From: Fragilaria crotonensis
Lineage: Eukaryota > Bacillariophyta > Fragilariophyceae > Fragilariales > Fragilariaceae
Reading direction: 5' to 3'
NCBI GenBank assembly: GCA_022925895.1
Contig: JAKSYS010000206.1
Coordinates: forward strand, 25,201-89,200
Length of the DNA: 64,000 bases
The notes beneath the pieces were generated by a model that did not search any database, was not told the origin of the DNA, and worked only from the letters and a program-made list of their open reading frames with translations. Shown here piece after piece: positions 1 to 64,000 of this stretch; within the stretch, counting starts at the first letter, position 1, and every line of letters starts with the position of its first letter. A program made the position numbers and the translations under genes.

Positions 1-161
1 CGATTGCTGCTGGACGATTCCACACTCCCCCGGAACCTCGCCCCCTCTTCGATTCAACGACTCGACCACGCACGAGTGGTGGAAATCTGACTCGGACGCC
101 TACACGTATGCATCCTATCTCTGCAGAAGTTACTTTCGGCGCCGAATCCTATGAAGATTAA

Positions 162-928
162 ATGAGTCAATTCATGTATGGCGAAGTCAAGTTCAAAGAC
201 TTTCGCAAGGCTAGCTTCCCAAGATTCTACTCGTCCAAAAACAATTCGTTCGTACACTGGTTCAAACTCTTTTGTTCCACATGCTTACAATGGGGAGTGT
301 GGTGTCCACCATATGAATCTGCAAAGGAAGACGAAATCCACGGTGCTTGGTGGACTTGGCTCCCTGCTTCCGTCCGAGAGAAAGACTCTTTCATGTCTGG
401 CCTGATCTACACTGCTTTGAGCCAGGACTCCACATTTCCCAGTGGCTCCCGAGAACATGGTGCTGTTGAGGGATGTCCACCGCAGGCGGGATACCATGCT
501 ATCTATTCCCTATTTCGCCTCCATCATCCCCTGTTACATTCAGTCTTCTCGACCGCAAAGCGAGATTCCTCGCCAACGACGAACGGAGCCATTCAGCCTC
601 TACATTCGTCGACTTCAAGATTTCATGGTTCGCGAACGACAGGCCACGCGCACCTACACAGAGTCTGAAGCCCTCGACTTGCTTGTCAGTCCGGAATCTC
701 ACGTCCGAATGGCGTCCCGAGATCCGTCGCCTCGTCGAACGTGACAAACGGACCGGGCTCGATGGTACGCTCCCTTTCAAGCTCTCGCTGGCACAACTCG
801 CCACCACGTTTGCCGAGTACTGTGAGACCCTCTCTATTACGGCAGATCCACAAACCTTGACCCGTTTGGGAGTCGGGTTAGTGCAGAACCGACGGGAACA
901 GAAGAGAGGGAACACGACAACACAATGA
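162..928 (+). pseudogene. Ty1/copia gag fragment, frameshifted
   Basis: The first frame (162 to about 540) reads like the nucleocapsid part of diatom copia elements, with a Trp/Cys-rich block and the segment GYHAIYSLFRLHHPLL. Similarity then continues in the other two + frames (about 580-740, YIRRLQDFMVRERQATR; about 700-900, LPFKLSLAQLATTFAEYCE), so at least two frame changes interrupt one original gag-like ORF. No start, protease or zinc knuckle is visible. It points toward the minus-strand pol fragment beginning near 1237, so the two are not one intact element. The family is recognised from memory of the motif pattern, not from a search. Confidence 0.6.
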
Positions 929-1059
929 ACAAGAGCGTGGCGATGTCGAGAGGTGCGCGTCGCAAAGGGGTCGATGTCGGTGATGGTGGTGTCGTGTATC
1001 GTTGGCGTGAACGAAGCAATAACTGTACCTCTTCACCCTTACGATCGTAGACCGGCAAG

Positions 1060-1237
1060 AATGCAGTGGAGGTAATAGTTTTAAGCTAAGTTAGAAGTTG
1101 TGTGCCGATGAAGTACACCGGCTTAAACTAAACTAGTCGGAGTGGCGCGTCATACAAGACACGACCATAGATGGTATACTGTGCGCAGTTGAACGATAGC
1201 ACAGTATCCAAGAATGTAGAAGATATGCACTGACACA
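1060..1237 (-). repeat. Probable 3' LTR of the minus-strand copia fragment
   Basis: On the minus strand the RNase H frame is followed by a purine-rich tract (atgggggag, ending at 1238), the usual primer for plus-strand synthesis, and then by sequence starting with tgtgtca, as an LTR would. The far end is uncertain because no second LTR copy is present in the window for comparison. Confidence 0.35.
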
Positions 1238-1300
1238 CTCCCCCATTGTAAGCCGAGGCATGCAATGAGCAACAGAAGTGCATCTTGAGAGAGAAGAACA

Positions 1301-2509
1301 TTAGGGAGCCGGGGGCGACCAAGGAGCACCATAATGACCCATGAGACGACGAAGGTGGCGGTGGTGGAGCGTGGAACCGAGCGACTTTGTCAAAGAATCG
1401 GCGGAATTGATGACGCCAGGAATATGTGACAGGGCAATCTCGTTTGCGGCTTTCCACTCTTGAAGGGCAAAGTGTTGAATATCGATGTGACGAGCACGCG
1501 GTGTGGGACGACTGGCGTTGACCATGAGGATCGCAGCAGCGTTGTCTTCAAAAAGCGTGGTCGGGCCTGGTTGAGGATATCCGAGCTCCGAGAGAATCGA
1601 TCGGAGGTACTTGGCAATCTTGGCAGCGTGGACGGCGGCAAGGAATTCGGCTTCGGTGGAGCTGGTGGACACCGTGGACTGAATCTTGGACTTGTACTAG
1701 GCCAGGGGACCTCAACAGAACATAAAAACAAGCCCAGTAATTGACCGACGCGTGACAAGGTCCGTTGCATGCGCGGCGTCAACGTACCCAGCAAGTTTGA
1801 TCGAGGAATGCGGTTGCGGGAAGTCAGGGAGAGTAGGATCAGGAGTGAGAATCTGGAAGTCGCCATGTGGAAGCGTTGCCAGAAACGCGTTTCGCCAATA
1901 GAGCAAACCCCAATTTTTTGTCATGCGTAAGTACCGGGCGACACGACGTAACGCGTCGTAGTGCACTTTCGCAGGATGATCGGAGAACCGTGCAAGTGTT
2001 GTAACCGCGTATCCGATGTCCGGACGAGCAACCACATAGGCGTAAATCAACGCGCCCAAGACACTTCGATACGAAAATCCAGCAGCCGTTTCGAGCTCAC
2101 AATATTCGGGAGTTCCGTCACGAGGCGCAGTGATGTAATCGTCAAACATCTGCTGTGTCGTTGAGGTGGCGAGAGGCTCGATAGGTTTCTTGTCGGTCTC
2201 GCGTGTGCCAGAGGAAGACCATCCATAGTGCGCAAGCAGTTTATCGATTTACGACTCGCAAGTTATTTTGATGTAGCGGTCGCGTTGCTCGATGTCGACA
2301 CCGTTGAAGGACTCCAAAATACCCTCGTCGCGGAGGTCGATACCATCTTCGGAACATATCACGCGAACGAGGTCTTTAACAGCGTTGACATCGACACATC
2401 CGATAGCCAAATCGTCAACCTGACGACAGATAAGCATTCGATGCCCTAAGGGGGCGGGGTTCGAACTAGATAAATTTTCCTCAGGCATAAATATATTTAC
2501 TTGATACAT
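1301..2509 (-). pseudogene. Ty1/copia pol remnant (reverse transcriptase end and RNase H)
   Basis: Three minus-strand pieces follow each other in different frames. Piece one (2509-2249) holds the RT catalytic region, with QVDDLAIG in place of YVDD. Piece two (2149-1712) is the connection and early RNase H, with RPDIGYAVTTLARF and GYVDAAHATD. Piece three (1672-1301) is the RNase H end, with SSTEAEFLAAVHAAK, FEDNAAAI and RHIDIQHF. These are standard copia motifs. Integrase, protease and the first half of RT are missing. The 5' truncation lies close to the repeat module beginning at 2444. It is a dead copy with at least two frame changes. Confidence 0.85.
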
Positions 2510-2612
2510 CAGGAGCCATTTTACTTAGGCAAATTTGCATCGGGAGCCATTTTTCTGCATCAAGAGCCACTGATTACTTAAGGAAATTTGCATTGGGAGC
2601 TATGGAGAACCT
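2444..2612 (+). repeat. Repeat module, copy 1 (left of satellite)
   Basis: It starts with ccctaagggggcggggttc, continues nearly identically for about 35 bp with the copy at 5031, and is followed by short imperfect internal repeats built on gggagcca. The module has the same orientation as its partner 2.6 kb away. It may be the end of an unrecognised element. Confidence 0.6.
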
Positions 2613-2650
2613 ACGCGTTCTGTGGTACATTCAATTCTGGTTTTGATACC

Positions 2651-4090
2651 TTTTTCTCACATGTTGCACCCTTGTTACACTAGACCGACAACTCAAAATT
2701 TGTGCTGCAAAATGTAGTTTACAAACTCGGCATGTGCGTTTTGTTCAAAGAACTATTGTGCAACATTCTTTGTGTTTCATCCCTCTTAACGTCCGTCGTT
2801 TCAGATTTTGAATTTGACTTCTATTTGTAAAGATACTGCATGAAATGCAGAGGTGGTTGAAATGCCAGTCACCATTAAAAACACGAATTTTGTTCTCGAT
2901 TCTGATATTTGCATCCTCTTCTGGTACGTTTCGTTCGCTTACCTACTGTCAAACTTTGTTCGAGGTTGATTATTCTCAACGTCCGTCGTTTCAGATTTTC
3001 GATCAGACTATTTTTAGTAAAGATAGAGAATGAAATGCAGAGGTGGTCAACATGCCAATCACGATTCAAAACTCGAAATTCGTTCGCCATTCGGTTGATT
3101 GCATCCTTGACCGGTACGTTTCGTTCGATGACTTGCTATCAAACTTTGTTCGAGGTTGATTATTCTCAACGTCCGTTGTTTCAGATTTTTGATCAGACTA
3201 TTTTTGGTAAAGATAGAGAATGAAATGCAGAGGTAGTCAACATGCCAATCACGATTCAAAACTCGAAATTCGTTCGCCATTCGGTTGATTGCATCCTTAA
3301 GAGGTCCGTTTCGTTCAATGACTTGCTATCAAACTTTGTTCGAGGTTGATTATTCGCAACGTCCGTCGTTTCAGATTTTTGATCAGACTATTTTTGGTAA
3401 AGATAGAGAATGAAATGCAGAGATGGTCAGCATGCCAATCACGATTCAAAACTCGAAATTCGTTCGCCATTCAGCTGTTTGCATCATTAACCGGTACGTT
3501 TCATTCGATGGACTACAATCAAACATTGTTCGGGGATGATTTGTCTCAACGTCCGTTGTTTCAGATTTTCAATTGGACTATTTTTGGTGAAGATGGATAA
3601 TGAAATGCAGAGATGGTCAACATGGCAATCACGATTCAAAACTTGAAATTCGTTCGCCATTCTGTTGATTGCATCCTTAACCGGTACGTTTCGTTCAATG
3701 ACCTGCTATCAAACTTTGTTCGAGGGTTATTTGTCTCAACGTCCGTTGTTTCAGATTTTCAATTGGATTATTTTTGGTGAAGATAGATAATGAAATGCAA
3801 AGATGGTCAACATGGCAATCACGATTCAAAACTTGAAATTCGTTCGCCATTCTGTTGATTGCATCCTTAACCGGTACATTTCGATCGATGACCTACTATC
3901 AAACTTTGTTCGAGGGTTATTTGTCTCATCGTCGGTTGTTTCAGATTTTCAATTGGACTATTTTTGGTGGAAATACAGTATGAAATACGGCGTCGGTGCA
4001 CATAACAACAATGATTGGAAACTCCAAAATGCTTCTGCAAATCGATTTATACCAACTCAGCAGGACCGTTTCGTTCCATTTGATAACTAG
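2651..4090. repeat. 190-bp tandem repeat array
   Basis: The landmark tgaaatgc/tgaaatac recurs at 2841, 3031, 3221, 3411, 3601, 3791 and 3981, exactly 190 bp apart each time. Six full units lie between these marks. A diverged unit precedes the first mark and another follows the last. Central units are the most alike and edge units the most diverged, as expected of unequal exchange. Because 190 is not a multiple of three, each unit shifts reading frame, so the short ORFs across it are not genes. The period is close to a nucleosome repeat length. Confidence 0.9.
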
Positions 4091-4350
4091 TCATGTGTTG
4101 ATTATGGTGAGTTTTCGATTACGATATTTAATCCATAACTAGTCATGTGTTGGATATGGTGAGTTATCGAATACGCATCGTAATCGATAACTCGCCATTT
4201 GTGGGATATGGCGAGTTATCGAATACTATTTTTATTCGATATAACTAGTCATGTGTTGGATATGGTGAGTTATCGAATACGCATTGTAATCGATAACTCG
4301 CCATTTGTGGGATATGGCGAGTTATCGAATACTATTTTTATTCGATAACT
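4083..4350. repeat. About 105-bp tandem repeats with internal palindromes
   Basis: Units start with ataactagtcatg at 4135, 4241 and 4345, with a diverged start near 4083. Each full unit holds the inverted repeat gagttatcga ... tcgataactc and a second gagttatcga copy, so a unit could form hairpins. No coding potential is seen. Confidence 0.8.
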
Positions 4351-4359
4351 AGTCATGGG

Positions 4360-5030
4360 AAGTGGGGTAGTACGTTCTTTAGCATGCACGCGTGTGCATT
4401 CTGCTACGCAGTACCGTAGTACTGCATAATGTAAAATGGGAACATGTTATGATTACATACTCCGAGTAGATCATACTGTACAGTAGGTGAAAGCACACTA
4501 GAGTGTACTACATACTTCTACATATCGCATCGTATCAGAAGTTGATAGTACTCGAGTTAATGGACCGCTGTACGGTGGTACAGTGGTCGGTACTCGAGTA
4601 CTGAGCAACGGACAAAGGACGGATGACAGGTTCGCCGATAGTTTCGCCATGGTGATCAATCATGGTTGACTATGGTGAGGCTGGAATATTTTACAGGAAG
4701 GAAAAATGTAGGCTTAATGAATGTACTAAATTGACAATTGTGAGAAGGAAATGAAATGAAAAGTGAATGTTGGAGTGAGTTGGATTCTCATCTCTTTGGT
4801 CTTGGATGAGGTCGCGTTTGAAATGAGATTAGAAACACAGAGAGTGTTGGTAACAACAGATAAGTTGTTTCTCATTTCAAATTGTGTGGGGAGTTACTTA
4901 ACAGTCTTGGGTTTGATGTGGATGAGACTTAAACTCATTCAAAATGATTTTTGGATTAATTAGAGATGTTTGAAATGGGCATCGCTAATTTGAAATGGGA
5001 ATGGATCTACTTAGGTGAGTAGTTTTGATT
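4360..5030. other. Non-coding stretch
   Basis: Rich in gtac/agtact palindromes (4370-4620), then AT-richer sequence with repeated tttgaaatg words (about 4740-5000). No supported gene or RNA. Confidence 0.5.
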
Positions 5031-5200
5031 CCCTAAGGGGGCGGGGTTCAAACTAGATAAATTTTATTCGTGAATGATTTCATTTACTTGATACCACGGG
5101 AGGGACTTCTATTTAGGAAGATGTACCACGGGAGGGATTTTCCTTGCCATGGGAGGGACTTTTTACTTAAGGACAAATACCACGGGAGGTATGGAATTCA
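5031..5200 (+). repeat. Repeat module, copy 2 (right of satellite)
   Basis: Shares its first 35 bp almost exactly with the copy at 2444. It then carries about five copies of a short word around ccacgggaggga, where copy 1 has gggagcca words, so the architecture is conserved while the internal words differ. It directly precedes the zinc-finger-like ORF. Confidence 0.6.
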
Positions 5201-5301
5201 TCATACTCTCTACCTCCCTTGTAGTATGAAAATCCGTGCGCCAATTTTCAAATGAAAGCCATATCATTCATCCCTCAACTCCATTGTCCCCACAACAAAC
5301 C

Positions 5302-5880
5302 ATGGACTTTAAAGTGTCTCAGATGACAAGCAAGCGAAAGGCAATGGTCCTTCAAGACATTCCACAAGAGGATGCAGACCCCATGCTTCCTATTAGGGAT
5401 CTTTTCACATTTTCTCCTTTTGGTTTATGCTGTCGGCAATGTAAAAAAAATCAATTATTCAGCCTGATGAGCGATGCATCTCCCGGCATTTAAAAAAACA
5501 TGGTATGGACAGCAGAGTTGCTTTGGTTCGTTCTCTTCTCCTCGCTTTCGAATTGCAACTCGAAATTGCAAAGGCCTCAGGATCCATTGAATCATACCGA
5601 AGCGACAAGAATACCTACACCGGTTATTCCTGTAGATGTGGGATGGTTTTTCAATTAAGAAAAGACAACGCACTTCGACATTGCAAAAGAATGGGTTGTG
5701 ACGCATCCAAACTGCAAAAACTCGAGCTAATCAAGCTCTGCTGTGGTCGATATGTGTCCCCATCACAGGTCACTTCTCTATTTGGTGATGGACCATCCCG
5801 CATAAAGAAACAATTTGATTATAAAGAGGCGAGAACTGTCCTTCTCCCATTGCTTCCTCAACGTGAAAAACAGGACCACA
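5302..5880 (+). pseudogene. Zinc-finger-like ORF, 5' part, split by the transposon
   Basis: ATG at 5302. The protein shows two Cys/His clusters, CRQC followed by RHLKKHG, and CRCGMVFQ followed by ALRHCKRMGC. It then has LIKLCCGRYVS, a Phe/Tyr-rich part, and ends at EKQDH where the left inverted repeat of the large transposon begins. A run of eight A at about 5443-5450 carries a one-base frame break inside the first cluster. Similar ORFs occur, to my recollection, in many copies in diatom genomes, probably in a mobile-element family, and I cannot name the function. A matching continuation seems to resume at 18029 after the transposon. Confidence 0.5.
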
Positions 5881-5902
5881 TCGGAAGGTGGCGGGTTTTA
5901 CA
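5878..5902 (+). repeat. Left terminal inverted repeat
   Basis: The core tcggaaggtggcgggtt and its surroundings match the reverse complement of 18008-18032 over 25 consecutive bases. Confidence 0.9.
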
Positions 5903-5919
5903 CGCAATATATTTAGTGC

Positions 5920-6057
5920 AGTGTACCATTTTTTTTTGGGTCCAGTACACCCTGTAAAAATTTATTACACCATTGCATGCGTACGTGCATGTAATATGTG
6001 TTTTACATGTAAATTCGCTGTTGCTCACTGTACCATTTTTTCTTGGGTCCAGTACAG
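5920..6057 (+). repeat. Subterminal direct repeats
   Basis: Two copies of about 30 bp (5920-5950 and 6028-6057) share gtaccatttttt and ttgggtccagtaca. Each copy begins and ends with mutually complementary bases (gtgtac/gtacac, ctgtac/gtacag), so each could fold. Such repeats are typical transposase binding sites in CACTA-type relatives. Confidence 0.6.
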
Positions 6058-6290
6058 TCCCATACCTCTTCATGGTACACAAAGTATTCTCCGGTTGGCA
6101 TACTCTTGCATTTGTTCGTGTACCGTCGGAACATTACTGTTCATTAGGTGTAGCATCAACTTTCAAGAGTCGTTACAGTACCACAGTATTACACCTGCCA
6201 ACCAGTGCTTCACTGGAGTATGAGTCGTCAATTGCGGTTGATTCAACTACTAGCTAGTAGTAACGTTTCTTTCCATCAATTGGCTGCTAT

Positions 6291-7971
6291 CTACAACTCG
6301 ATGAATGCGTTGATCTTCGGTCGATTTGCACGTTCCACAGCCCTCTGCACAGCACTCGGATCCATTTCTCTCATTTGTGTTCCACCTCCAACCCGTTCCC
6401 TCAGACTCTTGAGTACCCATTCCTCTGCATCCCTCGCATTCCTACTCTTCCTGTCGTCTTCCACAATTCCACCCAACATGTTGAACATTTCTATTCCTTC
6501 GTCACTCCAGCCTCCGTATTCAGAGGAGGAATCTTCGTTCTTCGTGTATTTCCCACCATACGTGGTGTCCTCGGTTCCCCCCTCCTATCTTCATGATATC
6601 TCTTAATCCACTTGTCTATGTACGCATCATAAAGTAGTAGGGCAAATGCCTCGTCAGAAACGGTGACTATGGCATTACCCGTGTCACTTGATGTTGCATC
6701 AGAAATTGTAGACCTGTACTTCTTCCTTGATCCCCATGCTCTCATTCCGCACACGGTTTGCAGAAACTCCCCAACAAACCACAAGAAAGCCTCCTTTTCC
6801 TCCGGTGTCTGTGACTGACGCAGTTTGCAAAGCACTTGGAAAGAATATGGAGGAGGCTCAACTTCATCTCTATGATCCTTCATCTTCAGTAGCTTCATGA
6901 CCGCTTCCGATGCAGACTGTGAGCACGTGCTCCGCTTGGTGTTGAGGGCTCCAGTAACGATGGTCTTGTACATTCTCACGAAGTGATTCACATTGGGTGG
7001 TTTTTCTTGAGCGATCACAACTTCCATCACCTTCTCCATGTGTTCTTCACAGGTAATGAATTTCACCACACGAAAGATGACAGTCTTCACCAGAACTTGT
7101 ATGCGCTCCTGGTACTCTTCGAAGTTGCAGTCCTGGCGGTTCTGTACGACATGTGTCTCTGCTTTTTTGGCGATGAAGTTCCATGCGGAGGTCCTTCGTC
7201 CAGCCATTCCTGGTGTCGTGCTTGTATGAAGAGTCGGGTTGCTGTTGCTGCTGATGGATGCTGTCCATTGGTAACAATGGAGTAGCCGCCGCCAACTTGG
7301 TCTCCAACACGGTCGTTTCCACCAGTTTGGTGGCCTCTGAATGGAGGCCCTCCGTGGTTGACAGACCATCCGGTACCAAGGTGGTTGCGACGTCCGCCGT
7401 CAACAATGGTATGGTCTCTGGATGGAGGCCTTCCATTGTTGACAACAATGCATCGTCCTGCAGTTCCAGCTTCTTGGCCATGTCCGATTTCCACCAATGG
7501 TTGGTCTCTGGATGGAGGCCTTCCGTTGTCGACAACAATGTGTCGTCCTGCAGTTCCAGCTTCTTGGCCACGTCTGATTTCCACCAATGGTTGGTCTCTG
7601 GATGGAGGCCTTGTTCCATTGCGGATATCGATGACAGCACCTCCGAGTTCACTGTTAGTAGCACTTCCGTCCAACTCCTCATCTGCCTCTTCCTCGACGC
7701 TTGAGTCATCTCCGTCCTCTCCGCTAGTCTCATCGTTCTTATGTCTAACGGCAGAAGGTCCGCTTTGGTCTTCCACGACAGCTTCTGCCAGCAATTGTGC
7801 TTCTTTGTCCGCCTTGTCATGGGTACCCTTGTTGACATTGGATTCTTTATCTAAATCACTTACTGTTTTCTTATGGATCTTACTTCCTCCTCTAGCGTTT
7901 CCCTTTTTTCTTTGTTGCGGGTCCTTGTTTTCAGCATCCGACCGCTTCCTCTTTTGTTGTCTGGAGCTCAT
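6291..7971 (-). CDS. Accessory ORF of the transposon (unknown function, frameshifted)
   Basis: ATG at 7971. The N-terminal third is basic and low in complexity (SSRQQKRKRSD, likely nuclear localisation), followed by an acidic stretch and then three 30-residue repeats containing RPPSRDQPLVEI. The C-terminal half is a folded-looking domain with FEEYQERIQ, a helical middle, VTVSDEAFALLLYDAY, then KYTKNEDSSSEYGGWSDEG and FNMLGGIVEDDRKSR. I recall the SDEAFALL ... GGW..EG pattern from ORFs near transposons in diatoms but know no function. Two single-base frame breaks (about 7170-7230 and about 6556) separate these parts. It diverges from the large ORF. It could be a DNA-binding or regulatory partner of the transposase; that is inference. 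Confidence 0.55.
7411..7625 (-). repeat. 90-bp in-frame tandem repeats in the accessory ORF
   Basis: The word ggtctctggatggaggcc recurs at 7413, 7503 and 7593. The 90-bp period encodes 30-residue repeats on the minus strand, and the third unit is partly diverged. Confidence 0.85.
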
Positions 7972-9854
7972 TGTAGAACATGATTTTTATGGGATTGTTT
8001 GTGCATTGTTTTGGACTTGTGCCGCGTAAAATGATTTGAACTGAAGGTGTACACGCTTGTTGTACGAGCATTATGTCAAATGTTGGTGTAACATTGTATA
8101 CGTGATAATTATCTTGATACTACGTATTACCGGTACGTTGCTGCCGTACCATGTCGTGTGGGTTACCATGTGTCTCATTTGAATGCTACTCGTGTACCAT
8201 TTCCGCTGCAGTACTGTGAGTAGTACTATGAATGTCGTGTGGGTTTAAATGCTCATGTACCATTTGCGCAGCGGTACTGTGCGTAATACTTCATACCTTG
8301 TTTACTGTAGTAGTGATACGTTTCGAATTTAAATACTCGTGTACCGTTTCCGCAACGTCACCAGGTACTACTGTGAGTAATACTACTACTTCATACAATT
8401 GTACCTTGTGTACTGCAGTAGAGGTACGTTTTGAATTTTTTTCTTTACTAACAGGGTTTAAATGCTCATGTATACGTACCATTTGCGCAGCGGTACTCGA
8501 GTACTGTGCGTAATACTTCATACCTTGTTTACTGTTGTAGTGATACGTTTTGAATATTTAAATACTCGTGTACCGTTTCCGCAACGTCACCAGGTACTAC
8601 TGTGAGTAGTACTTCATACAATTGTACCTTGTGTACTGTAGAGGTACGTTTTGATTTTTTTCTTCACTTGACTATACTTATATGTATGAAGACCTTTGAT
8701 TGATTGAATATATTTCCTTAGAAATGTATATCAAAATTCAGGAGTGCACATGCACCAATTTTTGTGACGGTCCCACCACATGGTCGCGGCATGTGTCTAA
8801 TTCTTAAATGCATCATAATTCATCCGACACACATATATGTTAACGTAGGATGTAGGAAGACAATTTTTTGTGTTGGTGCCCCACCACATGGTTGGAATGA
8901 TATGTGGATTCATGCGCATCTTTCTTAAGTATCACCTTTATTGCCACTGTATTGAGTGATATTTACTACTATATAGGTACACTTTACAAGTCGTTACTAC
9001 ATAAAAACTCCCATTTAACAACTCAATTGTTATGACATCTATAACATCGTAGATAACTATATATGAGTGCATGCTGTTTTCGTCGTGAAGTCCCACATCG
9101 TGTAATCTTGTTTATTGCTGTATCTTCTCGCTACTCATCGTACGTATTCCTCCGTACTAATTTTGCTCACATTTCCCGCAAATCTTCAGAATTATTCATA
9201 TATTATCACTCGAGTTTGACTGAATGAGGTGTTGTTGTTACCATCCAGTAGCACATCATTGATTTCTGTCTTACGTTGTCAGCGTTTGTTGTTGCCATTT
9301 TGTAACAAGTGAACGTCCTGACAAATTGTAGTGGTATTTGTTTCTGATCTGCTCCCATCGTTTTCGTGTAAGTGTGGCGAGTCATCCTCATTGTTGCCAT
9401 TAGTAACAATTCATCGTTACCAGTAGTAACGATGCATGAGGAGTAGATGTTCACTCTGTTGCGAGGACAGGGATCAGCCAGTTTTGAAGTGGTGTTGTTG
9501 GTGGGCTGCTTTCTTGAAGGGCTTGCGTCTGAATTGTTACCATCCAGTAACAAGAAGCAGCGTCATGCACATGATTGGCGTAAAGATTTTCCGACAGCGA
9601 TGTCGGTTGACTTGATATTTGTCTTTGTTTCCATTCAGTAATGAATATGAGTAGCACGTTATTGCTGTCTTGCAGGTAGTGCCTGTGAACCAGCATCATT
9701 GTTGCCAACCACCAGTAATGATGATGGGTATGCTGATTCGGCGCAGGTGGAGCATGAAACATGTCGTTCATTGTTCTCCGTCTTGGTTTTACATCATCTG
9801 TTGCGGTTAAGCTGCCTAGTAGTACTAAACCGCTTCATTTCACCGACAGCTCCT
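7972..9854. other. Spacer between divergent transposon genes
   Basis: 1.9 kb without a supported gene. Positions 8232-8645 hold two copies of a roughly 227-bp unit (landmark taatacttcataccttg at 8284 and 8511). At 8768 and 8874 there are two related words with ccaccacatgg. It probably contains the promoters for both flanking genes, but no core promoter can be pointed to. Confidence 0.6.
9233..9553. repeat. Cluster of short inverted repeats upstream of the large ORF
   Basis: Several hairpins share gttac...gtaac arms. The clearest are catcgttac-cagta-gtaacgatg at 9412-9434 (9-bp perfect arms) and ttgttac-catcca-gtaacaa at 9534-9553 (7-bp arms). Less perfect copies lie near 9233, 9284 and 9390. 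Confidence 0.7.
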
Positions 9855-12800
9855 ATGTCGTCTTCTTGTCCTTCTGCTCCTGGCCGTCGTCATATTCCGA
9901 CAACTCCATCTGGGCGTGTTGTCGTACCATTTAGTGAAGCTACGAGTCTGACGAACCGGAAGCGAGGTGCTCGTTCGCCCCCCTCGCATGAACGTCCTTG
10001 TCGTCATCGGGCTTTGCTACGTCGTCTACCCGATGTGATCCCTGATGTTGTTGGTCGCCGGACATATCCTGGTGAGCTCTCGCGATTCATTATTGCTGGT
10101 TGCAACAATCCTCGGGTCTTTTCTGGCACTGAAGTGGATGGCAAGGCCAAGACCCAAAAAAGCAAGAAGCGAAAGGCGTTTTCCCCAACTCAGGGACAAA
10201 TCGCTGCCGTTCTTTCGAAGGCACTCCCCAGGCATGTTGCGGCCTCTTTTGGTGATCGCATACTCCATTACCAGAACTCAAGGGATACTCCGTCTTTGTG
10301 TGTTGACGGCGTGATTGCTTGTGGTACAAAAATCTGCAAGACGACATTTGTGGCGAGTATCCACTTTGCGTTGGTGGACACATTTGGTGTAGGGAATATT
10401 ACTGTCGAACGTTGTGAATACATGGGTAGTGCTCATGACAGGACACGTGTTTTGTCTGTCCCTCACGTTATGGAGATGGTTGTACTTGATGCGGTGTTGG
10501 GACGTACAACAAAGCATGCAAAGCCTCTGACATCGATGGGTGCTACTGTCGACAAGCCTGTCCTCATGCACACCGTTGACGAGAGCTTGACAATGGAAGC
10601 ACACGATGGAAAATTCCGTGCAATTGTTGTTGTGGTCCCTGAAGCGGGTGTGTTCTACTGTCACCGAGAGCGCAGGAAGGCTTGTGTTGGTGTCCCCAAC
10701 AGTCTTGTTCCCATGGACATCAACTGGCTTCGCTTTTCCAAGAACAGCACTTCTTCCATTAGGTTTGCGGCCAATGGCTACGTTTCACGTCTCTGGGGTG
10801 GTGATGCAGACTGTGTGTGGAAGTGGAAGATCCATCGCCGATCACCTGCACTCAACATTCCTGCTCCTCCCTATGTTCCTTTGAGCATCCGTTCTCTGGA
10901 AAGCAGTCGAGGTATTGCTGTGTATCATTTGCGTCAGTGTGCTGATGAAGATTCACCACGTCTCCCACCCGATTTTATTGCTGGTGCTGACTTCTCTTCA
11001 ACACACACTGTAATGGAGCTCCGACAAGCATACTTGATGGAGTATGTGCAGTCGCCATCGGCAAGGAGGGGTTGTCGCCACTATGTTAAACAACATCTCC
11101 ACCGTGTTATTGATCCCGAGACTGTTCTGGTGATCGATGCGGCTGTTGAAGGCGATGCGGATCTTCACATATCCACACACATCCGTCATCCGAATGATAG
11201 GGACAAGGTTTCTCTTTTTCGGGATTCGATTGTTCAGGTTAGACACCTTCCTGCACTTGGTGAAGGTGCCATGCATCTGCTGAGTGATATTCGTCATCAC
11301 GCCTCGAGTGTCCGTGTTACGCGTGGCTCGTCGGGAGTTAGGGGAAACCACGGCGACTTGGGTTCCATGCATCCAGTTGGTACTAGAATTGAGAGAGACA
11401 AGGTCAATGGTCCCAGGAAAAGTCGATACAAGGCGTCCTCTGGGGCAGGAGAACAGCCAGCTTTGGCAGCTGCGGTTCAAGCTGCTGCACGTTTGGCATC
11501 GACGACTGTTCCAGCGGTCCTCCGAGCTATGCAGGACATGGAAGATGATGCTGATCTTGTCCCTGAGGGTGGGATGCTGGGTGATGGCCTGGGGGATGGC
11601 GTTAGCAATGGAGGTTTTGCTCGTGTTAGCCACACAATGGATGTGAGTGTGGATCTGTCGAATGCGTCTCATTACGATGTGAATGACGCATCGCAGTCCT
11701 TCAGTATTTGGACAGAGGATTTTCCCAACACCACATTGAATTGGTACTTTGTTCTTCCCAATGTGTATGGCAAGAAATCCCCAAATGGATGTACCTACAA
11801 TGGTGTTGCGATTAAGTTGACTCACGGTACTCTAATCTCTTGGGACGGTCGACTCATCAGGCACTGCACCTCAGTGATGCAGAGGATGCAGGGTGGTCAT
11901 GTCTACGGCACGTTCTTTGGTGCCAAGTCAGCTGTGGTGCATTATGGTGTCCACCGTGCAATGACTTCTGAGCGACAACGCAGGGCGTGTCTCGAATCAC
12001 GTGACTTTGTCCAAGATGATGGTGGGAAGGTGGGATGCGTTGTTGACGCAGGTGATGGTGGCAAGGTGGAACGCGTTGTTGACGTCGTCCCTGTTCCAGA
12101 ATCCAAGATCATTGTTGACAACAAGGATGATCTCGGCTTGGAGGGATCGTTGTGTTCCTCGGATTCCCTGAGTGAGGGCTGGATTGGTAGAATAGGTGAT
12201 GACCTTGGTCTGTCTGATGACGAATCCAGTGTTGACGAGGGGATACCTATTGGAGATGCTGCTATCGATGGTGACATTTCGGATTGTGGGCTTTGGGATT
12301 TACCTGAAGTGGCAACGTGGAGAATTCCACGTCGACGGGCTGCCTCAGGTTCTGGAGACGGCAGTGATGGAGATCATGAGTCCCTCTTGTCGCCAAGGCC
12401 TTCGGGAGAACGTGGTGAAAGACTTGCACCTGATGTGATTGCTCCGCGAATGGGCGGGAGTTGTGTTGCATGCGAGGAACTGTGCATTGATGGGGGTAAT
12501 ACGACAAGCGTTCGTGATGCCCTGCGATTTGTGTGTTCGGGTGGCCCTCACCGAGCAGTGGTGGATGCCAGAGAGTGTGTGCATCCAAATCAAGTGCTGC
12601 ATCAAGGCAATCGGCCAAAGTTGCATCCGTTGTGTTGTTACCTGCGGCGTCCGATGACGGTTGATGAAGTCAAGATCCATGTCTATTATCCCTACTTTCG
12701 TGTCCGGAACCGGGAGTTTGGATCGCTCTGGGAAGCCGTCCACCCAAGGAACGTTTCAGCTTTTCATTTGCTTCGTGCGTCCCATGTGCTGGTTCCTTGT

Positions 12801-14135
12801 CCACATCTCCAATTCCATTTTGAAGAATTGTGGAAACTGCTACTGCCGGAGTTCACCACGCTGAGAAGTGGTTTGGAGTGGATTGATGACGTCCCATGGT
12901 ACTATATTCGGGTGGTTACTTGCAGGACTAAGTACCCTCACATCCTCTCGTGCGGAGCAATGTACGACACTTGGGTACATGTTCAACGACGTGACTGGGA
13001 TGGATTCCTTCGGGCGATCCGTGGGAATGTGATGGTTGGGGTTGATGGTGATTGTGAGGCTGATGCACGGATGGTTGCCATCGAATCGCTGACACCTGCA
13101 ACTTACCTGGGTGGAGGGTCAATCTACTTCCCGTCTGAAGGCCTTCGAGACATATTTGCGAGGAAGTTTGAACCGTATTTGCCGCATGGTTCGCAAACTC
13201 GTGTTGGAGAACGGGAGAGTGATGGCTCTCCCTCACGACCACATGGACTGGAACAGAGAAGGCTTAGGTACTACTATATGCGGAAGGTCTGCTTGGTGAA
13301 AGCAGAGCCAAGACGAAGCCGAACTTGGTCTCGTGAGGTGACCAGTGGTTCGCTGTTGAAATATGACGAGGACGACCAATTCTTCTGTTATGACGTCGGA
13401 TCGCAGTTGTATGATGAACGCTTCTGTTGGTATGAAGAAAGGTTCGAGGCAGCTACGGAAGTTGCTCCTGGGTTTTCCTGGACATCTCTGCAGAACCTAT
13501 CAAGGGCGTTACATTCGGTCTTGACTCTGTCTACTGCACAGAGACTGTCATCTTTGCCGAGGGGAATTCCTGGCCCACCTCCGCAGGCCGTTGATGGGCA
13601 TGGTGCAGCTTCCGTTAAAACGCTCATCGCAGCACTTCGGGACGTCATGTGTTTTGGATTGAGATTTGCCATGGTGTTCGATCGCATGTGCCATTCTGTG
13701 AGAGTATCCATTTCATGCCTTGGTGGGAATAATGAATTGGTTCATTATCTTCTGTCTTCATTTGCCTCCATGATCATGCAACAAGTCCCTCGAGTAATTC
13801 CACGCTATGTCTTTGCATGTGATGATGCATTTCTTCTTGAGATGTTGGGTGTCGAAATGGTGCGGAATGCTCCTTTTTGTGAGAGGGAGAGAAGTGACAT
13901 TATAGGCATGTTTCGCGATGTGATGCCACGACGAGTGCCACCGCGGCGTCATGTGGGAAGAATACAAGTACAGTCATCATCTGTTGAACAACAAAACGAC
14001 AACGCTGCACGTGTGACGCGTCCTCTGCAGTCCCTTGTTGAACGACGAAATGATGGCACTGCATTTACGACGCGACAAGTACAGTCGTCTGTTGAACGAT
14101 GGAATGATGACACCTTACATGAATACATTTACTAG
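9855..14135 (+). CDS. Large transposon ORF with 2OG/Fe(II) oxygenase-like (TET/JBP-like) region
   Basis: First ATG at 9855 gives 1,426 residues. The frame is open about 156 bp further upstream without an ATG. The N-terminal 100 residues are basic with SKKRKAF, a likely nuclear signal. Near residues 600-690 is a candidate double-stranded beta-helix: ASHYDVNDASQSFSIW (H606-x-D608 as metal pair), WYFVLPNVYG, and WDGRLIRHCTSV (H670 as third ligand), followed by an Arg at 677 and GGHVYGTFFGAK. This spacing fits the family's HxD...H plan. Residues about 700-840 are acidic. A Cys/His-rich stretch (CVACEELC, then CVHPNQ and HPLCC) follows, then an unrecognised Trp/Tyr-rich domain. The tail has three 24-residue repeats (VQSS.VE...ND). 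There is no stop in 4.3 kb despite frame breaks in its neighbours. The oxygenase call is by motif only; substrate and activity are unknown. Confidence 0.6.
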   Translation: MSSSCPSAPGRRHIPTTPSGRVVVPFSEATSLTNRKRGARSPPSHERPCRHRALLRRLPDVIPDVVGRRTYPGELSRFIIAGCNNPRVFSGTEVDGKAKTQKSKKRKAFSPTQGQIAAVLSKALPRHVAASFGDRILHYQNSRDTPSLCVDGVIACGTKICKTTFVASIHFALVDTFGVGNITVERCEYMGSAHDRTRVLSVPHVMEMVVLDAVLGRTTKHAKPLTSMGATVDKPVLMHTVDESLTMEAHDGKFRAIVVVVPEAGVFYCHRERRKACVGVPNSLVPMDINWLRFSKNSTSSIRFAANGYVSRLWGGDADCVWKWKIHRRSPALNIPAPPYVPLSIRSLESSRGIAVYHLRQCADEDSPRLPPDFIAGADFSSTHTVMELRQAYLMEYVQSPSARRGCRHYVKQHLHRVIDPETVLVIDAAVEGDADLHISTHIRHPNDRDKVSLFRDSIVQVRHLPALGEGAMHLLSDIRHHASSVRVTRGSSGVRGNHGDLGSMHPVGTRIERDKVNGPRKSRYKASSGAGEQPALAAAVQAAARLASTTVPAVLRAMQDMEDDADLVPEGGMLGDGLGDGVSNGGFARVSHTMDVSVDLSNASHYDVNDASQSFSIWTEDFPNTTLNWYFVLPNVYGKKSPNGCTYNGVAIKLTHGTLISWDGRLIRHCTSVMQRMQGGHVYGTFFGAKSAVVHYGVHRAMTSERQRRACLESRDFVQDDGGKVGCVVDAGDGGKVERVVDVVPVPESKIIVDNKDDLGLEGSLCSSDSLSEGWIGRIGDDLGLSDDESSVDEGIPIGDAAIDGDISDCGLWDLPEVATWRIPRRRAASGSGDGSDGDHESLLSPRPSGERGERLAPDVIAPRMGGSCVACEELCIDGGNTTSVRDALRFVCSGGPHRAVVDARECVHPNQVLHQGNRPKLHPLCCYLRRPMTVDEVKIHVYYPYFRVRNREFGSLWEAVHPRNVSAFHLLRASHVLVPCPHLQFHFEELWKLLLPEFTTLRSGLEWIDDVPWYYIRVVTCRTKYPHILSCGAMYDTWVHVQRRDWDGFLRAIRGNVMVGVDGDCEADARMVAIESLTPATYLGGGSIYFPSEGLRDIFARKFEPYLPHGSQTRVGERESDGSPSRPHGLEQRRLRYYYMRKVCLVKAEPRRSRTWSREVTSGSLLKYDEDDQFFCYDVGSQLYDERFCWYEERFEAATEVAPGFSWTSLQNLSRALHSVLTLSTAQRLSSLPRGIPGPPPQAVDGHGAASVKTLIAALRDVMCFGLRFAMVFDRMCHSVRVSISCLGGNNELVHYLLSSFASMIMQQVPRVIPRYVFACDDAFLLEMLGVEMVRNAPFCERERSDIIGMFRDVMPRRVPPRRHVGRIQVQSSSVEQQNDNAARVTRPLQSLVERRNDGTAFTTRQVQSSVERWNDDTLHEYIY

Positions 14136-14166
14136 TACAAGAATTACAACGATGATGTACAAACAG

Positions 14167-17100
14167 CTACTTTGTACGTTGTCGCTTGTGACTCTTGGTT
14201 GACCCACCTGTCAAAGCTTTTCTTGGCACGCCTGTGGTGGCTGTTTTGGTACGGCGTGCTGTTTTGTTACGGCGGGATTGAGGAGAAGGAGGGACAATCC
14301 GTTCCATTCGTGTGAAGCCTTCGTCACCGCTTTCATCAGACTCTGCCATTTTCCCTGTCGAGATGTCGCGGTGCTTTTTATGGATGAAAGAGTCCCATGT
14401 ATTTGCCCATTCACTTTGGGGAAGCATCATGACAATGTATTTCGCATCAGGAATGGTCTGTCCCTGGTCGTCATTGATGCAATCGCTGAATGTATCGGCA
14501 ATTGCCACAGTGGGCCTTCTTATGGAGTCAACATGGACAAGATAGAGTTTGGGTTTGGGACTGTTGGGGATCAGGTCGACCATAAACTTCCTGAATATAG
14601 ATCGGTTGCCCTCCTCACGTTCTGAACCGTCACCTCTGTCATTGTCGTCGTTGGGCATGTTGTTGACGTCAGGTGGATCTTCCTCCCTTTCTGTTTTGCT
14701 GTTGTTGGAATCGGAAAATACCTCGTGGTATGATTCGATCAAAGCGTAGAAACCGGGAGATGTAACACAGACACATTGACCGGAATGTGGAATCGATATG
14801 TTGGATCCGTGTATCACGTTGCAAAGATTGAGAAAAACATGTATGCGAGCGGGAAAAGGCTCGTCATATCCATGCCAGTCTACCAACGCATAGTCAAACC
14901 ATGGTTTCTCTTGATAATTGGGATTGGCACGGTAAATCTGGCCATTGGCTGACTTGTATTCTGTGTGGCAATGCAAAACGCATGGAGTTGTGGTGTGTGG
15001 GAGAACATGCACAGCTAGTGTACTTGATACGTGGGAGTTCATGTGGTAGTGCTTGGGAGACGTATCCTCTCCTTTCTTCTTCTTCTTTGAAGCGTTACGC
15101 TTGCATACAATCACGCCATCAGCATCGGTCTCAAGAGTGTACTTCTTACCTTGAAGGTGATGAGTATTAGGTGCTGTTGATATACGGGGTGAGGACAAAC
15201 TGTCCAAATTTGCAGCACACTTCCGGATTGCAAGATTTTCTACATAACGCATGGCTGCTTGCAGAGTGAATGTTTGTTGACGCTTCTGCGTATTTCGCGT
15301 CGTGTCCTTTGAGATGGTTATGTGGGCGGACTCTGCGTAGCTGCTGTTTGTGACCTCAGGGACGCCAAAGTCGAGGATGTCTTCATCCATGTGCAATACG
15401 AGGTGGGTCTTTATGGTTGTGTTTCCCATTGCACCAGAAAGTCGAGGGGCAACAAACTTCAACGAGCGCATCAGGGATGACACAGCTAGACCCGATCGTT
15501 TGGCAGAAAGACGTGATATGCGGCTTTGCTTGAGCCAAGCGTGCCACTCCAGCAGAGAAGTCAGGAACATCCTCCAGTCTTCGACAAAAGCTGGGTTGCT
15601 GAGTGTCATGTCCACTTCAGCCTCAGAGTGTTTTCTCTTTGACATCTTCGATGACTTGAAAATTTCAGAAAAGTGAGTGGTGGACAGTGAGATGAGCATG
15701 ACAAATATGCAGCCAGCATACTCGTGTCCAGGAATGTTCGCGCCGGAAGTAAAACCCTTTGTGACCGTTGTCTTGGGAACAACTCGATCACTCTGACGGG
15801 ACAAGCGATTACTGATGTCCAACATCAGAATATCAAACCTCCTTGCGGATTCCGAGGCCTTTCCAATTTGCTTGAAAAAGAATCGAGGACATTTTGAACC
15901 ATCCAAGCAGAACAAGATGAAGGATCTCACCGGGACATGCACCAAATATGCCACGATTGTTGTGTGCACCAAACCGAACAGAATCGAATGCATTGATCAG
16001 AAACTGTTGCGAATTAGCCTTCAGCGATGCAAAATCCCTATTGGCAACCATTTGATTGACTGCGTATGGTGTTCGTTTTGCATATGACCTAGCCTTGGAA
16101 TAACCGGACTTCTCAGTTGGACAAACACAAGCGCGACAAAGCTGTGCAACCTTCGATGTGCGGGATTGATAATGACCACAAAGAGAATCGTGGCCAACGG
16201 TATCTCCAAGTATGAAAGGAACATATGGGTGGAGGTGAACGGGGAATGACTTTCCACGATAGTGAAGATCCCACTTCAAGCCAGATTCTTGGAGATCGAG
16301 ATATCCAGACTCACGTAGAATGAAGTCGATTTGAAGGTGATATTCATTAAGACGGTAACAAGCTTCTGAAACATGAGGAGGTGAGATGATGGGAAGGTGT
16401 ACTGGGTCGTGTTGAATCTCCCTCTTGGAATGAACGTTGCTTTATTGGTGTGGTGTTGATGAAACCCAAGACGCGCATCGCTGCAGGGGTTTTGCGTACG
16501 TTGTGTTTCATCAACCCATAAGAAATGACGATTGGCTCCAAACTCAACTTCCCACCACCGCCAATGTCACATGTGGTCTTGTCGATAGCAAGCACACAGG
16601 GAAGTAACATATCCTCGGCTTTCTTAACCAACAAATCGTATGTCTTCAGGTACGACCGACCAGAATTGATGTCCCCCAAAACTAAACCCGAGGGTCGCGC
16701 AAAAGGATCGACATCAGGTTTTTCGGGGTCGTGGAAAATATAGTTCTCGTCTCGATTGAGGTCAGGACATGAAAGGAAAGAATTGAAGACAGCGTGGGCA
16801 TTAAAATAAACAACGTCAACAGTGCAGTTAGAGTACGGGAGGTAGAGATGTTTCACGATGGGAGAAAGACCTTCGTAATCCACACGATCACGTAACTTGT
16901 CGACAACAGTTTTGCGAGAGCTGATGGGAAGGTCGTGGAACGTATGTCCTCTGGAGCATGATCTGACAGCCCACTTCATTACCTCGTCATATGCAATCAT
17001 CGGACATTTTAATCTCTGCAGGGTACGGAGGAGATCAACCTGCACCTCTTCTTCCAAAGAAAATAAGGCACCATCGAGACCACCATTGACCTCGCTCTCC

Positions 17101-17622
17101 AAAGGAAGCACCATGAAAGATGGGAACATTTGTAGCAGGTTCATCGGAATCCTCCGAAGAAATATCAACGTTTGTTTCTGAACTTCCAGCAAAATCATCT
17201 TCGGGAACAGAATGTTTTCCAGCTGCATTATCATTAGTTTCGTCAAAACCATCCGCAACAAAGAAATCGGAGGATTTACGAAAAGAATTGTCAATGTCAG
17301 GGGGGGAATAATTGTATTGATTACCATCAGCAAGTGACATGGAAGCGCTATGACAATGGTTGCCATCCGGTGCGTTGATCATCGTTTGGCCGTGAACAGA
17401 TGAATATGATACACGATCGGACAACAAAATCGGATCTCTGTAAAAGTCCAAGGAACACTGGGGGAAGTTCGAGAAATGGCGAGATAGTCCCATTGGACCA
17501 GAAACGACAGATCGACCACAGGAAGGGCATTGTTCCTTCTCTGGGGAAAGCATCAACCTTTTGTTCGTATCTCGCTTGCGTGCGTTCTCAATCCGGCGGG
17601 ACAGTCGGGATTGAAGGCTCAT
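14167..17622 (-). pseudogene. Plavaka/KDZ-like transposase with frame breaks
   Basis: ATG at 17622. The order of parts fits this transposase group: a Cys/His finger (CPSCGRSVVSGPMGLSRH), an acidic linker, a core with LPCVLAIDKTTCD (probable first catalytic Asp) and KLSLEPIVISYGL, then VHLHPYVPFILGD, a cluster of Cys (LCRACVCP), FGACPGEILH, NRLSRQSDR, a helical region ending DILDFGVPE, and RNTQKRQQTFTLQ. The C-terminus is charged, with a poly-Lys segment. The frame changes near 17,100, 16,420 and 15,885; each shift is equivalent to one extra base or two lost ones. No convincing GT-AG intron explains them, so I treat this as a decaying or mis-assembled copy. Its stop lies 31 bp from the stop of the convergent large ORF. 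Confidence 0.7.
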
Positions 17623-17988
17623 GGTGGTTGAACCGGCAAAACAGACAGGGCGAAGTGAAGGGGCAACAGAAAGAAGGGAAGGCAGTGAAGTCAGTGAAAG
17701 GAAGAAAGTGACTTGCTCTGTAATATACATGTGGAGCATACTATTTCAAGGCGCAATGATTGAAAATTGAAGTCACGACATCACCATGTGTGTGTCGATA
17801 CGCGTAAAACAACCGGTATGCACGAAACATAGAGATGTGCAGGACACACTTTGGAGTGTTGAACCGTAAAATGCCGTGCTTTTGAAATGGTTGACAGATT
17901 GTAAATGAGGTGCCTAAACACAGAAATAGTACAGAGACATTTACAAATGTGCAAAACGTAACAGAAATGGCCAAAAATTGTAAAATTG

Positions 17989-18007
17989 TGTACTATGAAA
18001 TAGTACA
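17989..18007. repeat. Palindrome next to the right terminal repeat
   Basis: tgtactat-gaa-atagtaca, a perfect 8-bp-arm hairpin abutting the inverted repeat. Possible binding or processing site. Confidence 0.7.
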
Positions 18008-18032
18008 TGTAAAACCCGCCACCTTCCGATGT
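18008..18032 (-). repeat. Right terminal inverted repeat
   Basis: Exact reverse complement of 5878-5902. Confidence 0.9.
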
Positions 18033-18115
18033 ATACCTTACTGGTGGAAAACATCCCTAGTCACAAAACAACAGGCAATACCAAGTATTCTTCCCGGCTC
18101 ATCTACAGTTTCCAG
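18029..18115 (+). pseudogene. Zinc-finger-like ORF, continuation after the transposon
   Basis: Directly after the right repeat the + strand reads MYTLLVENIPSHKTTGNTKY, a plausible continuation of the ORF that stops at EKQDH on the other side. In the related ORFs that I recall, the EKQDH block is followed by a His/Met-Tyr-Thr block. Beyond about 18,115 LINE sequence takes over, so the 3' end is lost. Confidence 0.3.
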
Positions 18116-19770
18116 TCATTACAAATACATTTTTTCAGAGCCTTTCACAAACGGACCGCAGATTACTCGATGGACTGGAACAAGTTGCCTCGGATCTCAA
18201 GATTTGGCGTGCCTTTCGATCGAAATCTCCCCTCCTCCATTTGGCATCGGACGGCGGACTCGGCGATACGGAGGAGGTGACTCATGGCTGGATAGTACTC
18301 AGCACGGGCAAAGTGGTGTCATACCAATGTTCCGGACCCATTGATGGCCCACATGATACTAATTCTCTACACGACGCGAACTTGGCGGCTGCGCATCATC
18401 ACTATTGTTTCTCTCTTCTTTATCGGACTTCTGGGGACTTCGACATCGGTGTACCTTTCGCTGGTACACGCATCCGCACGTCCGCCACAAATTCACAGAC
18501 GTGGACTGGGAGGACAGGTTCAAGTCGGTTGCCCCCGGAGGCTGACCTTCTTTCAATTATTTAATCGTGTTGACGAAAACTTCGACGACCCTTCAAACCA
18601 CACTGGGTGCGGTCACACCAAGACAATACCATTGCTTATGATCGGTTACCGCTAGCAGCACGCCTCAACATTGACGCTGACTTCCTAGCTACCCGATATT
18701 GCCAGCATTTAAAGCAATCGCGTTGATCGATCATCAGGCCAACTAACAGGTGTCCATTTAGCTACATCAATCGAGTTCCCGTCACTAGCCAATATGACGC
18801 ATGCGTTAGATTCCATGTGAATGGCTACCACTATCGCAACTATGTCCAACAACATAACGGATGGGACAATCGGACATGGGATACCATCAACTTTTATACC
18901 TTCGGCAAACACATCAAACGGATGCAATCATCGCAGCAAAGCATGCACTTCAAATTTGTCCATGACTATCTGCCGCTGTGCGAACGTCGATATCGTGAGG
19001 TGCCCGTTAAAGAGGCCTCTTGAAGCTCTGTCCATGTTGTTGAGAGGAGGAGGAAACCTTTCAACATTTCATTTGGTGTACATCAAACCCGTCCTTTCAT
19101 TCAAGCATGGGCAAACTTCGGTTGGATATCCTTGACAATGACCACCATCCCGTACGATATCTTCTGGCGGACGGCTTTTGTCATGTGATTCAACAAGACA
19201 CTGCTTACACACCGATGATAGCTCAATTCCCTTCCCATTTTCAAACTTTGATAGGCAAGGCACTTGAGAAACAACGCACCATAGGCTGGTTCAACGCGAC
19301 AAAAGGGTTCCTCGCAAAGCAAGAATGGGCTATTATGGCGCAATATGATATGGATCGTTGCAATCGAGATCAACGCAAAGGGGAACAACGTATGAGGCAG
19401 ATTACTCACGCCTTACATGCGCACATTCGGCGTCTCTGGCTTTCGCGGAACGACGCCCTCCATTCTTCAAAGGATAGCAATATTGACAGCATTTGGTCCG
19501 CGGAATCAGCCGAAATATTGCACTATCACAGTCGATCCCACTTACTCGAATCGACGATCAGCACTATTGTAACAGACCATTATCCAAAATATTAGCCGGT
19601 AACCCGGCGACGTTGGCTTCGGAGGGTGAAACAATCCACGGCAGAACTGACTAAAGATGGAACGCAACAAACACTGATTACAAAATACTTTCAACCCAAA
19701 GATGGATAGTTTAGATAACACTCTCCCGTTTTACGCTGGAGGAGGGTACACACTACGGCCTGCCAGCCGT
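18115..19770 (+). pseudogene. LINE 3' fragment (RNase H-like and C-terminal region)
   Basis: Pieces in all three frames read like the end of diatom LINE ORF2. HLASDGGLGDT and THGWIVLSTGKVV with CSGPIDG fit an RNase H-like domain. WDTINFYTFGKHI and KFVHDYLPLCERR fit the following region. The longest open part (19107-19595) contains RTIGWFNATKGFLAKQEW and RLWLSRNDALHS. A final RRRWLRR...ITKYF segment precedes the likely 3' UTR near 19,740. RT and endonuclease are absent, so this is a typical 5'-truncated and degraded copy. Confidence 0.7.
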
Positions 19771-19905
19771 GTCATGGTGACAACCTTTATAATTAGTTCA
19801 CGTTTACATTTATGAAAATTACATAGTAATCATTTTGGAATCAATCATGGAAAAGCAAATTTGGAGAGTTTGTGAAGACTCATGTGACTTTATTAGTGAA
19901 GCCAA

Positions 19906-21240
19906 GTGAGTTTTGTGATAAATACAGTGAAGAACAAAGATGAATGTGAAACCGTATTGATGCAAGAAGTTGAGACAATTCAAGGACAGCATCAAACCTT
20001 GTGGAAGAACGCAATTTTGTTGTTTGACTCTGCGAGCACCAACTCTTACATCACAAAGATGATAGTCTTACCAAAACGCGACTCCTAGTACTTAACACCA
20101 AGCTGAATGGAAAGCGACAGCCCTGGGAGGAGGAGAAAATGAGCAGCTTGTCCGTAAAGGCCCAAAACATAACGCTTCCGGAATTTATGATATCGTAAAA
20201 GTGGATCAGCATGAGCTTTGGATGCATGATAATGAAAATTTTCTAGGATGCCAAAATTGGAAGGCATTCATTACAAGAACTCAAAATTGACTTCTGTTAT
20301 TGGACTGAACAAAGAAAATGGTAAGCTGAATAGTTCTGATGAAGAAGTGAGGAAGATGCCAATGGTTTAGTAAATAATAGCAACGTGATTGAACAGCAGA
20401 AACATCTGAGTGCAGGACAAAGACAACAATTACAATCTCTGTTATGAGGCAATGACCACTTGATAGATGGAAAACTTAAACATATACTGGGAAACATTCA
20501 TCCTGAACTCAAAATACAATGCTCACTTGACGCTTTGTAAAGCTTGCCCATTTCGCAGATCAGCCAAGTCAGCAACAAACTAGTATTCATAAAAGAACAA
20601 TGCAAGAGATTATGTAGGAAGATGCCTAAGAGCCAGTGGGAGTGACAGAGCATGCAAGTGTCATCCCTTCTTGCCACAAATTCAAGATAGGGAGGCCAGC
20701 AGGTTGCAAGTATTTCACGAAAATCAACTTATCCATGTCTTTCTACATGTTTGAACTTGATGATGTCAGTTAATAACTTTTTATTGCTGAGGATGGGAGT
20801 ATCAAAGCACCGGATCTGTTCGGAGAGATAATGGAAGGCATCTTCAGAGATACGACCAACATTGAAGTGTCTTGGGATGACGTTGGCTTGGGTATTCACA
20901 AATTGTTGTGTTTCTCACTTGTGCATTCTCAAAGAAGTACAAGTACTTCACAGTCAACTCATTAACGAGTGTGTGGGTAGTCCTAGCAATGGATTGACTT
21001 ATTGTTGGGTATTGGCTAACACCAAATGGATTGATGCCTCGGTCCAAAAAATACCAGCAATTCAGCAAACTGACTTGGTGTGTTGGGTATTGGCTAGCTA
21101 ACACCAAATGGATTGATGCCTCAGTCCAAAGATACTAGCAATTCAGCAAATTCAACCGCCAGCCAACAAGTTTATAAAACAACATCTAAGAAGCTTCCTC
21201 GTTCGTGCAGTTAACTTTAATCGGGATATGTGGCCCAGAT
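19906..21240 (+). pseudogene. Degraded Ty3/gypsy remnant (protease to reverse transcriptase)
   Basis: LLFDSASTNSYITK near 20,010 resembles a retroviral-type protease site. LSAGQRQQLQSLL followed by HLIDGKL (about 20,410) fits the region before RT. KINLSMSFYMFELDDVS (about 20,720), then EIMEGIFRDT and EVSWDDVG (about 20,840), correspond to RT blocks with the catalytic DD present. GYWLTPNGLMP occurs near 21,010 and again, duplicated, near 21,085. LRSFLVRAVNFNRDMWP (about 21,190) is the start of the RNase H connection. Stops and frame changes are frequent, so the element is old. Confidence 0.6.
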
Positions 21241-21784
21241 GACCAGCAGGATGAGGGACCAAATGCAATTTCCTCAGGTTCAACAATGACATCGCTCTTG
21301 TGTTCCTCCTTGCCTTCAGGTGATTCTTGTTCACTTCCCATTGAAAAAACTTAATCTCAATTTAACATGATGCTGCCGCTTTGCTAACTGCGGGGCGGTC
21401 GACCCACACGACTAGATGCTATCCTTTTCAATAGGGTAGAGTCCGGCACTTCCATTGACAGAGATCACTGTACCAGTGCAAAATATGACCCCTGTGATTG
21501 CATGTCGTTTCGTGCGTGGTAGACGTTCTCTTAAGATAGGCGCATTAACCTAGAGCCAATTCGGTCCTCTGTACTCCAAATTCTATTGGCTTGTTTGCCT
21601 CCACAATTGCCAATCCACCTCTGACGGGATAGCTATCCTGTTGCACCGCCATCCACTAAAATCTAGAGCTAGTAGTTGATGAGGGAATTCCATTCAGCTT
21701 CCCGATATCCAATGATGTCCCGTTTGTATTTGTCAAACCAGTCTGGTGAAAGCATGACCGCCTTTTAGAAAAGGCGACAGTAAT

Positions 21785-24700
21785 TCAATCTGATAACTTC
21801 TTTGTCCGTGAAGTTATTTGATTGAACGATCCACTCCATAATGTTACCACCATGATCCCACTTAATTGGGGGAAACCTGTAGCATTGAGATGTAGTGCTG
21901 CATTTATTGATGATGCCAAGTATCCTCGCGGTGATTCAAGCCAACGCGATTCCAAATGTGGGAGAGATATGATCGAAGTACTAGTACTTTGAGGATCGGC
22001 GAAGCCATTCCTCTTTTGTAACAACTGTGCCTATTCCACAAGGTTCCTTATCAATTCCCTGCACCTGTCTTCTGGCGCCAGTGACGTAGGAAGAGTGTCA
22101 GTTAACCAAGTTCTTGCTGGTTGAATAAGTGACAAAAATTCCCCGAGACTAGTACGGTAACGGTCCGTATAGGATCTCCTTCTTTGTGTTGTGCGTGGTT
22201 TATATCCCCACTTATACACAATTTGTAAGTACATTGAATGAAACACCAGATTGCAGGCAAGTTGGCACTGCCTTGACCTGTGCCAAGGATAGGATTTTCA
22301 TTGCTTTGCCGGTATCCTGCCGCTGACACCCCTAACAACTCTGTACAAACATGATATGAGGGCACGGACTCGGCTAGCTAAGGTATCATAGCACTGCTGA
22401 TACAACAAGCTGGAAATGAAACACCAGATTGCAGGCAAGTTGGCACTGCATTCATCTGGGAGATTGATTTGTTATGATGTACAAGTCTTGGGATCTGCAG
22501 TTCTTGGCGGTGATGGAATCTTGATACGTGTCACTCCGGACTTCTGTCTGACCAATCTAAGAGATTTCTCTATTTGGGAAGCTGTATAATTGTCTCCAAT
22601 TTCTTCAAATTTTGCAATCATGTGGCTCGTTCCTGGTCACTTGATACCTCGTGGACTTCCGGGTCCACCGGTTGGGGTACACACTCGAGTCCGTATGGTC
22701 TGGGGACGGTGATAACCCGATAAGTAGGTTGTTGTTTTGCTTTGGTTTCCCTGAGCTCATGAGAGATTCAAAGAGTTTTTGCGTTTTTGTTTTCTAGTAC
22801 GTTGGAAACTTGGGGATACAATATCCATTATCCCTTTCTTTGCGAGTCAGAGAAGGGTTGAACACTCGTGCGCTGTTGTTGGTAAGAAGGGTTCACCACT
22901 CCCAATCGTTGAGCATTCGCTTGTACCATCTCCTGATTTCTTTACCTGTTCGTATCATTGATTCTTGCTTTTGACAACTCAACTGACCCATTAGTAGGGC
23001 TCTAAACAAATAGTTATCATTTTGTTCTGCTGCCAAACTTGCTTCCAGAACGTCGGTGTTTTAATCGTTTTTCAAATTGATGGCAATTGTTCCTTGGTAG
23101 TGTCAGCCTTTGAACCCCTTTAAATGCGTTGTGTGTTTGCAGAGGTATGTATTCATATTTTTTCTCAGTATATGCTGTGACTTGGTGAATATTTGTTGCC
23201 ACCAAAAAACTTGGTTCGTACTTTGCCCATAGTTGTAGGTGAAGCCCAAAAGAGATGGGAGCCGACAAGTCAATGTAGTATGGTCTATGATCTGTAGGAA
23301 AGTGGGAGTTGACTGGTTCATAGCCAGTGTGTTGAACAGCCATTGTCACTGGTTCTGTCGCCAGCGCATAATCAAAAGATTGGTGACCTTGTACGTACAT
23401 ATTCGGCAGCTGTTTGCCAGGGTGACAATGCTTCATTTCATTGACCAAGTGACACTCCTCCCCCATTACTTTTCTCATACCGTCCGGATTGTGGTCCATA
23501 CATTCCTTGAAGTCACCCACCAAAAGGATCTCTGGTGGGCCTAAAGATGGACATTGTTTGATATACTACATCAATAAGTCTGGAGGATATAATGCTGCTT
23601 GAGGTAATCTTTATGTGTCGTGTGTTTGAAATAACACGCTGTATTGTTGTGCTGCCGCTGTAGTATCTGTTGCAACTTGCTCGGTAGGCTGATATCACGG
23701 TCTAGGAGCAACCAGCTCTGTCGCTTTAAGTCTGGCTAGTCCATCGACCCCATTTGTCTTGGAATCATCCACTTGCTAACCTGCTTGTAATGTTTCCTAC
23801 CAACAAGATGAACGTTCCACCTGGTTTGAGAGGTTTTCTTCTTTCAAAGGGATCAAGGCAAAGTTGATTCAATTTCCTTGCCAGTGCTGTTATGTTGTCT
23901 TGCGCAAGATGTTTCTTCGGACAGGTATCCAAACTGTTCTTGTTGCCCACATGCAATACCAACTTGTGTTGATCTTAAGACTCTGCAATAATTGTCATAT
24001 TGGCTTCCTTGCCTGTCTAATGAGAGACCCTTGATGTTTGCAACCAAAACAAAAATAACACCGTCTGCCTTCTCCTTGAGTTCACCCCCCCCCCAATAGA
24101 CATTTGATCTAATCTTCAGCACTGTGAGCATGATTTTGCAATTGACTGCTGGTGCTCCTCGGGTGGTAGCAGCATTCAGATTCAGAATTCTGACTGAGAC
24201 ATGCTGACAACCTCCACACCTGTTACCGAGTAGTGTCCCGGTGTTGACTCGGGTGTTTCCCATTCAGGGCTTTCCATACTAGTATTATAAAGTCTTTGAT
24301 GTTGTTTATTTGGAGTATTTCTCTAGTCCCGCCTTTTTGATGTAGCACTCGTGGTTTCTCCTGCAAATTATTCGGTGTCAACCTCGTCGGCTTCCATGTC
24401 TTGGGCAGGCCGTTTTGGTATGGCTCCTGGCTTCTGGCACTTGATGCAGGGTTGTCACAGTATTTTCAAATATCTGTGCCATTTGGGCCGTAAAATGCGT
24501 CATCTCATCTTGGACTGCCTTTGTTACTTGTTTTTGCACAATATCTGATAGCGCTTTCTGCTGTGCCGCTCTCTCCGTTGCCCATTGAGCCACTTTCGAC
24601 TTCAAGGTCTCTACTCCTGCTCGGCTGCTCTCTAAGTCATTGATGATAGTTGACTGGTCTATTCCTACAGAGATAATGTCTGAGTGGCTGTGTTGTTGGG

Positions 24701-24890
24701 GTACTACCGTGATCTGCAACTGCCTGTGTTGGCCAACGTGCGTGCTGCACGACCTGGTGAAGTTGTTCGACTTCCTCACAACGTGGACTCATCCGACGAT
24801 GCTTTATTGGAAGTATTGTGAAAAACATCAGGAGGTGGACGTGTATCGGATATTGCTGATCCCACAGAAAGTGCGGTATTGACACTGATA
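21785..24890 (-). pseudogene. Degraded LINE (coiled coil, endonuclease, reverse transcriptase parts)
   Basis: Reading right to left on the minus strand: a coiled-coil segment (24779-24378, with WATERAAQQKALSDIVQKQ), poorly preserved parts (24263-23765), then an endonuclease domain. The latter shows ISAYRASCN and SGSTT (about 23,690-23,640), VGDFKECMDHNPDGMRK (23,520), RIDYAL-type SFDYALATEP (23,370) and TDHRPYYIDL (23,280), matching the APE-like fold of LINEs. RT follows near 22,360-22,240 with LLGVSAAGY and GTGQGSANLPAIWCFI. The word aatgaaacaccagattgca occurs twice (22,237 and 22,417), a local duplication. Many stops are present. Confidence 0.65.
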
Positions 24891-25096
24891 TTCATGTACG
24901 ACTGTTCTACACGTGAAAATCATCTGAACTAATTAGAGCAACTTCAGGAGGGCTTGGGTGTTTCATCAGTGTCACCTTTGCATCGGGAGCACATTCATGT
25001 TTGACTGCTCTACATGTGAAAATCATCGGAACTAATTGGAGCAACTTCAGGAGGGCTTGGGTGTTTCATCAGGGTTGCCTTTGCATCGGGAGCAGC
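24891..25096. repeat. Two-copy tandem duplication, about 103 bp
   Basis: ttcatgt.. and actg.tctaca.gtgaaaatcat recur at 24,901 and 25,004 with few differences, and both copies include the word caacttcaggagggcttgg. Confidence 0.8.
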
Positions 25097-26064
25097 ACTG
25101 TCAGCCGTTTATCCAGTTTGTGAGTTCGTCAATGAAACGTCTTCTCGCTGCATGATATTGATCTTTGTTTACCGAGATCTTATACTTCCCATCGTCATGC
25201 ACCGATTTTCAACGTAAAACTACTTTCACTCCATCCATCGTCAGAATTCTCTCCAAGGTAAAGTGCATAATGTCAGGTCCCGCATAGTAATTCAGGATTA
25301 TAACAAAATTATTAGCCACATGGTACATCTGCGCGCAGATCATCTTCTCAATGGTTTCTTGGTGATGCATTTTTCATTTTGCGCAGAGTATGTTTTGACT
25401 GCTGGCTTTATGGAGAATGAAACAATTAGTGTTGCTCTGAGACTCTGGAATTTTTCCAATGGTTGACAAGCTGTGTGGACCAAGATGTGGTGTGTTGCCG
25501 ATTCTGGCTATGCTCGTAGCGGGTCTAGATTGTCGATCTTGCAATTAGTGTTGTCAAAGATGACAACGCTATCACCAAAAGCCATTTCTTTGTGCATCCA
25601 TGCTAAAATAAGAGGATTAACTTAGCCATCGTTGCCTTTGGGCGTGAACTTGAGCCTTTTTCCTCGACGACTGATCCGCGAGTTCTGCTTTCTCTCCTTT
25701 CGGTAAGGTTAAAACCGTGCCAGAGGTAGTAGAAGGTTGAGCGGAGGGGTCCATCATCATCGGATGAAGTAGGTACCGGGACCTACACAAGATTCACGTA
25801 GAAGATCTAGTAGGTTTACTGTTTTCACCGAAGTGAAAGTTCTGTTGACTTCCCATTGAATCTTGTCATTGCCCTTGGAGGACTGTATCTTCTTGATGTT
25901 CATTAGGAAAATAGGAAAAATCTCAGTCTCTGTCGCCAGCTGGTGTTTCGTACTATAGATGGGGTTGAGTCTTGAATTCTTTGCATGGAATCATTTATCC
26001 ATCAGGACAATAGTAACCTTGAAGGCAAATGCAACACTGCATTGTTCACTCCTTCATAATTGAT
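25097..26064. other. Element debris, no supported gene
   Basis: No frame longer than about 70 codons carries a recognisable motif. Probably flanking sequence of the pogo-like remnant. Confidence 0.4.
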
Positions 26065-26481
26065 CTACTCCTCCGATAAATGTTGAGCTCTGCTCTTCAG
26101 AGGCTTCCCGATTCCAATGTCAATGGGTTGGCACAGTCCAGTACAGACATCGTGCATAGTCTCAATTTGCACGCCTTGGTCTTGGATATCATTTGCCACA
26201 ATTGCCATCATATGACATTGATACAAATCCAGTAGGATCACATGCTGGACACCAGGAGGTGCTTGTTCAACACATGGCTTGTGGAGCATTTGAACCCTTA
26301 TTTGTATGTCACATTCATCCATCCAGGCTTGATCTTTGCATGCATACATGTTTTCAATTGGGTAGGTTGGGGATTCCCAAGTTTCAATCCTCAAACTTCT
26401 TGGCTTAGTATCTTTGGAGATGATCACCAGTTGTCGTAGAACTTCACCCGATGCTGTGATGGTTACACCAGACAGCATCAC
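26065..26481 (-). pseudogene. pogo-like (Tc1/mariner) DDE transposase fragment
   Basis: 138 codons covering part of the catalytic core: MLSGVTITASGEVL (first strand region), YPIENMYACKDQAWMDE, VILLDLYQCHMMA (second catalytic Asp) and TGLCQPIDIGIGKPLKS (third acidic site). This is the DDE superfamily endonuclease pattern of pogo/Fot-type elements. The N-terminal helix-turn-helix part and the inverted repeats were not found, and the frame is closed on both sides. Confidence 0.7.
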
Positions 26482-27430
26482 TTGTAATGCTGCCGATGAT
26501 GTTGTATGCCCATTAACAGTTCTCTCACCTGATGTAGCTACTAGCTATTTGTCCTCCCACTTGACATATCAAACAATATAGGTATCTGATTGTCCATGGT
26601 GACCACAAAGGCTGCTGCTAGATGTCAGTTTGGCCTAACAATCTTTGGCCTTGCATACTTGCTTGATGAAAGCAAGGGCCTTGCCGGCCTCTCCTTGTAG
26701 CTGTTGTGGAGGATGCTGACATTCGTGTGTGACGGCGCGATTACAATCTTGCTTGAAGCCAAGAACCGTCAAATGGCACAATCTGCTGTCGCTCAATTTG
26801 TTTGCATTTTCGGAATGATGGGCTCAGCTCACAAGCCCTCGAGGTGAATACTAAACAAAGTGAAACCATTAAGCCTTGTTCACGAAGCTAAAAAGATAGC
26901 GCATCAATTCTTCTTCAAAGGAGAAAAAAATGGAAATCCCGCCGGATTGAAGAGCGGGATCCTCGATTTGTAGCTGCTGGGTTGCCCATATTGCCCCTAA
27001 GATTCCTCCATCTTTGAACTTGTGACGGTTGAAGGTTAAACTCACGACAACATGCTATCAATGTCTCACCTGATCTTTGGCTGCCTTTCATCGATCCGGG
27101 ACAAAAGGTGGTGAAGCTTCTCTCAATTTGTGTACAATTTGCGGCGTGGCATCATTGGAAAAGTTGATACAGGAACAATAGTGTCAAGACAACAACAACA
27201 ATAGTGTCAGAAGCACGTTTAGTCGATGGATTTCTTTTGGCTCACCTTCATTTTGGAACGTCCGTTGTCCAATTTTCCTCAGTGTCCTGTACCCTTTCGA
27301 CATTTTTGATGTCCATTTTGGGGGGTGCAAAACACCGAGGAATACGGTAGGTGTTTTCGTTATAAAATGAAAAAAGATGCTATAGTAAAAGATGGCCAAT
27401 TAAAGATTTGTTATAATAATTACGATACAA
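26482..27430. other. Element debris, no supported gene
   Basis: AT-rich with scattered stops in all frames. A minus-strand open stretch at 27184-27399 has no recognisable motif. Confidence 0.4.
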
Positions 27431-28146
27431 AACTTGGTGTTAAAGTAATTTTGTTAGGAAAAGGTACTCAATTGTAAAAACTATATTCTTTTTGGTATAA
27501 AAAAGGTGGTATTGTAGAATTTCCCCTTTCATTACACTCTCTATATACTGTACACTGTATATGACTTATTATTAACTAGTGGGTACCTCCCAATTGGTCG
27601 GACTTTTGGAATACGTGTACGGTATGGGTTGTGCACGGTTGTGTGTACTGTTTGTACAGTTCAGTACTATACGCAAGTAGTGCAGTACCCCAGAGTGGTC
27701 ATACTCCGTAACAGACGCACGCACTGACGCAACTACGTATATGCAAATCTTACCGACATCGCTTACGGAGTACTCCAGTATGCATGTATGACATAGCTAT
27801 CATACTCCGAGTATGAGACAGTATTCATTTGATCCAGTACCCCAGAGTGGTCATACTCCGTAACAGACGGACGCACGCACGCACACACGCACACAATTAA
27901 TTTATAATATAGTAGGATACCTGGACTCGTCAAACTAAGTACAAGTACCTGGTACTTGTACTGTACAGTCCCGCTATGGACGAAAAAATACTGGAGTACG
28001 GAGTACTACCATACTTGTACGTGGTGCCGAGCCGCATACCTCATACTAGTACTGTAGTCTGTAGTCTGTAGTCCTAGCTAGTAGTAGGGTACTTCAAGTT
28101 CCAAGTACTCGTAGCTCAAGACTGTGGATCATATCTGCTGGTTCCA
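27431..28146. promoter_or_regulatory. Upstream region of PUS3, gtac-rich, with a direct repeat
   Basis: The 35-bp word starting cagtaccccagagtggt occurs at 27,683 and 27,835. Many agtact/gtac palindromes lie between 27,560 and 28,090. No clear TATA or initiator can be assigned. Confidence 0.4.
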
Positions 28147-29811
28147 ATGGGCAAATCGACGATGACGAAGCCAACATTCCATCCGGTGATGGAGCGATTA
28201 AGCTTAACCAAGGAGAACCGGGGAAAAAACCAATTCGCTGCTAGGGATATCTTAAATTACTTGTTGCAGAATAATGTGGTCAAGGAGGAGGATGTTCAGG
28301 GCGCTTATGACGAACTAAATTGTGCGTCAGCATCGAGCAACAAGACTGCGACAATCGTCAAATCCGAGGCTGTGGAACAACCGTCTCTGAACTATCATAG
28401 ATATCGTCATGTTGCGCTTCGATTTTATTATGATGGTGCCGAATACTCTGGTTTGGCTGAAAACATTGGGATGGAGACCGATCAGTCGGTAGAAAAGACT
28501 CTCTTTGCCGCCTTGAAGCGAACCCAATTTGTCGTCGCTCGCGAGTCCTGTGGCTACTCGCGTTGTGGTAGGACCGATCGTGGTGTCAGTTCTGCCGGAC
28601 AGGTTGTTGCGATGCAGCTCAAGAGTAACATTCCGCGACATGCCTCGTGGGATGAATCCGGCGATCGAGTGGTCGGAGACGACGAGCTCCCACGAAATGG
28701 GATCGAGACGATCCACATTTGGGTACCGCCGAAAAACGGATCTGGACCGCGCGTCAAAAAGGAAATTTCTGAATATTGCTATGACAAAATTCTTAACAAC
28801 GTGCTACCACCCACTATTCGCGTCATGGGGTGGTGCCCAGTATCTGCCGAGTTTTCAGCAAGGTTCTCTGCGACGACACGGACGTATCGTTACTTCTTCG
28901 TGAACAGGCCAAATTTGGATCTCGAGAAGATGCGAGAGGGATTGCAGCTTCTAAAAGGGAAACACGATTTCCGCAACTTCTGCAAAATGGATGTCGAGAA
29001 GGTCTACAACTTCGAGCGGCTCATCCACCACGTCGACTTAGTCACGAGTGGAAATGACGTTTGCTACTTTCAAATATCGGGGCAAGCTTTTTTGTGGCAT
29101 CAGATTCGATGCATTGTGTCAATCCTTTTCATGATTGGTCGAGGACTAGAGGAGCCAAGCGTGGTCTCCGAATTGTTGAACGTTGAAAAACATCCTGGGA
29201 AACCAAGCTACCCTTTGGCGCCGGAAAGGCCATTGGTTCTTCACCATTGTGGGTTCCATGACTTGCGAGTAGGGCATACAGCTCACAATATGTGGTCAAC
29301 CCACTGTGAACTGGAGCGACAATGGGAAGAATTGGTCTTGGCAGCGGCACGTATTCGCAACTGTATCGAGAGCATGCACGAGATGGACGTCATGCACATT
29401 GACTTAGTTACGTTCGCCCGTTTGAAGATACAAGAACGTTTCAAGAAGCAACACAACCGCTGCACACAGATGAAGGAGGGGTTGGAAAAGCTGCTGGAGA
29501 CATTAACCGACGGGTTGGTTTCAGTGGCCTCGGTAAACGATTCGCGATTGCTTATTTCTTGGAAGGATGCACTCGGCTGGCTTAAAACCAAGCAGCTTGT
29601 GCCGTCCCCTGAAGGCGCGAGAGAAACTGCACACATTCCATTGATTCAACGACATATGGGGACCACTTACGAGGAAAAGATTGCTGCTCTGTCGAATTCT
29701 AAGCGCCGCCACGCTCGCTACGACGATAATGTGATCAAGAAGCGCAAGACAAAAGAGGAAGACGCGGCGTTTTATGTCCACATGACTAAGCAGGGAGGTA
29801 GCGCAATGTAG
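28147..29811 (+). CDS. PUS3: tRNA pseudouridine synthase 3 (Deg1/TruA family)
   Basis: Single exon of 554 residues from ATG 28147. It converts U38/U39 in the tRNA anticodon stem to pseudouridine. The TruA-fold signature is clear: FYYDGAEYSGLA (residues 93-104), SRCGRTDRGVSSAGQ with the catalytic Asp at 144, FSARFSATTRTYRYFF, HDFRNFCKMD and AFLWHQIRCI. The N-terminal 80 residues and a C-terminal extension of about 170 residues (basic, KKRKTKEED near the end) lie outside the catalytic core; the latter could serve nuclear localisation. No frame break is present in 1.66 kb. It is convergent with the allantoin synthase gene (205 bp between stops). Confident family call; Pus3 rather than Pus1 is judged from the start of the core and the HDFRNFCK block. 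Confidence 0.9.
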   Translation: MGKSTMTKPTFHPVMERLSLTKENRGKNQFAARDILNYLLQNNVVKEEDVQGAYDELNCASASSNKTATIVKSEAVEQPSLNYHRYRHVALRFYYDGAEYSGLAENIGMETDQSVEKTLFAALKRTQFVVARESCGYSRCGRTDRGVSSAGQVVAMQLKSNIPRHASWDESGDRVVGDDELPRNGIETIHIWVPPKNGSGPRVKKEISEYCYDKILNNVLPPTIRVMGWCPVSAEFSARFSATTRTYRYFFVNRPNLDLEKMREGLQLLKGKHDFRNFCKMDVEKVYNFERLIHHVDLVTSGNDVCYFQISGQAFLWHQIRCIVSILFMIGRGLEEPSVVSELLNVEKHPGKPSYPLAPERPLVLHHCGFHDLRVGHTAHNMWSTHCELERQWEELVLAAARIRNCIESMHEMDVMHIDLVTFARLKIQERFKKQHNRCTQMKEGLEKLLETLTDGLVSVASVNDSRLLISWKDALGWLKTKQLVPSPEGARETAHIPLIQRHMGTTYEEKIAALSNSKRRHARYDDNVIKKRKTKEEDAAFYVHMTKQGGSAM

Positions 29812-30015
29812 CTTTAATGGCCTACGCTAATGTCGTTCACTGTTGTACAAGACTGATGAAATATCCTATGATCTAGGTCAACGATGATGCTACTCAGTCG
29901 ACCGTTCATTTGCAGCACATCCCACAACGTACACGCCAAGACCTCCACTCGAGGGCTGCCACTGGGTCCTGGTGCAGTCTGACAATTTGGTGAGGCAATG
30001 GTCGCTTCATTATTT

Positions 30016-30997
30016 TTAACTGCCACGATAAGTGGAAAAACTCCATGGGCTAACAAGTAGGGGGACATGGTAGTGATCGTCGGGATTGTCAATACCAAAA
30101 TGAATCGGAATCTCATCCAAGAATGGTGTGCCTGAGAAAAAGGTACCCTTGGCAGCAAAATAGTCGGCAGCGAAAAATGTAAGCTTATACGTCCCCACCG
30201 TGAACTCAATGCCACCCTTGAGAGCAGGTCCCCCCTCAAGGCGACCATCGTTGTTCGTGATGTATTCCGCTATGAAACCAGCCTTTTCTTTGGGAGAGAG
30301 GCGATGAAGATGAATTCTCATTTTGCCCGCTGGAATGATGTGAGAAAGGAACGTTTTATTGCAAACGAGGTTTGTCGGAACTGGCAGTGGAAGAATGCTG
30401 CGTACCTGGGCAACCATTTGCAGTATCGAGGACATGACAGGTAAGGAATCCATTGGCATCATCAGTGCTAATGGCAGCTAACAGCCGCATCCAAGCAATC
30501 TTATGCACTTGCGATAATGCGTTCACAAACTCATTTTCAATGGAATTCGAAAGTCGACCCTCCAAGGCTGCCAATACCGTAAACTTGGTTGCGTTACGCA
30601 CGGCAAGGATAAAGGGGAAACCAAACTTGGTGCGGTATCCCGAATTCGCCTTTGAGAACCTCTCCAGTTCATGATCAGAGAGAGACTGCAACCCGGCCCT
30701 CGACTGTTCTTCCTGGCTCGCAGCTGTCAGTTCCTTAATCTTGCCTACTTTCTCACAGAGATCTGGATGTGCACGAAGCAGCTCCATTTTGCGTTCCATG
30801 GTTGTGCCGTCAACGATGGCCTTCATGGCACCTGCAAGTTGAGAAACAGTTTCAAAGGATGCTAGTCCGATTCCATCACTTCCGTCAACAAGCTCCTCCG
30901 CCACCCAAGGAGAATGCTCGTAAATCCCTTCAAGAAAACTGATGATTTCCGCATCTGCCTTGCAGACTAACTCCTTGACTGAGGGCTTTCCTGACAT
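30016..30997 (-). CDS. Allantoin synthase: OHCU decarboxylase fused to HIU hydrolase
   Basis: Two exons, 30997-30406 and 30329-30016, with a 76-bp GT-AG intron (30405-30330). The N-terminal domain is 2-oxo-4-hydroxy-4-carboxy-5-ureidoimidazoline decarboxylase, with the catalytic motif AHPDLCEKVG and GYRTKFGFPFILAV. The C-terminal domain is 5-hydroxyisourate hydrolase (transthyretin-like), with LTCHVLDTANGCPA across the intron, YITNNDGR, HYHVPLLVSPWSF and the terminal YRGS. Together they carry out the last two steps from urate oxidation product to S-allantoin in purine catabolism. Plants have the same domain order in one protein. The YRGS is the very C-terminus, so there is no PTS1 tripeptide. 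A TTG-led in-frame extension to 31069 and an acceptor-like cttaccatcag near 31,030 leave a possible 5' exon. Confidence 0.88.
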
Positions 30998-32166
30998 AGA
31001 GGGCGAGGTGACAAGAAGTCCCGGTACCTGATGGTAAGAATTAGCTTTTATCTGTGATGGTGTGCGCAACGAGGATGTTCTGTGATCAAGGGAGTATCAC
31101 ACTCCTGGAGCACTAGTAGCATGCTTCATGTTGATATGCACATGTCCTCTATTAGGGGATTGATTGCCAGTGCCGTATGACATATTCATATGGTAACTAA
31201 AAGGAGTGGGAGTACAGTAAAATTCTACTCGAGTCTCCAGTCTACCGTAACAAGTTTCGCTACTCTACGACTCGTATGACATATTTGTAGCCATTGCTCG
31301 GAGAGCATGACACGGCCAGGTGTACTGTAGTACGCATTGAATTTGTACCGGTACAGAAGTGCGAAAGACTCTAAAAAGCTTGCGTGCGTACGTTGGCCGT
31401 TGTTGGTGAACACGGAATACTCTAACAACAAGAAAACACACTCTCTGACAAAAATCGCACGCTGACATCCTTCAAGAAGGCCCGGTGTCAATTTAACGCT
31501 GATGTTGGTCTTTTCTATTTGAAAACAATCACCTGTGTCGGGAGGGCAGTACAAAAGGACGACCACTGAACTCACGCAAATGACTGGCAAAGAAAAGTGC
31601 CCTCCTTTTGGAGAACTACAAGTAATCCACACCACACAACGCAAGGTTTTGTAAGTGCCATCGAAATGTAAGTTTCTTTTTTCGCCGTCTCAAGCACACC
31701 GCGTCATTTCATTCAATCGTTATCCCCACATTGAGAGGACGAGGATACGTTCAACTCGGGAATTTCTCTGAATTATGAAGAATTGTCCACTGTTGCTTTC
31801 ATTTTGCTTGTGGTTCTTTGTTCGTCGTTGATTTTCGTAGTATTCTTTCGACAGTTGATTGTCGTGTCCCTTGTTCTTCGGTTATTCCTCCCTCGCGAGA
31901 TTCGTTCTTCCGGAGTAGTGACGTCACATTTTCTTAGTTGCAACTTTGCTGGGAGTGACGACGACGGTTAAAGAACGCGAAAGAACCTTTTCTCCGCCAC
32001 CCTGATTCATTCACGTCACATTACCAGGTCATGTCGCGATGCGATCTGGCCTCAATTGCCGTCTTCTTGTCGTAATCTACTCGAGTATCTTTGTTCTATG
32101 TGACGCTAATGTTTGTCTTAGAAGAGTTTCTGTGATCTTCTCTAGCTTCCGCAACATTCCGTCCTC
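30998..32166. promoter_or_regulatory. Divergent upstream region of allantoin synthase and heat-shock factor 1
   Basis: 1.17 kb with no convincing gene. A minus-strand open stretch at 31225-31644 and a short hydrophobic + one at 31783-31971 show no motif. Probably promoters and 5' UTRs of the two flanking genes. Confidence 0.4.
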
Positions 32167-34016
32167 ATGATCGCGCCTACGACTGGGAATGCCCAGAGTT
32201 CGACTCTAACGCTTTCACACTCATCGGCGACTTCATCGATCGGTGCACATCGTGGTGTGGATGCGTCTAATGCGGATCCTTCCCAGCAAAGCACGTCTCC
32301 CGGGCCGGACTCTGACGATCACGATGATCATGACTTGTCTGATGAGAACAACATGTCTGGAGGTGGTGTGAATGGTGCAAGAAGTCCGCATCACCCGATT
32401 GCGGAGTTCTTGTACCAGCTGACGAAGATGCTAACCGAAAACAACAACGAAATTGTGGAGTGGACGAACGGAAAAATCAGGGTACATCACCCCGACCGCT
32501 TGGAAGGCGAGGTCCTTCACAAGTACTTTCGCCACTCTAAGTTTGCCTCATTTCAGCGTCAACTCAACTATTTCGGATTCAGAAAGATCGCTGGAAAGGG
32601 AAAAATGTCGCCATGCTCCTACGTGAACGATTCCGCAACTACCGACCTGCGAAGCCTTTTGAGGATCAAAGAAAGACGAACGGCTCCGCTGCCCGCAAGG
32701 CAGCGATGGCGCAGCGTACTGCTACCGTGAGTGCGCATGGCCAAATGGGGATGGGGATTGGGCTTCACGGTGGCATGCAAATGCCTGTGGACATGTTCAC
32801 ACAGGCATACATGGGAAGCCACGGTGTTCAGCAGGGCCTTGGTATGTTTTCTGGAATGATGTTTTCCGATCCTCAACACCAGGCAGCTCTCCAGCAAGCC
32901 GCTGCGTTGCAACACCAAGCGCTTCAGAATTCGAGTCAGAATCAGCAACCCATGATTGACAGCATGTATATGCCAGGTCAAAAACAGACTTCTCATGATG
33001 TGCACGGGCTCTCGAAAAAGGCTGGTCTTGCTGGCTCTCTTGAGCACTTGCAGCAGTTAAGTGCTGCTCGGAACTCTGCCTTGAACCTTGCTAGCTTCGG
33101 CTGGACTCCAGGTTCCGTGGCGTCGATGAATTCACTCTTCGCTCCATCACCTGCGCCGCAAAGTGCATCTATGCCCATGCCGCCTCCGGCGGTACCGTCC
33201 ATGCCTGCCACGGTAGCGATGAACGCCACTGCCGCCGCGAACGCTGCCGCGTCTAATCAGGGTACCAATGTTTTCGAATCCAACGTAGCGTTGAATGCGC
33301 TCGTTGGAAACAACAATACTACTGGGGACGCGAAGCCTGGACAGAACGCATCGGCACCCAGTTATTCGGGAGGACCTTCTTCAGGCCAAGCGCCAGGACC
33401 GGCCCCAGGTCCATATCCTGGGGGAGGACCTATGCAGTACCCTGGGCTGACGATGCAACGGCTATCTAGCAGCAATCTGTTGAGAGGTCTGCCCTCCGCG
33501 GGAACGATGTTCCCTGACTCGCTAAGCAGTGTATCGCTGTCAGGCCTACTCCCAGGTATGGGGGGAATGAGCTCCAACAGATTGAATTCGATGTTGAGTT
33601 TGAGCAGCTTCTTGTCCCGCGACCCATCCATGGCTGATCTGTTGCCAGGAGCTTCCAATGTCAATTTGTCAAACCTCGGCGGGGGAGCTCAGTACGGCAA
33701 TGGTTACAATGCTAATGCTCCATACAGCAATGGATTCAATTCGGGTGGATTGGGAGGTACCACCTTAGTTCCACTCACTGGTGGCTCCTCGCAGTTCGAT
33801 TTCGCGGGAGCATCCGCCGCCTTGCAGAGTTTAGCGAATGCTGCAAACCCTGCAAGTGCGCTGCTGGGTGCTTTTACTGGACAGGCTTCTCAAAACACAA
33901 CTGCGAACGCGCCTGCTCCAAATGCTGCATCAAATCAGCAAGCGGGAGCTCCACTCGGTTTCGAACCGACCCCTATTCACGACATTGGTCGGAAGCGTCA
34001 AAAGTTTACTGCCTAG
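32167..34016 (+). CDS. Heat-shock transcription factor 1 of this window
   Basis: ATG at 32167. The DNA-binding domain covers residues about 75-168: [30 protein letters not shown] (recognition helix) and [11 protein letters not shown], ending [12 protein letters not shown] and LRSLLRIK. Heat-shock factors bind nGAAn repeats as trimers; diatoms have a strongly expanded family. The frame then breaks at about 32,667-32,671 (an A lost in atcaaaga) and continues as [13 protein letters not shown] to a stop at 34016. The remaining 430 residues are rich in Met, Gln, Ala, Ser and Asn, a probable activation region, ending with a basic GRKRQKF. I see no classical heptad-repeat HR-A/B region after the domain. 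About 610 residues if the break is a sequence error. Confidence 0.85.
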
Positions 34017-35223
34017 CTAGGTCGAGATTATTCAGGTCGAATGTAATTAAGAATATCGAATGGAAAATGTAATCGCAAGCCTTGCTTCCTCCTCGGTCCG
34101 GTCCACACACGTCGTTGGTACCGATACTTAATCATTGTAGCCGTGTGTCTGAGATTGTATCCCGCCCCGCTATATGCAATCAAAATTTTGAAATCTGAGC
34201 AGCCGCATTTCCTTGTCAAGGTCATCGATGAGATCAAGACTTGACCGCTTGCCAGCAACGCACAAGACTGCTTTGCAAAACTTGCATGCTCTCCGTAGTT
34301 GATCATAGACCGATCAGTCCTTCTGGTAGATTCATTCAGCAGCACCAACATATTGTTCTGTATAAAATTGATTAGAGTGCTTCTTTTAGATCTCTTTTCT
34401 CTAGGTTCGTGCTGAATGGAGTCGGAGTACAACCCCTAACTCAGTATGTATCCAAGTAAAATGTTCTTGCTTTTTATCAATGCATTTGTCATAGGTATCG
34501 CCTTGTTGCTGATATCAAAGCCTTTTCGTAGTAGTAGTAGCAATTAAAGAATTAAAGCCAGCAGACTGAACCTTTCATGGCCCGGCTTCTCACTCACAAA
34601 TAAATGAGATACGCATACCTTGCACTGCGTCTGTAGCCCATACGTAGCTCAAGGCTCAAGTACCCGCAGTACAGTACTGGTAAAGTAGTGGAGACTGGAG
34701 TACACATTTCTTGGGTGTGCCAATACTCCAGTACAGTCCTGGAGTGCTGACGTACGGAGTACTGTAGTACAAGATCTACAAGTACCGGTAGAAGCTCGTG
34801 CTTCAGGACTCAAACCTATGTAATTTTACTACTAGTACCTGGTACTCAGTACAAGTACCGTGTACCCAATGAACCTTGAAGTTCGACTATACTGGTACTA
34901 CAGGATACAGGTATGGCATATTGGTTCTGGTACACAGTACTGTGTACGCTCCGAATGGACGTTCGTACAGTACTGGCGTACTCAGTACTGTAGTACTCCA
35001 CTATCGCCATGAATCCATTCTGCATCCTCCAAGTGCCTTGTACTCGGTTATCTATATGCGGTAGAAACAACCCACGCTCCGCGAGACCACCACACCCTTT
35101 CAGTCTTTCAGATGACCAGGTCGTCGTAGAGTAACAGATGCTGTCTTGAGTCCTCACCACATTCCCACCTTTACTCGTAGAGCGTTGAAGAAATCTAGTA
35201 AAGCTCCAATCGTTGCGTTACAA
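34017..35223. other. Intergenic, gtac-rich, no supported gene
   Basis: A minus-strand open stretch at 34028-34432 overlaps the likely 3' UTR of the heat-shock factor and has no motif. Between 34,660 and 35,010 there is a dense run of agtact, gtacc and ctccagtac palindromes upstream of the next gene. The frame of that gene is open from 35146, but without an ATG before 35224. Confidence 0.5.
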
Positions 35224-36429
35224 ATGGAAGAGAAATTGAAAGAGCTTGGAGATCCTTCTGGGAAACAGTCATCAGAATACTGGGACGAGTGGTTCAACGT
35301 GGTATGCGCAGAAAGCCATCGCCCTTTTGAATGGTACTGCGATGTTGATGAGGTTGCTCGGCTGCTCTGTTATCACTTACCACCGTCAATGTCTTCCGGT
35401 GGACGTATGATTCACCCAGGGTCTGGAAACTCTCGGGTACCAGTCAGGCTACGAAACGACTTTGGCTTTCCACACAAGCATGTGGTCGTTGACATCTCAA
35501 GTGTTGCGCTGGAGGAAATGAGAAGTGTTCATGATCAGAACGTGTCAGCAGCCGACAATGAAATCGAGTATCTTCTTGGCGATGTCCTAGAACCACCGCT
35601 GCCACTAGAAGGCGGCATGTTTGATGTTTGGCTGGACAAGGGGCTTGTTGATGCCCTTTTCAATGATTCAAGTGACGACTGCCGCGCGCAATCGGACACT
35701 CTTTTCTCGGAGGCTTTCCGATTATTGCGATCCGCAACAGGCATGATATTGATCGTCACAATGGCAGAAGAACATTCCTTGAAACTCATTTTAAATGGTT
35801 TCTGGAGAGAACTTCAGTCACGATCAGCCTCCCTGCATGTGTGGGACCTTGAGCCTGTCAGTGGTGACATGCTACCGTTTGGCTTGGTTTTGCAGAGGAC
35901 TACGAGGGGGAATGAGGAATTGATCCTCAGCTGGCATCACAAAGATAAGCAGGTTGAAGAAGTGAAAGTCCACACGAGAACTATTGAATGCTTGCTCCAG
36001 GAAGTCTCAAGCCGATGTGAAACGTCTCGGGCAGATTTCAAGGAATTGCGAAAACAGCAGAATGACAAAACGCTTGCAACTATTGAAATCAAACCGTGGG
36101 ACAGTGCGACCGATCTGGAGGTGTTGAAAGATGCCATCGTCGGCACTAGATGGACTGTGCCTTCGACCGGAAGTCAAGGAGACCAGCGTGCCATCGACCC
36201 AGACTGGCGGACGCATGACTACAAGGTGGTTCCCATCGGATATGGAATCAGTAAACTTGTCCTGCAATGCACTGTCAACTCGGATGATCTCGATGTTCTA
36301 GTTGATGCGATAAAGGAATGGGAGGGGATTCCATCCATCGAAGATGGAGTTCAGTCTGTCGACATAGATTGGAATAAGTCAGTCCGGATAGCTGCGTTCC
36401 CTGGGATAGCAATCTCTAAGTCAAAGTAG
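35224..36429 (+). CDS. METTL13-like methyltransferase fused to eEF1B (EF1-GNE) exchange domain
   Basis: Single exon, first ATG 35224, 401 residues. Residues 15-230 form a class I SAM-dependent methyltransferase of the METTL13/eEF1A-lysine-methyltransferase type: YWDEWF, FEWYCD, the motif I variant IHPGSGNSRVPVRL, VVVDISSVALEEMR (post-I acidic) and FDVWLDKGLVDAL (the DKG..DAL block typical of this family). Residues 283-392 match the eEF1B guanine-nucleotide-exchange domain: TIEIKPWDSATDLEVLKDAI, YKVVPIGYGISKLVLQC and GVQSVDIDWN, with a somewhat longer loop than usual. Both parts relate to elongation factor 1A, one known to methylate it in other organisms, the other to exchange its nucleotide. 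There is no frame break across the junction, so the fusion is in one open frame. No targeting signal is seen; cytosolic action is inferred. Confidence 0.85.
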   Translation: MEEKLKELGDPSGKQSSEYWDEWFNVVCAESHRPFEWYCDVDEVARLLCYHLPPSMSSGGRMIHPGSGNSRVPVRLRNDFGFPHKHVVVDISSVALEEMRSVHDQNVSAADNEIEYLLGDVLEPPLPLEGGMFDVWLDKGLVDALFNDSSDDCRAQSDTLFSEAFRLLRSATGMILIVTMAEEHSLKLILNGFWRELQSRSASLHVWDLEPVSGDMLPFGLVLQRTTRGNEELILSWHHKDKQVEEVKVHTRTIECLLQEVSSRCETSRADFKELRKQQNDKTLATIEIKPWDSATDLEVLKDAIVGTRWTVPSTGSQGDQRAIDPDWRTHDYKVVPIGYGISKLVLQCTVNSDDLDVLVDAIKEWEGIPSIEDGVQSVDIDWNKSVRIAAFPGIAISKSK

Positions 36430-36475
36430 TGCTCACACGATGGTATATGTTCGAGCGATAAAGTTATACTTCATA

Positions 36476-38174
36476 CTAGCCACCCAAGTTGGGTAAATCG
36501 AAATCTTGTGACGAATTGGGAAAGTCAACAAAAGACAAAAAGTGCGGATCGCCTGTTCCTTGCATCTCGCTCACAGGCGTTGGCTCGATCGGGTCGAGCA
36601 TTGCAAGATCAACTAATGATGAATCCCTACTCAGCATTTGATAGCATTGCATGTCGTCGGGAGCATTCCTCAACGAGTTCTTGAAGTTATTGCTCAACTC
36701 TGAAAGACTCGTTTGCACATCCATCCCAAGCTGATGTGGGTCCTTAAACGTGAAGTCCGGCGTAGCCGACGAAATTGTTGACACTGTTGTAGTATTTTCC
36801 TTCTTTGGAGGAGCTGCTAATGATTTGCCAGCAATGCTGGCATAGCCGTGGCGAATCCCTCTTCCAACAGCTGATCGAGCAAGAGCGATATGCGAATTGT
36901 TGGCTGGCACTCCGATACCAACTGGACTCTTCAGCAACCCGCCTACTTGATGAGTGATTCCCTTCCCTGTCACAATCTTAGGCACATTCGAACTTTTCAC
37001 AACAGGGTCACTCGTGGAGCGCTGTAGAATGTCCGCTAGAACTGGGTTCACTTGAGGTGTAGCAGCGACAGAACTGTCACCCGCCGATTCAGCGCGTTCT
37101 CGTTTCTTTGATCCTTTCTCTCGTGCTGTTGTAGGAGTCGTCTTGCGCTGGAGATAAATGTGAGATAATGATTACCCTTGCATACCAGCACAACACATTA
37201 GCAGGCGAAAACAGTACGTACTTTGATCAGGAGCAGGCTCTCAACTCTGGTGATGCTGCGTCGTTAACGTAGGAACAAGGTGCCATCTTTCCCTTGCCGG
37301 CGAGCTGAAAGCCAAAATAGTTCAGTTGCCGCTGAAAAGAGGCGAACTTTGAGTGGCGAAAGTATTTGTGAAGAACCTCGTTTGCCAACCGATGCGGATT
37401 ATGCACTTCTATCCTGCTGTTGGACCACTCAATAACTTCCCGGTTGTCATCTGTTAGCATCTTGGATAACTGATACAAAAACTCGGCTACGCCACTACTC
37501 GCTGGCGCTGCATCCGAAGCAGGGGTAACGTCAGCAGTAGATGACGTTTTCGATGGAACCAACGTTGCTGCGTGTGAAATAGCCATTTCAGATTCGACTG
37601 GATTTTGTAAGGAAAGGGGATTAGGAACACGACCGATACAATCGGATACGCAATCTATTCCAGATGCGATGGGCGGCGAGCTATGCAACAGCTGAGTGAC
37701 CGATGAAGCAGTTGATGTCCAGTTTTGAGTTAAATTGTCAACTGGACTTGCAAATGTGCCGTCAACTCGAGTTGCGGGCGACTGTGAGCTCTGCAACTGG
37801 TCCTCGACGGTGTGAGGAACTGTTAACACGTTTTCAGCAATATTGTCAGCAACGACGGTGGTATTAGATGTCCCGACAATTTGAGTTGTGGAGGATGGTG
37901 AGCTCCGCAAATGCTGGCTGACAGAGGAAGGAATTGATGCCACATTCTGATTTGAATTGTCTGCATGTCGGGTAGGATCTGATGTGCCGTCAACTCTAGT
38001 GGTGCTGGATGATGAGCTCTGCAACTGACGGGTTACTTGTGAAGGAATTGATGTAAAGTTTTGAGATGAATGCTGTGGCGCGCTTGCGGTGAAGGAATCC
38101 AGCGATGATGTGGATGATACCGCGGCAACAGGCCTGTGGATGCCTTCATTTTCGTTTGTGTTTGTGTTCGCCAT
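36476..38174 (-). CDS. Heat-shock transcription factor 2 of this window, with N-terminal repeats
   Basis: Two exons, 38174-37222 and 37147-36476, with a 74-bp GT-AG intron (37221-37148) placed right after the DNA-binding domain. The domain contains [39 protein letters not shown] and [13 protein letters not shown] base appears lost at about 37,235-37,240, inside the ELR-SLLLIK segment. Before the domain, residues about 39-175 hold four repeats of about 40 residues ([60 protein letters not shown]), Ser/Thr-rich and unusual for this family. The C-terminal part starts [18 protein letters not shown] (basic, likely nuclear signal) and ends with an acidic and hydrophobic stretch ([15 protein letters not shown]) like an activation motif. 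Convergent with the fusion gene, 46 bp between stops. Confidence 0.85.
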
Positions 38175-39118
38175 CGTGCAGAGAGTTGAAAGTTATATAG
38201 TTACATGCGTGATCCGATGTTGACCTTCGAAAAGAAAGATACGCTTAGTCAGTCGTGTTCAAATAACAGCTCATAAGCTTGTCACGGCATGCATCATGGT
38301 ACGTCCAAATGCCAGCTAAATCACTTGATTTGCATATCACACGATTACAGAAAGGAACCCACCTTACACTAATCACTAATCGCAGCACGATAAAGCGCTG
38401 TCTTCAGATAGCGGTCGATATACAACGCTTGCGACTCCTTTCTTCTGATTCACTTGGTTGCAAGGAATCAATTGCTCTCGTCCTACCAACAGTATTGGTT
38501 TGAACCGTCCCAGTTGAATGAGTGTTACAATTATCAAAACATAAGAATGATGTGAGTCAGAAACCCTCCGTCGCACATTTGTGCTAAGTCATGATGTTCC
38601 ACCTTGTATATAGGAAACAAGCTAATTCACCGGATATATGTCGCTGTAGGATTCATTGAATGCGTCAGCAGAAACAACGCAGCCTTTTTTATATTATTAA
38701 AGCCCAGTCTTGTCATCCAATAGTACCAGTACAAGTACCACGTACTCGTACTCCAGTACGAATGCACATCACGTAGCAATACGATAGGGTCCTCGACTAA
38801 CAACTACAGTACCTTGTACTCCGAGTACGGTAAAACTCAGCGAGTCAGAGCTCAGAGTCCAAAATGGTACTTGTATTGTACTTGTACTGTACATAGCTGA
38901 CGACGAAAGCACTGGATCGCCCAATCGAGCTGTGTAGTACTGTAGTACTGTATCGAGCTGGAAAACTCCGGCAAATGGCTGTTTTTCACAGTACACTTTG
39001 TACTGTCTGTAATAATTCCAGTCCTTTGCCATACTACCGTAGCGCACTGTACGAGGGTCTGTCGTTGTATGCACATGCTCATACAACGATTTTCTTTTCT
39101 TCCTACTTTTTGGAACAT
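38175..39118. other. Intergenic, no supported gene
   Basis: Upstream of heat-shock factor 2 and downstream of the glutamate-cysteine ligase. A gtac/agtact-rich cluster lies at 38,715-39,060. Short open stretches show no motif. Confidence 0.5.
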
Positions 39119-42100
39119 CTACCGATAATCAATCATGTTCAGAACCAACAGCATTAAGGAGACACCGATCCCTGGGAATCGATGTATGAAGCATAAACTA
39201 CCTGTAGCGTCGTCATCACGCCTCACCTTCTGCCCTCCGGCAGCCTGGGCAACGGATTTGAAGGAATTTCGTGTCGTGTACCTCTGCAATAACTCTAAGA
39301 CCCTTGCGTTCTGAGCCCGCCTTGAATCCATTTGATCTCATACGCTCCTTCAGCAGTGACAGGATCAATTTTTATGTCACCGAGGAGCTCAGGAATATGG
39401 ACTTTGCCAAGACCTATGTCCGTACAAATTGCGACGAGATCATATGCTATCTCGTCAGATAAAACAGAATCGCCGCAATACGCTGGGTGGTTTCGAACGT
39501 AGTTGCGCATCCAAGTTGCAGTAGTAACAAGTTCTCCAGTCGCTTTCTTTTCAATGAAATCCAAGTAAGCGTTGATACGACTCCTGGTGATGGAATCACA
39601 ATTGATGTGATCAAGATACGCCTGAACTAGAGGAATGAGTCCTGGAAAGTGATGCCCCTTTCCGCACATGATCTCAGCCATGGTCATTTCCTCATACGAG
39701 TTTTCTTCATCACTGCCGGGAGCAAATGGAGCAGTTCGTCGTTGGCGACTAACACCGTCATCATCGAGTTCATCACCATACCTAGAGGATGTTGTATTGG
39801 AAGCACTCTCGTCCGTATTGGCGGCTCGTGAAAACATGGAATTGTATCGCACACCATACCCATCGTCGCCTTCTTCTAGAGGGGCCATGTGACGCCGAAA
39901 GAAGAATTTTCCTTTCGCTGCAGCGTTTCTGCTATGAGCCCGTTGCATGTTAGCATCAACCCGACTGAGAGGGATATACAAATTCAAATCAAACGACAGA
40001 ATCACCCGAGTCAAAGCACAGTGAACGCCGTGAATGCGGCATTCTCAAAGTCAGTGAGTTGAGCTCCATGCTGCGAAACTCAGTCCTCCACCCAATGTGA
40101 GGGTCGTTCGGGCTATTTCTTGGCGGTGGAGGTTTCCATCGAACACTCTGCCAGTTGGTACTCTGGATACTTTCCCAATGCTCAGTCTGGGTGGCATCGT
40201 CGACCTCTTCGACTGACCCGTCGAAAACGACTAGAGGATCACGAATGAAAAGATGGGCAACGTGTTGAGAAAGAGCGGGATCGATACCAGCCTGGCGCAG
40301 CATCTGGTAGCTTTCCTCTTCAATTGGAACAGGAATGTCGTTGTACATGTTAAGGATTCTGTTCGATAAACCAGTTTTGTCGCCATAGGGTTCATCACCA
40401 GGAAAGAAGGCTCCCTGGTAAATGTACGTACTGATACAATCGTACCTCGACTTGTAAAGCCTTCGCTGCCCTTTGCCTGCAAGTGAATCGTGAGGGGCAT
40501 CGGGGTCACGCCGTCCACGTTCTGCCAAGGTGCGATCATCGACACTCTCGCTGATTACTCCCCATCGCGCATCAGTGTCAGCAATACGGCCGCGGAGGAA
40601 AGGAGTCGACGCCGTCAAGGCCATCATGATTGGTGCCATCACAGCAAGCTGATCATACATAAAGCGACTTTCATCCATATCTTTCGCTTGGAATGTGATC
40701 TGAAGACAACAGCACCCCATGCCAAAAGCCATAGCGTCCATATGGATCGCGGCACGAACGTTCTCGCGGTTTGGGTCGAGCACCGCGGAAACATCACTAC
40801 CCAACGGATCTTCGGTGGCAAAAGAAGGTGGACCTGCAACAGCAACTTTTCCTGCCAGCAATGAGGCGATATCGGCGATCTCGTCATGCTCAGCCGATCG
40901 GAACAAAGGCGTAGCAGATCCAACTCTCTTCATTTCCGGGTTTGATGGATTTGTTCGAGTGGAAACCTTATGCAAGAACTGCACCTTCCCGTCGTCGCTA
41001 CACATTGGAAGATAGTATCCATTCTGCAAGCGAATCCAACCAGGAGTATCGGGAATCTCACTCCCAACCACTATATCACCGTTTCTCGGCCAATCTGCGT
41101 CGGGAACAATCAAGTTCAGGGCACTTCGATAAAGACCACGGCACCCTCGCACTGGACGTCAACTAACCATTTCTGCAGGGTGACCAGACCATCAACATTA
41201 TCGTGCGGAAACTCATCTTGGCCACTCGTTGAACACCCGACCACCAAGAAATCTTTCCCATATCTTTCGTACGAAGCATCGCCACGACCATACCTCCAGA
41301 GCTAGAGGAGGAAGAGCATTCGTTTAGGAGAGTCAACCACGTAAACAAAAACACACGATAAATCGTACCTGCTGTGAATCACTTCCACAACAACCGTGAT
41401 CCTCACTCGGGGAGGCTTTATAACCAGCGAATTCGGGCGTGTTCACGTCACGGAAAAGTGGAACTCGAATGTTCACTTTTTCTCCCCGACGCTGACGAAT
41501 ATTCGCTGTCAATGTTCCAAAACGAGGGTGAGGGTTGATGATATCGTCGCCAATATAGTCACTCATGGTGACGGGCCCCCCAACCTTAGTCGACGGAACT
41601 GATCCATCGTCCTTCATAGCACCGAGCATGGGGAAGGATGACATAGTTGGAGCCACTTCGTTTTCGGCAAGAGCAGTCAACATACGCTTTCGGCGGAGGC
41701 GCATGTTTCGTTCAACACGAAGCAAATCGGAGGTGTATCCAGTGTAGGGTCTGGCGGGCGTCGCCTCAACCATCCAAGCCCCATACTCAGGTACGAAGGT
41801 GCAACCCTCTGCCATCTCCTCGTTAAGTTTTTCTTTCTGATTCAACTCATCCATGATCTATTCATTGACATGGCGTGAGTGAAAGAATAAAGAGGCACTC
41901 ACGAAAGATCAACCACGACGTACCTCCTTTCCTCGCAAGCAGATTCGAACTTTCTTGCCTTCGTGGTCGAGTTTAAAAATACCATACTCGATTTCATCGC
42001 CCCAAAGGAGCTCGTTACCTTTAAGATCTTTCACACGATTGTATGTAGATATGAATTGGCGAACACCGGCTCTTCGAATGTATCGAAGATCCTTCTTAGA

Positions 42101-42217
42101 ATCGTCCCAACTCTTGGGAACGCCAACTTTGAGAAGTCCTGCAGGGAAAAAAATTGAGTGAGTCAGCAATAGGTGGGACGACAAGTCTGTCACACAGTAT
42201 TAGATGTACGAACCCAT
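39119..42217 (-). CDS. GCLC: Glutamate-cysteine ligase, catalytic subunit (with large insertion)
   Basis: First enzyme of glutathione synthesis. ATG 42217; exons 42217-42214, 42138-41924, 41857-41369 and 41301 onward, with GT-AG introns of 75, 66 and 67 bp. Motifs follow the eukaryotic GCLC order: LLWGDEIEYGIF, EYGAWMVEATPARPY, HPRFGTLTANIRQRRGEKV, MDAMAFGMGCCCLQITFQ, RWGVISESVDDRT, QHVAHLFIRDPLVVF, IQSTNWQSVRWKPPPP, VILSFDLNLYIPLSRVD and ATWMRNYVRNHP. Four single-base losses break the frame (about 41,175; 40,060; 40,015; 39,330), each in or next to a short homopolymer. Between NTPEFAG and MDAMAFGMG there are roughly 230 residues where the animal enzyme has about 20, including GWIRLQNGYYLPM. 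The exact C-terminus is uncertain; the TAG at 39119 is used here. Confidence 0.88.
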
Positions 42218-43651
42218 TCGAAGAGTGAATCCTTCACAAGCCCGTGACAAGAAGGCAAGAAGTAGCAGAAGGTATGCAAATCGGTTTGTGCTCTTTGTAA
42301 GCATCTCCCAACTCCGATCCTGAGGATGGATGTGCCCTCGCCGCTCTCGCCGCTATGATCGCGCAATCCAGATTCCCTCCGGTTCGTTCTTGTTCCAAGA
42401 GATTTTCTCGTATTCGTTGGTATCCTACGATCGTGCTCCGTGCGTATGTACTGGTATAGGAGGTACTCGAGTACCAGGTACCTGTACATACTAAATTGGT
42501 GAGGGGGGGGGGGGGCGGGGGCGGGGGTGACGGTGTCCTCAAATCTGAGTGTGCGCACAGACTTCTCCATGATCAGTGCGTTCGTGTACTATTCGTTGGT
42601 CGCGCTTTATTCTTGTCAAGAGTGCGCACTACAGTAGGAAACAAGTCACAACGGAAGGTTGCAGTCTGCAGTTCTTCTTGATGATGATGAATTGAGTTTA
42701 TTTTCTAAAACTAGACTTCCAGTAGTATGAACCATTGGGCCAAGATTGTTGACAAATCCTGCCTGCCCCCCCTCCACAATTATTTCACATTCTTGAATAC
42801 ACCATTTTTATAGACCTCAGTAAGAATACCTTTCCAAAACTCATTCAAATCTCAAAGTCAAATAAGCAAATTCCAGATTATTCCGATTCCTGCAAATCCT
42901 CAATACTTGTACCCAATTGGTGAAGCAATCAAGTGGACTGCAATAATTTCTTAAATAGTAAAATGATGGTAACTACTGCTGTACTATGCCGTGCTGCAAG
43001 CATATCAACCAGTCCACTTTATGTTCATAAATTATTGCATTTTTGGATAGTAGTAGCACAGGTCCTGCTCTCTAACAAAGCAACTGGATGAATTGTCAAT
43101 GCAGATCAAACTTGTTGAGAAATATGCAATTATAAGACTGCATTACTAGTGCCCAGTAGTACTTGCATTTGCAGTAATAGTACTCATTGTACTCTCAGGC
43201 CTCTCTGTAGGCTGCAAAAAGAATTCTGCAACTCCTTCATAAACTTGTTAGAGCAACCTACAAACTTGAGAGACTCCAACCTCTCTCCAGTTGACTTATT
43301 CAAAAATGATGGTGCCATTGTTGACAATCATTTAATCAAATTCAGTGGAATGCTGGTACCACGGTATCTGCCCTTGGATTCCCTGCCCTGTACTCGGAGT
43401 AATTTTTATATCGTACAACAACATAACTTCTTGGATTTGGGAGTACAATTCCTGCCGAGTTGTTTGGAATGAACATCGGAAGGAAGGAATGTAAATCTTT
43501 AAAAGCAGGGGCGTTGGTGACCGTCGGGCTATTTTACTCGCGTTCAAAAAAACGTCGAGCTATCATGTATTCGTACCTTCAATTTATATATTCATAGAAC
43601 AATATACAATATCCCATTTTCAGTCCATAAATGATATAATCGTACCCGCTT
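42218..43651. other. Intergenic between GCLC and the membrane kinase, no supported gene
   Basis: Divergent upstream region of 1.4 kb. It contains the G-rich tract at 42501-42528. From about 42,690 it becomes AT-rich. An open stretch at 43149-43472 has no motif. Confidence 0.5.
42501..42528 (+). promoter_or_regulatory. G-run tract with G-quadruplex potential upstream of GCLC
   Basis: A run of 13 G, then C, five G, C, five G, about 290 bp before the GCLC start on the opposite strand. The sequence permits a four-layer quadruplex; function is not shown. Confidence 0.45.
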
Positions 43652-45598
43652 ATGCATACATACGTACCTCATAAACAGCTACTCCCCGTATGTCATAGTG
43701 TAGATTGGTTCAACAAAGTGCGGAAATGTCACGCGAAGGTTGATGAACGGTTAACAAACATCATACGTGCACCACGAACTCATTGCTCCTCTAGCTCCGT
43801 CGTTTTCACCGATGCACGTCGGATCTACCAAGTGCGGCTGACAAAGATGAGATCAAGGACTGTGTTTCAACACACGGGAGTTCCTGGTCGATCGCATGTA
43901 ATTAATCGTGACTCTGATGACCTTCCTATCACAGTAAACGACGACAATTCAAAACGACGCAGGAGTCTCTGGAAACAGCTGACGAAACGATGGTACAAGT
44001 CAGACTATGACCCCCTCTGTGCGGACTTCGCACCTTTCTCTGACTTTGGGGTGGTAAAAAAGCGACGATCCTCTATCAAAGTGCACCTGCTTATTTCTGG
44101 AGTGCTAACGTTCTTGGTCATGTCCTTCGCAACGCTGCGGCTCTGGTTCGCAATGCGCTACGCATCCTACCATGATCGTCGAATTTTTCCACTGTCAGTT
44201 CGAATTGAAGGTGCGAAGCTCTCGCAAATAGCGTCAAGGTTTGATGAGCCTCTGGATTTCCCAGTCCTTGTCCCCGTAGTAGTGTCACGTGTTTCTCGTT
44301 TCCTCCATCCAGACTCTTTGGACGAGAAGGACGCCCTTTCTGATCCTGACGCGGACTACGGTTTAAAGCTACAACTACTGGAGGAGAATGTGACCAGAGT
44401 TATATATCACGATGTCATGGATGACCTCGGTAAAGTTCATGACTATTCTGTCAGAGATGATGATGTAGATACATATTATGCATATGATGATGACTATGTT
44501 CGAGATGTCTATAAGACCTACGATGGTGATGAAATGAAGGGCGCCGGCCCATGTCGAAGACTCAATTGGCATCGATATCATTTTCCGAACTGTAACTCAT
44601 TCCATGAAATGGATATCACTGTCAGTATCCCTGAGTTTGTTGGCAACGGAGCCTATCGCGACGTCTTCACCCATAAACACCACTTTCTCGGCGAGAGTGA
44701 GCAGGTGATCTGGAAACCGTTGGTGTGGAACGATGGCGCGGGCTTCACGTTCGTAAGTGACAAGATGAAATTTGATGTGGTTTCCCTTGCCAAGTCCGCT
44801 CACCCTCTCGTTCAATCGAAGGATATGTTTGAATTCACGCGCATGGATGCCTCGTTAGTGAACGATTTACGTCGAATCATCAATTCGTCGATGTTTACGG
44901 TCACTGTGGTGTCTCCATGCTTTCGGAGTACCTTAGTAGAGGAAATATTGAAACCCATGTCATTGCAAGCGGCGGATTCATTAAGCAGGCAGATTTGCAC
45001 GATGAAGAGGAACTTAAGCCCCAGAATACGTTCTCTGCCAAGACAAAGCTGTCATTGGCGCTGCAAATGGCAGAGTTAATCGCTGACTTGCATGAGTATC
45101 CCCAAGGAAAAATTGTTCATAACGACATTCAACTTGCGCAATTCTTATTCGATTCTGCAGACAGGATCAAATTTAACGACTTCAACCGTGCAGAGATAAT
45201 GCTTTTGATGAAGATAAGCAGGAATACTGTCGTTATCGGAACGGGCCAGGAAGTGGCAACAATCGAGCACCTGAAGAATACTTTGACAAGCCATTGAATG
45301 AGAAAATTGACGTCTACAGTTATGGAAACGGTGTGTACGGCCTTTTGACAGGCCTCTGGCCGTTCTACGAATTGACGACGACCATGTGGAGGAGGTCCAA
45401 GAGAAAGTGAGAAAAGGAGAACGACCCTTCTTGGATCCGAGGTATCGCAATCGAAGTTTGGAGGAAGGAATATTAGTAGATATCATTGACGCCTGCTGGG
45501 CGTACGATCCTAATGAGCGACCGGACATGCAATCAGTGGCTACAAAGCTTCGGCTAGCTAAGCATGAGTTGGACGAACCAGCGTCGAAACACCACTGA
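43652..45598 (+). CDS. Single-pass membrane protein kinase (diatom-type)
   Basis: ATG 43652 used; ATG 43847 is an alternative start. One membrane segment at residues about 144-168 (HLLISGVLTFLVMSFATL) after a basic cytosolic part. The stem is Asp/Tyr-rich, then CRRLNWHRYHFPNCNSFHE, a block I recall from a diatom family of membrane kinases. Kinase features: FVGNGAYRDVFTH (glycine loop), QVIWKPLVW (possible Lys), GHCGVSMLSEYL (hinge), KIVHNDIQLAQFLF (catalytic loop, HND in place of HRD), KFNDFNRAE (DFN in place of DFG), RAPEEYF and KIDVYSYGNGVYGLLTG. The catalytic Asp residues remain, so activity is possible. Three single-T losses break the frame at about 44,885, 45,204 and 45,372. Ends 21 bp from the convergent importin gene. 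Substrate unknown. Confidence 0.75.
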
Positions 45599-45619
45599 AA
45601 ACATTGGTAACAACTCGGT

Positions 45620-47341
45620 TCAATTCCCGATTGAACAATCTGTTCCGAAGCAAACCTCGTCAAATTTGTAGCATTCTGGGGGGAACTCGTGATGTCTGAC
45701 GTGGTCGTCCTCCGCTTCATTCTCACCCATGTATCGATCGAAAATTTCCTCTGCAAGAACGGCTACGTCAGAATTGGCATGGTTTTGAAGGACTTCGATT
45801 CTATCGATACCACAAAACTGATCGATCATAAGTCCGTACGGGTGCCCCAATCGTTCCCCTACTTCAAGGATCTTCTCGATTGCTTTCAGTGCCTTCATGA
45901 CCACTCGGTCGTCAGCCCTGATAAACAGCGCTTCAACAAACGCTTCTATTCCATTGCACTTCACAAGAGCCTCGATAACAACATCGTCCGTGGTGTCAGT
46001 GACGTGACAAATCGCTTGTATAGCCTGCTTGCGGACAGGCCACTCGCGATTCCCTTCCATTGCGATGCCGATGAGATTCGACAAGACGGATGGATGGATG
46101 ATGAGCTGCGAAATTGTTTGCTTTCCACAAGCAACCTTGCATAATAGGTAGCACATGTCAAGTTCCGCAGCCTTGCTCAGTCCAAGCTCGAGGAAGCTTC
46201 GTGCAACGTCAAGAAACCCGGCTTTCACTGCAGCTTGAACCGGATCATAGCCCTCTACGTGGTCGCAGATGTTGCGGAGTGTGCGCAATGCTGGGTCGAC
46301 CTGATCGTTGCTTTTGCGTTGCGATAGAATTTGGATCAAGCGTTGAGTCAACGGATATGCTCCAACCCCAGAGACTGCTTGCGATCCAGCACTACCTCCG
46401 CCGGTAATATCAGCGAGACACTTTAGTGCGTACGTCGTTGCGTCGTTTGAACACGTTTTGTCAAGGACGAGACTAACACCAAAGTAGACAATAGGATTGA
46501 GTTGTTCAAGACGAAGCTGGGGCCAGCCGTGACACATGCTGGAAAGCGCGCATGTCATCGCTGTCAAGAGGTCATCATCGCCTTCGCTCTCGTGGATATT
46601 GCGCAGCCTAGAGGAACATGGGAGGTGAATAAACGAAACTTTATCAATAAGAGTTGAGCGCGGGCGTCACTTACAGAAGCTGTACAAAACCCAACTCCTG
46701 GAGTTTGTCTCGGTATTGTATCCGATCATTTGCCAGGACGCCGAGGCAGCGAGCTCCTTGCTCGCGGACTTGGGGATGCGGGGAAAGGAGGAGAGTCACC
46801 AGGGCTTCCATGGCATCTATTGTGTCGGCGACATCCCGGCAGAAGCCAGCGGTTGATATCGCGGTCAACATCCATGCTGAACAATGTTGAAAGTATTGCG
46901 AATCATTCCGTTTAAGGAGAGATGCGAGAAATGGAAGGCATCCATTCTCGACGATGTACCGGACGGTACCGCTTCCATCAATTCTTACGATCTCATTCAT
47001 CAAATGAAGGGTCAGTGCAATGTTGGTATCGGAAGGATTGTCCTTTACGCTCTGAATGATGAGAGGGATATCGCTGATCTCTGGAGCTGTAGCAAATGAG
47101 AAAGAACTATGTTGCTCAGCTCGAGGTGTGCGCCCACGGCGCGTTTGAAGATACGCGTGCTTCTTGTTCCTGCGAATTCGCACTCTTTGTGCGTCGCTTC
47201 GCCTACGACTGTAAACCATGGTTTCCACCAGTGCATTGGCCTGCCAATTGTGAGTAGTGGCTGAAAATCGTTAGGACATTGTCGTCGACTTACAGCATGA
47301 CCAATGGTTGAACGAAAATAGATCTTCGTACCTTCACTCAT
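45620..47341 (-). CDS. Importin subunit alpha (karyopherin alpha)
   Basis: Three exons: 47341-47294, 47240-46675 and 46607-45620, with GT-AG introns of 53 and 67 bp. The start is ATG 47341 (MSEGTKIYFRST). The N-terminus carries an importin-beta-binding-like basic region (SRRRSDAQRVRIRRNKKH). Armadillo repeats follow, with NGCLPFLASLLKRND, VREQGARCLGVLANDR, LKCLADITGG, ALRTLRNICDH, VRKQAIQAICHVTD and CNGIEAFVEALF. It binds nuclear localisation signals and hands cargo to importin beta at the pore. No frame break is seen in about 1.6 kb of coding sequence, unlike its neighbours. Some armadillo Trp/Asn positions look diverged, so a specialised member is possible. Length is about 533 residues, normal for the family. 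Confidence 0.85.
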
Positions 47342-47856
47342 TTTCCTTCGGGTCATTTTGTGGGACTTGGAAGGAATCTTCGATCACTGTTTTCCTTAGT
47401 GATATTGTCACGCATACCTCTAATTATTTTTTCAAATTGATCTTGGCATCCTCTTTATCTCCACGACGCTCGAGTCAGTCCCAGCATCGGAGGAGATATT
47501 GTTTCGCCCAAGTGTGAATGAAAATACCAGTATCCGATCTGACCATATGGTACTGGTCAGTATAATACTTATATATATACATGTATACATATCGCGTGCG
47601 TCATCAACATATGTCTGCTTCTCGCTTTTGCTTTTCACCCACTTTTTCTGAACTGCGGGTCCCTTAACGAAATTAGACCTTGATCGCATTAAGTAAATTT
47701 GATTCACAGTAGCGCGTCGGCGAACACGGATTCAAGGGTGTGACTCGAAAGCCGGTAAGTGCTTCCACACTTGTTCGCGGAGGTTTCTACTTCATACTTT
47801 GTCATTGTTCTGCTCTCAAAGAGCACAAAGATTGTTCATCTTCAATCCTCGACAAC
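47342..47856. promoter_or_regulatory. Divergent promoter region of importin alpha and a hypothetical gene
   Basis: 515 bp between two start codons. No gene is seen. AT-rich patch at 47,560-47,600. Confidence 0.4.
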
Positions 47857-49718
47857 ATGGCATGCACTCGATCCAAGCGAAGTTCGGACGAAGCCCCAAG
47901 TCCTCCTATGTGTTCGGCATTCACCACCATCGAGAAAGCGCAATGCAAAATCTCAACTGATTCGCGAGGATTATCTCCCGAGCTGGGGGGTGTTCAAGCA
48001 TTGCGCATGCAAGTAGCTGATTCTACGACTAAGGCACCCACAAAGGACCTGCTTTCCTCGCTAAGTTCTATCAGGTTCACCGAAAGCGGCTCCGAGGCGT
48101 TAGAAGCGAGGATGACCCACCCTCGTCGAGTGAATTCTGCGCAGCAACTCGCACAATTTCCTTGGGGCTCGTGTAAGTGTACCAATGGTTACAAGAGTGC
48201 AATGACAATGGTCTCAATATTTCGGCAACTCACCCACATGAGCTCTTTTCAGATCTCGTATCCCCGGAACGCCAAGAAGAATCTTCGACAAACGTCACTG
48301 AACTTCTTTCTCCAGCAGAGCTCTCCCAACCCAAATCCGCCTACTTTGTTGGGTATTCCATTCATAGGGTTGATAGAAAATCATTCCAGACGCAGATCCC
48401 AGAAGCCAGGTTATCCGAACCCACGTTCCTTACCGTCGAAAATGTGCAAACGCCGATGCCGGGATCAAGCACCGATTCAGCTGCAGCAGACGTAGCATCT
48501 CCTCACCAGGAATTGGAGAAGGGCTTCTCAGCAGCACCGACAACGACGCTTAAAGACTTGCCTCCCAATCCTGTCCCGAAAAAAACGAGAGCTCCATCGG
48601 AAGGAACTCACACTCAATGCGATGCCTCTCCTGAATCCTATTGCGATCGCTCCACGATCGACTTCGTCAAGTCACCATCACGCACCACCGTGAAAGTCAA
48701 GAGGACAGTGTCGATCAGCGACAGCGACGCAGTGGCACAATGTCCCATTTCTAACGACGACGTTTGTCCAACACCTCGAAGCATTCAAACATGCCCTCGC
48801 GTTCCTCTTTTCGAGACTCGAAGCACCTCATCGCCTACAAGGGCTGCTCGTTCCGACACATTAAGCACCGAAGGGCTTGTTGAGTCCCCGAAATTGATCC
48901 CTCCTTCCTTCAAAGGTGGTGACCTTCAAGAGTCGACACAACTGTCGGATGAGCGGCGAGCGGCACTTGCAGTGGCGACCTCGCTGTTCACTCTAAATGA
49001 ATCAAGGCAGTTGACTCTCGGTGATGATACACCTACACCACCTCGCGCGCCCTTGCCTTGGCTACAACCACCAGCACTCCGCCATCAAACGAACATCGAA
49101 GAAGATGCTGACATGATGCAAATCCACGGGATAGGCAACATCCAGCCACTGCAGGAGATTGACGTTCAAGGTCGCACATCGATCAAGGTACGATTCAATC
49201 CGTGTTCGGATTCCCCAGAACTTAATCCTCCCATGCTTCAGCCTCGAATAAGCAGTGGCTACGCTCTCAAGGAAGAGGTTGATGAGATGCTGCACATGGC
49301 CAGGCCGCTCTCCGTAAACTATTATCGATTTGGATCTCCGAGGCCGATCAACTACTGTCTAAACCCCACCCCAATCAAAGTTCCAGAGGTAGGATGCCAT
49401 ACCTCTACGCCACGCCAACTAGAACCGTCAGGCATTCTTAGCAAGCCTTTTGCCCATTGCGCCGATTGCAGATTACCACCGGTGTCTCCCAGCCAGTATG
49501 ACCACCCACCCAACACCACTCAGCGTGACTTGCTAGTTGATTCGCCACTGGATGCAACGGAGGATCAATTCTTTCTTCAGACGCCACAGGCCATGCGTGA
49601 TCACACCTACTCTTCACCAGTGGCCAAGCGACTTAAAACGTCAGACTTTGACGACATCGTTCATATTGCCGATGACGACTTTATGTGCCTCGATCTTCTG
49701 GACGCGTTTTCGGCGTGA
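47857..49718 (+). CDS. Hypothetical protein, Ser/Pro-rich, probably nuclear
   Basis: ATG 47857 (MACTRSKRSSDEAPS). Exons 47857-48172 and 48253-49718 are joined by an 80-bp GT-AG intron (gtaagt ... ttttcag) that restores the frame. About 593 residues. No domain is recognised. It is low in complexity and rich in Ser, Thr and Pro, with many SP/TP sites (SPERQ, TPMPGSS, SPTRAAR, TPTPPRAPLPW, SPVAKRLKT), and a basic KVKRTVSISDSD. The C-terminus is acidic and hydrophobic (FDDIVHIADDDFMCLDLL), like a transcription activation segment. This suggests a phosphorylated nuclear regulator, which is inference only. Converges on the next gene with 143 bp between stops. Confidence 0.6.
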
Positions 49719-49861
49719 AATGAGGGAAGGATTGGAATGGGGACTGAGGCGTGCAGAGTAACGCCTGGGGCGAATATGTGTCTACGTTTGTGGGAACCTG
49801 AGCATCACTGGAACAATTTTGAGGTGACAATAAAATAGCAGTAGACGCACACACTTATAGC

Positions 49862-50455
49862 TCATTCCATTGGCCGCCACGCGCCGTCGCAAACGCTTAC
49901 AAGAAGCTTTCCAGTCTCTGACGCTTCGTCCCATTCGACAGGAATCTTGGCAATCAACTGTTCCGGTCCAAATTCAATTGTGGCGACTGGCTGGATTAGT
50001 TTGACATTTCCAGCGTCGTCGATGTCGACCTGCAACCCCCGCAACACCCCATGTTCACAGTTATGAGTCCAGACCAGTTGAATTGTTTCGATTATGGCGT
50101 AGCAGAAGTAGGGATCGGATCCATCTCCGACTTGAACGCTATCCACAAACCAGGAGCCTCCTTGGAAGACCACGATGTTCCCCTCCGAAACCGACGCAGA
50201 GAGATGTTGTTGACCTCGACCGCAATCACTTTGATATTCAATGTTGTGACGCATAGAACTGGGTATTGGCCTCTTCCTAGCTTGAAGTCCAGGGCCAGAA
50301 AACGAAACAGCATTTGAAGCAATCCAGCACGCCAGTATTCGTCTCAAGACGCCCATGTCTTCAAGTTCCTTGTTCCTTGTCACGAGAATTGGAAGTTGAA
50401 TGATAATGAAGGCAACGACCTGTAACATGTATGTGGACTGTGGACATTCGGACAT
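49862..50455 (-). CDS. Conserved-looking hypothetical protein with N-terminal hydrophobic segment
   Basis: ATG 50455 (MSECPQSTYMLQVVAF) gives 197 residues; the open frame extends upstream to 50746, but the longer N-terminus would run into the divergent promoter. A hydrophobic stretch near the N-terminus (VVAFIIIQLPILV) may be a signal peptide or anchor. The core has NIVVFQGGSWFVDSVQVGDGS, YAIIETIQLVWTHNCEHG and FGPEQLIAKIPVEW, which looks like a compact beta-rich domain with several Trp and Gly. I cannot assign a family. Divergent from the trithorax-like gene, 256 bp between starts. Confidence 0.55.
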   Translation of the reverse strand: MSECPQSTYMLQVVAFIIIQLPILVTRNKELEDMGVLRRILACWIASNAVSFSGPGLQARKRPIPSSMRHNIEYQSDCGRGQQHLSASVSEGNIVVFQGGSWFVDSVQVGDGSDPYFCYAIIETIQLVWTHNCEHGVLRGLQVDIDDAGNVKLIQPVATIEFGPEQLIAKIPVEWDEASETGKLLVSVCDGAWRPME

Positions 50456-50711
50456 ACGGAATCTACTGTAGTACCGGTGAGAAATCCCGCCTGTAATACG
50501 AGATACAGCAAGTACTATTACTGGCTCTAGTAGAGCTCTACTACTAGAGTACTGTACTATCGGTATGTGTGTATAGATATGCGTAATGCTGTAAAGTCCG
50601 ATGCGGACACGGTGACATGTGAGACATACACTGCTGTGGAAAGACACGCAAGATACAGTCTTCACACGAGTGCGCGGTGGAGGCAGACGCAAATCAACGT
50701 CAAACGTAATC

Positions 50712-53700
50712 ATGGACACGGAGCTTTCCCCAGAAGACGCCTCCAAGGCGTTGCAGGATGCTCAGACCAAGGGCTTGCCTCCTGGATGGGCAGTTAAGCT
50801 GGATGTGAGTTGCTTTTCATTCGTTTTTCACCGTTTCTTGATATTTTTTTCCTAATTCGCCTCTCGTGCAGAAGCGACGTCGTCGAAAATGGATTGCCCC
50901 AAATGGCAAGTCATGCGATTCGATCCCTAAAGCGATTGCTATATCTGTAGAAATCGGCCTTCTGCCCCCTGATACAGAAATTCCTGTTGCCAGCAAGAAG
51001 CGATCCGCAGGTGCAGATCCGCCATCTGCCCCGCCTGCGAAAAAGAGTGCTCCGAACAAGTCTCCGTCGACGAAAACTGCGACAAAGCCTACGCCATCCG
51101 TTGCTAAGGCAACGCCTTCTTCGGTTTTGAAAATTGTTTCGAAGCCATCATCTCAAAAGGTGGAAATCATTAAGCCCAGCGATGATTCCGAATCAGAGCC
51201 GGACGAGTCACTTCAACCCAATACGGCACCGACGGTGCACTATGATCCAACAATGGGCAAATTGGTTGGGTGGCGAATTCGCGTATGGGATACGAAGGCT
51301 TGGCGTGACGGTCGGATTGTGTTGTATGATTCATACACTAACAAACACAAAGTTCAAATGAACGACAAATTTCCTGGATTGGACGAAACTCAGACAATAT
51401 GGCTGCGATTAATCCACGAGGTAAGCAAGTCTTTGGTTTTAAACGCTGCCTATGCCCGGTATCCAGCAAATTTGCTACGCTAGCTTGCGCCGCTAACACA
51501 TCATTCAGACGGTTCAGTACGCTGTGCGCCTTGTTTGGGCCCACGTCAAGGGTTTCGCGTGGTGGCCAGCAATGGTGATGGATGGGGACGCTCTTGATGG
51601 TGTAACTCAGAAGAAGGGGCATGTCCTGGTCAATTTCTTTGTCACCAATGAAGTCTCATCCTTGAAAGATTGTTCCGAATCCATTCGTCCATTTGGGGTG
51701 GGAAGGTTGATGACGTCATTTCGAAACACAAGAAAAGAGAAATACCCACGCCATTCAAGTGGCGAAAGAAGAGGAGACGCACATAATCAAAGTTCGCAAT
51801 AATGCTTGCATTCACTATGCCACAAAATCATTTGGCATCGTTAACCATCGCGGACATCGCTTGTTGGGACGCCGAATTGAAATCCATAGACCGGACGTGA
51901 ATTATCCGTATGGTGACACCGTGGTGGGCACGGTTCGACAATACAGCCTAACGAACAAAAAGTGGTTGGTTGCCTTTGAACCGTCGGCGAAGACCAAAAA
52001 CAAGTATCTGGCGGCGTGGATGAATCTCGCTAATACAAACAGTAAGGAGTGTTCGTCGCTCAAGTTCTTGGAGAAGAAAAAAGTCCACGAACCCACGGAA
52101 TATGATTTGTTGCCTTTCCTCTACGGATTCGAATGTGTCGATGTACGAAACAGTCAGATGTCCCATGATGATGAGCTTATATCAAAGCTGATGAAGGAGC
52201 GATGCCGAGCTTGCGTAGACCTCTTGTCGCATGACCACAAAGCTGTCGCATGCTCAAAATGTGGCGGTGCCTTTCACATCGGGTGCATCGAATCTGACAA
52301 CACTCCTGGGAAGCACACAGGCGACGAGTGGATTTGCTCTCGGTGCATTCCCTGCAAAGGCTGTTGGCAACACGACGTAGCGTTTGGCGTACACATCTAT
52401 TCTTCCTCCAGTAGCAACCTTACACTGCCCGGAGATGCCCCGCTCTTGCTTTGTTCCCTTTGTAGTTCCCTCTACGAAAGGAACCAGTACTGCCCAAACT
52501 GCTGTCATACGTGGGACGATGAACGATACCAACGCGTTCACAATCGATCTTATGATTCGCCGTTCATTAAAGGTGGAGGGGGGAAGGGTCGTAAGCGCAA
52601 GAACTCGGACGATGACATTGGCGAAGAGCTGGAAATGGATCCATCTGTTCCTGTTGAGGCCGATTGGTACCACCCGGATACGAACGTGTGGGGTTACACG
52701 GCAGGGAACATGCTGGGGTGTGATGATTGTGGTCTGTGGGTTCATGCAGGCTGCTCTGGCTTGTCTCGAGAAGACTATGATCGCACGTCGTCAGGCAAGC
52801 ATCCAATTTACAGCAAGGAATTTCTTTGCCGCCTGTGTTGTCGAAAACGATGCAACGAGATAGTCGATGCGCTACGGGAAGACGATAGAATGCTCTTATT
52901 TGCCATACCAGTCACAGAAGATGTCGCTCCCACGTACCATGACATAATCAAGAAGCCAATGGACTTGCAAACTATTGCGAAGAAGGCGAGCGAAGGACAC
53001 TACTGGAACTACGCATGGGTGCGAGAAGATTTCGAACTGATGGTGCTTAATGCGTTGACTTTTAACAGCTTCCATTCCAAGTTTTGGAATGAAGCGAAGC
53101 GTTTCTATCACCAAGCAATGGATCACGTATTTGATGCGAGAGGTAAAGGTGCTCCGCCTGGGATGTACAAATGTTTGGTCGATGAATGCTTCCGCCAAGC
53201 GGAGAAAGAGAAGAAAAAAGAAGAGCAGAGAACCCAGCAAGATGAGACGACCGAGAAGAAGGATCTTGTTGCTGGAGCGCAAGTAACAAACATTACGCTT
53301 CCACCTCTGCGAAGTCCTGCTGATTTGTCGTCGTGCATTCCCTTCAAGGAAGTCAGGATGAAACCTGTCGATGCACATTTTTGCTCTTGGATGGATAGTT
53401 GTTTCACATGCGGCAGCAGCGGAGCTTCCGATACTATGCTCTTCTGTGTCGATTGTGGCGAGGCGTTCCATGCATTCTGTGTCAACGCCCCCATCCACAG
53501 CATGGATCGAGCTGGTGTTTCTGGCTGGCGGTGTCCTAATTGCAAAATATGTGAAATATCTGGTGAAGTCCCACAAGACGAGCTCAAGATGCTTTATTGT
53601 GAAATGTGTGATCGAGCGTTCACAACTGATTTACTCGACCCTCCTCTTACGGCCGCTCCCGAAGGACTGTGGATCTGCGGGCAGTGCGTCGACTGCACCG

Positions 53701-56514
53701 CGTGTCGAAACTCGTCAGAGAAAGAGGGAGTAAGTTTGAAATACTGGTCTAGAGATCCTGAGAAATGCTACCGGTGTGGTGGGTGTAAGGGCCTCGTAGA
53801 AGAGTATACCAAGAAAAGACGATGTCGTGTTTGTGATGCCATCTGGAGAGATGATGACAATGACATCGTATCATGCGTGCAGTGCAAATGCTTTGTTCAC
53901 TCAGGGTGTGACCCGATCGCCGCAACGCACTTGAGGGGGGGAAGCGCCTTGGAACCAGCGCCGGATCGGAACAATACGAATGCATTGACTGTCGGAAGCA
54001 TCGGGGCCCTGATATAGAAAGTGGAATCATGCTGAGGAGACAACTACACCGCCAGGCTTGGACTGCGGTCTCTACTGGTGTCCTGACTCCGGCTCCTGAA
54101 CAACTGATTTCGCCCGAAGAGATTCATGCGCAGCTTTTGCCACGAGATTGATTGGAGGATCAGGGCTATGTGGACCGATGAATACATGAGCGTCATCGAA
54201 GATGGATTCACCATGGTGGCTGCCATCAAGCGACGAGATCTTGATCCGAGGGTCATGATTCACCAAAGTCTTTGCCGCGTATTCGTGTTGCCTGACTGGG
54301 TAAGCCATCGTGCTGCACGATTCTTAGTATTTGCAGAGAAATCGGGTTGGAACGCCAAGAATATAGCTGTGAAGAACATTTATTCTGCCCAGGTCATCGC
54401 GAGGATGGCCGCTGCCTATCTGCGCGTGAACTGCAGAGCATTTCACCTGCAGGAATCAATTGAAGTTCGAGCTCATTCACGAATGCTATGTCTGTTGAAC
54501 GAACCAAACTTATGTGGAATCGTTGATGTACCTACTGATCCAGTCCGAGTTGACAAAGACCCGAGCGTGATCCTGGGCGCTGTCGAGTTGGAAATTCCAG
54601 GTATAGGTTCTCAAGGGTCAGCTCTACATGCTGGAACAGACGAACCAACCTCGCTATCGTCTGCTCGGTTTGATGCTGTTGAGTATATTCTTGCTGCTCC
54701 CATCTGCGGTTGGAATCAGCATCTAGATCCATCGGACGCACAGTATGAATGGAAAGACCCTCGAATCTGCTGCCTCTGCCGCACCTGTGGCGACGATGAC
54801 GGCGACAATGAGCGGCAGGTGTCAGATGGTATTACGTTGGCAAGATGCGGCCGCCTTCTACCGATGAAGGATGGTTACTGGGTTCATGCTTCCTGCGCAC
54901 TGTGGAGCTCAGAAGTTTACGAAGAACCAAATGATAACCTAGTTTACGCGATGGAGAAGGCTCGATCTCGAGGTTCGCAGCTGAAATGCTTCGGATGTGG
55001 TCGTCCTGGAGCGAGTGTGGGTTGTTGCAGACCAAACTGTTCTCGAAATTATCACTTTCCATGTGCCAAGGCATGTGACGCTGTCTTCACCACAAATCAA
55101 CAAATGTTTTGTGAAGCTCACAGATCCAGTGCATCTGAAGTACTCCCGACAGAAAGCATCGAACACATGAAGTCGCTGATGATCGCCGACGAAAAGAAAG
55201 ATGGGAGTGACACAGACGGCAAGTTTTGTCTCCGTCTAGGTAGCTTGACGATTCATTCGCTTGGAGATATTGAGCAAACGATGGACGGATTTCACACTGA
55301 AAAGTATATCACACCTCCTGGCTACATTGCCACTAGAATATTCTGGTCGTTTCACGAACCCAAGAAGCGTACTGTTTACATACTCAAGATTGAGAAGGAC
55401 GAAAAAGGTCTTCCAATCTTTTCCATCACCCCTGGCGACAATCCGAAAGGGGTAATTCGAGAACGCAGTGCTATGGAAGCCTATGCTGAATTGACGCAAC
55501 GCTACAAGGAGACGAATCGCGACTACTTCTCCTCCGGTGATCTCTTCTCCAAACTTCCAGCAAAGCGCAAACACACGAAGAAAGCATATGGTCTGAATGG
55601 GCCTCAGTTTTTCGGATTCGGCCTGCACATGGTTCGGAGGGCTTTGGAGTGTTCTCCTGGTGTCGAAGCTGTTGTTGCTCCACTCTCAGAATCATCTCCG
55701 TCGTATCACTTTGCATACGTTCAACCGGATATCGAGTCCGTGATGGGTCTGCAACGCACCCGGGCCGCGATCGCTGCCGAAAATGCTCTTGAGAATTCCA
55801 GTGGATGCCAGGACGGAAGGCATGAAGGCTGTGGCACAAGCCGGCGGTAGCGGAAGAATCACGCGAGCTCTGGTTCGAATCGCCGAGCAAGAAGATGCAC
55901 CTCCTGTGGGACGGTCTGGGACAGATGCAGACGAGAAAAAAGCAAAAGCAGATCGTGATTCTAATGCACAAAAATACAAAGCGATGAAGGCGATGCCTTT
56001 GGATGAACGATTGGCTGCTCGTCGGTCTCATATCCATGGATGGGGATTGTTTTGTAAGATTGACCTGCCGAAGGACTCCATGATTGTAGAGTATATGGGG
56101 GAAGTGGTTCGGCAATGTATTGCTGACAAGCGGGAAAACGCGTACGTTCAATCGGGTATTGGCAGTTGTTATATGTTCCGTTTGGATCTTCAGCGAATCG
56201 TTGATGCGACCACAATTGGATGCATGGTAAGTCGCGTGCGTTTTGTTCGGCTCAGCGACATTGTTCGATTTCTAATCCCCCATCAAACCGTATAACTCGT
56301 GAAGGCTCGCTTCATGAATCACTGCTGCAGACCCAACGCGTACGCCAAGGTAATCGCCGTGGACACACAGGGATTTGATAAGAAGATCGTAGTCTTCGCA
56401 AACCGAGATATTTCAGCTGGGGAAGAAATAACGTACGACTACAAATTTCCTGTTGAAGATGGGTCGCTTCGATGCACGTGTGGAGCACCCAACTGTATTG
56501 GTAGGATGAATTGA
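50712..56514 (+). CDS. Trithorax/MLL-type histone methyltransferase with PWWP, PHD, bromo, FYR and SET domains
   Basis: ATG 50712; exons 50712-50804, 50872-51420, 51509-56226 and 56305-56514, with GT-AG introns of 67, 88 and 78 bp. About 1,860 residues. Order: MBD-like segment (22-60, [10 protein letters not shown] and [11 protein letters not shown]); Tudor-like (164-200); PWWP (220-280, [11 protein letters not shown]); PHD (446-495); further Cys-rich/PHD modules (497-662); bromodomain (666-758, [14 protein letters not shown]); PHD pair (846-942); PHD (967-1045); extended PHD (1301-1418, [10 protein letters not shown] and NYHFPCA); FYRN/FYRC (about 1455-1600); SET ([36 protein letters not shown]) and post-SET ([10 protein letters not shown]). 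It should methylate H3K4 in chromatin. Frame breaks: about 51,704, 51,757 and 53,937 (single losses), one between 54,000 and 54,126, and one near 55,790 (the last two equal one gain or two losses). Confidence 0.88.
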
Positions 56515-56798
56515 TCGTCACATTAGGCTTATTCTAGAAACTTGATTCACTCAGTTCGTTGGAAGTCCCAATTAGCGTTCCCACTGCTGATTTTATCAGT
56601 TCCTCGTCGACCTCATAAAGGCACTGGGACTATGCGTAACGCATCATCCAACCATCTCAGCACTGTCCATTCGAGTCCTAAATTGAAGGTTGCGCACGTC
56701 GATGATCGGCTCGGACACTTGGACGAAAACGACACCATCACCCATTACAGGGCGCAGAAAGCCGACAAAGCAACCGACAGGTTGCATCATTCGTGAAA

Positions 56799-57416
56799 TC
56801 AGTCAATCCTAAAATTCTTGACCATTCGACTCGTCTCGCGTTTTGCTTCACGATCCTTTATGGTTTGTCGCTTGTCTCTCACATTCTTACCCCGACACAG
56901 AGCAATCTGTATCTTGATCCTATTGTCATCATTGAAATATGCCTTGAGAGGCACCACCGTCATACCATCGGCTTCCGTCTGTTGCTTCAATTTCCGAGCC
57001 TCCCTTTTGTGCACCAACAATGGACGTGGCCGCTTCTCCTCGTGCTGAAAATATTCTCCCGAGAACCGATGCTTGGAAATGTGCACGTTGAACAAGGTGC
57101 ACCCACGACCATCCTTACTGGCCTTCACATACCCGTCGCGAAGATTCATTTTTCCATCACGAATGCTCTTCACTTCCGTTCCCAACAAGGAAATTCCGGC
57201 CTCGAGTGTATCAATGATTTCGTAGTTTCGATAAGCTTGCCGATTTAGAGCAATAGTACTATCCTTGGGTTTTTTCTTTTTCTTTCCAGATTTGGCGGAT
57301 AACGATGAAGCATGCGAAAAAGAGGGCGCATGCGATATTCTGGGTAGAATGATGAAGGCTATTGATACATTTGCATGAAGGAGGATGAGGCTAGATAGTT
57401 GACGAAGTAATCTCAT
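56799..57416 (-). CDS. smpB: SmpB, SsrA/tmRNA-binding protein, probably plastid-targeted
   Basis: ATG 57416, single exon, 205 residues. The first 45 residues are not part of SmpB: a hydrophobic signal-like segment (LLRQLSSLILLHANVSIAFI) followed by a Ser/His/Ala stretch, fitting a bipartite leader, though the usual ASAFAP-type cleavage motif is not clear. The SmpB core follows: ALNRQAYRNYEIIDTLEAG, LLGTEVKSIRDGKMNLRDGY, LFNVHISKH, RPRPLLVHKREARKL, GMTVVPLKAYFND and IKIQIALCRGKNVRDKR. The C-terminal tail is basic (REAKRETSRMVKNF), as needed to enter the mRNA channel. It rescues stalled ribosomes together with tmRNA, which diatom plastid genomes encode. Convergent with the trithorax-like gene. 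Confidence 0.9.
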   Translation of the reverse strand: MRLLRQLSSLILLHANVSIAFIILPRISHAPSFSHASSLSAKSGKKKKKPKDSTIALNRQAYRNYEIIDTLEAGISLLGTEVKSIRDGKMNLRDGYVKASKDGRGCTLFNVHISKHRFSGEYFQHEEKRPRPLLVHKREARKLKQQTEADGMTVVPLKAYFNDDNRIKIQIALCRGKNVRDKRQTIKDREAKRETSRMVKNFRID

Positions 57417-57623
57417 CGTAGTCTGCTGGCTGATGTGTCAATTTGATCATGAAGCCGGCGGGTTGTGAAATCTGCGATTTAGGACAGACGCAAGACGTCG
57501 TCGTGAAATAAGACAGGTTATGAGCTTAAAAACGGAGTCGAGTCAAGGGTGCACCCTTAAAGTCAAGTCGAGTGAGTCGAGTGGAGTCGCTTATTCTGCA
57601 TTTCGCGACCGTCCTCCTCGACC
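57417..57623. promoter_or_regulatory. Divergent promoter of smpB and the NOL8-like gene
   Basis: 207 bp, with a cluster of gtcgagt words at 57,535-57,590 (four copies within 60 bp). Confidence 0.35.
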
Positions 57624-59743
57624 ATGAACATGAACATGACACTCGAAAACTCTGAAACAGTCATGACAGAGAAACCGCATCATGACGAGCCGAATCAAGT
57701 GCATCCGGAGCGTATCTATATAGGTGGATTGGAACCTCCCTTTTTGAAGCCGTCGGATGTGATCAGACGGCTGGAAGAATCCCTCCCATCCATCACCATT
57801 GTCAACCCAATGGTGGACGACAGCAAGTCCTACTTTCACATCAACGCCCTTCCTATCGGCGATACACGACCGTTTGAGGTGGTCTCAAAAGCATATAACA
57901 ATGTTAAATGGAAGGGTTGCAGGATTACAGTACAAGAAGCTCGGCCTCATTTGTTGCAGCGTTTGGAAAACGAACGACGAGAACGGAGGCCACCATTCAT
58001 TCTCGATCACTGATAAGAGCAGCCGAAGAAGCTGAGCCAAAAAAGGAACCAGAGCCAGTTTTATTACGTCGTCGATTGCGAATTCGCCAGAAATACGGCA
58101 CTGAGGCTCATCGTGTCGATACGAAACCATGCGAAACGACAGATTGGGATAGCTTTGGCAAGATTGTTCGGCAGATGCGGACCCGACGTGACCGCACCCC
58201 CAATGTGGTTAAGAAAAAGAAAGGAGTGGCAACAGTCAACAAAACGCAAGCCTTTTACAGCCGCGCTGTGCATTTTAGATTTGTTGAGGATGATATGGAC
58301 TCGCCATTATTGGTAGACTGCGATTCTGGAAATCGGCATGATGGGAATGAGTGTCACGGAGCATCGGTGGTGGCGGAGGACGAGGTCAGCAACGGCGTAG
58401 GCAGCGAAGGAAGCAGTGACGAAAGCGGATCCTCGCCACTGGAATGTGACAACGAGGAAAAAGGCGTGGAGGCAAAGTCATATGATTGGTCGACAGACGA
58501 TAGTTCCGACGACCATGACGATACCCCAGCGCTGACTTCGATCCATGGGGAGACGGAAAACAAGGTGCATAATCTTTCTATTCCTCAGGGTGCACAACAA
58601 CAATATCGTTGGTCGAGTGATGAAAGTGACGATGATGTATATGCTCCACCACTGCAGACCAAAATACAGCCTGCGATTTCTGAATTTGAATCAGCAATTG
58701 ACTATGATGATGATGACGACGACGATAATGAATTACCTGACGGTGCTTACAATGAGACTGACCGAACGGAAACGACCGACGATGGTCTCCAACGAGACGT
58801 TGAAAACAATCTAAATGTTTTAAGTCAATTGTTCCCGGATCTCAAGGATGCAACACCGAAGCATGTTGGCAACACACAAGAGTCCGCTGTAATAGGTTGG
58901 AAGGCATCGTCCATGCAACGCTATGACCCGACGAAGGAGTCTTCTCAACAGTTCGAGCTGAAGGAAGAGAATGGCGAAAAGGTTACATTAATGATGATAG
59001 TGAGATCGACATGGACAACGCAAGGAGCGCGACCAAGACGATGCTGACGCCAACGAGCGCGATCAAGACGATTCCGACCGCAGCGAGGGTGACGAAAATT
59101 GGGAGGAAGCGATGAAGTGGTTTCGAATTACCTTGGTGACACCTGTGGTCAAGAAAAGCACTTCAGAAGGCAACGTTTATTGCGAGTCACAGCTTGAGGA
59201 AGTCTTTCGCAATGCCAGAGACTCCGGCGAGGGTGGAGGTTTTCAAGTTTCGGCCCTGTTTGGCGAACAACCGGAAGAACTCAAGGACAAGGAGAAGCTC
59301 AAGAAGGAAGCGACTGGGACGTTTTCGTTCGGTTTCATGGTAGATTCTCTCCGGCTGATGAAGGTACGAAAATGTATGCTGACACTACCAAATTAAATGA
59401 TCAGGATGCGAAAGGATACGCAACAGTTGATGGCGAGCTTGACGAGGATATGCACGACGTAGCGGTTGATACGAACAAGGATGCAACCGACTCTGCTTCT
59501 GCTCTTGAACGACCTCGTCGACGAGGCCTGCTGCTACCAGAGAGTGTAGTCGACCACTACTACAACAAATTCTTCGCACTCAACGATGGTCTGGCGATTC
59601 AGCAAGATCCCGATGGCTTTCGTAACGACGAAGCCGTCAAGGCCGATTGGCACAAGGAAAGACATGCCTTGACGCAAGATTGGAAGCGCAAACGTAAGTT
59701 TGCTCTATCAAGGCTACAAAAGAACAATAAGTTTCGAAAGTAA
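57624..59743 (+). CDS. NOL8-like nucleolar protein (RRM plus acidic and C-terminal regions)
   Basis: ATG 57624. An RRM-like N-terminus (ERIYIGGLEPPFLKPSDVI; RITVQEARPHLL as the second core strand region) is followed by a basic segment (RRRLRIRQKYG), a long acidic middle with repeats of the DWSTDDSSDD and RWSSDESDDD type and a poly-Asp run (about 58,710-58,730), NVLSQLFPD, FGFMVDF and a C-terminal block (RRRGLLLPESVVDHYYNKFF, ADWHKERHALTQDWKRKRK). This architecture matches NOL8-type proteins of rRNA processing; the assignment is by layout and the C-terminal block, not by search. Single-base losses at about 57,988, 58,982, 59,023 and 59,347 break the frame. Its stop lies 8 bp from that of the next, convergent gene. 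Confidence 0.6.
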
Positions 59744-59751
59744 TCTTGGTT

Positions 59752-60816
59752 TTAACTTTTGTCAGCCTTGGTACGTTCCACAATATCTCCAACTTTGTGA
59801 GTCGCCGATCCTCTAGATGAGGGTCGTTGCTGTGACTCATGTGGTGACCAACCAATTGCATAAATTACTTGCACCGAGGCCTCTATGCTGCCATCATCGA
59901 AGCCATCGTCCGTCTCAAGTTTGAACATTTCATCGTAGAGGCATGCTGTCGCTAAAAACGTTTCCGCTGCAGTTCGCGGTCGACGATTTATACAAGCGTT
60001 GGATTCTCCCATTCGTTGTAAGTGCTCCATCAATACCATAGCATCAGGGTAAGCAAGTTTGATGGTATCAACATCAATGGTGGGAAGATTGAAACCCGCT
60101 CCCGATATGAGGCCCCCAACGTCGGAAAGTTCGACAAATGGACCAACATGAGGGCTATATCCTCCTTCCCTTTCCATTTCAGCCAACATCATGGACGTTC
60201 TCAGCTCTGGCAGCGTAGTGCCGCCTATCATGGCGAAGATAAAACAGCCATCTGGCTTGAGGACACGTTTGATCTCTGAAAATAGCTTCGGTAACTCGTT
60301 GATCCAATGTAATGCGACGGAACTGACCACTAAATCAAAAGTACCATCTGGAAAAGGCATATTTTCTTCCTCATCTTTTGCCATGCGATAGGTTCCACAG
60401 CGTTCGATTCCATCAACTTGAACGTTTTCATCACGATGAAGCATAATGGAACTCGAGTCTAATTGCACCAGCTTACGAATACCTCCAATGCCCCCCACAC
60501 CATCAAAGGCTTCGTCAGAGCATATCAGGCGATGCAGAATACCTGGCCCAGCTCCAACCTCCAACGCCAAGGGAAATCCGTCGTCGCGTTTGATATCATC
60601 CAAGCGATCTACAAGCCGTCGACCAATCTCTTGTCGAAAATAGTCATAGTCAACAGCATTCTCGTCTTCCTTCCACGCGTGCTGCGCCCTGGCCGCGCCA
60701 TCACGTTGCAGCAGCTTCACATCTCGATCAAAGGCATGAGTGCTGCTCTCGAAGGACGAGACGGATCGCCGACACCACTGCAGTGATGTTCGAATAACCA
60801 GGGATCGTGGCCACAT
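59752..60816 (-). CDS. NDUFAF5: NDUFAF5-like complex I assembly methyltransferase-fold protein
   Basis: ATG 60816, single exon, 354 residues. The N-terminus (MWPRSLVIRTSLQWCRRS) is Arg/Ser-rich without acidic residues, a good mitochondrial presequence. Core: FDRDVKLLQRDGAARA (the region before the fold typical of this family), LEVGAGPGILHRLI (SAM motif I), DEEENMPFPDGTFDLVVSSVALHW, INELPKLFSEIKRVLKPDG and FIFAMIGGTTLPELR. In animals NDUFAF5 hydroxylates an Arg of NDUFS7 during complex I assembly. C-terminal YAIGWSPHESQQRP also fits (IGWKPDPSQ... in relatives). No frame break. 8 bp separate its stop from that of the NOL8-like gene. Confidence 0.85.
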   Translation of the reverse strand: MWPRSLVIRTSLQWCRRSVSSFESSTHAFDRDVKLLQRDGAARAQHAWKEDENAVDYDYFRQEIGRRLVDRLDDIKRDDGFPLALEVGAGPGILHRLICSDEAFDGVGGIGGIRKLVQLDSSSIMLHRDENVQVDGIERCGTYRMAKDEEENMPFPDGTFDLVVSSVALHWINELPKLFSEIKRVLKPDGCFIFAMIGGTTLPELRTSMMLAEMEREGGYSPHVGPFVELSDVGGLISGAGFNLPTIDVDTIKLAYPDAMVLMEHLQRMGESNACINRRPRTAAETFLATACLYDEMFKLETDDGFDDGSIEASVQVIYAIGWSPHESQQRPSSRGSATHKVGDIVERTKADKS

Positions 60817-61669
60817 GCCCCGAATTGATATAGAGAACTTGACACCAGCTATGCGTCGATCTTCACTAAGCAGGAGTGAAGCCGATAGAGATACGCAGGA
60901 TATACAATGGTTTCACTAAATGTGACTTAGTCGTTGGTTTTATCCTTGAATGAGATCTGAGGTGACATGGTTCTGCTCTGTTGAGGGCCACCTCATCTGG
61001 AACTTGTGTCAACCTCCCAATTCCCAATCGTGTTACTACCGGTAGTACTTGTACTGGGTACCAGTACTGTACTCCAAAGTCCAAGGATACTGCACCAAGT
61101 ACTTCCAGTACTACCGTAGCTATATAGTACTGTATTCGCAATCTGACTGGTATCATACTCCGTACCAGTATTTAGTGTAGTACTGTATACTGCTCGCTGC
61201 CCTTACAGTACAGTAGTCCGGTACAGTACAATGCCGTCAAGGCAATTGTCACACGGCAGGGTGCGAGAACTTGTATGCATAGAGGGCAGACTTACCGGTT
61301 GGAACAGCACCATCAGGTATGATACTTGTAGCATACCAGGTACTTGCACCATGACAGTGGTACGCACTTCAGACTTCAGACCGAATTACCAAGACTTAGA
61401 TACAGGATGTCGGCTCCTTGGGCGCTCATTGTTGCCATTATCCTGCCGTTGTCGATGGCTGATGGAGTGCTTGACAAAAACCGGTAATGACGAACTTAGA
61501 GTACACAATATAACTTGTACCTTTGACTTCGGTAACACTTTAACTAGGCAGTATAAGTTTCAAGGCACAACCAAACAAACATGACAGTGACAGCAAAAAA
61601 TCGTGAAGGTGAAAAAGAAGAAGAACAATGACAGATACATGCTCCACTTGAGTAAAATGTACTGGGCCC
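60817..61669. other. Intergenic, gtac-rich, no supported gene
   Basis: Upstream of the NDUFAF5-like gene and downstream of the kinesin. Dense gtac/agtact palindromes at 61,030-61,240. An open + stretch at 61231-61584 has no motif. Confidence 0.5.
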
Positions 61670-63505
61670 TCAGCTTCCGCCTTCCTCTTCCTCCACTTTC
61701 TCCAGCTTTTGACGATAGCGCTCCACCTTGCTGGCTAGACGCACATTCCGGTGCACCACGTGATGGAGGGCGTTTCGGGCGGCCTTCAAATCCTCCATGA
61801 GCTTTTCGATTGCGTCCTCCGCAAACTCAAGGCGATGTTCCAAGAACTTTGCCTTTTGTTCCATGTCCGAAGCAAACATCTCGCTGTGTGTCTGATTCAT
61901 ATCTTGAGAGCCCACTGTCAAGATTAACACTTCCGACGGTGGAGTCCGGGCCACTTCAACAGGGTCCCGGCGCCTCGTGATTCGAGGTATCGATAGTCCG
62001 GATAATTGTGTTATGTTTTGGTCGTGAAGATAATTCTCTGTAGTCTCCATAGAATTTCTGGTCTCATCAACAGTTGGAATCGATCCAGCGGCTCCTCTGT
62101 TCTTCCGAACGTGCAATCCGACATTGGCCAACGATTCTAGCCTGAAGTCCTCGTCGCCAAACATGAGCTGCTTTATCTTCTTGAGTTCGTGTGCAGCCTC
62201 GATCAAAGCATTTTCTGATTCAGAACTCCGTTGTTCCATGGCGAGGAGAGACTTTCGTGTTTCTTCGAGTTCAAGATGGAGTTTCTGAGCCAAGGCACTG
62301 TCCTGTGGCGCCACTTCGTTGATTCGAGGCTTGGTTTCGATGAGTTTGGCACGTGATGCGAATCGTAGCGTCGAGCGCGTTTCTTCAACAAATGCATGGG
62401 CAGGACTGGCGTTGCAGATAACAGCCATCAAGGCATTGCCAGACAAATGGGGCTGGAGGATGAACGTAAGCTTGGAATCACGATATCCAATGAATTTTGG
62501 TCGCGTTGCAACAGGCAAACTCAAGGAATGAATTACTTTGAAGAGCGACAGAAGACTCTTGTTGATTGTTCCTCCTTCTCGCTGTTGCAGATTGGTAGTA
62601 TCAGACGTTTGACTATTCTCAGACCCTGCCAAGTCAACGAGATTGAGTGTAGCGAGGCGAACTGTGTTGTCGGTTGATCTTGACTCGACCGTGACCCGAA
62701 AGATGGCATGACTACGGGAGGAACGATTGTTCATGCTTGTCGAAGCCACTTGCCGATAACGATTTCCAAATTGCAGCAGATCCAAAAGTATTTGGACAGA
62801 GTTCACCTCCACTTCGCGGCAATTGACTTTAACACCTTCTTTGGGATCAAGGCGTACTGCCACTGCTTTCCTTGAAACACATCTTGACTCTGATTGGCGG
62901 GATCTTCATCCACCACCCTGAAAGCAAGTCTCGCACTTGCTCATTGTAAATCTCAAAATAAGAAATTCGAACCATCGACTCCCGGTTGGACTCTCGTATC
63001 CATTGAAAGATGTCTTTAACCGCCAACTGCAAGAGGCCATCCTCTTCATGGACGTCCAGATCGTTCCCCTGCATCGTAAAGGTCTTCCCAGATCCCGTTT
63101 GGCCATAACAAAAGACAGTCCCATGTTTGCCATTCGTAATGCCCCAAACAATGGGCCTCACCATTTCATCGTATATGGCTTCCGTTGTGGAATCTTCGCC
63201 AAACATGTGATCAAAGGAAAAGGCAGACTTTCCCTCGACGCATCGTACGCCGGTTTGCTGTATGGTGGTTGAGGAGCACGTCCAAGCGCGATCATGAGCC
63301 GTTTTGATGGGTCGCCCAAACCGAGGTCGAGTTGTTACGCTGACTTGGCTAGCTTCCTCATCGTTGAGGGGCCGCAGTCGAACTGCCACTATGGAGGAAT
63401 GCGATATCGGAGGAGGTGAGGTGAATATGGAGATTTACACTACAAAGGGAATTGTGTGCGTACCCTGAACACATGATTGATTATCTTGGACGTTGAAGCG
63501 TCCAT
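61670..63505 (-). CDS. Kinesin motor protein (N-terminal motor)
   Basis: Likely first exon 63505-63464 (MDASTSKIINHVFR), then a 75-bp intron (63463-63389, gtacgc ... ccatag) and exon 2 from 63388 (AVRLRPLND). The motor shows FSFDHMFGE, YGQTGSGKTFTM (P-loop), YFEIYNEQVRDLL, NNRSSRSHAIF (switch I), NLVDLAGSE (switch II), GYRDSKLTFILQPHL and TRSTLRFASRAKLI (end of motor). A coiled coil follows (SALAQKLHLELEETRKS; FLEHRLEFAEDAIEKLMED) up to the stop at 61670. The layout with a central SLLSLFKVIHSL is closest to kinesin-7, but this is uncertain. Frame breaks by single G losses at about 62,918 and 62,865; joining exon 1 to exon 2 also needs one more base (G-run at the donor). Moves along microtubules; cargo unknown. 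Confidence 0.82.
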
Positions 63506-64000
63506 GGGACAATCCACTCGATGAATCAAGCAACGCGTCACTGAGATTGGGATTCGAGCAGAGTCTCCTGACCCAATGAACCTATCCGATCTTCGGGTAT
63601 AGATGGCCCACGTGATTGCTTTCGCCTCGTTTGCTAAATGGCACTCGTCTGGAAACAAGGTTTGATGGGAAATCAAGAATTACATGCATCATTCGATGAT
63701 CCTGTATCCTGTGTATCCTGTTCCTCGCTTCCCTTTCCAAAAAATTGGCGGGAGACAACTTCTCTTGGTACCAGCTACAAGTACTGTTATTTTGTATTTT
63801 GTCTGGTGTCAGGTGTAAAGCGCGTCGAATATATATATATATAGTATAGTGATCTACTATGTATGTCATATCTCAGCTGTTCCAACTCCAGTTCACAAAT
63901 TACCGATACTCATGTAGGGGAGGGCTATTGTGCTATTGTGATTTCTTCCTCGTACATAGTATCGTACGTATACTATGTACCACAACTGTACTATGGAGTC
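63506..64000. other. Kinesin upstream region, no supported gene
   Basis: Contains a short (ta)n run at 63,829-63,842 and a gtac-rich end (63,950-63,990). No motif-bearing frame. Confidence 0.45.

Follow-up and report, generated by a model that had tools for sequence, protein, structure and literature searches.

Structure of the Element

The window, a 64,000-nucleotide stretch of contig JAKSYS010000206.1, comes from the freshwater diatom Fragilaria crotonensis and holds a transposon at positions 5879–18031, with the ends CATCGG...CCGATG. It carries an accessory gene, a large cargo gene and a putative Plavaka-type transposase gene (Table 1). The first-pass annotation had proposed a 12.15-kb transposon with terminal inverted repeats, and the element is real: its ends, further copies and sister families were all found. 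The perfect 25-bp repeats that had been described are exact on both sides, in that the 25-mer ACATCGGAAGGTGGCGGGTTTTACA lies at 5878, with 18032 as the last base of its reverse complement (the sole two matches in the window at ≤5 mismatches), but the true repeats measure 24 bp. The ends were set one base further in because other insertions showed that the outer base belongs to the target duplication. The reported subterminal repeats and the terminal palindrome were also recovered, the latter as a hairpin, and the accessory ORF is present on the minus strand.

Table 1. Positions of the features of the window copy and its left flank.
Feature	Position	Strand	Basis
Flank outside the element: repeat fragment, 99% to C776, 97% to C413	5031–5877	+	Genome matches
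Dinucleotide CA, left target-duplication position, mismatching the right side	5877–5878	.	Matching TA or TT in six other independent insertions
Left terminal inverted repeat, 24 bp, CATCGGAAGGTGGCGGGTTTTACA	5879–5902	+	Exact match to right end; same start in other copies
Subterminal direct repeats, 31 bp, 94% identical	5919–5949, 6026–6056	+	Repeat search
Accessory gene, no named domain	6491–7971 (ORFs 6491–7369, 7087–7971)	-	ORF list, Pfam scan
Large cargo gene (putative Fe(II)-dependent oxygenase), 1,426 codons counted from the first ATG, frame open from 9699	9855–14135	+	ORF; homologues
HxD...H triad: H658 (11670–11672), D660 (11676–11678), H722 (11862–11864)	11670–11864	+	48 homologues
Putative Plavaka-type transposase, several frames	14167–17739 (ORFs 14167–15993, 15833–16279, 16347–17366, 17035–17739)	-	PF18759, genome relatives
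Terminal hairpin, TGTACTAT GAA ATAGTACA	17989–18007 (arms 17989–17996 / 18000–18007)	.	Sequence
Right terminal inverted repeat, 24 bp	18008–18031	-	Sequence match, copy comparison
Dinucleotide TA, right target-duplication position	18032–18033	.	Flank reading

Target Duplications and Flanks

We compared the independent insertions in which both ends could be read. Matching 2-bp TA or TT target duplications were found in six of the seven (C254, C371, C571, C124, C832, and C466 = C183 = C265, counted once), and the window copy was the exception. For C571 (three sites among nine full-length ones) and for C832 (two of two), paralogous empty sites were read and carry a single TT. The termini of the sister copies C466, C183, C265, C124 and C832 are CATCAG...CTGATG, from which the window family differs by one base.

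The repeat in the left flank overlaps or adjoins helicase-like repeat genes at C776 and C413, and it continues differently at C776. The right flank matches C658. This locus was considered as an empty allele of the window insertion and dropped, as its other side is unlike the left flank of the window. The mismatch between the left CA and the right TA, together with the origin of the two flanks from unrelated sequences, could mean that the window copy is a chimaera produced by assembly or ectopic recombination, and that the 12.15-kb unit did not arise as a single insertion. We consider this improbable, since the interior aligns collinearly with sister elements whose duplications match and which carry these three genes as well, and a deletion beside the left end would equally explain the flank. 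The window copy falls short of the complete-looking element first described, in that its duplication does not match and its transposase is split among frames.

Transposase and Its Classification

The blocks IDKTTCD (at about 16567–16588), FGACPGEILH and RQSDR, by which the transposase was first noticed, all lie in its minus-strand ORFs. In the window the gene is spread over several frames, the longest of 343 codons, and C254 has an open frame of 832 codons over the same stretch. Short insertions and deletions at scattered places distinguish the five copies compared. The F. crotonensis assembly is described as Nanopore reads polished with Illumina reads, and the broken frame may be real or may be a residual assembly error. 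An intron-containing gene was also considered; this was dropped in view of the long single open frames of C832 (about 940 codons) and C254. In four between-family comparisons, the dN/dS of the transposase was 0.06–0.14.

The Plavaka profile PF18759 matched ORF 16347–17366 marginally (26.6 bits, cut-off 26.3). Its 80 genome matches do not include the window itself, and 43 of them, at 23.7–37.3 bits, overlap relatives of the window transposase. No match to this profile at E ≤ 0.1 was obtained for the intact related transposase ORF L035 of C832 or for the distant ORFs L044, L042 and L041. Inspection by eye showed CRAC in window ORF 15833–16279 and HTVQH in L044, and no H(3-4)H in the window.

Pfam holds a KDZ model, and no KDZ family was found at E ≤ 1 in a Pfam scan of four transposase ORFs. 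Zisupton, a KDZ group, makes an 8-bp target duplication, whereas that of the diatom element is 2 bp. Of the original Plavaka/KDZ-like assignment, the Plavaka part holds on the marginal profile match, the 2-bp duplication and the termini, and KDZ membership was rejected on the lack of a profile match and the 2-bp duplication. Plavaka and KDZ are reported to share no sequence similarity (Kojima 2025, PMC12730594). Criteria for Plavaka and PlavakaB are a 2- or 3-bp target duplication and the termini CATCA...TGATG. The PlavakaB termini are common to the diatom sister families, and the window copy has CATCG...CGATG. The transposase appears, if marginally, to belong with Plavaka, and its element agrees with PlavakaB as published in both termini and duplication.

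Copies and Sister Families

The expected second copy, alike in ends and gene set, was found at the family level: sister elements at about 69–74% DNA identity keep the ends together with the cargo and the other genes. Among near-identical copies the expectation failed, as all six share the ends but little or nothing of the cargo gene is left in them. The gene order in the fuller members is fixed, namely the accessory gene (minus), the large cargo gene (plus) and the transposase (minus), with the last two tail to tail. Relatives of the accessory gene were found in the sister families and at C22 (34%), and a weak relationship (29%) connects those of a distant Plavaka-like element and of a sister element.

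One deletion derivative was found with three different flanks (C254, C516 and C446), and C832, with its long transposase frame, has only a remnant of the cargo gene. Because the three former copies spread without the gene and C832 keeps the transposase, these sequences indicate that the cargo gene is not needed in cis. Different sites are occupied by copies in which most of the cargo gene and a portion of the transposase gene are missing, and the element ends can therefore probably be served in trans.

Large Cargo Gene

The 1,426-codon ORF with an HxD...H motif was confirmed; it is free of stops from 9699 onwards, and the motif reads HYD...H. Among 48 non-redundant homologues, D660 and H722 are kept in all, H658 in 47 and Lys743 in 45. 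The HxD is followed after about 62 residues by the second histidine, which comes after a G-x-x-I-x-W-D-G-R run. In 2OG oxygenases, a basic residue after the second histidine, usually an arginine, binds the 2-oxoglutarate carboxylate; this arginine was not seen, and Lys743 may be a candidate for the role. The dN/dS of the cargo gene was 0.15–0.21 in four between-family comparisons, two of which share the window and near-identical partners. The cargo gene is under purifying selection.

The HxD...H triad leads us to infer that the gene encodes a mononuclear Fe(II) oxygenase with a double-stranded beta-helix. The same triad pattern is shared by the TET/JBP dioxygenases TET2, Naegleria TET, CMD1 and CcTET, and the run before the second histidine of TET2 resembles that of the cargo protein by eye. 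Differences from TET/JBP are the absence of a significant sequence or profile match and a conserved lysine that may stand in place of the usual arginine. Profile searches of Pfam, NCBIfam, PHROGs and PDB gave no significant link to any 2OG oxygenase, TET or JBP; the top PDB hit (E = 0.036) was to an unrelated protein, and PF12851 (TET/JBP) had no match at E ≤ 10 in the whole genome. In comparison with the TET2 C-terminal fragment, 9 to 12 of 5000 shuffles scored as high, and hhalign gave a nominal P of 0.053. The TET2 N-terminal fragment and NgTET gave no match in direct comparison, HMMER or hhalign. Membership of TET/JBP was thus set aside: profile searches were unsupportive, and the GVAxxxTHG...H resemblance stayed nominal and confined to one fragment. 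The term "TET-like" is unproven for this protein.

It would be less probable, though a serious alternative, that a Plavaka-type transposon carries a cargo that is not an oxygenase, its HxDxxD...H being instead another metal site (nuclease, phosphoesterase or hydrolase), or the protein acting as a second transposition or DNA-binding protein. The lack of a match to any oxygenase profile would agree with this, as would the finding that most of the conserved core, at residues about 115–630, falls beyond the proposed oxygenase part and is itself well conserved, and the tendency of the gene to adjoin transposases like a transposition helper. However, the spacing of the triad with its preceding run fits the 2OG pattern, the C-terminal fragment of TET2 outscored nearly all shuffles while the N-terminal fragment and NgTET did not, and elements without the gene spread.

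Cargo Family across the Genome

At least 62 loci of the cargo gene family were found in one 62-Mb F. crotonensis genome. A transposase-type gene lies ≤3 kb from 46 of the 62, tail to tail in every case; the partners are window-type at 33 loci, distant Plavaka-like at 6 and MULE/ZSWIM-like at 7. A helicase-like gene lies ≤3 kb from 2 loci (one duplicated locus), and 14 have no identified partner ≤3 kb. These partner counts use all helicase hits (55) and all MULE hits (27). Within ≤15 kb, a window-type transposase occurs at 38 of the 62 loci, with a chance expectation of about 5.5%. Thus, cargo relatives adjoin more than one transposase type in one genome.

The two helicase loci, C490 and C754, were counted once because they are 99.8% identical over 9.3 kb, and a helicase-type element is weakened as a further carrier. 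A likeness to MULE transposons is seen at L046, where a cargo relative lies tail to tail with a PF10551 MULE ORF 1.0 kb away; this ORF also gave a weak SWIM zinc-finger match. No other partner reached a MULE cut-off. At L038, the partner scored 17.7 bits against a related RNase H-like family whose cut-off is 27.2 bits, and the five further MULE/ZSWIM-like partners count as its relatives by position only. For the MULE-linked elements, an inverted-repeat search of stretches of 5.5–9.9 kb revealed no ends.

At C87, an intact cargo ORF neighbours a DEAD-box gene, and the 7.5 kb read there, mostly downstream, contains no transposase. This locus and the 14 loci without an identified nearby partner might suggest that the oxygenase serves the host or is a passenger, picked up by chance and conserved through host use. 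We find this explanation unlikely, because the large number of loci, most of them with a tail-to-tail transposase-type gene, and the near-identical multi-copy sets point to selection through the elements.

Comparison with Fungal Elements and Proposed Role

Some KDZ (Kyakuja, Dileera, Zisupton) families carry TET/JBP dioxygenase genes, and in fungal PlavakaB there are TET+ families from Agaricus bisporus and from Gymnopus confluens (Kojima 2025, PMC12730594). As described, fungal PlavakaB resembles the diatom element in its Plavaka-type transposase, its 2-bp target duplication and the oxygenase-like gene inside, and in both hosts the cargo family occurs on more than one transposon lineage. Among the differences, the host is a diatom rather than a fungus, the diatom cargo has no detectable profile similarity to the TET/JBP type of the fungal cargo, and the diatom element has a long conserved N-terminal cargo region and a tail-to-tail layout. 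The metal motif is HxD in the diatom cargo and HxE in the fungal PE-type, and the MULE/ZSWIM-like partner is of a type unnamed among the 11 fungal TET+ lineages listed (Kojima 2025, PMC12730594).

On balance, we somewhat favour a PlavakaB-like cut-and-paste DNA transposon with a putative Fe(II)-oxygenase cargo that probably acts against silencing. Elements with the ends CATC[G/A]G...C[T/C]GATG lie at TA or TT and duplicate these two bases. By analogy with fungal transposons that carry TET/JBP genes, the cargo protein would oxidise methylated bases on silenced element DNA, and this could favour expression or movement of the family in spite of host DNA methylation. Transposition may then be coupled with nucleic-acid oxidation in this lineage, as the first-pass annotation had inferred. 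More tentatively, three or more transposase lineages of a diatom (PlavakaB-like, distant Plavaka-like and MULE/ZSWIM-like) may have captured an undescribed Fe(II)-oxygenase family that has no detectable sequence relation to TET/JBP and would oxidise modified bases against methylation silencing. The strategy of the fungal TET transposons would then have been invented independently a second time.

The fungal transposons with DNA-oxidising enzymes are the known case of mobile elements that encode a possible eraser of a silencing mark. If the proposed role is true, a large, conserved and multi-lineage parallel in a stramenopile alga would mean that the strategy arose more than once, and the cargo would represent a new family of enzymes whose base chemistry might also be new. 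If the cargo is not an oxygenase, it would still be an abundant, conserved and unannotated transposon protein family. What such cargo enzymes do would become a testable question in an alga whose genome gave 13 matches to the C5 DNA methyltransferase domain.

Copies and Ends of the Element

The genome containing the window element comprises 62.1 Mb in 881 contigs, and the published assembly of F. crotonensis SAG 28.96, based on Nanopore and Illumina reads, is described as 61.85 Mb nuclear in 879 contigs (PMC9476933). The first-pass annotation had assigned the element to a diatom, correctly. Below, C and L with a number denote other contigs of the same genome and stretches of them, respectively. 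A genome search with 423 bases from the left end of the element gave matches of 96-100% in C254, C371, C516 and C625, beginning at 5878, and a match in two pieces in C571. The right end had matches of 99-100% in C254, C516, C446, C371 and C571. The first-pass annotation had described a complete-looking element. Six near-identical relatives were found by the whole-element search, and every one was altered. C254, C516 and C446 (whose known part starts within the element, at a contig end) share one interior loss, which takes out the greater part of the cargo gene, a putative Fe(II)-dependent oxygenase gene, and some of the transposase gene. In the C371 copy almost the entire cargo gene is missing, and an additional 5.7 kb or so of other DNA splits its transposase; C571 is a remnant of 3.0 kb, and in C625 the left 2.2 kb is all that remains within the 9.9 kb read. 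The complete arrangement did hold for the sister families C124 and C466/C183/C265, which, at about 69-74% DNA identity to the window element in the main matching stretches, keep the full set of three genes along with both ends. C466, C183 and C265 have common flanks and represent one duplicated insertion, and in some sister-family copies the genes are spread over more than one frame.

Alignment of the flanks set the ends at CATC...GATG with 2-bp duplications. Both ends could be read in 7 independent insertions, 6 of which had a matching duplication. Joined-flank genome searches found places spanning the empty site for C571 (nine) and C832 (two), with a single TT at the junction in 3/3 and 2/2 of the places read, respectively; for the other four insertions, these searches returned nothing beyond the flanks of the insertion itself and of its duplicates. 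The aligned flanks show that these elements insert at TW dinucleotides with a 2-bp duplication.

Coordinates of the element, its copies and the cargo loci
Feature	Location	Detail
Window element	window 5879-18031	CA left / TA right, not matching (flank alignment)
Left flank	window 5031-5877	repeat fragment
Right flank	window 18028-20626	99% identical to C658:45700-48316
Accessory gene	window 6491-7971 (-)	
Cargo ORF	window 9699-14135 (+)	1,426 codons from first ATG
Window transposase	window 14167-17739 (-)	split among several frames
Transposase ORF matched by PF18759	window 16347-17366	26.6 bits; cut-off 26.3
Common interior loss	window ~10074-15095	C254, C516, C446
C371 copy	C371:19561-32228 (L019, L020)	
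Target duplication TA (flank alignment)	C254; C371; C124	2 bp
Target duplication TT (flank alignment)	C571; C466; C832	2 bp
Loci with a MULE/ZSWIM-like partner, by position	C183:62710; C63; C776; C873:56391; C108; C592:70541	
Locus with a MULE/ZSWIM-like partner, read	C592:61966	PF10551 46.7 bits; cut-off 27.6
MULE-linked stretches	C592:58500-64000 (L046); C183:58500-68400 (L038)	cargo relatives tail to tail with partners
Cargo ORF without transposase in the 7.5 kb read	C87:155500-163000 (L043)	intact; beside DEAD-box gene

The repeat at the left flank continues differently at C776, and the far side of the C658 match to the right flank differs as well. Because both flanks continue differently elsewhere, the window copy is either misassembled or altered at one end, through a deletion next to its left terminus or some other rearrangement. 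The C658 match could represent a segmental duplication or the alternative haplotype. The left-flank matches in C776 and C413 fall at helicase-like repeat genes; the family supplying this flank has 55 matches in 26 merged loci, including C490 (with DEAD and Helicase_C domains), C754, C776 and C413.

The longest open transposase frame in the common stretch has 343 codons in the window, 832 in C254, 300 in C516 and 280 in C446; for C371 it has 282 codons, measured over a shorter stretch. A derivative that has lost the bulk of the cargo gene and a section of the transposase sits at three sites, and the element ends are therefore probably mobilised in trans. Elements without the cargo gene spread, and C832 retains a long transposase frame with only a remnant of it; both observations speak against an essential role of the cargo gene.

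Classification of the Transposase

A Plavaka/KDZ-like element had been proposed. The profile PF18759 (Plavaka) matched one transposase ORF just above its cut-off, yet the window itself was absent among the 80 matches of this profile genome-wide. Forty-three of the 80 score 23.7-37.3 bits and overlap with window-transposase relatives; nine of the 80 are no more than 15 kb from a cargo-gene locus. At E ≤ 0.1 the profile matched neither the intact C832 relative nor three ORFs of the distant Plavaka-like group. The other 37 matches lie outside these relatives and include all those above 37.3 bits (maximum 57.4); judged by profile score and position, they (C872, C140, C259, C131, C5 and others) form a second Plavaka group.

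PlavakaB elements are described as ending in CATCA...TGATG and duplicating 2 or 3 bp of the target, and every TET-positive Plavaka family as belonging to PlavakaB (Kojima 2025, PMC12730594). The diatom elements agree with the PlavakaB of fungi, as described there, in duplication length and termini.

The Cargo Protein

We searched for homologues at E ≤ 0.001, scoring in each search the best 7,999 or 8,000 candidates by common words, and found at least 10 in the first search and at least 69 with a profile built from seven members. None of 79 homologues carried a precomputed Pfam domain, and 10 of the 79 had Fragilaria crotonensis names. H658, D660, H722 and K743 were invariant across 14 divergent members (about 29-63% identity to the window protein), and among 48 non-redundant members they were kept in 47, 48, 48 and 45, respectively.

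No known family in Pfam, NCBIfam or PHROGs matched the cargo protein above cut-off, and PF12851 had zero matches in the genome at E ≤ 10. A PDB search with the single protein gave no match, and cargo profiles gave weak unrelated matches only (best, p-aminobenzoate synthetase, E 0.036). Scores for TET and AlkB were set against 5000 shuffles of each target. Shuffles scored as high or higher in 12/5000 (full score) and 9/5000 (best domain) cases for the C-terminal fragment of TET2, 2144/5000 for its N-terminal fragment, 35/5000 for the two pieces joined, 175/5000 for AlkB, 1047/5000 for the NgTET core and 660/5000 for its homologue P0081; full-length NgTET gave no score. The hhalign P value was 0.053 for TET2; for NgTET the values were 0.49 and 0.44. 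These comparisons are suggestive of a likeness to one TET2 fragment, not of membership in TET.

Cargo Loci and Their Carriers

The conserved core of the cargo gene had at least 71 tblastn matches, merged to at least 62 loci; this is a lower bound, as 67 of 435 candidates were scored, and some of the 62 loci are assembly duplicates. A window-type transposase lay within 3 kb of 33/62 loci, and within 15 kb of 38/62 against about 5.5% expected by chance. Within 3 kb, six loci had a distant Plavaka-like transposase (C659, C594, C487, C121, C137 and C76, all of them read; C594 assigned through 98-99% DNA identity to C659 and C487), whose ORFs share 21-27% identity with that of the window, seven had a MULE/ZSWIM-like gene, and two (C490 and C754, one duplicated locus) had a helicase-like repeat gene. 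By its profile match, the MULE label is firm for C592:61966 only; at C183:62710 the partner hits an RNase H-like family with a score under the cut-off, and the five further partners are related to it.

In 46/46 cases the transposase-type partner and the cargo gene were arranged tail to tail. C578 has a helicase gene within 3 kb in an arrangement other than tail to tail, and a window-type partner is also present. Fourteen loci had no identified partner within 3 kb: C22 has a tail-to-tail partner 6.2 kb away, and the 13 others are unassigned. The C87 copy is possibly immobile or domesticated.

A tree of 14 cargo proteins has well-supported branches that require two changes for the two MULE-linked rows and two for the three distant-Plavaka-linked rows; this is a small sample, label shuffling was not exceeded, and the C592 branch is long. 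On this tree, the cargo gene has therefore probably switched carriers. The cargo copies of C659/C594/C487 are 98-99% identical and those of C137/C76 99.5%, a likeness that points to recent spread or to duplication in the assembly.

Selection on the Cargo Gene

We calculated dN/dS by NG86. Between families, the cargo ratios were 0.20 (window-C466), 0.19 (window-C124), 0.21 (C659-C121) and 0.15 (C87-C22); the two window comparisons are not independent, and with dS of 1.0-1.5 the ratios are rough. The C490-C183 comparison was saturated and gave no ratio. Three near-identical cargo pairs, with few changes, gave 0.14, 0.31 and 0.87, and the transposase gave 0.06-0.14 in four comparisons. Judged from these ratios, the cargo protein and the transposase are both constrained, and the genomic survey shows the cargo gene conserved beside transposases. 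The sister families conserve the accessory gene, as does C22 (34%), and a distant and a sister element show weak similarity in it (29%, E 1e-5).

Proposed Role and Host Methylation

The cargo protein would act as a putative Fe(II) oxygenase, its substrate may be DNA, and it could relieve silencing of the element. The combination of Plavaka and an oxygenase is already known from fungi. In the openly licensed literature, we found no title or abstract opening on such an element in a diatom; relative to the literature covered, the novelty lies in the diatom host, in the cargo family and in a carrier of the MULE type. In the diatom Phaeodactylum, methylation is reported to be confined to transposons (PMC12344493). 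The C5 methyltransferase domain had 13 matches in the host genome, several being parts of one gene. The C5 DNA methyltransferase loci are in C869, C871, C399, C111, C826 and C541, the last two being similar in length and score.
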